From IMG/VR virus record IMGVR_UViG_3300019927_000016, positions 1 through 29,489 of that record: a stretch of DNA of 29,489 bases; one strand, given 5' to 3'. Position numbers and translations under genes: made by a program. This stretch comes from a virus. This document shows positions 1 through 29,489 of the stretch, piece by piece (within the stretch, counting starts at the first letter, position 1; each line of letters begins with the position of its first letter). A model generated the notes under the pieces. The model was not told the origin of the DNA. It was given only the letters and a program-made list of their open reading frames with translations, and did no database searches.

Positions 1-533
1 CGAACGCGGTCGGCGGCCTCGTCTTGGCCCTTCTCTTCAAATTCTTCGATGAGCTTGACTACATCTTCTTGGGTCACACTCTCCCCCTCGATGAGTCGGC
101 GTTTCGTAGACGGCATGATGGAGTTTTCTTCGACAAGCTCAATCACATTCATATCGTCGTCAACGTGAGCGACGGGACAATCATCCTTTGTTATGTCAGT
201 TGCATTATCTGGATGAACGCCGCTCCCTTGTTTCTGTCCGACGTGGATTTTGATTCCCCGGAACCCATTGAAGGCGCGACCGCAGAAGGGGCAGAGACGG
301 ACGACTTCTTCTTCTTGCCGTTCGTCGGGGTAGTCCATCTCAACGTCCTTTTCGCCAACGACTTCGAGATTATCAAAGTCCAGATGTTCGGGAACATCTC
401 CGTGAGGGCCGTGTCCATCACCGGAAGATTGACGAACATGAAGGTGTATTCCACGAGATAATCCCTCGTGATTGCACCCATCAACGGGACATTTTACGAC
501 GGTTTCTTTGTTATGGTGTTTGGTTTTAGTCAT
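1..533 (-). CDS. Two-finger C2H2-type zinc protein, 3' end outside window
   Basis: The frame starts at ATG 531-533 and stays open to the left edge (177 codons), so the C-terminus is missing. Two zinc-finger-like units are visible: CPVDGC near residue 15 followed by HLHV and a further His, and CPFCGRAF near residue 86 followed by IKIHVGQ and SGVH. The spacing resembles C2H2 fingers (C-x2/4-C then H-x-n-H). The C-terminal part is rich in Glu/Asp and predicted helical. It probably binds nucleic acid or acts as a regulator, but the target is unknown. It is transcribed away from the tRNA cluster from a promoter of the repeated viral class directly upstream, with the ATG within a few bases of the expected transcription start (near leaderless). 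Confidence 0.8.
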   Translation of the reverse strand, partial: MTKTKHHNKETVVKCPVDGCNHEGLSRGIHLHVRQSSGDGHGPHGDVPEHLDFDNLEVVGEKDVEMDYPDERQEEEVVRLCPFCGRAFNGFRGIKIHVGQKQGSGVHPDNATDITKDDCPVAHVDDDMNVIELVEENSIMPSTKRRLIEGESVTQEDVVKLIEEFEEKGQDEAADRV

Positions 534-578
534 TGTCTATAAAGACGGATTCGCGCTCCTTAAGTCTTTTCTACTTGG
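531..578 (-). promoter_or_regulatory. Viral consensus promoter P0 (zinc-finger gene)
   Basis: On the minus strand a CTTAAG box is followed after about 16 bases by ATCCGTCTTTATAGAC and then directly by the ATG. The box-to-CCGTCT spacing matches the other copies of the family (P1 to P6). The GTCT-TTAT-AGAC core is a perfect inverted repeat, so it could double as an operator. Confidence 0.6.
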
Positions 579-610
579 TACACAATGCGCTATGTTTTTG
601 ACGCCAAGAC

Positions 611-660
611 TTATTCCGGTAGCTTTAAGTCATTGGCTACCGTCTATAGAGTGAAGGCAG
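611..660 (+). promoter_or_regulatory. Viral consensus promoter P1 (tRNA cluster)
   Basis: Contains CTTTAAGTCATTGGC followed by TACCGTCTATAGAGTG and AAGGCAG. The TTTAAGT is a good haloarchaeal TATA box and the CTATAGAG lies where the transcription start is expected. It ends about 10 bases before tRNA-Asn, with nearly identical copies in P2 and P4, also before tRNA-type genes. Confidence 0.75.
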
Positions 661-670
661 TTGTTTTGGA

Positions 671-743
671 GCCGTGGTAGCTCAATTGGTAGAGCGCGAG
701 TTTGTTACACTCAAGGTTAGAGGTTCAAGTCCTTTCCACGGCG
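671..743 (+). tRNA. tRNA-Asn (GTT)
   Basis: Cloverleaf folded by eye: acceptor GCCGTGG pairs with CCACGGC, D stem GCTC/GAGC, anticodon stem GAGT/ACTC with a C.A mismatch at the base, 7-nt loop TTGTTAC giving anticodon GTT, T arm with loop TTCAAGT, discriminator G. No CCA is encoded, as usual in archaea. It is the first gene after promoter P1. The T stem contains a G.T pair and A.T pairs and is weak. Confidence 0.85.
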
Positions 744-745
744 TT

Positions 746-826
746 GCGACCAATGGCGGTCCTATGACCATGCCCCTTGATGGGCGTGGGTAGAGTCAAG
801 GCGTGGTTCAATTCCCGCCGGTCGCG
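746..826 (+). ncRNA. Degenerate tRNA-like RNA with GCGACC acceptor
   Basis: Acceptor GCGACC (746-751) pairs with GGTCGC (820-825), followed by G. A TTCAATT T-loop is present, but its stem pairs only if T804 is bulged. The central hairpin CCATGCCC/GGGCGTGG has an irregular loop around CTTGAT (6 nt, or 8 nt if one pair opens), and the D region (GGTC-CTAT-GACC) lacks the usual GG. It has the four arms of a tRNA but several faults, so it may be a decayed tRNA, an intron-bearing tRNA or a different RNA. The same acceptor sequence occurs in the 146-nt RNA at 16915. Confidence 0.45.
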
Positions 827-1201
827 TCCCTCTGGTCATGGGGGATTCGGTACTACGTTACTCGTAGCGGTCGCCGTGGCCGCTCAATTCGGTAATTCCG
901 AACCATAAAATAGTATCACGGAAGTTGAGCGAGAAAACCGCTTTTGATATTATTATGTTCTCAGGAGAGACTAACGCATGAAACGCCGTTGTTGAGCGTG
1001 ATGAGATATTATGGCTTGTTATGCACCTGTCATAATTTTCAACTAACCCCACGGAGTGTATGGGTTTCACACCCCGCCGTGGACTTACCCGGAATGGCCC
1101 ACCGGGATTATCAACGGGCAATACGTGTCACCTTGCCGGTCAGACTTGGAATGGGTCGCTCCCGTTCTTCTGTAGCAACTATAGTAGGTGGTGCGAATCT
1201 C
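827..1201 (+). other. Non-coding stretch with serial hairpins between tRNA genes
   Basis: I see no convincing gene. The stretch holds one inverted repeat after another: CTACG-TTACT-CGTAG, TTCGG-TAATT-CCGAA, ATTATG/CATAAT inside GTTGA/TCAAC, CCACGG/CCGTGG enclosing GGGT/ACCC, CCCGG/CCGGG and GGCAA/TTGCC. It is flanked by tRNA-type genes and probably lies on the P1 transcript. It could be one or more structured RNAs, or spacer that folds by chance. Confidence 0.35.
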
Positions 1202-1274
1202 GCGGAAGTAGGGTAGTCTGGTAATCCCCCCATGTTGACTCATGGAAACTCGGGTTCAAGTCCCGGCTTCCGTA
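1202..1274 (+). tRNA. tRNA with irregular anticodon loop (GAC, Val-like)
   Basis: Acceptor GCGGAAG pairs with CTTCCGT (one G.T), D arm GGGT/ATCC with a GG-containing loop, T arm TCGGG-TTCAAGT-CCCGG, discriminator A. The anticodon arm does not fit the 7-nt rule: CCATG/CATGG leaves a 6-nt loop TTGACT, while CCAT/ATGG leaves an 8-nt loop GTTGACTC. The triplet GAC after a T suggests valine, but the identity is uncertain. It is followed by a TGCCC/GGGCA hairpin and TTTT at about 1275-1299, which may be a processing or termination signal. Confidence 0.6.
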
Positions 1275-1326
1275 TGCCCTCGCCTCACGGGGCACTTTTG
1301 CGATGCAGTAGCGGAGAGAAAAGAAA

Positions 1327-1767
1327 ATGTTCGCAACTATCTTGAGCCGTTTGTTCGGTCGGAGTAACGATACCGTAGATGAAAATGTGGTCGGTGGTTC
1401 GGATGCTGTCTTTCAGGCTATTCTCGAACACGCTGACGGTGGGAAGAGATACGTCGTTGAGTTTGGAGAGCCTGAGTTGGTGAACCGGGGTGGTGAGTTT
1501 AGTACGAATTACATGACTCGCATCCCGACGTTCACTGCTCCGGGCGACCCTGAGCCACCAAATCTCGAATACGAGATTCCCGATGGTGGAATTGAAGATG
1601 GTGGTGACAGTCAGCTATTCGACCTGCTCGACCTCTATGAGATTGAGGTGATTTCGGACCTTGGCGACCTCGAAGGTGAGACTGTCATGGCGACGTTCGA
1701 GAATGGTGTTCTCACTTTCCAGTTCGATGAGATTCAGCAGGTTGGTGGTGGAGGTTCTTCCGAGTAG
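1327..1767 (+). CDS. Acidic hypothetical protein, 146 aa
   Basis: Not recognised. The N-terminus (MFATILSRLFGR) is short, hydrophobic and basic; the rest is acidic with a Gly/Pro-rich middle and a beta-rich C-terminus ending in VGGGGSSE. A purine-rich stretch (GGAGAG) precedes the ATG. It opens a run of small genes (1327-2253) that follow the tRNA cluster without an obvious new promoter, so tRNAs and mRNA may share a transcript. The next ATG lies two bases after its stop. Confidence 0.7.
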   Translation: MFATILSRLFGRSNDTVDENVVGGSDAVFQAILEHADGGKRYVVEFGEPELVNRGGEFSTNYMTRIPTFTAPGDPEPPNLEYEIPDGGIEDGGDSQLFDLLDLYEIEVISDLGDLEGETVMATFENGVLTFQFDEIQQVGGGGSSE

Positions 1768-1769
1768 AA

Positions 1770-1955
1770 ATGGCTGATAACGACATTTGCCCTCGGTGTG
1801 AGCGTGCCGTTCAAGGAAAGTCTCTCTATTGTCGAATTTGTCGGGCGGGAATGGGCGGTGGAAACGATAACAACGGGCCGCCGAATGGGGAATTGCCTGA
1901 AGTGAAAAATCAACGGGCTGTTTTCTCACCAACCCTCGATGGGGTGGAAGTGTGA
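1770..1955 (+). CDS. Small zinc-ribbon protein, 61 aa
   Basis: The N-terminal half has two CxxC knuckles, CPRC (residues 7-10) and CRIC (21-24), with basic residues between: a minimal zinc ribbon. A Gly/Asn/Pro-rich linker and an acidic tail follow. The stop overlaps the GTG start of the next gene. Function unknown; such mini zinc proteins are frequent in this window and may bind nucleic acid or protein partners. Confidence 0.75.
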   Translation: MADNDICPRCERAVQGKSLYCRICRAGMGGGNDNNGPPNGELPEVKNQRAVFSPTLDGVEV

Positions 1956-2149
1956 ACGGATTTCTCTCTCTATTCCGGGGGCCTCTTACTCTACTCGGCG
2001 GTCTTCTATTTGCTGTTCTTCTCGTCTCTCTCTATCTTCTCTACGTTGTGGTGCTGGTTTCAATTGTCGGCTTCATCATTTACTTCTTCCTTGCGATTGC
2101 TGGTATTTTTCCGCCGGTTGACTTCATCCCGTTCATCCCCTATATATGA
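1952..2149 (+). CDS. Small membrane protein, 65 aa, GTG start
   Basis: Starts with GTG overlapping the previous stop (GTGTGA). Almost the whole chain is hydrophobic and fits two membrane helices (roughly residues 10-35 and 38-60), with few charged residues. It is followed by another small membrane protein overlapping at ATGA. The pair could act at the host membrane, for example in lysis or superinfection exclusion, but the sequence alone shows only membrane location. Confidence 0.7.
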   Translation: MNGFLSLFRGPLTLLGGLLFAVLLVSLYLLYVVVLVSIVGFIIYFFLAIAGIFPPVDFIPFIPYI

Positions 2150-2253
2150 CTTCTACTTATGATTCATTGAGTGGGGGTGGTGGTTCTAAGTTTGACTTCT
2201 ACGTTATTCTTCTTCTGTTGATTATTGCGATTTTCGTCTACGCTATCATCTAA
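2146..2253 (+). CDS. Single-span membrane peptide, 35 aa
   Basis: The ATG overlaps the preceding stop. A Ser/Gly-rich N-terminus (about 14 residues) is followed by a C-terminal hydrophobic helix of about 18 residues. The overlap and the clean membrane segment support a real gene. With its upstream neighbour it forms a membrane-protein pair. Function unknown. Confidence 0.6.
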   Translation: MTSTYDSLSGGGGSKFDFYVILLLLIIAIFVYAII

Positions 2254-2258
2254 AGAGT

Positions 2259-2307
2259 TATTCCGGTATCTTTAAGTCATTGGCTACCGTCTATAGAGTG
2301 TGGACAG
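2259..2307 (+). promoter_or_regulatory. Viral consensus promoter P2
   Basis: Near-identical to P1 over about 40 bases: TTATTCCGGTATCTTTAAGT, then CATTGGCTACCGTCTATAGA, then GTG. It lies directly after the 35-aa gene and just before the tRNA at 2329, and probably drives the tRNA plus the replication genes downstream. Confidence 0.75.
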
Positions 2308-2328
2308 TGGTAGTCCTTTGATTTTCTC

Positions 2329-2403
2329 GCTGTCATAACTCAGTCAGGAAGAGTACCGCCATATGTACGGCGGGAGTCGTAGGTTCAAGTCCTACTGACA
2401 GCT
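2329..2403 (+). tRNA. tRNA with 8-nt anticodon loop, identity unclear
   Basis: Acceptor GCTGTCA/TGACAGC is perfect, D arm ACTC/GAGT has a GG loop, T arm GTAGG-TTCAAGT-CCTAC is canonical, discriminator T. The anticodon stem CCGCC/GGCGG is strong but encloses eight bases, ATATGTAC, instead of seven. Reading frame choices give ATG (His) or GTA (Tyr). Everything else is normal, so this looks like a stable tRNA with an expanded loop. A CTGTAG/CTACAG hairpin follows. Confidence 0.7.
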
Positions 2404-2477
2404 TCCCCTGTAGTGCAAAACCATGCTACAGTAGTCACGCATAGACCGACGACCAACCAGAGATTCATTCAACCAAT

Positions 2478-3431
2478 ATGAGCCTACTTAGCACGGATTA
2501 CAACAGTGGCAGTAGCGGCGATAACAACAGCGGCGGCAGTAGCGATAACGATTACGAAGAGCGCGAACGCCTCTCGCTCGACAAGTACGCGATGGCTTCG
2601 TTCAAAGTTTCGGGAATCAGTTACCACGAAGCGGAATACGGTCTGAACGTCTACCTCGACATTGACGATGTTGAGGTGATGCACGGGATGCTTTACGACC
2701 GGACGTGGGACGGTGGCGACCTGATTGATGATTACGACGACGACGTGATGAAGGTCTTCGGGTTCGGAAATTGGTTCGACACCAATCCAGACGGAACCCT
2801 CGATGAAGAGCTTCAGGAGAAGTTCGTCAATCACCGCATCTCGGAGAACATCGGTTCCAACACGTTCCCCTACGAGTTCGAGGAACTTGTCACGGAGGGT
2901 GACGACGAGATAGAGATGGGGAACATGAGCATGAAGCTCACCAACAGCACCAAGTCCCGAACGATTCTCAAGGTGCTGACTGACGCTGGACACGGCGTCA
3001 TTGACGACAAGGACTCGTCGCACAACTGGGTTCGGACGAACCAACTCAATCTCCGCGACGACATTCTTGGTCGTCGTATCGTTGTGTTCTACAAGGACGC
3101 TACCTTCACCCCGGACGGTGAAGACGACGAAATCACCTACACGGACGCGGTGGTTCTCGACGCCAAGACGGGGGCTGGCATCACCATTCAGAACGGTGAT
3201 TCTGATTCGTCCAGTGATTCTTCGGACGGTGGTAGTAGTGGCACAGTCGGTGGTAGCGATGATGATGATTCGCTCCCCGAAGGTGTCCCCGAAGAGGCCA
3301 ACGACATAATCGACTTCATGGCCCGGACTGAGGAGACTGACCGCGACCAGATAGAGAATCTTGTCTCGAACGAGGCCGACGACTACGACCTCGATGCAGT
3401 GGCCGAAGAAGTCGAACGTCGGATGGACTGA
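2478..3431 (+). CDS. Acidic replication-region protein, 317 aa, unknown
   Basis: Not assigned to a family. Residues 1-30 are Ser/Gly/Asn-rich and disordered. Residues about 40-240 form the folded part, beginning with a beta-rich stretch (FKVSGISYHEAEYGLNVYLD) that could be an OB-type fold. A Ser/Asp linker (about 240-265) ends in DDDD, and a small helical C-terminal domain follows. The layout, an acidic flexible linker next to helicase and primase genes, would fit a single-stranded DNA-binding or accessory replication protein, but this is inference. It is the first protein gene after P2. The opposite strand is also open over the same length, which is a codon-composition shadow. Confidence 0.75.
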   Translation: MSLLSTDYNSGSSGDNNSGGSSDNDYEERERLSLDKYAMASFKVSGISYHEAEYGLNVYLDIDDVEVMHGMLYDRTWDGGDLIDDYDDDVMKVFGFGNWFDTNPDGTLDEELQEKFVNHRISENIGSNTFPYEFEELVTEGDDEIEMGNMSMKLTNSTKSRTILKVLTDAGHGVIDDKDSSHNWVRTNQLNLRDDILGRRIVVFYKDATFTPDGEDDEITYTDAVVLDAKTGAGITIQNGDSDSSSDSSDGGSSGTVGGSDDDDSLPEGVPEEANDIIDFMARTEETDRDQIENLVSNEADDYDLDAVAEEVERRMD

Positions 3432-3523
3432 TGGAGGAACTTCAAACGGTTCCTGTTCCAGTCCCACACCGCGATGATGGTGTTTGGACTGACGAAGAAG
3501 TGAAGTTGATGCTCGATTTGTAG
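3431..3523 (+). CDS. Small hypothetical protein, 30 aa
   Basis: The ATG overlaps the previous stop (TGATG), as is usual for real gene pairs here. It encodes a short Val/Pro-rich start and a helical end (WTDEEVKLMLDL). Function unknown; very short, so only moderate confidence. Confidence 0.45.
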   Translation: MEELQTVPVPVPHRDDGVWTDEEVKLMLDL

Positions 3524-3537
3524 GAGTTTCCTTTTCA

Positions 3538-3819
3538 ATGGATTATCAAACAATCGCTGATGCTGTCAGTGACCATGACTTGACGCCCGACGACGTGGCT
3601 GAGATTGCTGAATCAGTCGGCATGGCCTACGCTGAGGCGGGGGCGAAACGACAGCACCAGCAGTACGAGCCGGACGAGATAAAAACAGGACTCGTGGCTC
3701 CTGTTCCAGATGGAACGTCTCAGGAAGAGACTGTGGCCGTTCTCCAAGAGTTGTGTTGGGAGACGGTTGAGCAGGGTCACGCCAAGCGTAAGGAGAGTTA
3801 CGTTCGGGAAGACGACTGA
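3538..3819 (+). CDS. Hypothetical helical protein, 93 aa
   Basis: Not recognised. The N-terminal 35 residues look like two short helices (IADAVSDHDLTPDDVAEIAE), a turn pattern as in small helical binding domains. The middle is Gln-rich and charged, and the C-terminal 30 residues form another likely helix. It is the last gene before an apparent HNH endonuclease insertion that separates it from the helicase gene. Confidence 0.65.
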   Translation: MDYQTIADAVSDHDLTPDDVAEIAESVGMAYAEAGAKRQHQQYEPDEIKTGLVAPVPDGTSQEETVAVLQELCWETVEQGHAKRKESYVREDD

Positions 3820-3849
3820 TGGTAACTCTCAGATAGTATAGAACGGAGG

Positions 3850-3895
3850 TTAGACTCATAGGACATGAAATAGGACAACTTGAAATCGAGTCTAA
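3850..3895. repeat. Inverted repeat with nested direct repeats before HNH gene
   Basis: TTAGACTC (3850-3857) and GAGTCTAA (3888-3895) form a perfect 8-bp inverted repeat. Inside it ATAGGACA occurs twice (3858 and 3870), 12 bases apart. The block ends 7 bases before the HNH start codon. It could be an operator, an RNA stem hiding the start codon, or the edge of the inserted element. Confidence 0.55.
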
Positions 3896-3902
3896 TTCTA
3901 AT

Positions 3903-4325
3903 ATGATTACAAAAGAAATTATAACAGAACTCTACCACGGAGAGGGAATGACGATGAAGGAAGTAGCTGCGGAAGTAAATTCCTCAGCACCAACCATTCA
4001 TCGTCGGATGGAAGAATATGGAATCAAGGCTCGAAACTCAGAGAATCCGGGGGACCGATTTCCTGATAACGACGAAACAGCAGCAGTACCTCCGTCAATG
4101 ACGATGAATGCGGGGTACGAATACTTCGTAGATAGCACGGAAGACCCTCAGATTCGAATCGCACATCATCGAATACTCGCATTCGTTGAAAATTCCTTGG
4201 AGGAAGTTGCCCAGAATCATGTTCACCACAAGAACGAGGTGAAGTGGGATAATCGACTGGAAAATCTCGAAGTGATGAGTCCTTCTGAACACATGAGTTA
4301 TCACGCAACTAAACAATTCAACTAA
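3903..4325 (+). CDS. HNH homing endonuclease, 140 aa
   Basis: The N-terminus has a helix-turn-helix (MKEVAAEVNSSAPTIHRRME, about residues 17-36). The C-terminal half carries the HNH signature: HHRIL near residue 88, then VHHKNEVKWDNRLENLEV with the paired His and the N-x2-N/L core, then SEHMSYH. This is the usual build of small free-standing homing endonucleases, which cut unoccupied alleles and copy themselves in. The gene is more AT-rich than its neighbours, has its own upstream repeat block, and its stop (TAATG) overlaps the start of the helicase gene, so it sits precisely between two genes of the replication operon. Confidence 0.9.
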   Translation: MITKEIITELYHGEGMTMKEVAAEVNSSAPTIHRRMEEYGIKARNSENPGDRFPDNDETAAVPPSMTMNAGYEYFVDSTEDPQIRIAHHRILAFVENSLEEVAQNHVHHKNEVKWDNRLENLEVMSPSEHMSYHATKQFN

Positions 4326-5749
4326 TGGAAGAAGATTACACTCCTTCGCTGTACGACATATCTCAGCTCAGTCGTGACTTCGGCCTCATTGGAGAGCGAG
4401 ACACACACCTCGTTGTGTTTCTCTCGTTCTTGAAAGGAGGATTCGTAGCCATGACCGGACTTTCTCGTGGTGGGAAGGACTTCGTGACGGACGCGGCGAA
4501 CTATTGTATGCCCGACGACGTGGTATTCAAGGTTCCTACGTCCACCTCGAAGACCGCCCTCTACGAGAGTGAATACGAGATGAACTCTGCTCGGGTCCAC
4601 CGATACCCCGACATTGCGACTCTCGAAGACAAGAGCCACCTTGAAGAGATAATGAAAGCCCACGGTGAGGGCAACACTATCACCCACACACGAACGACTG
4701 GTGGTGGGGGTAACAAAGAGAGTATGACTCTCACCCCACCCGATTGTTTCGTGATGTTCGTTGCATCCGACAACGAGCAGGTGGACTTGAACGATTACCC
4801 GGAGCTTCGGAACCGGGCATTGGTGGTGAGCATTGACTCATCGAAGGAGTTGACCGAACGAGTTAACACGGCTCAGGCGCGGCGAATGTCGGGCTACTAT
4901 GAGCCAAACTACACGGACGAAGAGCGAGACATTATTCGGGAGTACGTCGGTGAGATTCCCGTCGAGATGTACGCCAGCGACCGTGGACCGAGTGGGGCGA
5001 CGTTCGAGATACCCGGACTCGCGCTGGACAATCAGAACCCACTCCCCCAACACTTCACCGAAGCACGGGACGACTTCCCCCGGCTGATGAAGTTTGTTCG
5101 GGCGATTACGATGTTCCATTACGAGAACCGCATGGAGGTAGCTCTTGAAGACCGAAATGAAAGCGTCTCTCTTCTCGTTACACCGAGTGACGTGTGGTAT
5201 GGGATGCGTATTTTCGGTGAAGAAATGGTTCTCTCGGCGTTGAATCTCCGAGACGAAGACTTCGCCATGCTCAATCTGATTCGGGATTCCGATAACGGAA
5301 TGTCGAAGGCTGAGGTGCAGATGGATATGCGTGACGAAGGGTGGAACATCACCAACCGAGACGTGACTTCTGCGTTGGGCAATATGCTCACGAAGGGCTA
5401 CGTCCGAAAGGACCAGTCTCAGAACCCAATCCTGTGGGACTCGACGCCGTTCGCTACGAACGCAAGTCGTGAAGTTCGCATGGATTGGGAAGAGTTGGTT
5501 GAAGACACCAAGCAGACTGCTAAAGACAACCTTCCGGGTGAGGTCGCTGATGAATACATTGAACGGTTCTGTGAGGGTGACGGGCTGTTCGTTACCCATC
5601 CGTTCACGGGTGAGAAACTGAACATCACGAAACAGAATCTTCTCGAAGAAACTGTTGAAGAACAGGAGGAGAAAGAAGAGGAAGAAGTGTTCTCTGAAGA
5701 CCTCTATGAAGGCTCTTCGGGTGATGAGAGTCAGGGGACGCTTGGATGA
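4325..5749 (+). CDS. AAA+ ATPase, probable replicative helicase (MCM-like)
   Basis: 474 aa. A Walker A-like loop MTGLSRGGKDF lies at residues 43-53. The following region (DIATLEDKSHLEEIMKAHGE) resembles the Walker B/helix region of MCM helicases, though the canonical DE pair is altered. LRNRALVVSID is a likely arginine-finger strand. A winged-helix region follows (around residues 315-375), as at the C-terminus of MCM proteins, and an acidic disordered tail ends the chain. The neighbours are an archaeo-eukaryotic primase and an Mre11-like nuclease, which supports a replication role. It could also be a different AAA+ loader. It probably unwinds DNA at the viral fork. Confidence 0.75.
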   Translation: MEEDYTPSLYDISQLSRDFGLIGERDTHLVVFLSFLKGGFVAMTGLSRGGKDFVTDAANYCMPDDVVFKVPTSTSKTALYESEYEMNSARVHRYPDIATLEDKSHLEEIMKAHGEGNTITHTRTTGGGGNKESMTLTPPDCFVMFVASDNEQVDLNDYPELRNRALVVSIDSSKELTERVNTAQARRMSGYYEPNYTDEERDIIREYVGEIPVEMYASDRGPSGATFEIPGLALDNQNPLPQHFTEARDDFPRLMKFVRAITMFHYENRMEVALEDRNESVSLLVTPSDVWYGMRIFGEEMVLSALNLRDEDFAMLNLIRDSDNGMSKAEVQMDMRDEGWNITNRDVTSALGNMLTKGYVRKDQSQNPILWDSTPFATNASREVRMDWEELVEDTKQTAKDNLPGEVADEYIERFCEGDGLFVTHPFTGEKLNITKQNLLEETVEEQEEKEEEEVFSEDLYEGSSGDESQGTLG

Positions 5750-5752
5750 TAG

Positions 5753-6994
5753 ATGACAAACTACGAACGACTCATTCTGGAAGCGAGCAAAATCTGGTGC
5801 CCGAAAGTTTCACCGGACTATCCTCGTCGGGCGAGTAACGCGAAGAAATACCAACACGACGTGGTGAATCGCTTCGAGTTGGTGACGAGTCTCATGGAGG
5901 CGATGGAAGCCGGAAAGCCGGGATTCGTTTCGACGTATTCATTCCCGCGTGGTCACACCGATGATGGTCGGAACATCCCTGAGATAGACACTATCTTCGT
6001 GGACTTTGACGTTCCCATAGATTCGGAATATCGGAAGGGTGATTCACGCAACCTCGATGAATGGAAACGTTCGATGAGTGACCTTCTCATTCGAGTCCAA
6101 ATGGTCGCTGACACGCTCATTGAGTCGGGGAAGTCAAAACATTGGCGGGCGGCACTATCCGGCCACAAAGGAGTGCATCTCTTCTTTGACTTTGAGCCAA
6201 TCCATCCGGGGAACGGTTCATATTCTCAGTTCAAAAATGGGCTGAGTAATTATGGAGATGGACTCATTGAACAACTCGATGAGATAGCGGGTGGAATCAA
6301 TATTGAGCCATGGGTTGACGTTGATTCGTCTGACCTTGCTCGGTTGGTTCGACACCCGAACACTCGCCACCCCGGAGCGAAGCACGTTGACGAAAGTTGG
6401 TGTGTTCCGGTGACGATAGAAGAGCTTCAAGATATGGACCCGGAGACGTATCTTGAGCTATCATCGGGACCGCGAGAGATTCCAGAGGGATGTGAGCGTA
6501 TTCCATCTCGGGAAGCCACAGACGAAATTGCAATCGAGTACATTCGGACTGCTGGTGGAACAAGTCAATCTCCATCTCCTACGTCCTCTCACAAGGATAG
6601 GTCAAAGGTACAGACGTACAAAGAAGAGTCGAATGAGCGGATAGAAGTCTCTGATATTCCTCTTCTCGTCGGGAACAAGCCGTGCATTATGGCGTTCATC
6701 GAGCGGGATGATGCGTTCAAACACGGGGCGGCTTCTCGAACGATGGAGATACAGGTGATAAAGGAGCTAATCAAAGAGCAAAATCGAGTTCCGATAGAGA
6801 CTATCGTGGATTTCTTCCGGGTCGTGGAGCGGTTCGATGAAAGTTACACTCGGAACTTGATTGAAGACCTCATCTCACGGTATGATGGACCGTTCACCTG
6901 CCAAAACGTATGGGACGATGCCTCTGAGTTCTGCATTGCGATGAATGGGGAGAGTTGCGGAGTCTACGACCGAAACAAGGCGACAATACAATGA
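5753..6994 (+). CDS. DNA primase, PriS catalytic core joined to PriL-like Fe-S domain
   Basis: 413 aa. The catalytic motif IFVDFDVP places the metal-binding pair at D84 and D86. SGHKGVHLFF (near residue 140) carries the catalytic His motif, and DLARLVRHPNTRHP matches the third primase motif. A Ser/Thr-rich linker (about 265-285) separates the C-terminal domain, in which four cysteines (KPCI, FTCQ, EFCI, ESCG) are placed as in the [4Fe-4S] domain of the primase large subunit. In cells these are two proteins, so here both activities seem combined in one chain. It would make primers for the viral polymerase. Only two bases separate it from the helicase gene beyond its stop. Confidence 0.88.
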   Translation: MTNYERLILEASKIWCPKVSPDYPRRASNAKKYQHDVVNRFELVTSLMEAMEAGKPGFVSTYSFPRGHTDDGRNIPEIDTIFVDFDVPIDSEYRKGDSRNLDEWKRSMSDLLIRVQMVADTLIESGKSKHWRAALSGHKGVHLFFDFEPIHPGNGSYSQFKNGLSNYGDGLIEQLDEIAGGINIEPWVDVDSSDLARLVRHPNTRHPGAKHVDESWCVPVTIEELQDMDPETYLELSSGPREIPEGCERIPSREATDEIAIEYIRTAGGTSQSPSPTSSHKDRSKVQTYKEESNERIEVSDIPLLVGNKPCIMAFIERDDAFKHGAASRTMEIQVIKELIKEQNRVPIETIVDFFRVVERFDESYTRNLIEDLISRYDGPFTCQNVWDDASEFCIAMNGESCGVYDRNKATIQ

Positions 6995-8190
6995 ATTACA
7001 AACAGAATCTAACACCGCGAGAGCTTGAAATCATTGACTTCCTTCCAGCGACCCACGCTCAACTATCTGAAGCGTTCGGGTTTGGAACTTCCACTTCCCG
7101 TGACCACATAGCATCCATCGAGCGGAAGGGTGCGCCAGTCACATCGAGACGTGTTGAGGGGGAGAATGGCGTCATGAAGGAGTTCTATATGCGGGAGAAG
7201 GAACATCCGACGAACCAGAACGAGACGACTGGGTACGGCTCAGTTTCAAAGAAGGCGGCAAAGACGAAGCGGCTGAACAATGAAGCTCAAAGCCTGAGTG
7301 AACGACTCGACAAAGCCCTCAATGCAACGGCACCGGCAGTTTCCGTTGAACCACTTTCGTCGGGTGGGGAAGAAGACGTAGCAATTCACGTCACCGACGA
7401 CCACATTGGCGACCTCCTCGAAGACGAGTACGGTAATGAAGTGTTCAACAGCGAGGTTGCGATAGCTCGGATTCGCCACAGGGTCACTCGAACACTGGAA
7501 ATCATTGAGCGGCAAGAGGCCGCCGGGTGGAACTTCCACACAGTCCACTACATCATGGGCGGTGACATTATCACCGGCTCTGGTATCTACGAAGGGCAGG
7601 CGTGGGAGGTTGAACACAATTTCAACGAACAAATCGACATTGCAACGTCGGTTCACTTCGACCAGATACAGCGACTTGCTGAGAAATTCGAGGCGGTCAA
7701 CGTCGTTTGTCAGACCGGGAACCACGGAGAGATTCGCATCTCCGGCTCTTCTCAGAAGGCCAACGGCGACGACATTGTGTACCGGATGCTCGATGCACTT
7801 GTCCGTGCGTCGGACTATGATAACATCACGTTCATTCGGAACGACCGAACGGGGTACACCAACTTCCAAATGCGGGGGCACAACGCCCACCTCCGGCACG
7901 GTCAAAATGCCGGGGAACACATCGGCACCGCCGCAAAGAAGCGTGACTGGAGGGGATGGAAACTCCAGCACGATTTCGACGTGGCGTATCTCGGCCACTA
8001 TCACATTCAAGGACAGGACCGGGTGATGGAGGCCCCCATCATTCGGAGTGGTTCTATCAAGCCCCCGGACGATTTCGAGGAATCTATCTCTGAGTGGTCG
8101 ATGCCCATGAGTACGATTCATGGAGTGGGGGACGAGCGACCGAAAACGTGGAGCTATGACGTGCAGTACGACCTTGACGTTGCCCTCTAA
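6991..8190 (+). CDS. Calcineurin-type phosphoesterase, Mre11/SbcD-like
   Basis: 399 aa from the ATG that overlaps the primase stop (ATGA). Residues 1-60 form a winged helix-turn-helix (LTPRELEIIDFL). The phosphoesterase motifs follow in order: VTDDHIGD (near 133), GGDIITG (near 190), TGNHGE (near 243), RHGQ (near 300) and GHYHIQ (near 335). These residues bind the two metal ions. The N-terminal DNA-binding domain and the replication context suggest a DNA nuclease for end processing or repair. It closes the replication operon; promoter P3 follows. Confidence 0.85.
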   Translation: MNYKQNLTPRELEIIDFLPATHAQLSEAFGFGTSTSRDHIASIERKGAPVTSRRVEGENGVMKEFYMREKEHPTNQNETTGYGSVSKKAAKTKRLNNEAQSLSERLDKALNATAPAVSVEPLSSGGEEDVAIHVTDDHIGDLLEDEYGNEVFNSEVAIARIRHRVTRTLEIIERQEAAGWNFHTVHYIMGGDIITGSGIYEGQAWEVEHNFNEQIDIATSVHFDQIQRLAEKFEAVNVVCQTGNHGEIRISGSSQKANGDDIVYRMLDALVRASDYDNITFIRNDRTGYTNFQMRGHNAHLRHGQNAGEHIGTAAKKRDWRGWKLQHDFDVAYLGHYHIQGQDRVMEAPIIRSGSIKPPDDFEESISEWSMPMSTIHGVGDERPKTWSYDVQYDLDVAL

Positions 8191-8210
8191 AGACTAAAGG
8201 GGCAGTCTCC

Positions 8211-8252
8211 CTCTTTTCGTAAGAGTTATAGTACCGTCTTTAGACTTTAGCG
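8211..8252 (+). promoter_or_regulatory. Viral consensus promoter P3 (divergent copy)
   Basis: Contains TCGTAAGAGTTATAG then TACCGTCTTTAGACTTTAG. The TAAG box, the 19-base distance to CCG and the TACCGTCT-TAGA core match the family, but the TATA part is less conserved. GTCTTTAGAC is a perfect inverted repeat. It heads the long operon from 8269 towards polB. Confidence 0.6.
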
Positions 8253-8268
8253 ATATGGTAAGCACTTA

Positions 8269-8679
8269 ATGGACGAAACTAAGGAAATCGAGAAAGCACC
8301 GAGAGCAGACACCCTCAAGATGGGGAGTGGAGAATCAATCCATGACAGATGGAATCTTCACAAGTTTGCATTTGAGCAAGAGAGTGGTTGGTTGCCAACC
8401 CGCCTTCGCCGGTATCACAAAGGGAGACGCATCAACGGAGAGTTGATGGAGGGCTACTACGACGAGTTTATTCCTGAAATTTACGACACGGAGCGCGGCG
8501 GTGTATTGAAGAAGGAAATTGAGGAAGAAACCACATACTGTCCTGAGTGTGACGTTGCGGCAAGACGTTACGAAGGCGACACAATGTGTCCTGAATGTGG
8601 TCTTCTCTGTTCTGATTCACAAGCCACGGACAATCTTGTTCGTGACCCGAAGGCGGCAAATCGAATTGCGGAAACATAA
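8269..8679 (+). CDS. Zinc-ribbon protein, 136 aa
   Basis: Residues 90-114 hold two CPEC/CPEC knuckles (CPECDVAARRYEGDTMCPEC), the spacing of zinc ribbons in transcription factors such as TFB, but the TFB cyclin folds are absent. The N-terminal part is charged and contains WNLHKFAFEQE. A transcription-related or nucleic-acid-binding role is possible. It is the first gene after promoter P3, with a short leader. Confidence 0.75.
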   Translation: MDETKEIEKAPRADTLKMGSGESIHDRWNLHKFAFEQESGWLPTRLRRYHKGRRINGELMEGYYDEFIPEIYDTERGGVLKKEIEEETTYCPECDVAARRYEGDTMCPECGLLCSDSQATDNLVRDPKAANRIAET

Positions 8680-8680
8680 C

Positions 8681-9022
8681 ATGAAACAGGAAAATATTGT
8701 AGACGTTGGTGCTGACGAAAAGCGTGTTGGTGAATTACTGAAGTCGGAAACCGTCGAAGTTGGTGGAAGTGAACAATCACTCTCCGAGATAGGTGGAGAC
8801 ATTCAGACTGCTCACGCCGAACTCGATGAATACAAGTCCGGCTCACTTTCGCTTGCTCAGACGCTTTCAGAAGCGGCGAAGGAGACAGAGGATGAAACCC
8901 TCCAAGCAATTCTCTCGGACATGAGTGACGCCTCTTTCGGCGTGTATCTCAGACTTCACAGAGGCGACCTCGAATTGCTCGGTGGTCGGAGCGGAGAATA
9001 CTCGGGTTTCCTTTCCGAGTAA
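8681..9022 (+). CDS. Hypothetical acidic helical protein, 113 aa
   Basis: The ATG at 8681 follows the previous stop by one base; an upstream in-frame extension would run through that gene and is not needed. The chain is acidic, mostly helical, with no cysteine and no membrane segment. A Ser/Leu-rich stretch (SGSLSLAQTLSEAAKETE) suggests a coiled helix. Function unknown. Confidence 0.7.
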   Translation: MKQENIVDVGADEKRVGELLKSETVEVGGSEQSLSEIGGDIQTAHAELDEYKSGSLSLAQTLSEAAKETEDETLQAILSDMSDASFGVYLRLHRGDLELLGGRSGEYSGFLSE

Positions 9023-9049
9023 TTGACGAGCGGATTTTTAATACAGGTC

Positions 9050-9403
9050 ATGATTTCTGACCATGGGACGGGCGGGATTGCTCACACAATCCACGTCGCC
9101 AAAGAAGAAGATGGTGAATTGTCGGACTTTCGGAAGTTTGAGAATGTCCTCGACGTGATGAACCTGCCGAATGGAACGGTCAAGTTCTTCTTCGAGGGAG
9201 ATGAAACGCTGATTCAAGGCGGTCGAATTGTCCGGTCCTCGGTGAAGGGGTTGGATGATTCATTCAGGTATCGCTGTTCGGAGTGTCTTGTTACAGACAC
9301 CGACGTAATCTCTCAATGTGACCGGGGAGATTCAATCACTCTCACTTGCTCGGTTTGTGAGACTGAAACTGAACACGAGAAAACGGCCATCGAAGATATA
9401 TGA
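9050..9403 (+). CDS. Small protein with C-terminal zinc ribbon, 117 aa
   Basis: I use ATG 9050; a TTG at 9023 directly after the previous stop is an alternative start adding nine residues. The N-terminal two thirds look like a beta-rich domain. The C-terminus has CSEC and CSVC knuckles 21 residues apart (YRCSEC ... TCSVCETE). The stop overlaps the next ATG (ATATGA). Function unknown. Confidence 0.7.
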   Translation: MISDHGTGGIAHTIHVAKEEDGELSDFRKFENVLDVMNLPNGTVKFFFEGDETLIQGGRIVRSSVKGLDDSFRYRCSECLVTDTDVISQCDRGDSITLTCSVCETETEHEKTAIEDI

Positions 9404-9678
9404 GCAGTATTCTCACAGAAGCAGACGACATCATTGAGGGGAAGTCCGATACTCATGGTCCACCTGAAGACAGCTTCGGGCGGATTGCTGGATACTGGAA
9501 TACGTATCTGAGAATCGAACACGACCCGGATATGATGCTGGATATGGCTGACGTAGCAGAGATGTTGGCCTTGTTCAAGCTCGCTCGCGCTCAATCTGGT
9601 CGGTACAACGAAGATGATTACCGCGACCGAGTTGGCTATTGCAAATTCGCAAGCGACTTTCGGAAAGACAATGACTGA
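9400..9678 (+). CDS. DUF6378-type phage protein, 92 aa
   Basis: The layout matches the short phage family annotated as DUF6378: an N-terminal helix (ILTEADDIIEG), a Y/F-G-P-like turn (HGPPEDSFGRIAGYW), a conserved LALFKLARAQSGRY and a C-terminal DDYRDRVGYCKFASDF (usually D..xDxxGYA). Family members are small, common in phages, and of unknown role; some resemble MazG-type folds. Start and stop overlap the neighbours. Confidence 0.75.
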   Translation: MSSILTEADDIIEGKSDTHGPPEDSFGRIAGYWNTYLRIEHDPDMMLDMADVAEMLALFKLARAQSGRYNEDDYRDRVGYCKFASDFRKDND

Positions 9679-9835
9679 AGAAGAAACCCTACACGACGAG
9701 ATTGATGAACTGGCCGCGAAAGTCACCACCGTAATCTCCGACACAAGCGACACGCTCGACAAGTACGAAGGAGTGTTCGACCCCAAGTATCGTCGGATGA
9801 ACGAAGCCGACCTCACCTCAATGGACCTCTTCTGA
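9671..9835 (+). CDS. Small acidic coiled protein, 54 aa
   Basis: The ATG at 9671 lies eight bases before the previous stop. The sequence is an acidic helix (ETLHDEIDELAAKVTTVISD) with a short polar tail ending in TSMDLF. The final hydrophobic tail is reminiscent of a peptide docking motif, but no specific partner can be named. Unknown function. Confidence 0.65.
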   Translation: MTEEETLHDEIDELAAKVTTVISDTSDTLDKYEGVFDPKYRRMNEADLTSMDLF

Positions 9836-9993
9836 TGGTCGGTCTACCCGACGAGACGAAAGAGACGTTGATGGAAGTGCTGAGTCATGCGGCGTCGAAT
9901 GAGCAGACGGTAATAGAATTTACTCGGGAAGATGGTAGCTTGTACGCAAAAGAAATCACAGACCACGTTAACCAGTTGGAGAAAGAACAATGA
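9835..9993 (+). CDS. Small hypothetical protein, 52 aa
   Basis: The start overlaps the previous stop (TGATG) and the stop overlaps the next start (ATGA). The residues suggest helix-strand-helix: ETKETLMEVLSHAAS, QTVIEFTRED, then SLYAKEITDHVNQLEKEQ. It resembles a tiny alpha/beta binding protein. Tight overlaps on both sides support reality. Confidence 0.65.
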   Translation: MVGLPDETKETLMEVLSHAASNEQTVIEFTREDGSLYAKEITDHVNQLEKEQ

Positions 9994-10934
9994 CGACTGA
10001 CTTGTGCGATGATGGGAGTCCCATAGACCCAACAGTAAGCGATGAGATGCGAGAGAACGGACTGGAACACGTTTCCAAATCTCGCGTCAAGAAGTATCTC
10101 AACTGCCCTCGGAAGTTCTATCTCGCCTACTGGTGTGAAAACCGCTCGCCGGGGAGCTATCACACCACGAAAGGTTCTCGTATTCACCGGGCGTATGAGG
10201 ATTTCCACCTCAACCTCATTGAGTGGGCTGAAGAGCATGGAGAGCGTCCCAAAAACTTCGCCCCACTGATGGGCCATTGGCGTGATTATCACCAGTGGCT
10301 TGACCCGCATATCAAGAACTTCTGGATGTTCGAGGAAGAGCGGTGGGAGCTTGCCATTGAGGGAACTAACTCCCGCGTCGAAGCGTTGGACCTATGGCTT
10401 CCAGTCGGCGTAGAAGTTGAAGGTCGTCTTGAAGACCCACCAGCGGGAGATATTCCGTGGATGGGATACGCTGACGCGGTACTTCATGCGGCGACTGTTC
10501 CCCAAGTTGAAGCCGATGAAGGAGTAGTCATTCTCGACTACAAGACCGGGAAGACTGAAGAAAAGAAATACCGCGACGAGGGAATCTATCTGGAGGGTGA
10601 ATTTTACGGCTGGCTCTTCGAGGAAGATGATTCCTTCGAGCATAAGGTAGTCGCCGTGGCAGGTTACTACCCACAGAACGACGACCTCGTGGTTAGTCCC
10701 TACCCGGACTTTCAGCGACGAAACGTAATCCTCGATGCAGTCGAAGGGATGCAGGAACCGCCGGACATTGAGAATTACGACTACGAAGAACAGCCACTTT
10801 GCCACTACGGGAAGGGCCGCTGTTTCTTCTACAATGAGTGTCCCTCGACGTGGGGACTCTCTGGAGGTGTAGGGTATCACAACGACGCTGAAGACGATAT
10901 GTCGGTGACGCAAGCGCGGAAACCTGAAGTATGA
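9990..10934 (+). CDS. Cas4/RecB-like PD-(D/E)XK nuclease with Fe-S cysteines
   Basis: 314 aa. HVSKSRVKKYLNCPRKFYL (about residues 27-45) has the S-x-S-x-hxxYxxCPRKF motif with the first Fe-S cysteine. HRAYEDFH supplies the motif I His, WMGYADAVL the metal-binding D, and VVILDYKTGK the D-x-K active site. Three C-terminal cysteines (LCHYGKGRCFFYNECPS) complete a Cas4/AddB-type [4Fe-4S] site. The family are DNA exonucleases used in recombination and end resection. No cas genes are nearby, so a viral recombination or host-DNA role is likelier than CRISPR adaptation. Confidence 0.88.
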   Translation: MTTDLCDDGSPIDPTVSDEMRENGLEHVSKSRVKKYLNCPRKFYLAYWCENRSPGSYHTTKGSRIHRAYEDFHLNLIEWAEEHGERPKNFAPLMGHWRDYHQWLDPHIKNFWMFEEERWELAIEGTNSRVEALDLWLPVGVEVEGRLEDPPAGDIPWMGYADAVLHAATVPQVEADEGVVILDYKTGKTEEKKYRDEGIYLEGEFYGWLFEEDDSFEHKVVAVAGYYPQNDDLVVSPYPDFQRRNVILDAVEGMQEPPDIENYDYEEQPLCHYGKGRCFFYNECPSTWGLSGGVGYHNDAEDDMSVTQARKPEV

Positions 10935-11131
10935 ATCAAGAACTTCTCGACACCCTTGACGAGCGTATAGAGTCGATTGAAAACGACGACCGGCTTCCAG
11001 AAAACTATCCAGAGGAAAGTGCTGATTTGACTATCAATGCGCCGCTTGCATTGGTTCAGACTGACCTCGCCTCAAAACTCAAGACGATGAAGTGGATTCG
11101 GGCGGAACTTCGCAATGAGGTGGTGGCGTGA
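10931..11131 (+). CDS. Hypothetical helical protein, 66 aa
   Basis: Start overlaps the nuclease stop (ATGA). An acidic N-terminal helix (LLDTLDERIESIEND), a short loop and a C-terminal amphipathic helix (DLASKLKTMKWIRAELRN) are visible. No known motif. It may be an accessory to the nuclease, judged only from coupling. Confidence 0.65.
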   Translation: MNQELLDTLDERIESIENDDRLPENYPEESADLTINAPLALVQTDLASKLKTMKWIRAELRNEVVA

Positions 11132-11259
11132 GCGCACATTGCGACTGTTCTCCTGAAGAACAAGACCACTACCAAGAAGATGTTAGTCCCGACCACTTCG
11201 ACGGCGAGACGTGGGCGACAAAGTGTCACAACTGTTGGGGACTTGTGGAGATGCACTAA
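11128..11259 (+). CDS. Mini zinc-ribbon protein, 43 aa, GTG start
   Basis: GTG overlaps the previous stop (GTGA). HCDC near the N-terminus and KCHNCWG near the C-terminus give a four-cysteine site with His nearby; the region between is acidic. Very short, but the cysteine pattern and overlap make it credible. Function unknown. Confidence 0.6.
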   Translation: MSAHCDCSPEEQDHYQEDVSPDHFDGETWATKCHNCWGLVEMH

Positions 11260-11260
11260 C

Positions 11261-11479
11261 ATGAAGCACCCCACCGTAAACGTCGGGGATGATGGTTCTG
11301 ACCCCCTCTCGATGAAGGTGCTGTTCACACAAACAATCAACATCATTCCACCCGATTCAATCACAGACCGAGTTGAAGCGGATGCGTGGTTCCACAACGA
11401 CACCAAGATGATTCTTCGAGATGCAATAGACGTAGAACAGGGCGAGGTAGAAGTGCTGTCGTTTGACGTAACTCTGTAA
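11261..11479 (+). CDS. Hypothetical beta-rich protein, 72 aa
   Basis: ATG 11261 follows the previous stop by one base. The pattern of strands (SMKVLFTQTINIIPP, EVEVLSFDVTL) around a helix-like middle suggests a compact alpha/beta domain. No recognised family. It precedes the methyltransferase gene by nine bases. Confidence 0.65.
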   Translation: MKHPTVNVGDDGSDPLSMKVLFTQTINIIPPDSITDRVEADAWFHNDTKMILRDAIDVEQGEVEVLSFDVTL

Positions 11480-11488
11480 GCGAAACTC

Positions 11489-12355
11489 ATGGATACAACA
11501 GAAATTAGACAGGGAGACGCATCTGAAATCAATTCGTTCGGTGATTCAATTGATTTGACCGTGACTTCTCCCCCATATCTTGATGCTATAGATTATGAAC
11601 AGCACGCAGAAAGTGGATTTGAGAAAGATTTCCGCTCAACAAATACAGAGGATTCTGATATTGAACGATACTTCGGGAAAATGGAAGAAGCGTTCCAATC
11701 TGTATATGATGGAACAAATGACGGCGGGTATTGTGCTGTAGTTATTGGTTCAGTAAAAACCAATGACGGAGAGTGGTATCCTCTCCCCCATCAATTCGCC
11801 TCAATGATGATGGAGATGGGGTGGAACTTCCATGAAACTATTACGTGGAACAAGGTGACTGGTGGCTCCAGCCGGTTTGGAGTTACGATTCAGCACCCAT
11901 ACCCCGGATACTATTATCCGAATCAACAGAAAGAAGAAATTCAAATTTGGCGTCGTGGTGAGATTTCTCGAAGTAAAAACGAGGATAGCAAACTCGACGT
12001 TACTACCGACCAGATGAAAAAAGAAATTGCTAACAACGTTTGGCACGTTGCTCCGGTTCCGCCGGGAAAAGAAGACCACCCATGTCCGTTTCCCGAAGAA
12101 ATCGCACACCGATTGATTTCGCTTTATTCTAATGTCGGTGATGTGGTGGCTGACCCGTTTATTGGGAGTGGAACAACGGCAAAAGCGGCACGAAATTTGA
12201 ATCGTCAAGTGAAAGGCGTCGATGTTCTACAGAAATATGTTGAAGAAAGTAGACTACGTTCAAGAGAAGTTCTTGATAGGCGTGACCAGATAGTTCCGTC
12301 ATTCGACACAAAAGCACCAACGCAAATTTCAGCGGAGTTGTCGTTCGATGGTTGA
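11489..12355 (+). CDS. DNA methyltransferase, N4-cytosine/N6-adenine type (class beta)
   Basis: 288 aa. The catalytic motif TSPPY (residues 28-32) precedes the SAM-binding motif DPFIGSGTT (near 222), the class-beta order. SPPY is typical of N4-cytosine enzymes, though some N6-adenine enzymes share it. VKGVDV after it is the motif II-like strand. No restriction partner is adjacent, so it is an orphan that may protect viral DNA from host restriction. The gene is richer in A/T than its neighbours, which suggests a separate origin. Confidence 0.88.
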   Translation: MDTTEIRQGDASEINSFGDSIDLTVTSPPYLDAIDYEQHAESGFEKDFRSTNTEDSDIERYFGKMEEAFQSVYDGTNDGGYCAVVIGSVKTNDGEWYPLPHQFASMMMEMGWNFHETITWNKVTGGSSRFGVTIQHPYPGYYYPNQQKEEIQIWRRGEISRSKNEDSKLDVTTDQMKKEIANNVWHVAPVPPGKEDHPCPFPEEIAHRLISLYSNVGDVVADPFIGSGTTAKAARNLNRQVKGVDVLQKYVEESRLRSREVLDRRDQIVPSFDTKAPTQISAELSFDG

Positions 12356-12521
12356 ATGTGAGAAGTGCGGGTATCAATTCAACTACAACGACCCCTCAGC
12401 GACGAGAAGTTACTACGCTATTGAGAGTCGTACTGAAGCGACGAAAGGTCGGAACGGTAAGGTAGTCTACTGTCGGAAATGCGCCCCCTTCGGAAACACG
12501 AAGATTCCTGAGAAAATATAA
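12348..12521 (+). CDS. Small zinc-ribbon protein, 57 aa
   Basis: ATG overlaps the methyltransferase end by eight bases. CEKCG (residues 4-8) and CRKCAPFG (near 44) form a zinc ribbon around a basic middle (RSYYAIESRTEATKGR), so nucleic-acid binding is plausible. The stop overlaps the next start (TAATG). Not a known family. Confidence 0.7.
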   Translation: MVECEKCGYQFNYNDPSATRSYYAIESRTEATKGRNGKVVYCRKCAPFGNTKIPEKI

Positions 12522-12691
12522 TGGAAGAGCAAAACATCAATCTGACGCTCCACGGAGAATCGGTCGAAGACCTCACGGCTTTCCTCACTGAGTTTTCTCA
12601 GATACAGAGAGTCGTTCGCAATCACGAAAAAGCAGAAACGGCAGAGACGATTCGGAACACGATTTATTCCCAACACGCTGACAAGCTGTAG
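12521..12691 (+). CDS. Small helical protein, 56 aa
   Basis: Starts at the ATG within TAATG. A short strand (NINLTLHGES) is followed by two helices (VEDLTAFLTEFSQIQRVVRN, then KAETAETIRNTIYSQHADKL). No cysteine and no known motif. Gene coupling on the left side supports it. Confidence 0.6.
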   Translation: MEEQNINLTLHGESVEDLTAFLTEFSQIQRVVRNHEKAETAETIRNTIYSQHADKL

Positions 12692-12703
12692 CGGTCTTCT
12701 CCC

Positions 12704-12826
12704 ATGGAATGTACGAAATGTGAATTGAGAGAGGCATTACCAAAGAAACGACTCTGTGGAATATGCCTTGAATCAGGAAAAGACGCGGCGATGAACCAAA
12801 AAGAGAGAGAAAATGAAACAAAGTAA
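12704..12826 (+). CDS. Mini zinc-ribbon protein, 40 aa
   Basis: CTKC (residues 3-6) and CGIC (18-21) flank a basic stretch (LREALPKKRL), a minimal zinc ribbon; the C-terminal half is a charged helix rich in Lys/Glu. The next small gene starts inside its end. Function unknown. Confidence 0.6.
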   Translation: MECTKCELREALPKKRLCGICLESGKDAAMNQKERENETK

Positions 12827-12911
12827 ATGCGGCTGTCCGAATCCGCGAATCGTTCCACAATCAGGCTGTGAAGTCTGTCAGAACTGCGGCTGGTCGGCTT
12901 GTATGGTATAG
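12813..12911 (+). CDS. 32-aa cysteine-rich peptide resembling the RNR C-terminal tail
   Basis: Begins at ATG 12813 inside the end of the preceding gene and ends 30 bases before polB. It has six cysteines: KCGC, then GCEVCQNCGWSAC. The pattern V-P-x-x-x-C-x-V-C-x2-C-x2-S-x-C recurs at the very C-terminus of the viral ribonucleotide reductase (LVPSDDCSVCNVCFFSPC). It therefore looks like a free-standing copy of that zinc tail. Whether it works with the reductase is unknown. Confidence 0.55.
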   Translation: MKQSKCGCPNPRIVPQSGCEVCQNCGWSACMV

Positions 12912-12940
12912 TGCATTGAGTGGCGGCAGAGAGGTTCCTG

Positions 12941-14965
12941 ATGAAAGAGATATACGTAACTGATACTGAATGTACGATGGAGAATGGTCGTCCAGAGATT
13001 CACCTCTATGGACGAACTGAGACGGAGCAAGCAGAACACATCGCGGTTGAGGGATTCAAGCCGTACTTCTACGTTCGGCCCGAAGAGGCAGATGAAATTT
13101 CTGCCTTCGACCACGATGCAATTGACCACTACGAAGAGACGGATTTCGTTGACGTAATCGAGCAGAAACCTCTCACCAAGGTCGTAGTCAACAATCCGTA
13201 TGAGATGAATGGCGTCGTTGAACTGTTCGAGGAAACATTCGACGCTGACATTGACCCGGAGAATCGGTTCCGAATTGACCATGACGTGAAGACTGGTGTT
13301 CGTGTTCCGGGCGACCGTGTTGACGTGAGTGAGGTAGAGCCGATTGAGATGGAAGCTCCCCCTCGCGTCATGACGTTTGACATTGAGACTGACGACCGTG
13401 GCGAAGGGTTCCCCGACTATGGAGAAGAGCGAATACTTTCTATAGTCGCACACGATTCATACACTGATGAATATGTAGGATTCATCGACATGGAGGGGCA
13501 GTCTCTTGGCGACCGATTCCCCGACGCCGACCTCAATGCAGTCGAACACCCGAGCGACCTTGGACTCGACACCCTCGATAAGCTCAATTTTGAGCCGGAC
13601 GAAATGCGGATGCTGATTTCGTTCTACTCGTGGGTGAATGACAAGGATTTCGACCTACTGGCGGGTTGGAACAGCAATGGGTTCGACACTCCATTCGTGA
13701 TTGAGCGGGCCTCAGAAGTTGGCTCGAACGCTGGTCGAATGGCCCGTGGCGGTTCTGCTGGTCTGACGTGGCGTGACGACCCCTACGTTAACGGTCGGTC
13801 GTGTTTCGACTTGATGGGTGGGTGGAAGGACACGAAATTCACGAAAGTCTCTGGTTCCCTCGATGAAGCGGCCTCGATGGAACTGGACGACGTGAAGATT
13901 GACCACCAAGAGAAGGGCTTCTACGAATTGTACGAGGATAACACGAAGAAATTCCTCAACTACAACACGAAAGACGTGGCCCTCACAGTTGGTATCAACG
14001 AAGCCGCGAACGTCCTCGGCTTCAAGACCGCGCTTCGGAACACAATCGGCCTCGACTACGAGGATACCAACAGCAACAAGGACTTCATCACGATGATGGT
14101 CCGACGTAAACTGCATCGTGAGAAGCTTGCTGGTCCGACTGCCGACCCGCCTGACGACGCTGGAAGTTACGACGGCGCGTTTGTCTTCCCGGCGTTCAAC
14201 GGACTGAAAGAGAACATCGTCGGCATTGACTTGTCGTCGCTCTATCCGAACGCCCTCTGGATGCTCAATGCATCCCCCGATACGAAGTTGGGGAAGATTG
14301 GGCGCGATTTCAAGGAGGAATGGGTAGAGCGGATTCGTGCTGAAGGCTACGAAGTGTCCGTCTCTTCCAACGGCGTCGTATTCTGTCTCGAAGAAGATGG
14401 AATCTTCCGAGAACTGGTTGACGAAGCTCTCAAGCTGAAAGAACACGCTGGAGAGATGATGACTGACAGTTCTCTCAGCCCCGAAGAGCGTGAAGAATGG
14501 GCTGAAGAATATGCTGTCAGGAAAACTATAGTTAACTCTATCTACGGCGTTCTTGGGTGGGTCAAATTCTTCCTCTACGACAAGGACATTGCGTCGGCAA
14601 TTACGCTCACCTCTCAAGAAATCATCAAAACGACAGCGAGTCACGTTGATGAAAACACGGAAGCGAGCGTTGCTTACGGAGACACAGACTCAAACTACAT
14701 TGAGTTTGATAGTTCCCTGAGCCAACGTGAATGTCTTGAGAAAGCAGAGGGGATTTGCGCTGAGTTGAACAACGAAGTGTACCCTCGGATTGCTGAGAAG
14801 TATGGGATGCCCACTCAAATTGAAGGCATTGAGTGGCCGACGCGAATCGAGATTGAGCTTGAGATGTATTGTAGCGAGTTCTTCATGAGTGGACAAAAGA
14901 AATTTTATAGCTACAATTGCACTTGGGAGGAGGGGATGGAGTATGACGAAGTAATAGTAACGTAA
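12941..14965 (+). CDS. polB: Family-B DNA polymerase, N-terminal part (exonuclease, palm, fingers)
   Basis: 674 aa from ATG 12941, which has a GAGGT ribosome site (a GTG 21 bases upstream is less likely). The proofreading exonuclease is intact: FDIETDD (D near 147), GWNSNGFDTPF (near 244) and YNTKDV (near 341). The polymerase motifs are all present: A, GIDLSSLYPNAL (near 429); B, KTIVNSIYG (near 528); C, YGDTDS (near 579). It continues to the KKRY-like motif QKKFYSYNCTWEEGMEYDE and then stops after four more residues, exactly where the thumb should begin. The thumb is encoded separately at 15748, after an inserted HNH gene. The gene is a split polymerase, not a simple truncation. Probable viral replicase. 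Confidence 0.93.
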   Translation: MKEIYVTDTECTMENGRPEIHLYGRTETEQAEHIAVEGFKPYFYVRPEEADEISAFDHDAIDHYEETDFVDVIEQKPLTKVVVNNPYEMNGVVELFEETFDADIDPENRFRIDHDVKTGVRVPGDRVDVSEVEPIEMEAPPRVMTFDIETDDRGEGFPDYGEERILSIVAHDSYTDEYVGFIDMEGQSLGDRFPDADLNAVEHPSDLGLDTLDKLNFEPDEMRMLISFYSWVNDKDFDLLAGWNSNGFDTPFVIERASEVGSNAGRMARGGSAGLTWRDDPYVNGRSCFDLMGGWKDTKFTKVSGSLDEAASMELDDVKIDHQEKGFYELYEDNTKKFLNYNTKDVALTVGINEAANVLGFKTALRNTIGLDYEDTNSNKDFITMMVRRKLHREKLAGPTADPPDDAGSYDGAFVFPAFNGLKENIVGIDLSSLYPNALWMLNASPDTKLGKIGRDFKEEWVERIRAEGYEVSVSSNGVVFCLEEDGIFRELVDEALKLKEHAGEMMTDSSLSPEEREEWAEEYAVRKTIVNSIYGVLGWVKFFLYDKDIASAITLTSQEIIKTTASHVDENTEASVAYGDTDSNYIEFDSSLSQRECLEKAEGICAELNNEVYPRIAEKYGMPTQIEGIEWPTRIEIELEMYCSEFFMSGQKKFYSYNCTWEEGMEYDEVIVT

Positions 14966-14968
14966 TGG

Positions 14969-15011
14969 AAAGGGTACATAAACCCTTTACCACTAATAGT
15001 AGTGAAGGGTT
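14969..15011 (+). promoter_or_regulatory. Competing hairpins before the HNH gene inside split polB
   Basis: AAAGGGT (14969-14975) pairs with ACCCTTT (14982-14988) over a 6-nt loop. AAGGGT recurs at 15005-15010, so ACCCTT could instead pair downstream, close to the ATG at 15014. CACTA-ATAG-TAGTG forms a further hairpin between them. The two pairings exclude each other, a layout seen in translational switches. It may hold down expression of the endonuclease in the polymerase transcript. Confidence 0.4.
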
Positions 15012-15013
15012 CT

Positions 15014-15745
15014 ATGTCTGAAAACTCTCCGTGGAGAGATGAAAGTCTGCTTCGGGATGCATATCTTGAGTACGGTTCTCAGAAGAAAGTTGCTGAAGAA
15101 TTTGACTGTTCAAAAGCTACTATTGGGAATTGGATGAAAAATCACGGAATTGAAGTTCGGAAAAATCACCCGTCATGTCCCCTATACCATGAAAATAAAC
15201 TCCGCTCAATGTATCGAGAGTCTGGAAGTGTTGAGCGAGTCCGAAAGCGGTTGAATTGTTCTCCAAATATCTTGAAAAAATGGATGGACTATCACGGCAT
15301 TGAGCGAGATTGGAAACACAAAGACCGAGGTGAAATGACCAATGCCGAGTGTGAACAGTGTGGGGGTGTTGATGTTGTCTATAAATCAATTCGAGAACAG
15401 TTTGACAAATGGTTCTGTTCCCGAGATTGCATGGGAAATTGGCAGAGTGAGAATCAGGTAGCCGAAAACCACCCAAGCTGGAAAGGTGGCTATCAAGGCT
15501 ACGGGCAGGAGTGGTACTATGTTCGGAAAGACTGCCGAGAACGTGATGGAAATACTTGTCAGAAGTGTGGAGACAAAGATAATGAGCGGATTCCTGACGT
15601 TCACCACATAGAGCCTGTACGTTCCTTCGATGAACCCGACGAAGCTCATAACTTAGATAACTTAGTCCAGTTGTGCCGGACGTGTCACAATAAAATCGAG
15701 AAGTACGAACCAGAAAAACAGCGCGAAATTCTGAACTTTAACTGA
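15014..15745 (+). CDS. HNH homing endonuclease inserted between polymerase halves
   Basis: 243 aa. Two similar helix-turn-helix units stand in tandem near the N-terminus (KKVAEEFDCSKATIGNWMKN and VERVRKRLNCSPNILKKWMD), each ending in a HGIE-type turn. A CxxC pair (CEQCGG) and FCSRDC form a zinc site. The nuclease domain has RDGNTCQKCG, DVHHIEPVRSF, HNLDNLVQLCRTCHNKI: the full HNH motif with two zinc CxxC pairs. The HTH style matches the smaller HNH protein at 3903, suggesting related invaders. It lies in the same direction inside the polymerase gene, and its stop is two bases before the polymerase C-terminal gene. Confidence 0.92.
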   Translation: MSENSPWRDESLLRDAYLEYGSQKKVAEEFDCSKATIGNWMKNHGIEVRKNHPSCPLYHENKLRSMYRESGSVERVRKRLNCSPNILKKWMDYHGIERDWKHKDRGEMTNAECEQCGGVDVVYKSIREQFDKWFCSRDCMGNWQSENQVAENHPSWKGGYQGYGQEWYYVRKDCRERDGNTCQKCGDKDNERIPDVHHIEPVRSFDEPDEAHNLDNLVQLCRTCHNKIEKYEPEKQREILNFN

Positions 15746-15747
15746 CA

Positions 15748-16353
15748 ATGGCAGAAACAAAGAAAATCGAAGATGTGAGCGACAGCGATACAGTTGGGAA
15801 AATAAAAATAAGCGGCTACCCTTGCGTGAAAGCGAACACCGCCGAATTGACAAAGCAGGTACAGCGGGATTGCCTCGAAGCAATCGTCCGTGGTGAAGAT
15901 TCCGATGAGATTCGGAAGATAATCCGCAACGGTGCAACTCTTATCGACCCCGCCGACCCGGACTTTGACTTGATTGGTATTCCCGGCGGTCTTGGAAAGG
16001 AGATTACCGATTACAGTTGGACGAATGGAACGCCGAAAGGAGCGTCCCCTCGGGCGGCTTACTACGGAAATCTATTCGTTCCGAAGGTCAACTTCGGCAA
16101 GGGTAACACGGTCAAGCGGGTCTATCTGACCGGCGTGAACAAGGAGAAGAACGGTCGGATGTACGAAATGGACGTGATTGGGTACGAACGCGGTGCCCAA
16201 CTCGATGATTTCGATGGCGACCTCGATGTTGACGTTCCCCGGATGCAGGATACCCTTATCCGAAATCCGATGGAAGATATTCTCGATGCGATTGACGTTG
16301 ACATTGACGCGGCGATGAGTGGTCAACAGCAGACCGGACTGGCCGCGTTTTGA
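15748..16353 (+). CDS. polB: Family-B DNA polymerase, C-terminal thumb part
   Basis: 201 aa. After about 16 new residues it continues where the other half ends: VGKIKISGYPCVKANTAEL and TKQVQRDCLEAI match the start of the PolB thumb (usually KG.E..R.D....t+.vQ+.vl+.il). IGIPGGLGKEITDY and the later NGTPKGASPRAAYYGNLF are the following thumb signatures. The C-terminal end QTGLAAF resembles a PCNA-binding (PIP) box. The two halves must assemble as separate chains unless the transcript is spliced. The HNH gene between them explains the split. Confidence 0.85.
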   Translation: MAETKKIEDVSDSDTVGKIKISGYPCVKANTAELTKQVQRDCLEAIVRGEDSDEIRKIIRNGATLIDPADPDFDLIGIPGGLGKEITDYSWTNGTPKGASPRAAYYGNLFVPKVNFGKGNTVKRVYLTGVNKEKNGRMYEMDVIGYERGAQLDDFDGDLDVDVPRMQDTLIRNPMEDILDAIDVDIDAAMSGQQQTGLAAF

Positions 16354-16367
16354 TGAAGTGTGAAACG

Positions 16368-16374
16368 TATAAAA
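16368..16374 (+). promoter_or_regulatory. TATA box for the 16410 gene
   Basis: TATAAAA lies 36-42 bases before the ATG in an AT-rich gap after polB, a fitting distance for an archaeal promoter. It does not belong to the TACCGTCTATAGAG family, so this gene may be controlled separately. Confidence 0.5.
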
Positions 16375-16409
16375 TCGACTAAACAATCGTAGCTTGCGTA
16401 ATTCTAACA

Positions 16410-16853
16410 ATGAGTACGACTACTAAAAAAGAGAACAGTACCAAAGAAGAACTAACAACTAAATTCACGGAGGTGTTTGGAAAATCTGAAATAGATGAGC
16501 GTGTGATTGACTCAGGTATTCAAGATTCCGATAATGTCGTCGCAATAATTTTTAACTGGGATAAGTGGGTTGACGCTTTGAACTTCTCTATAGAAAGGAG
16601 CGAATTTTCTCAAACACCTACTGGATTGACTTCTGGTAGCTATGGTAACAATCCGACCATCTTCTCGGATGGTGAATATCCATCTCACTACACAAATGAA
16701 TATCTTGACAAACTGAAAGAATTTCTCGGCTACGATTTGCGTAAAAATCTGGAGAAAATATCTCTAATGAAGCAAAAGAATGCTCCAATGCTGGTGGAAG
16801 AAGGTGGATTCGACATTATTATAGCTCCACGACTTCCGCCGGAAAATATCTAA
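16410..16853 (+). CDS. Hypothetical protein, 147 aa, AT-rich gene
   Basis: Not recognised. The first 30 residues are Thr/Lys/Glu-rich, followed by a likely helical/beta domain (DNVVAIIFNWDKWVDALN), a Ser/Gly/Tyr-rich loop and a helix (YLDKLKEFLGYDLRKNLEKI). It has more lysine and less acidity than neighbouring viral proteins and a lower GC content. With its own TATA box and position between two operons it looks like a recently gained cargo gene. Confidence 0.7.
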   Translation: MSTTTKKENSTKEELTTKFTEVFGKSEIDERVIDSGIQDSDNVVAIIFNWDKWVDALNFSIERSEFSQTPTGLTSGSYGNNPTIFSDGEYPSHYTNEYLDKLKEFLGYDLRKNLEKISLMKQKNAPMLVEEGGFDIIIAPRLPPENI

Positions 16854-16862
16854 GACCAAATG

Positions 16863-16906
16863 CGACACCTTTAAGTCCTTGGATACCGTCTATAGAGTGA
16901 AGGCAG
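16863..16906 (+). promoter_or_regulatory. Viral consensus promoter P4
   Basis: CGACACCTTTAAGTCCTTGG then ATACCGTCTATAGAGTGAAG and GCAG, with the same spacing as P1 and P2. It ends about 9 bases before the 146-nt tRNA-like RNA and probably also drives the thyX/dcd operon. Confidence 0.75.
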
Positions 16907-16914
16907 TTATTTTT

Positions 16915-17060
16915 GCGACCGAGATTTCGGCATACCCGCTGAGGGTAGTAGCTACCCACTTGCCCGAAAGGGATGGTGTTAGTGATACTGAATGACAGTT
17001 AATCGGCTAACATATCAACGTGGTTTCCTCAGTGTGGAGGTTCGACTCCTCCCGGTCGCG
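16915..17060 (+). ncRNA. 146-nt tRNA-like RNA (acceptor and T arm canonical)
   Basis: Perfect 7-bp acceptor GCGACCG/CGGTCGC with discriminator G, and a perfect T arm GGAGG-TTCGACT-CCTCC. The roughly 110 bases between do not form a normal D and anticodon arm. They hold several stems: TTTCGGCA with TGCCCGAAA (one bulge), GGGTAG/CTACCC, GTTAG/CTAAC and ACTG/CAGT. This suggests a tRNA interrupted by an intron or a tmRNA-like tRNA mimic. It follows promoter P4 directly and precedes a protein gene by six bases. The second such RNA, at 24195, has the same total length. Confidence 0.55.
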
Positions 17061-17066
17061 TTCGGA

Positions 17067-17324
17067 ATGTTCACAGAAAAGCAAAGAGAGAAGATGTTCA
17101 GCAGTAGCGAGCCTGAATGTACTGTAACCGAAGAAGTGGTAGCAAAGAAGGCAGTTGAGATTTTGGACACGCTTGCCATGCGGATTCATGAGGGAGAAGT
17201 TGATGTGAAACAAGTTACTGTGGGTCCAGACTCCGATAATCTTGGTCGGGTAGCAACACCTCTCCGACTACGAGAGCGAGAACTGTGTATCAAATACCGC
17301 GATACAGAAGCGGAGACTCAATGA
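17067..17324 (+). CDS. Hypothetical protein, 85 aa
   Basis: I use ATG 17067, just after the tRNA-like RNA; upstream starts would lie inside that RNA. The chain has a charged helical N-terminal half (VTEEVVAKKAVEILDTLAMR) and a short basic, beta-like C-terminal half ending next to the thyX start (ATGA overlap). No known family. Confidence 0.65.
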   Translation: MFTEKQREKMFSSSEPECTVTEEVVAKKAVEILDTLAMRIHEGEVDVKQVTVGPDSDNLGRVATPLRLRERELCIKYRDTEAETQ

Positions 17325-18013
17325 ACGTAGAACTAAAGGAAGACAAGAGTAGCACAGACCCGGACGACGCGACGATTCTTGCCGCCCGTGGAGACTATCT
17401 GAGTGAACCGCTCGTTGGCAAGACGGTTGAAGACGCGATGGAAGGGACAGAAAAGACGAAAGAAGAGCTAATCGCTGGTCTACTCCGCTCCGGTCACTTC
17501 GGGCCGTTCGAGCATCCCACGGCGTTCTTCGCGGTCGAGGGCATCTCTCGCGTAGCGATGGCACAAGTGACGCGACACCGGCATATGTCGTTCGACGTGC
17601 AGAGTCAGCGGTACGTTGACTTTGGAGACAAAGAGCCGGTGATACCAGCGTCATTTCAAGATGTAGAACACATCAATTTCCCGGCGTCTGGAGCATCAGA
17701 TTATATGGACTTCGGGAAAGCGTTGGAACTACATTGGGAAAACGCAGTTAGTCTCTACGACCAAGCAATCGAAGCTGGAATTGAAAAAGAAGACGCCCGC
17801 TTCTTCCTCCCTCAATGCACTCCAGTTAACCTCACGTTCTCTGCGAACCCACGTTCCCTAATGCACTTCTTCGACCTTCGCAAGAATATGAAGGCACAAT
17901 GGGAAGCGCGAGAGTTTGCTACACAAATCCTCGATGAAGTGGAAGAATGGGCACCGCTGACGTTTGAAGCATACGAGAAGTACGTCAATAACAACTCGTT
18001 GAGGGCACCATAA
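17321..18013 (+). CDS. thyX: Flavin-dependent thymidylate synthase ThyX
   Basis: 230 aa from the ATG overlapping the previous stop. The ThyX signature RHRxxSxxxxSxRY is present as RHRHMSFDVQSQRY (about residues 84-97). FGPFEHPTAFFAVEGISR upstream and the C-terminal FFDLRKNMKAQWEAREFA are family-typical. The enzyme makes dTMP from dUMP with FAD, NADPH and methylene-tetrahydrofolate. It shares an operon with dCTP deaminase, which can feed it through dUTP/dUMP, supporting viral dTTP supply. Confidence 0.95.
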   Translation: MNVELKEDKSSTDPDDATILAARGDYLSEPLVGKTVEDAMEGTEKTKEELIAGLLRSGHFGPFEHPTAFFAVEGISRVAMAQVTRHRHMSFDVQSQRYVDFGDKEPVIPASFQDVEHINFPASGASDYMDFGKALELHWENAVSLYDQAIEAGIEKEDARFFLPQCTPVNLTFSANPRSLMHFFDLRKNMKAQWEAREFATQILDEVEEWAPLTFEAYEKYVNNNSLRAP

Positions 18014-18210
18014 TGGTTGAAACAAAGAGAATAGTTTATGGGTATTCTCCCGGCGACGAAATTACTCTTGGTGGGGAGACACACGAAGTGTCGTATGTAA
18101 ATTTCACTCAGGGATATGAGGATTATCGAGGTGATTTCACCATTCGGACTGAGTGTGGACTTTCTCTGAGTGGGCCTGCTGATAAAGTAATCCCTATCCT
18201 CTATGAATAA
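18013..18210 (+). CDS. Hypothetical beta-rich protein, 65 aa
   Basis: Start overlaps the thyX stop (TAATG). Alternating hydrophobic residues and glycines (YSPGDEITLGGETHEVSYVN) suggest a small beta-barrel domain. No cysteine cluster apart from one residue. Function unknown. Confidence 0.65.
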   Translation: MVETKRIVYGYSPGDEITLGGETHEVSYVNFTQGYEDYRGDFTIRTECGLSLSGPADKVIPILYE

Positions 18211-18280
18211 GTGTCGAAGATACGAGTTCGAGGAGGTCGTGGATTGGGAGACGATTATTAAGGAAATGAACGATGTCTAA
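18203..18280 (+). CDS. Very small protein, 25 aa
   Basis: ATG overlaps the end of the previous gene and the stop overlaps the next start. The peptide is a short charged helix (FEEVVDWETIIKEMNDV). Overlaps on both sides favour a translated gene, but the length limits confidence. Confidence 0.4.
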   Translation: MNKCRRYEFEEVVDWETIIKEMNDV

Positions 18281-18476
18281 CGAACAAGAATTTCTGGAGT
18301 GGTTGGCAGAACAAGACCGATACTGGATTCCTGATAGCGAGGTCGAGGAAAAGTTCCCCGACCTTGAGTACCGCATGATTGGTGTCACGAAACAATACGA
18401 CGAGGAAACTGGAGAAACGAAGACCCCGGCCCGCGATTGGCGGCAGGGAGTAAAAACAGGACGGGTGACTGACTAA
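18273..18476 (+). CDS. Hypothetical protein, 67 aa
   Basis: Acidic, helical N-terminus (NEQEFLEWLAEQDRYWIPDS) followed by a mixed domain ending in basic residues (RDWRQGVKTGRVTD). Its start lies inside the preceding small gene and its stop overlaps the next start. Not recognised. Confidence 0.6.
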   Translation: MSNEQEFLEWLAEQDRYWIPDSEVEEKFPDLEYRMIGVTKQYDEETGETKTPARDWRQGVKTGRVTD

Positions 18477-18679
18477 TGAATATTGATGGAGATGAGTGGA
18501 CGCGAAGATTTTTCATTGGCTATGCATCCGTTCTTGGATTGGTGATAGCCGCAATTACTCTCGGAACAAAAGTCGGTCGCGGTTTCCTCTTGTTCGTGAT
18601 TGTGTTGCTGTCGATAATTCTCGGACTCGGTTGGGCTGTCGATGTTCTCCACGAAGGATATAAGCAATACACACAATGA
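18476..18679 (+). CDS. Two-span membrane protein, 67 aa
   Basis: After a polar start there are two hydrophobic helices, about residues 13-31 and 37-55, joined by a short basic turn (TKVGRG). The C-terminus is polar. It overlaps dcd at ATGA. Membrane location is clear; the role is not. Confidence 0.7.
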   Translation: MNIDGDEWTRRFFIGYASVLGLVIAAITLGTKVGRGFLLFVIVLLSIILGLGWAVDVLHEGYKQYTQ

Positions 18680-19227
18680 CAGTCCTTTCTTCCCACGACA
18701 TTCAACGGAGTATCGGTTACGGTGGGATTGGGGCAACTCGCGATGGTGAATCGCTATCCATCGAGCCTGCCTCAATGGACGTTCATCTCGGGAACGAAAT
18801 AGCCTACACTAATCGGGAGAAAGTAGTTGACGTTACTGACCCCGACACTTATCCTGAGTACAATTTCTGTCCGGTAGATAACGCTCATATCATGCCCGGA
18901 GAGTTTTGGTTGGCAACGACGGAAGAGCAGATTACAATTCCGAAGAGCAAAGTAGCGTTCCTTCACGGTCGAAGCTCGGTCGGTCGTCTTGGCCTATTCA
19001 TTCACAACGCTGGACTGATTGACCCCGAGTTTTCCGGGCAGATTACCTTGGAGTTGTTCAACTCTGAAAGCTATCCAATGCGGTTGAAGAGTGGGATGAA
19101 GATTGCACAAGTCACATTCCACGACTTGAGAACGGCACCCGACGTGGGATATTCCAAGCACAACGGAAACAAATACGACGGACAGAGCGGCCCAACGCCA
19201 AGTAAACTCTACGAGGACTTCCAGTAA
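18676..19227 (+). CDS. dcd: dCTP deaminase
   Basis: 183 aa. The active-site block HGRSSVGRLGLFIHNAGLID (about residues 97-116) followed by FSGQITLEL carries the conserved S/R residues and the catalytic Glu of the dUTPase/dCTP deaminase fold. The N-terminus (MTVLSSHDIQRSI) and SIEPASMDVHLG are typical of Dcd, and GQSGPTPSKLY matches the C-terminal nucleotide-closing segment. It converts dCTP to dUTP, or to dUMP if bifunctional, ahead of ThyX. Confidence 0.93.
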   Translation: MTVLSSHDIQRSIGYGGIGATRDGESLSIEPASMDVHLGNEIAYTNREKVVDVTDPDTYPEYNFCPVDNAHIMPGEFWLATTEEQITIPKSKVAFLHGRSSVGRLGLFIHNAGLIDPEFSGQITLELFNSESYPMRLKSGMKIAQVTFHDLRTAPDVGYSKHNGNKYDGQSGPTPSKLYEDFQ

Positions 19228-19445
19228 TGTATATTCCAGCACTTAACGAAATCACACGACAAGGGCTTGACGAAGAGCCTGAGTTTCCAGAGAACCATGA
19301 AGAGTTGAAGTACATGATTCTCTTTCCCGACGACTATGAGGGATATGGGAGTGACGTGAAGGGTAACGTCGCCCTCCTCCTCAATGAAGAGAACGCGAGA
19401 GAGGTCAAACGTCTTGCCGAAGATATAATCGAGGACTTGGAATGA
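19227..19445 (+). CDS. Hypothetical acidic protein, 72 aa
   Basis: Start overlaps the dcd stop (TAATG). Proline/Glu-rich N-terminus, a strand (ELKYMILFPDDYEG) and a C-terminal helix (NEENAREVKRLAEDIIEDLE). No recognised family. Confidence 0.65.
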   Translation: MYIPALNEITRQGLDEEPEFPENHEELKYMILFPDDYEGYGSDVKGNVALLLNEENAREVKRLAEDIIEDLE

Positions 19446-19654
19446 ACGACTGGCGTTCGTACCATTACTCCTTCTTGATTGGTTCGGTAATACAGGCCGT
19501 TCTCGTCGTTCTCACGCTCCACTCACTCTATCCGGCCCTCGTTGCATCTGTCGTCAATCTCGCTTTCACGCTCTTTCTCTATCCGCTCATGGCGGTGTGG
19601 TTCTCGAAGCAGAAGTGGAGTCCGGTTCCCCCGAAGCTCGGCCCTCAGCAGTAA
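19442..19654 (+). CDS. Two-span membrane protein, 70 aa
   Basis: Two hydrophobic helices, roughly residues 9-30 and 33-54, with a Trp/Lys/Pro-rich polar tail. Start overlaps the previous stop (ATGA). It ends the thyX/dcd operon. A role at the membrane is likely but unspecified. Confidence 0.7.
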   Translation: MNDWRSYHYSFLIGSVIQAVLVVLTLHSLYPALVASVVNLAFTLFLYPLMAVWFSKQKWSPVPPKLGPQQ

Positions 19655-19663
19655 ATATATAAG

Positions 19664-19726
19664 GTCTTTAAAGACTTAAATCGGTATCTTTAACTGTTTA
19701 GTTACCGTCTATAGAGTAGAGGCAGT
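19664..19726 (+). promoter_or_regulatory. Viral consensus promoter P5 with upstream palindrome
   Basis: GTCTTTAAAGAC (19664-19675) is a perfect 12-bp palindrome. Directly downstream lies the family promoter: CGGTATCTTTAACTGTTTAG then TTACCGTCTATAGAGTAGAG. The palindrome resembles the GTCT-AGAC core found in P0 and P3, so it may be an extra operator or overlap a second TATA box. It heads the rtcB operon. Confidence 0.7.
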
Positions 19727-19813
19727 TCATAATACAATATAATATTCTACTTCATCGAGGGGTGTTTGAGTCTTTTACTGTGTTGTATTATTGCGGTGCT
19801 GTTAATTAGAATA

Positions 19814-19972
19814 ATGAGTAGTACACCAGAAGTCAGAGAGAATTGTTCGTATAGTGGGTATAACAAGCAGAATGGGATTTCTTGCACCAATGACGATTTG
19901 TGTGCAAATTGTTGGATGGACCGAGACGTTGAGACTCACCGAGAATTGTACGAGGCGATGGGCGACCTATGA
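19814..19972 (+). CDS. Small cysteine protein, 52 aa
   Basis: I choose ATG 19814; a TTG 48 bases upstream would add a hydrophobic leader (LLLCCIIAVLLI), possible as a signal or membrane anchor but lacking ATG. Cysteines lie in ENCSYSG, SCTND and LCANCW, suggesting a zinc site. The stop overlaps rtcB (ATGA), so the two are co-expressed. Function unknown. Confidence 0.6.
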   Translation: MSSTPEVRENCSYSGYNKQNGISCTNDDLCANCWMDRDVETHRELYEAMGDL

Positions 19973-21339
19973 TTATCAAAGGAGAACACACGACGGCTGA
20001 CGTAAAGCTCCCTCAGAGTGAGATTGAAGATGGACTCATTGAGGAAATGCAGGAGCAGGTGGATAATGAGGCGTTCCAGAATCCCATCAAATATATGCCG
20101 GACTGTCATGGCGGCCTCGGTCCCCATGCTATCGTCGGCTTCTCGATGGGTCTTGGCGACCGAATAATCCCCAACTCTGTCGGTGGTGACATTGGGTGTG
20201 GAATGATGGCGGCGAAAGTTATTGGAAGTAAGGTTGACTTTGACGACATTGACGACCTTCGCCGCGTCAATGAAGACGTTCGTGACCGCGTTCCGATGGG
20301 GACTGGCCGAGTGAATGACCGTTCGGACGAGGACTTTTCGGAACTATACTCGTGGTGGTGTGCGAATCTCAGCCTCGATAAGCTTCATAAATATCTGACT
20401 GACAGTCAGCTTGGTGAGCGTCGTTTCGAGGACGAACGATTCGACATAGAGTATTTCGAGGATTTGTGCGAACGAGTAGGAATCTCTGAGAGTTACGCTA
20501 AAGATTCTCTTGGAAGTCTCGGCGGTGGAAATCACTTCATTGAGGTGGCTGAGGGTGAAGAAGACGGGTCGCTTTGGATTGTCGTTCACTCCGGTTCTCG
20601 AAATCTTGGTCAGCGGGTGTGTAGCTATCACCAAGAAAACGCCACGTTCGAGCGAGAGAATGAAATCGCGTGGGGAGAGATGCGTGACGAAATCAAACGG
20701 TACGTCATGTCCGATGGAAGCCCCGATTGGGAGAAAATCAAAGAGCAATTCGAGGGTGAGAAAATCGCTGAAATTGGCGATGAGATTGATTCTCACACGT
20801 CTGATTCCAACCGGAACACCAAGCTTGATTATCTGGAGGGGCCGGAGATGTACGATTATCTCAAGGACATGGTGTTTGCTCAGGAGTACGCATCTGACAA
20901 TCGCCTTTTCATGGTTGATGAGGTCGCCACCGCCCTCGGTGGGGAAGTTTCTGAGATAATCAATTCACCCCACAACTACGTGGATTTCCGGTCGGGAACG
21001 ATTCACAAGGGTTCCACCCGTGCCGCTTCTGGAGAGCGGTTCGTCATTCCGATGAACATGGAAGATGGGACGTTGTTGTGTCGTGGAAAGGGCAACCCTG
21101 AATGGAATCAGTCGGCCCCACACGGTGCTGGTCGGCTTGGTTCTCGGGGATGGGCACACGAACAATTCGACGGCGACGAGGTTCGCAAGCGGATGTACGA
21201 CGGTGGGACGTATTCAGCGAACGTCCCCACGGATGAAGTGCCGGAGGCCTACAAAGACACCGCGCTCATCGAGGAACAAATCAAGCCGACCGCCAAGGTC
21301 GTTGACCGGCTTGTTCCCGTGATGAATTTCAAAGCATGA
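19969..21339 (+). CDS. rtcB: RNA ligase RtcB (3'-phosphate/5'-OH)
   Basis: 456 aa, near the usual 400-480. All key motifs are visible: GGDIGCGM (Mn-binding Asp and Cys), SLGGGNHFIEV, VVHSGSRNLG, SPHNYVDF, the GTP-site IHKGSTRA, and SAPHGAGRLGSR with the His that carries the guanylate. RtcB joins RNA ends left by tRNA splicing endonuclease and by RNA-damaging nucleases. Its promoter belongs to the same class as the tRNA clusters, which supports a tRNA-linked role in infection. The downstream 57-aa gene overlaps its stop. Confidence 0.95.
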   Translation: MIIKGEHTTADVKLPQSEIEDGLIEEMQEQVDNEAFQNPIKYMPDCHGGLGPHAIVGFSMGLGDRIIPNSVGGDIGCGMMAAKVIGSKVDFDDIDDLRRVNEDVRDRVPMGTGRVNDRSDEDFSELYSWWCANLSLDKLHKYLTDSQLGERRFEDERFDIEYFEDLCERVGISESYAKDSLGSLGGGNHFIEVAEGEEDGSLWIVVHSGSRNLGQRVCSYHQENATFERENEIAWGEMRDEIKRYVMSDGSPDWEKIKEQFEGEKIAEIGDEIDSHTSDSNRNTKLDYLEGPEMYDYLKDMVFAQEYASDNRLFMVDEVATALGGEVSEIINSPHNYVDFRSGTIHKGSTRAASGERFVIPMNMEDGTLLCRGKGNPEWNQSAPHGAGRLGSRGWAHEQFDGDEVRKRMYDGGTYSANVPTDEVPEAYKDTALIEEQIKPTAKVVDRLVPVMNFKA

Positions 21340-21509
21340 ATCAAGAGCTTGCTGGCGTGACTGACCTTCGGGAACAGTTTGAGAAGGACATTGAGAAAGC
21401 ATACCAACTCGGTCTACTTCACGGTATCAATGCTCAATCTATGGCTCAAGTAGAGAATGACGTTCTGACGTTCGAGGATTACGGTTGGCGAACTGAGCGG
21501 CGCGACTGA
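21336..21509 (+). CDS. Hypothetical helical protein, 57 aa
   Basis: ATG overlaps the rtcB stop (ATGA). Mostly one amphipathic helix (DLREQFEKDIEKAYQLGLLH) followed by a short acidic and aromatic tail. Translationally coupled to rtcB, so a partner role is possible but unproven. Confidence 0.65.
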   Translation: MNQELAGVTDLREQFEKDIEKAYQLGLLHGINAQSMAQVENDVLTFEDYGWRTERRD

Positions 21510-21521
21510 AATTTCAATTCA

Positions 21522-21704
21522 ATGTTTCACATGATGAGGCACGTAGCAGAGGCATCAATGATTTTCAATATGAGAATGACCCTTGGAGACGAGCGGGTGT
21601 ATGAGAGTAGCAAAAATCTCTCTACAGACTATCGTTCAAAGCTGTGTGGAAGACACCCGGCTCAAACTGAGGGGATTATCGGCGGTTGGCAAGATAAGCA
21701 ATGA
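21522..21704 (+). CDS. Hypothetical basic protein, 60 aa
   Basis: Met-rich N-terminus (MFHMMRHVAEASMIFNMRMT), then a polar basic segment. It is less acidic than its neighbours. The stop overlaps the next start. No cysteine pair or membrane segment; not recognised. Confidence 0.5.
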   Translation: MFHMMRHVAEASMIFNMRMTLGDERVYESSKNLSTDYRSKLCGRHPAQTEGIIGGWQDKQ

Positions 21705-21955
21705 AATCGTGGCGTGACTATTCTGCGGTGTCCGTCAAGGATTTCCTCAAGCACTATACTGACGGCGATGTAGGCCACGGAGGGAACCGCTATCGCTGTT
21801 CAAAGTGTGGGTCGGAGTACCCAAATGTCGTTGATGTACGCCGTTGCTGGCAATTGTATCATGGACAGCAGGTCTATGATGATGGCGAGTACGACCGCGA
21901 GAAGCACGCGATTCCGATTACGTTTGACGAGAATGGAGAAGAAATAGATGGGTGA
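21701..21955 (+). CDS. C2H2-like zinc-finger protein, 84 aa
   Basis: YRCSKCGSEYPNVVDVRRCW with QLYHGQ after it gives C-x2-C-x11-C-x4-H, a plausible single zinc finger around residues 32-54. The N-terminus is short and helical, the C-terminus acidic. Start and stop overlap the neighbours. Likely binds nucleic acid or a protein; target unknown. Confidence 0.7.
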   Translation: MKSWRDYSAVSVKDFLKHYTDGDVGHGGNRYRCSKCGSEYPNVVDVRRCWQLYHGQQVYDDGEYDREKHAIPITFDENGEEIDG

Positions 21956-22307
21956 TATTTATAAAGAGTTTCCGGGTATCAAGACGGAAGCCGACGTTGA
22001 GCAAGTAAACGCTGAAAACATCTACACTCACCTTGATGAGTATGAAAATGAGATTCCCACGTTGGGTCTAAATAGCCTCAATATCTACATCTTTGAGAAA
22101 GAAGAGGAACGCATTGATGGGCTACAGACCGCCCTCCATGAGTTAGAACAGAAGTACATTCTTGCGACTGGAATTGTATGGCCTGATTGGGTGTCCGATG
22201 AGATAGACGACCTTGAAGTTGAAGTTCTGGACGCGCTAAAGATTCTGATTTCTGTTGGAAAAACCCCGGAGCGAGACGATGTAGAGACGGTTAGAGAAAA
22301 TATTTGA
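21948..22307 (+). CDS. Hypothetical acidic helical protein, 119 aa
   Basis: Nearly all helix with long charged heptad-like stretches (EKEEERIDGLQTALHELEQK and DEIDDLEVEVLDALKILI), so coiled-coil or helical-bundle assembly is likely. It is the last gene of the rtcB operon; a strong terminator follows five bases after the stop. Function unknown. Confidence 0.7.
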   Translation: MGDIYKEFPGIKTEADVEQVNAENIYTHLDEYENEIPTLGLNSLNIYIFEKEEERIDGLQTALHELEQKYILATGIVWPDWVSDEIDDLEVEVLDALKILISVGKTPERDDVETVRENI

Positions 22308-22311
22308 GTTA

Positions 22312-22347
22312 GCCCCACCCCGACCTTGATTGGTCGGGGGCTTTTTT
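22312..22347 (+). terminator. Strong intrinsic terminator
   Basis: CCCCGACC-TTGATT-GGTCGGGG forms a perfect 8-bp hairpin, followed by GCTTTTTT. It closes the rtcB operon on the plus strand, next to the end of the convergent integrase gene. The minus strand lacks a T run, so it works in one direction. Confidence 0.85.
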
Positions 22348-22350
22348 ATT

Positions 22351-23520
22351 TCACCACATACCTCCGGTCTGTTTATTCCGACCGCCGTTGTTCCGAGTGT
22401 ATTCGTTCGTCGTTTTGATGCTTTGGTGTCGCAATTGAGTCGCCGCTCGTGAGAGGTCTTCATTTTCAGCCCATAGAGTTGCCGCGCCATGGCGGAAGGA
22501 GTACCACGATAACTTCCGGGTGTTCTCGTCAATGGAAGCTATTTCCATGAGCTTGTCGAGCTTCTTGTTCAACGCACGCGATTTGTAGGGGTTGCCGTTC
22601 CGGGTGAGCCACATCCCATCTTCCCCTTCGTATTCTGGATGGAGTTTTCGCTCTTCAATCCAGTTGGCGACCGCGTTCGTTGTTTTATCTGAAAGCCAGC
22701 ACTCCCAACTCTCCCGGTTTTTCGTTGATTCTTTCGCTGGAACAATCATGAGCTTGTTTTCAATGTCGAACCAACTGACCTTCGCTCGCCCGACCTCAAT
22801 GGGTCGGAGTCCACAGTCGGATGTAACGGCTATTATCGAGGGGACTTTCCACGACGACGCCTGCTTGAAGTCCTCGGGGCCTACGTCGTTTTTCTTCTTC
22901 CCAAGCCGTTGTGCGACGAGTGCTTTGAGTGATTCTCGCTCTTCGGTACTGAGGTTCTTGTTGTAGTAGGATGGGATAGAGTATTTGTTGAGTGCCGCTT
23001 CATAGAGGGCGTTCATCTCTTCAGGGTAGAATTTGTCCTTGGTGTTTTTGCTCGACCCTTTCCCTTTCTCTATGGGAATGTCGTGTTCCCACTCCCCGAT
23101 TGGGCGGCCTAATTCTTTGCGGAAGTATTTGAAGAGCCGCTGGATGGATTTCTCGAAGTTGTAAACGTAGCGGTCGGGGTGACTGGTATTTTTCATCATG
23201 AAGTCCAGTAGCTCGGTCGCTTCCTCCGGGGTGAGAGTCGTTGTATATTCGCCAGTTTGGTCCCACTTCCAGCGGTAGGCTTCGTCCACTTTGTAGTGGG
23301 TGTGTTCGACTGTGGATTCGGAGTAGCCGTTCTTTTTGTACGTGTTCTTCCCTTCGGTGAGAAGCCACTCCATGAATTTGCGCTTGAAGTCTTCGTAGTC
23401 GTCTGTGACCATTTCCCCGAATGGCTTGAGGGCGTTTTTGTTGTTTTCTGAGATGGGTGGTCGGGGTAGTTCGACGGTTGTGGTGGGTCGGTCGGGGGTC
23501 TGTGAGTTGTCGATATTCAT
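22351..23520 (-). CDS. Tyrosine integrase/recombinase
   Basis: 389 aa. The N-terminal half is a core-binding, SAM-like region (DDYEDFKRKFMEWLLTEG and following). The catalytic half has box I DCGLRPIEVGRAK with the first Arg (near 238), a middle part with the usual Lys region, and box II YSFRHGAATLWAE followed by LRHQSIKTTNEYTRN with the nucleophilic Tyr. The usual first His of box II appears replaced (YSFRH instead of HDLRH), while the Arg is kept. The probable attP lies 140 bases upstream of its start. It would integrate the viral DNA at a tRNA-Gly gene. Confidence 0.9.
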   Translation of the reverse strand: MNIDNSQTPDRPTTTVELPRPPISENNKNALKPFGEMVTDDYEDFKRKFMEWLLTEGKNTYKKNGYSESTVEHTHYKVDEAYRWKWDQTGEYTTTLTPEEATELLDFMMKNTSHPDRYVYNFEKSIQRLFKYFRKELGRPIGEWEHDIPIEKGKGSSKNTKDKFYPEEMNALYEAALNKYSIPSYYNKNLSTEERESLKALVAQRLGKKKNDVGPEDFKQASSWKVPSIIAVTSDCGLRPIEVGRAKVSWFDIENKLMIVPAKESTKNRESWECWLSDKTTNAVANWIEERKLHPEYEGEDGMWLTRNGNPYKSRALNKKLDKLMEIASIDENTRKLSWYSFRHGAATLWAENEDLSRAATQLRHQSIKTTNEYTRNNGGRNKQTGGMW

Positions 23521-23657
23521 GTGTTATGATTGACCGTTTTGGGAATCGCAAGACGGCGTGGGGGTTGTATTTTTAGTTGTAGGACGCATTTCATCGTCTG
23601 TTTTTTACGACACTTTAGGAGTAGAAAAGTGCGGGAGCGGGCGTGAAACGCCCGGAA

Positions 23658-23703
23658 TGCGCCGACCGGGATTTGAACCCGGGCCATGAGCTTGGAAGGC
23701 TCA
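23658..23703 (-). other. Probable attP core: 3' half of a tRNA-Gly (TCC) gene
   Basis: On the minus strand the last 46 bases of a tRNA-Gly are present: anticodon arm TGAGC-CTTCCAA-GCTCA (anticodon TCC), T arm CCCGG-GTTCAAAT-CCCGG, acceptor strand TCGGCGC and discriminator A. The 5' half is missing: the upstream bases give no D arm and only a poor acceptor partner. Archaeal integrases commonly use such a tRNA 3' half as the crossover site, so integration rebuilds the host tRNA. Its place beside the integrase fits this. Confidence 0.75.
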
Positions 23704-23708
23704 GAGTC

Positions 23709-23751
23709 CCCGCTTCGCGGGTTTCAGCGATGTAGCGGCATATCTTGCCGC
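23709..23751. repeat. Two hairpins flanking the attP core
   Basis: CCCGC-TTC-GCGGG (23709-23721) and GCGGCA-TATCT-TGCCGC (23735-23751) are perfect inverted repeats next to the tRNA half. They could be integrase arm-type binding sites. The rest of 23521-23870 shows another hairpin, GGGCG-TGAAA-CGCCC, near 23637 and no gene. Confidence 0.45.
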
Positions 23752-23873
23752 AATTCGCACTCTTCTACTCTTACTTAGTCCTAACACTAACCAGATGATT
23801 TAAAGCTTTGGTCAATACCCACGGCCACGTTACTCAGCAATGCAGTCCTCCAACTAAATTACTCACCCACCAA

Positions 23874-23882
23874 CCTTTAAAT
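23874..23882 (+). promoter_or_regulatory. TATA box of the leaderless 23905 gene
   Basis: CCTTTAAAT is centred about 27 bases before the ATG at 23905, the distance expected if transcription starts at the start codon, as in many haloarchaeal leaderless mRNAs. It lacks the TACCGTCTATAGAG element, so it belongs to a different control class. Confidence 0.6.
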
Positions 23883-23904
23883 GTCCACCGTGAGACTTCT
23901 TTAT

Positions 23905-24093
23905 ATGGACTTCTCCCCACGAATCCTTGCCTTTCTCGAACACGAAATGAAGGAAATTAAAAACGACCCCACCCGCTCCGGGGCAGACCGAAAACACGCC
24001 TCCACCGTACTCGGTCGCATTGAGGGAGAGTTAGAATGGGAAGCCGAACACAACCTCAATGGGTCCGACGAGACGCCCGAACTGTTCCCATAA
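23905..24093 (+). CDS. Small hypothetical protein, 62 aa, leaderless
   Basis: ATG 23905 is chosen because the TATA box places transcription there; an upstream in-frame ATG at 23881 would overlap the promoter. The chain is helical and charged (LAFLEHEMKEIKNDPTRSGA and LGRIEGELEWEAEHNL). As the only protein gene on the plus strand between integrase and nrdJ, with its own promoter next to attP, it could be an excision or immunity factor, but this is a guess from position. Confidence 0.55.
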   Translation: MDFSPRILAFLEHEMKEIKNDPTRSGADRKHASTVLGRIEGELEWEAEHNLNGSDETPELFP

Positions 24094-24098
24094 ACGAC

Positions 24099-24132
24099 AA
24101 AAAGCCCCACCGGGCAATGAAGCCCGATGGGG
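24099..24132 (-). terminator. Terminator for minus-strand transcripts after nrdJ
   Basis: CCCCACCGGGC-AATGAA-GCCCGATGGGG is an 11-bp hairpin with one mismatch. On the minus strand it is followed by CTTTTTGTC, so it stops transcripts coming from nrdJ before the integrase region. It also lies six bases beyond the stop of the plus-strand 62-aa gene. Confidence 0.7.
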
Positions 24133-24162
24133 GGAAGCGAACATGATATACCATGGTTTCCC

Positions 24163-24169
24163 TTTATAC
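24163..24169 (+). promoter_or_regulatory. TATA box of the second tRNA-like RNA
   Basis: TTTATAC is centred about 29 bases before the 5' end of the RNA at 24195, a standard archaeal promoter distance. No TACCGTCTATAGAG element is present. Confidence 0.5.
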
Positions 24170-24194
24170 AAGAGGCGATTCCAACACAAAACGT

Positions 24195-24340
24195 GGATGA
24201 ATCGCCAAATTTGGTACAGGTAGCCCCTAAATCATGGGGCCACGGTCGGGCAGAGATAGCCGAAGAGAGGGAATATCATAATCCCAATCTGCAAGTGTCT
24301 CACAACTCCCGACTTCCGGGTTCAAATCCCGGTTCATCCG
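24195..24340 (+). ncRNA. 146-nt tRNA-like RNA with long insertion
   Basis: Acceptor GGATGAA/TTCATCC is perfect with discriminator G, and the T arm CCGGG-TTCAAAT-CCCGG is canonical. A D-like arm GCC/GGT has a GG loop, and GCCCC/GGGGC forms an anticodon-like stem with an 8-nt loop TAAATCAT. About 70 bases then lie between this stem and the T arm, closed by GTCGGG/CCCGAC and containing CAGA/TCTG and GGGA/TCCC stems. This fits a tRNA with an intron in the variable region or a giant variable arm. It has its own TATA box and ends three bases before the nrdJ stop on the other strand. Confidence 0.55.
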
Positions 24341-24343
24341 TCT

Positions 24344-26740
24344 TCACGCACATGGAGAGAAGAAACAGACGTTACACACAGAGCAGTCGTCAGACGGAAC
24401 GAGAGTGCCCTCACAATCGTCCTCCGGGCAGTCGGCACCATCACCCTCATTTTCTATCAAGCCAATCTCGACGGCGGCTTCGTCCGAGATTTGCCCACGA
24501 GTGTAGAGGTCAAGAAGTTCCTCGTCTACATCTTCGTCTTCATCGAGGCCGTTATCCATCCGCGTCGTGAGAACCTGCTCATTTCGAGAACCATCACGGT
24601 AGACTGTAAGGCCCTTGATGGGCGACCCGATTTCCGAATCAGCAAACGCGAGAAGGTACGCATCTGCCACGTCTTCGCGGGTTGCATCGTTCGGCATATT
24701 CACCGTCTTGCTGATACCCGAATCGCAGAACTCTTGGAACGCGCGTTGCATCAGCCCGTGCTGACGCGAGGAGAGGTCTTGGGTCGTCACGAAGACCTCG
24801 GCCAGTTCCTCGGGAATCGGAAGGCCCTCGACGCCCTCCCACTCGTTCTCACGCATTTGGGCTTCGGCTTCGGTCTTGATTTCCTCGCGGTCAATCCCGT
24901 TCTCCTCCAGCGTCCTCAGGAAGTAGTCGTCAAACTCCACGAGCATATCGTCCCCCTGAATGTCGTCGCCCACGTTCTTGAAGTTCGCAACCGAGTAGAC
25001 CGGCTCACACCCACCACTCGTGTTACCAATCATTGACGTGGTACCAGTTGGCGCGATTGTCGTGATGTTGTGGTTCCGAATCGCGTAGCCGTCCGGGTAG
25101 TCCTCAGCAGGGAACCCGGTGTGTCGCTCGAACCAGTCCTCGTAGTCGAGAGGATTCGCGTACTTGCTCTCGTCCCACGCGCCGAAGGAACCGCGCTCCT
25201 TGGCGAGCGAGTGCGATGAGTCGGTGCCGCGACGGTCGATGTATCGCATTACCCACCGGGCGACCTCGTAGGAGTCCTCGGAGCCATACGGGATGCCCAT
25301 CTGGTAGAGCATCTGAGCGAAGCCCATGATACCAAGTCCAATCTTCCGCTGTCCTGCGACCCGCTCCTCAATCTCATCAATCGGGAAATCGCTCTGCGTC
25401 ACTACGTCATCGAGGAACCGAACCCCTGCCTCAATGGTTCGGTCCAGAGAGTCGTAGTCGATGTTTTCAGCGAGATACCCAGCAATATCGCCGTCGCCAT
25501 TGACGATAGATTCCTTGAAGGAACCATACGTCTCAGCATCGTCCTGAAGAATTAGCGAGAGATTGATGTGACCGAGATTGCACGCTTCGTACTCCGAGAG
25601 CGGCTGTTCCGCGCAGGGATTTGTGGCATTAATCTGGTGCTTTGGGTACTCGTCAACGTCGAAACTATGCTCTGCGTTCGTCTCATCGAGATAGAACAGA
25701 CCGGGTTCGCCGTTCTGCCACGCACCGTCAATCATCACGTCCCAAAGGAACTCCGCTGGTAGCTCCATCTGGTCGCCTTCATTGAGGGTGTGTTCACCGT
25801 TAGGTCCGAAGGCAAATTCCCACTTTGCACGGAGGGACTTTCCATCGGCAGTCGTGATTTCATCCGCGAAGTCACGCCACAGATTCTCGTCTACAATCGC
25901 GCCCTCGCCGTCGTCGTAAGCGTCTCGCGGATTGTTTTCGTACTCTGCATTGTAGAATTTCGCCGTCTCTTCACGAACCGTGTACGCCTCTTCGTAGTCA
26001 GTCGTCGGGTCGTAGAGTGTGTACGTCTCACCATTCTTGACAGCCTCTACGAAATCTTCTGTGTACCCAACGGAGATGTTGAAGTTATCCAACTCCCCCT
26101 CAATGCGTTTGGATACAGCAAACCGGCCAACGTCCGGGTGGTCAACGCGAAGAATCGCCATCTGTGCCCCACGTCGCTTCCCGCCCTGCTTCACTTGATT
26201 ACACGTCTCGTCAAAGACACGCATGAAGGAAACCGGGCCGGACGCTTCACCTCCTGTGGAATTGATGTACGCCCCCTTTGGTCGAAGGTCGGAGAACGAA
26301 TACCCAACTCCACCGCCCGACTGAAAGACAAGAGCCGCGTCCTGCGCGGTCTTGAAAATATCTTCCATGTCGTCCTCCGGTTCGAGGACAAAGCACGCCG
26401 AGAGTTGGTTCATGTCCGTCCCCGCGTTCATCAGCGTCGGGCTGTTCGGCATGAAGCGAAGCGTTTCCATCTGATACTGAAACTCGTCGGCCCACTTCTC
26501 CTGTTCAGGCTCAGTCGCCTCTGCTCCAGCGACGTTCGTTGCGACACGTCGGAACAACCCCTCAATGTCTTCGGTCAATGCTCCATCAGAATCCTTCGTT
26601 AGATACCGAGCGGGGAGAATACCTTGAGCCGCATTGTCAGTCAATCGTTCCTCTACATCGAGGGATTCATTGACGGTCTTGATGGGTGTAGTAATTGTCT
26701 GTACGTCTTCGGACTGCTGTTGCTGAATGTTAATTTTCAT
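24344..26740 (-). CDS. nrdJ: Ribonucleotide reductase, B12-dependent class II
   Basis: 798 aa. The thiyl and substrate-site block NPCAEQPLSEYEACNLGHIN (near residue 372) and the phosphate loop APTGTTS (near 560) are intact. QLSACFVLEP (near 113) carries the redox Cys and GGGVGYSFSDLRPKGA is family-typical. The C-terminal zinc-binding tail with CPEDDC and CSVCNVCFFSPC is characteristic of class II enzymes. It reduces ribonucleotides to deoxyribonucleotides using adenosylcobalamin, without oxygen. It probably feeds viral DNA synthesis along with dcd and thyX. It is transcribed from P6 through a leader that contains a hairpin with a T run. Confidence 0.94.
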   Translation of the reverse strand: MKINIQQQQSEDVQTITTPIKTVNESLDVEERLTDNAAQGILPARYLTKDSDGALTEDIEGLFRRVATNVAGAEATEPEQEKWADEFQYQMETLRFMPNSPTLMNAGTDMNQLSACFVLEPEDDMEDIFKTAQDAALVFQSGGGVGYSFSDLRPKGAYINSTGGEASGPVSFMRVFDETCNQVKQGGKRRGAQMAILRVDHPDVGRFAVSKRIEGELDNFNISVGYTEDFVEAVKNGETYTLYDPTTDYEEAYTVREETAKFYNAEYENNPRDAYDDGEGAIVDENLWRDFADEITTADGKSLRAKWEFAFGPNGEHTLNEGDQMELPAEFLWDVMIDGAWQNGEPGLFYLDETNAEHSFDVDEYPKHQINATNPCAEQPLSEYEACNLGHINLSLILQDDAETYGSFKESIVNGDGDIAGYLAENIDYDSLDRTIEAGVRFLDDVVTQSDFPIDEIEERVAGQRKIGLGIMGFAQMLYQMGIPYGSEDSYEVARWVMRYIDRRGTDSSHSLAKERGSFGAWDESKYANPLDYEDWFERHTGFPAEDYPDGYAIRNHNITTIAPTGTTSMIGNTSGGCEPVYSVANFKNVGDDIQGDDMLVEFDDYFLRTLEENGIDREEIKTEAEAQMRENEWEGVEGLPIPEELAEVFVTTQDLSSRQHGLMQRAFQEFCDSGISKTVNMPNDATREDVADAYLLAFADSEIGSPIKGLTVYRDGSRNEQVLTTRMDNGLDEDEDVDEELLDLYTRGQISDEAAVEIGLIENEGDGADCPEDDCEGTLVPSDDCSVCNVCFFSPCA

Positions 26741-26751
26741 TATACGGGAAA

Positions 26752-26785
26752 GAAAAACCCCCGCACTACTCGGTGTAGTACGGGG
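26752..26785 (-). terminator. Terminator-like hairpin in the nrdJ leader (possible attenuator)
   Basis: On the minus strand CCCCGTACTAC-ACCGA-GTAGTGCGGGG (one G.T pair) is followed by GTTTTTC. It lies between promoter P6 and the nrdJ start codon, so it would also stop transcripts from P6. That layout suggests attenuation of the reductase, or a stop for read-through from the late genes. Confidence 0.65.
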
Positions 26786-26792
26786 AAAGATT

Positions 26793-26840
26793 ACTGCTCT
26801 CTACTGTATAGACGGTAGCCAATGACTTAAAGGTGGCTAT
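26793..26840 (-). promoter_or_regulatory. Viral consensus promoter P6 (nrdJ)
   Basis: Minus strand: CCACCTTTAAGTCATTGG then CTACCGTCTATACAGTAG. The TATA box and the TACCGTCTATA element match P1 and P2 almost base for base over about 30 bases. It overlaps the 3' end of the preceding late gene and gives nrdJ its own start in the early/middle class. Confidence 0.75.
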
Positions 26841-27209
26841 TTAATTCTTCATGTCTTTAGACTGTTCAACGATTGCGAGAAATAGAGATTTCTGAGCAAG
26901 TCCAAGTTTATTCTGAGAAAAGTTATTGTAATAGTCTCCGTTGTTGAATTGTCGAAGGCCGGTAAGTGTGTCAAGAGCATCCCAAGAGCCGTCACTCGGG
27001 ATTGGAATGTTATCTCCATCAACTGCCAAGTCATCATCAAATGCTTGGCTCAACTCATCATCGGACCAGATAATTGTATCAGTCGAATCATTCACATTTT
27101 GTAGATGGATACCCCCATTTTCAGTTACTCCAACAACATCGTAATCTACGTAAGATTCATCGCTGTTCACCAAACCGCCGTACACTCGAATAGTATTGAG
27201 TTTAGTCAT
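26841..27209 (-). CDS. Hypothetical acidic protein, 122 aa
   Basis: Start overlaps the end of the previous small gene (AAATGAC). A beta-rich N-terminal half (LNTIRVYGGLVNSDESYVDY) is followed by an Asp-rich middle and a helical C-terminus (NKLGLAQKSLFLAIVEQ). It is in the same direction as the tail genes and probably is a late protein. Function unknown. Confidence 0.65.
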   Translation of the reverse strand: MTKLNTIRVYGGLVNSDESYVDYDVVGVTENGGIHLQNVNDSTDTIIWSDDELSQAFDDDLAVDGDNIPIPSDGSWDALDTLTGLRQFNNGDYYNNFSQNKLGLAQKSLFLAIVEQSKDMKN

Positions 27210-27336
27210 TTGTGGGTAGAATCACGTCAATTATTGCTTGAATCCGCCCCCGCTTCAATGCAAGAGCAATGAAGAATCCAAGAAACAAGTCTTTTCCAGA
27301 AATCGGGTCAACTGTCACTGGAATGTTTTCTATCAT
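27202..27336 (-). CDS. Small protein with one hydrophobic segment, 44 aa
   Basis: ATG at 27334-27336 overlaps the stop of the upstream gene (ATGATAG). The segment LFLGFFIALALKRG could be a short membrane helix. The size and late position allow a membrane-active role, but no family is recognised. Longer in-frame starts would read into the upstream gene and are not supported. Confidence 0.55.
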   Translation of the reverse strand: MIENIPVTVDPISGKDLFLGFFIALALKRGRIQAIIDVILPTND

Positions 27337-27512
27337 AGTTGGTCGCCAAGGAGATAACCAATCCGCCAATAGTGCTGTTCTCGTTCGTAATCGTGGTCGC
27401 GCTCCCCATCGACGTAGCCGACGTAGAAGCCGTCCACGAAACCATGCCACTCTCGATAGGTCAACTCTCCCGCGATTGGGAGCGTAACCATTGTGTCTTG
27501 TTCAGAAGTCAT
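27333..27512 (-). CDS. Small protein, 59 aa, aromatic and charged
   Basis: Starts at ATG 27510-27512, overlapping the tail-fibre stop (TAATG). It has a Trp/Tyr-rich sequence (YREWHGFVDGFYVGYVDGER) with a Gly-spaced repeat like a short helical or turn motif. It is translationally coupled to the fibre gene, as small fibre-assembly proteins often are; that role is inference from position only. Confidence 0.6.
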   Translation of the reverse strand: MTSEQDTMVTLPIAGELTYREWHGFVDGFYVGYVDGERDHDYEREQHYWRIGYLLGDQL

Positions 27513-28924
27513 TATTCTATACCATAGACGGTAACTTCAGCAGTTGCGTTGTCTGTGGTAGTAAATTGAATACTGTTAATAGTATTATTTTTACTGTAAT
27601 AGAAGTTCTGAGTAGTTCGCTCAAGGTCTGCCCCCGCCCCATTTACGTTCCCATAAAGTTGGTCGGGCATTTCATGAATATTAGCAGTACCGGCAAATAG
27701 AGTAGTATTTGTGTAACTATCACCATATCCCAATCGCAAAGTGGTACTCCCTATTTTGGAACCACTGTTTTCATAACCCGTCCATTTGTTACTTTCTGTG
27801 TTATTATTGACGTTGATATAGAATGAGTCAGTCACGCTTGAATGACTTACCGATTTAACGGAAATGAGATAACTGCTGTATCCTGAAACATTGAAATCAA
27901 GAGATACGGGAGTAGACGTATCGGTATCTTCTTTGGTATTTATCTCTGTTCCATGTGATGTTTCAGCAGAGTTATTGCTTACGTATGTTTGAATGTTGGA
28001 TTTATCCCACCCATCAACTGTATCAGCATCTCCCGCTGTACCAGCCGAATCAGCGTAATCAGCATTGGGAACGTCAGCATTAGAATCAACCCACGATTGA
28101 GTTGCGAGATTGTTCCCATTGACCGAGGGGAGACTACCAAAGGACCAGCGCGACGTTCCGGGGTTGTAGCTCAGAGAGCTATTGTAATCCCACGCACCGT
28201 CGCTGGAATCGTATCCAACGAGTTGGAACGTGTTGTTCCCACTAATCCTCAGCGAGAGCTTGTCGCCGCTCGAAGAGTCTGTAGCAGTAAATGCCCTCGA
28301 TGAACTCGAACGCTCAGACACAAGCTCGCCGGTCACTCGGTCGCCGGTATTGAGCAAGAAGTCGTCGTCAACGTCAACTGTAAGAGAACCACCGAGAGTA
28401 AGGCTTCCACCACCCGAAAGGTGTGAGCCGGTGTTGACAGTCACCGCCGACTGTTCGAGTGCATTGAGGGGGATGTGTCCTGCCGACGAGTCGTACAGAA
28501 GGTTTCCTGCCGATGTATCTTTGAAGTCGTTCCCTGAAAGGTCAGCAGTCCCCGCCATCGAGAGGGAACCGATACCAGAAAGCGAGTGACCACCAACATC
28601 GAGGTCGCCCTGCATTGTGTCGCCGTCAACCTTGAGAAGACCGTTCCAAGACGTTCGGGTACTATTCCATGTGTAAAGCCGCTCGTCGTCAGAGCGGTAA
28701 AATGCGTGAGATTCGTTTGGTGAAGATGGGAAGGAAGTACCACTTCCAGTCTCAACTCGCTTGTTCGTGAGCGAAATGAGATACTGAATGTCTTCGACTG
28801 TGTTGTAAGCGAAGAAATTGTCCCAATCGTCTACCGGCTGTTCTCCTTCAACGTATGAGTAGCCACTCGGGTAAACCGAACCTGTAGCTCCCCACGTATT
28901 AAGTAGCGTATTGTAATCTGCCAT
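27512..28924 (-). CDS. Tail fibre / receptor-binding protein
   Basis: 470 aa. Residues about 95-130 hold a fibre-type repeat (KVDGDTMQGDLDVGGHSL and SLSMAGTADLSGNDF), common in phage tail fibres. Near residue 290 NADYADSAGTAGDADTVDGW matches the short phage-fibre repeat with A-D spacing. The C-terminal third is Ser/Asn/Thr-rich and beta-type, likely the receptor-binding tip. The N-terminus probably attaches to the tail. It follows a baseplate-like gene by four bases, in late-gene orientation. High Ser/Thr/Asn content suits an exposed virion protein. Confidence 0.85.
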   Translation of the reverse strand: MADYNTLLNTWGATGSVYPSGYSYVEGEQPVDDWDNFFAYNTVEDIQYLISLTNKRVETGSGTSFPSSPNESHAFYRSDDERLYTWNSTRTSWNGLLKVDGDTMQGDLDVGGHSLSGIGSLSMAGTADLSGNDFKDTSAGNLLYDSSAGHIPLNALEQSAVTVNTGSHLSGGGSLTLGGSLTVDVDDDFLLNTGDRVTGELVSERSSSSRAFTATDSSSGDKLSLRISGNNTFQLVGYDSSDGAWDYNSSLSYNPGTSRWSFGSLPSVNGNNLATQSWVDSNADVPNADYADSAGTAGDADTVDGWDKSNIQTYVSNNSAETSHGTEINTKEDTDTSTPVSLDFNVSGYSSYLISVKSVSHSSVTDSFYINVNNNTESNKWTGYENSGSKIGSTTLRLGYGDSYTNTTLFAGTANIHEMPDQLYGNVNGAGADLERTTQNFYYSKNNTINSIQFTTTDNATAEVTVYGIE

Positions 28925-28928
28925 GAAA

Positions 28929-29489
28929 TTAATTCAAAACTCCAGCGTAAGTCCCGCCGTTATCTTTCGCGTCCCCGTTTGAATCGAGGCCGTCGTAACC
29001 CAACGTCGCGTCGTGGTCGTTGTTCCCATACTGATTCGGAGTTAGATATGTGAACGTCCCACGACTCTGAATGTCCGGTCGAAATCCAGCGGCCACTTGG
29101 TCATTGATTATCTCAGAAAACTCAGACTGAGTAATCCCAACCCCCTCAATGGAGTCGCCCGGAACGCTCAAAATGAAAGCTCCACCCTCAGTTCCATCTT
29201 GATACTCTATCTTCGATTTCTGAATATTAAGAAGAATAGAGATGTTCTCAAATAGTCCGGGGAGGTCGCCTTCATTGGTCGTATTCTGAAACTCACCAAG
29301 AAGGCGGCTTCGGTACTTCTCTAAAGATTCATCAGACTTAGATTGAACATCAACCAGCTTACCAAGCTCTTCTAACTGTTCTATAGACTCTGCGGTTTGA
29401 ACGTTCGTCGCTTTGTCAACTGATAGAAGGTCATCATTGAGGCGGTCGAGGCCCCTTCCAACTACGTCGAGAAGTTTGAAATTCCCCGA
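28929..29489 (-). CDS. Baseplate J-like protein, C-terminal part, 5' end outside window
   Basis: The frame is open from the right edge (187 codons) and stops at 28929. The visible part has a charged helix region (NVQTAESIEQLEELGKLVDV), then SDESLEKYRSRLLGEFQNTT and GLFENISILLNI, close to the conserved region of baseplate J/gp47-like proteins (E..YR.R......G....), and ends in VPGDSIEGVGITQSEFSEII. The order baseplate J then tail fibre is common in contractile-tailed viruses. A TTG/ATG start near 29171 is not needed because the frame continues upstream. Confidence 0.6.
   Translation of the reverse strand, partial: SGNFKLLDVVGRGLDRLNDDLLSVDKATNVQTAESIEQLEELGKLVDVQSKSDESLEKYRSRLLGEFQNTTNEGDLPGLFENISILLNIQKSKIEYQDGTEGGAFILSVPGDSIEGVGITQSEFSEIINDQVAAGFRPDIQSRGTFTYLTPNQYGNNDHDATLGYDGLDSNGDAKDNGGTYAGVLN

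Follow-up and report, generated by a model that had tools for sequence, protein, structure and literature searches.

How can a viral DNA polymerase be encoded in two genes with an endonuclease gene between them, and how would such an enzyme work? The question is raised by an IMG/VR virus contig (IMGVR_UViG_3300019927_000016), analysed here over its whole stretch of 29,489 nucleotides (the window), which shows synteny with HF2-type haloarchaeal tailed viruses. The gene order polB, small genes, thyX and, later, rtcB is identical in the window, HF2 and VOLN27B; the RtcB-like RNA ligase gene of the window lies at 19969-21339. An earlier note on this DNA had described a polymerase split by an HNH gene, with trans-assembly or RNA splicing as the ways to restore function. 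The open reading frame calls agree with it on the three genes, on their positions and on their single direction, with the HNH gene between the polymerase genes. As judged from the sequences compared here, polB was most probably split by a free-standing HTH-HNH endonuclease gene, and the two separately translated parts would assemble non-covalently into an active polymerase. The sequences show the layout of the locus, the homology of the parts, the patchy presence of the insertion against intact relatives, endonucleases that share the site, selection in split relatives, and splits free of any endonuclease; for the assembly of the parts, the selection in split relatives is indirect support.

Two polymerase genes and the gene between them

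The upstream gene (N-part; 12941-14965, plus strand, 674 aa) starts with ATG in a frame that is open from a GTG at 12920, and comprises the exonuclease, palm and fingers up to its end in WEEGMEYDEVIVT and a stop codon. It matches Pfam DNA_pol_B and DNA_pol_B_exo1, and PHROGs phrog_262 over positions 2-671. The exonuclease motifs and motifs A, B and C claimed for it earlier are indeed all intact: Exo I-III, motif A (DLSSLYPN), motif B (KTIVNSIYG), motif C (YGDTDS), and also KKFY. The downstream gene (C-part; 15748-16353, plus strand, 201 aa) encodes a thumb domain with the PIP-like tail QTGLAAF and matches phrog_262 over positions 666-844. Together, the two parts have full-length homology to the phrog_262 family B polymerase of the haloarchaeal tailed-virus type. 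The comparison with an intact halovirus enzyme, which the earlier note had proposed, places the joint at about residues 665-668: the 854-aa PolB of HF2, encoded by one gene, aligns to the N-part with residues 1-668 (63% identity) and to the C-part with residues 665-853 (69% identity). In the structural model of the C-part, pLDDT is low at residues 1-29 and the tail also lies outside the predicted fold, while the best structural matches of the folded remainder are archaeal PolB and RB69 gp43; apart from these two stretches, the C-part is thus predicted to fold by itself. The C-terminal Q..L..F is kept in nearly all PolB relatives. The HF2 alignment, phrog_262 and the structural matches agree in identifying the product starting at 15748 as a genuine PolB thumb that carries a PIP-like tail, and not as a protein unrelated to PolB; no continuous reading frame through both parts exists in the window sequence.

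The middle gene (15017-15745, plus strand, 242 aa; frame 15002/15017-15745) lies in the frame of the N-part with a TAA between them, the C-part being in another frame, and the insert between the polymerase parts holds only about 53 non-coding bases. Its product matches HNH (PF01844) above the Pfam cut-off and consists of two N-terminal HTH-like repeats and a C-terminal HNH domain with conserved Cys pairs and the H/H/N/H residues; H196, H197, N215, H224 and the Cys pairs are invariant in the three relatives. The gene has a G+C content of 44% against 51-52% in the flanking polymerase parts, and a GC3 of 0.43 against about 0.60. An intercistronic RNA hairpin (14966-15025, plus strand; -19.2 kcal/mol, z -2.98) pairs the HNH start codon, the AUG being held in its stem. 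According to this predicted structure, the hairpin may exert translational control and keep endonuclease expression from polB transcripts low. The segments AAAGGGT, ACCCTTT and GAAGGGT of this region could also pair in alternative ways.

The break had been placed exactly at the KKRY-like region, a position that has to be corrected: it lies 17-20 residues beyond KKFY, in the turn of the next beta-hairpin. Alignment to solved structures maps it between D598 and G601 of KOD, in the turn that follows the KKKY strand, and the model (mean pLDDT 88) of L011, a relative with a continuous gene, has strands 657-664 and 679-683 on either side of the break loop. At both sides of the break the genes have acquired new ends. 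The new tail of the N-part (14950-14965, boundary approximate, plus strand) reads about EVIVT before the stop codon and resembles the EVLVE before the stop of other split viral genes; where the split N-parts end, intact viral polB genes continue as (E)IKDGKGK. The C-part has a new start with an extension of about 16 residues (15748-15795, plus strand), MAETKKIEDVSDSDTV, and the C-parts of the other split viral genes start similarly with MSQTMKITEAExRDDV (shuffle p 0.002-0.004; 17-26 of 39,904 random ATG starts score equally well). Continuous genes lack both the new C-part start and the new N-part tail. The inserted cassette therefore seems to bring the stop and start codons with it, and this accounts for two pieces that are each a proper gene. 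A DNA pattern built for the common C-part start was too unspecific and found PolB only at loci already known.

The same joint in other viruses and in haloarchaeal chromosomes

The polB gene is continuous in HF2, in VOLN27B and in the nearest relatives, L011 and L012 (76-82% identical). Matches to the thumb were obtained in 51 annotated phage records, and all those listed fall within genes whose annotation is DNA polymerase; at the DNA level, the matches run across the join with no insert. In the PolB tree, the window groups with the intact L011 and L016 (the latter the same contig as L012) with full support, and its branch of 0.14 compares with 0.099 and 0.15 for these sisters; being no longer than theirs, it gives no sign of decay in the split protein. 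Another contig, L027, ends (at 5669) exactly at the split site, where the 99.8%-identical L024 is continuous; an insertion polymorphism would fit, but a contig end proves nothing.

A scan of IMG/VR PolB relatives found at least three other virus contigs (L043, L046 and L067) split at the same hairpin. Since they come from other metagenomes and have the identical break, chance or an assembly artefact is unlikely. L043 and L067 have HNH genes exactly at the break, 41-43% identical to that of the window over about 240 residues, while L046 has no endonuclease gene and its two overlapping PolB parts share the bases ATGA. Relatives thus differ in whether an insertion occupies this site, and the claim that an HNH gene split polB is strengthened by the intact nearest relatives, by the HNH homologues that two other viruses have at this point and by the intact state of the catalytic and thumb parts. 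An HNH profile scan of viral contigs retrieved only the relatives in L043 and L067, and a single-sequence scan none. The endonuclease of L043 (L043:5665-6516) has a third N-terminal HTH-like repeat, so that the number of repeats varies within the family. Programmed frameshifting was considered as a means of joining the parts of L046 and rejected, as its junction GGTAGAATGA, read from the sequence, has no slippery heptamer.

Both PolB parts are under purifying selection in these split relatives: between L043 and L046, the N-part has a dN/dS of 0.074 and the C-part one of 0.083. Because the junction is common to both, most of their divergence should, by parsimony, postdate the split. L043, L046 and L067 form one clade, and the window stands outside it. 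A single clade of all four split viral genes is rejected on the PolB tree (AU p 7e-7), although allele replacement could mimic two origins, and an ancient split followed by repeated replacement by intact alleles is possible. The HNH proteins of the window and L067 are 43% identical and their PolB parts 44%; as the endonucleases are as diverged as the polymerases, no recent transfer between the window and the other group is claimed. The insertion in the window itself could be recent, selection since the split being seen in L043/L046 and in the chromosomal cases.

Several further insertions and neighbours were noted in viral polB genes. HTH and/or HNH genes lie right after the stop codon of continuous polB in L017 (7565-7993), L019 (3432-3860), L045 (8597-9166) and L047 (8921-9640). 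The polB of HCTV-16 (L009) has HNH genes on both sides, at 1957-2253 and 4995-5579, the downstream one overlapping the polB end. From the endonuclease-like genes found behind continuous polB in other haloviruses, including HJTV-2, the group seems to prefer the neighbourhood of polB. In-frame intein-like insertions of about 1 kb occur in the motif B/C region of viral PolB in L045, L047, L048, L049, L006 and L238, and L046 combines such an insertion with the thumb split. A virus-type PolB at L054:5001-8497 has an apparent frameshift near residue 188, from a sequencing error or a real break, together with an intein-like insertion.

In the chromosomes of the hosts, a thumb profile search across 391 haloarchaeal genomes, complemented by a family-level search, gave listed matches that were mostly continuous cellular PolB, along with two thumbs whose frames measure just 208 aa; the family-level search added a third split thumb. 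In at least three chromosomes (G370, G385 and G406), the break in PolB falls in the hairpin that is split in the viruses. The N-part of G385 and G406 ends directly behind KKRYAG.KIW and is followed by a NUMOD3-type endonuclease gene and then by the C-part; the two endonucleases are 64% identical and belong to a family different from that of the viral HNH proteins. In G370, about 80 bp separate the parts, and the reading NQRQKFLEVLND matches the C-terminus of the NUMOD3-type endonuclease, KRSELLEVLNDE. With only this 3' remnant in the gap, the endonuclease of G370 was lost and the split kept. Among the three split chromosomal genes, dN/dS of the C-part is 0.10-0.24, and in G370 and G385 no other PolB hit was obtained, within the limits of fragmented assemblies. 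The chromosomes repeat the viral pattern with another endonuclease family, down to the stage at which the endonuclease has gone. Haloarchaeal chromosomes also contain isolated remnants of virus-type polB that consist of the thumb alone, at L212:5001-5462 (Halobium salinum) and in G018 and G123, and a scan of the genome collection with the thumb profile returned one Halobium remnant and several distant relatives.

Origin of the split and recovery of function

The most probable course of events can be outlined as follows. A free-standing HTH-HNH gene would have invaded a single polB at the KKxY beta-hairpin between palm and thumb, within its turn. The cassette would give the upstream part a stop codon and the downstream part a start codon and a short extension, so that one gene becomes two, each complete, with the endonuclease gene between them. 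Separate translation would then yield a catalytic and a thumb protein, which would associate non-covalently to form the active polymerase. As to the mobile gene, we infer that its product cleaves uninterrupted alleles at this site and that the gene is copied in by recombination. If the two-piece enzyme works, the split could outlive the endonuclease.

An inverse order of events is unlikely, although it retains real weight: polB may have been split first by an ATGA-type gene fission, the endonuclease invading the intercistronic gap later. The same order has been proposed as possible for Aeromonas phage 25 versus 44RR (PMC2988022), L046 is split without an endonuclease, and HTH-HNH genes adjoin the intact polB 3' end in L017, L019 and L045. 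Nonetheless, L046 sits inside a clade whose other two members have the endonuclease, which makes loss the simpler assumption; G370 keeps a 3' endonuclease remnant, and no split gene free of an endonuclease and of its traces was found outside these clades. The order in which the endonuclease came first is therefore favoured.

It is improbable that the insertion inactivated polB, leaving a virus that is defective or relies on the host polymerase while the halves decay. The window is a single incomplete contig, and an insertion in it may be of any age. The frames, however, are open and all motifs intact, the PolB tree reveals no branch acceleration, purifying selection on both parts is strong in split relatives, and in two genomes the split chromosomal PolB is the only one found.

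RNA splicing, with the HNH gene inside a group I or group II intron or an archaeal BHB intron and the viral RtcB as ligase, is more improbable still. The virus does encode an RtcB-like RNA ligase and introns often carry HNH genes, but HF2 and VOLN27B also have RtcB and yet an intact polB. No Rfam intron family was found in the window at the gathering cut-off or at E up to 10, and the BHB scan gave two candidates against a control-region mean of 6.6, none of them both complete and in frame. The insert is almost all coding, and the 4-base overlap of the L046 parts leaves no room for an intron. The splicing suggested in the earlier note thus finds no credible intron, and non-covalent assembly is favoured as the route to function. 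Protein splicing by a cis or split intein deserves the least credence of all: inteins are common in haloarchaeal PolB (PMC4071816) and intein-like insertions are present in frame in the related L045, L047, L048 and L049, but the three window proteins contain no intein domain (Pfam), the foreign tails of about 5 and 16 residues are far below the size of split-intein parts, the PolB parts are in different frames with a TAA after the N-part, and no terminal Cys/Ser or His-Asn is present at the new ends, in agreement with what had been remarked earlier about the halves.

With non-covalent assembly as the preferred reading, the main interest of these loci is the recurrence of the split at one joint and its persistence after endonuclease loss, as in L046 and G370. 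The two-piece polymerases appear functional and persistent. This suggests that viruses and host chromosomes alike can have a replicative polymerase divided at one joint into a catalytic and a thumb polypeptide, and that the two polypeptides continue to be under purifying selection where the mobile gene is gone. It would also offer a concrete path from single-chain to multi-subunit enzymes, driven by selfish genes, and designers of split or inducible DNA polymerases could take the natural break point as a guide. In a wider and more tentative view, to which we give somewhat less than an even chance, the KKxY palm-thumb hairpin would be a general breaking point of archaeal PolB that unrelated endonucleases (HTH-HNH in viruses, NUMOD3-type in haloarchaeal chromosomes) invade repeatedly before decaying and leaving stable two-subunit polymerases. 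The two-gene PolB of Methanobacteriales may then be such a scar and not the result of faulty intein excision, which provides a rival origin for that enzyme.

Comparison with known split enzymes

Archaeal family B polymerases made of two polypeptides have been found elsewhere. Nanoarchaeum equitans also encodes PolB in two genes, but there a split intein joins the parts, unlike in the window, where no intein is present. The PolB3 of Methanobacteriales is likewise an archaeal family B polymerase in two polypeptides. Both of its parts were reportedly needed for activity in the work of Kelman et al. in 1999. The origin of its two genes has been attributed to erratic intein excision (PMC4104785, PMC7776575) and, in contrast to the window, no endonuclease is described in it (PMC7776575, PMC4104785).

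Closer parallels come from bacterial viruses. The nrdA gene of Aeh1 is split by the HNH gene mobE into two working polypeptides (PMC2988022). As in the window, a free-standing HNH gene splits an essential enzyme gene and an RNA structure covers the start region of the endonuclease, although the enzyme is a ribonucleotide reductase and not a polymerase. RNA structure that limits endonuclease expression has been described for mobE in Aeh1 and, in part, for seg43(25) of Aeromonas phage 25 (PMC2988022). In the latter phage, gene 43 consists of two genes, 43A and 43B, with the GIY-YIG endonuclease gene seg43(25) between them, and their products co-purify and have polymerase activity (PMC2988022). 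The likeness to the window extends to the two-gene family B polymerase, the free-standing endonuclease between the genes and the RNA hairpin just before the endonuclease; in the window, as in Aeh1 nrdA and phage 25 gene 43, complementary parts with their own stop and start flank an endonuclease gene of the same direction. Phage 25 differs in being a bacterial phage, in its GIY-YIG instead of HNH endonuclease, in the group I intron held by 43B, and in the place of the break, which, from the locus sequence, separates motif A from motif B within the fingers instead of falling in the palm-thumb hairpin. No earlier description of the present polB split in haloviruses or haloarchaea was found in the open-licence literature. 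A polymerase split by a free-standing endonuclease is already known, and the split described here differs from it in its place and in its endonuclease.
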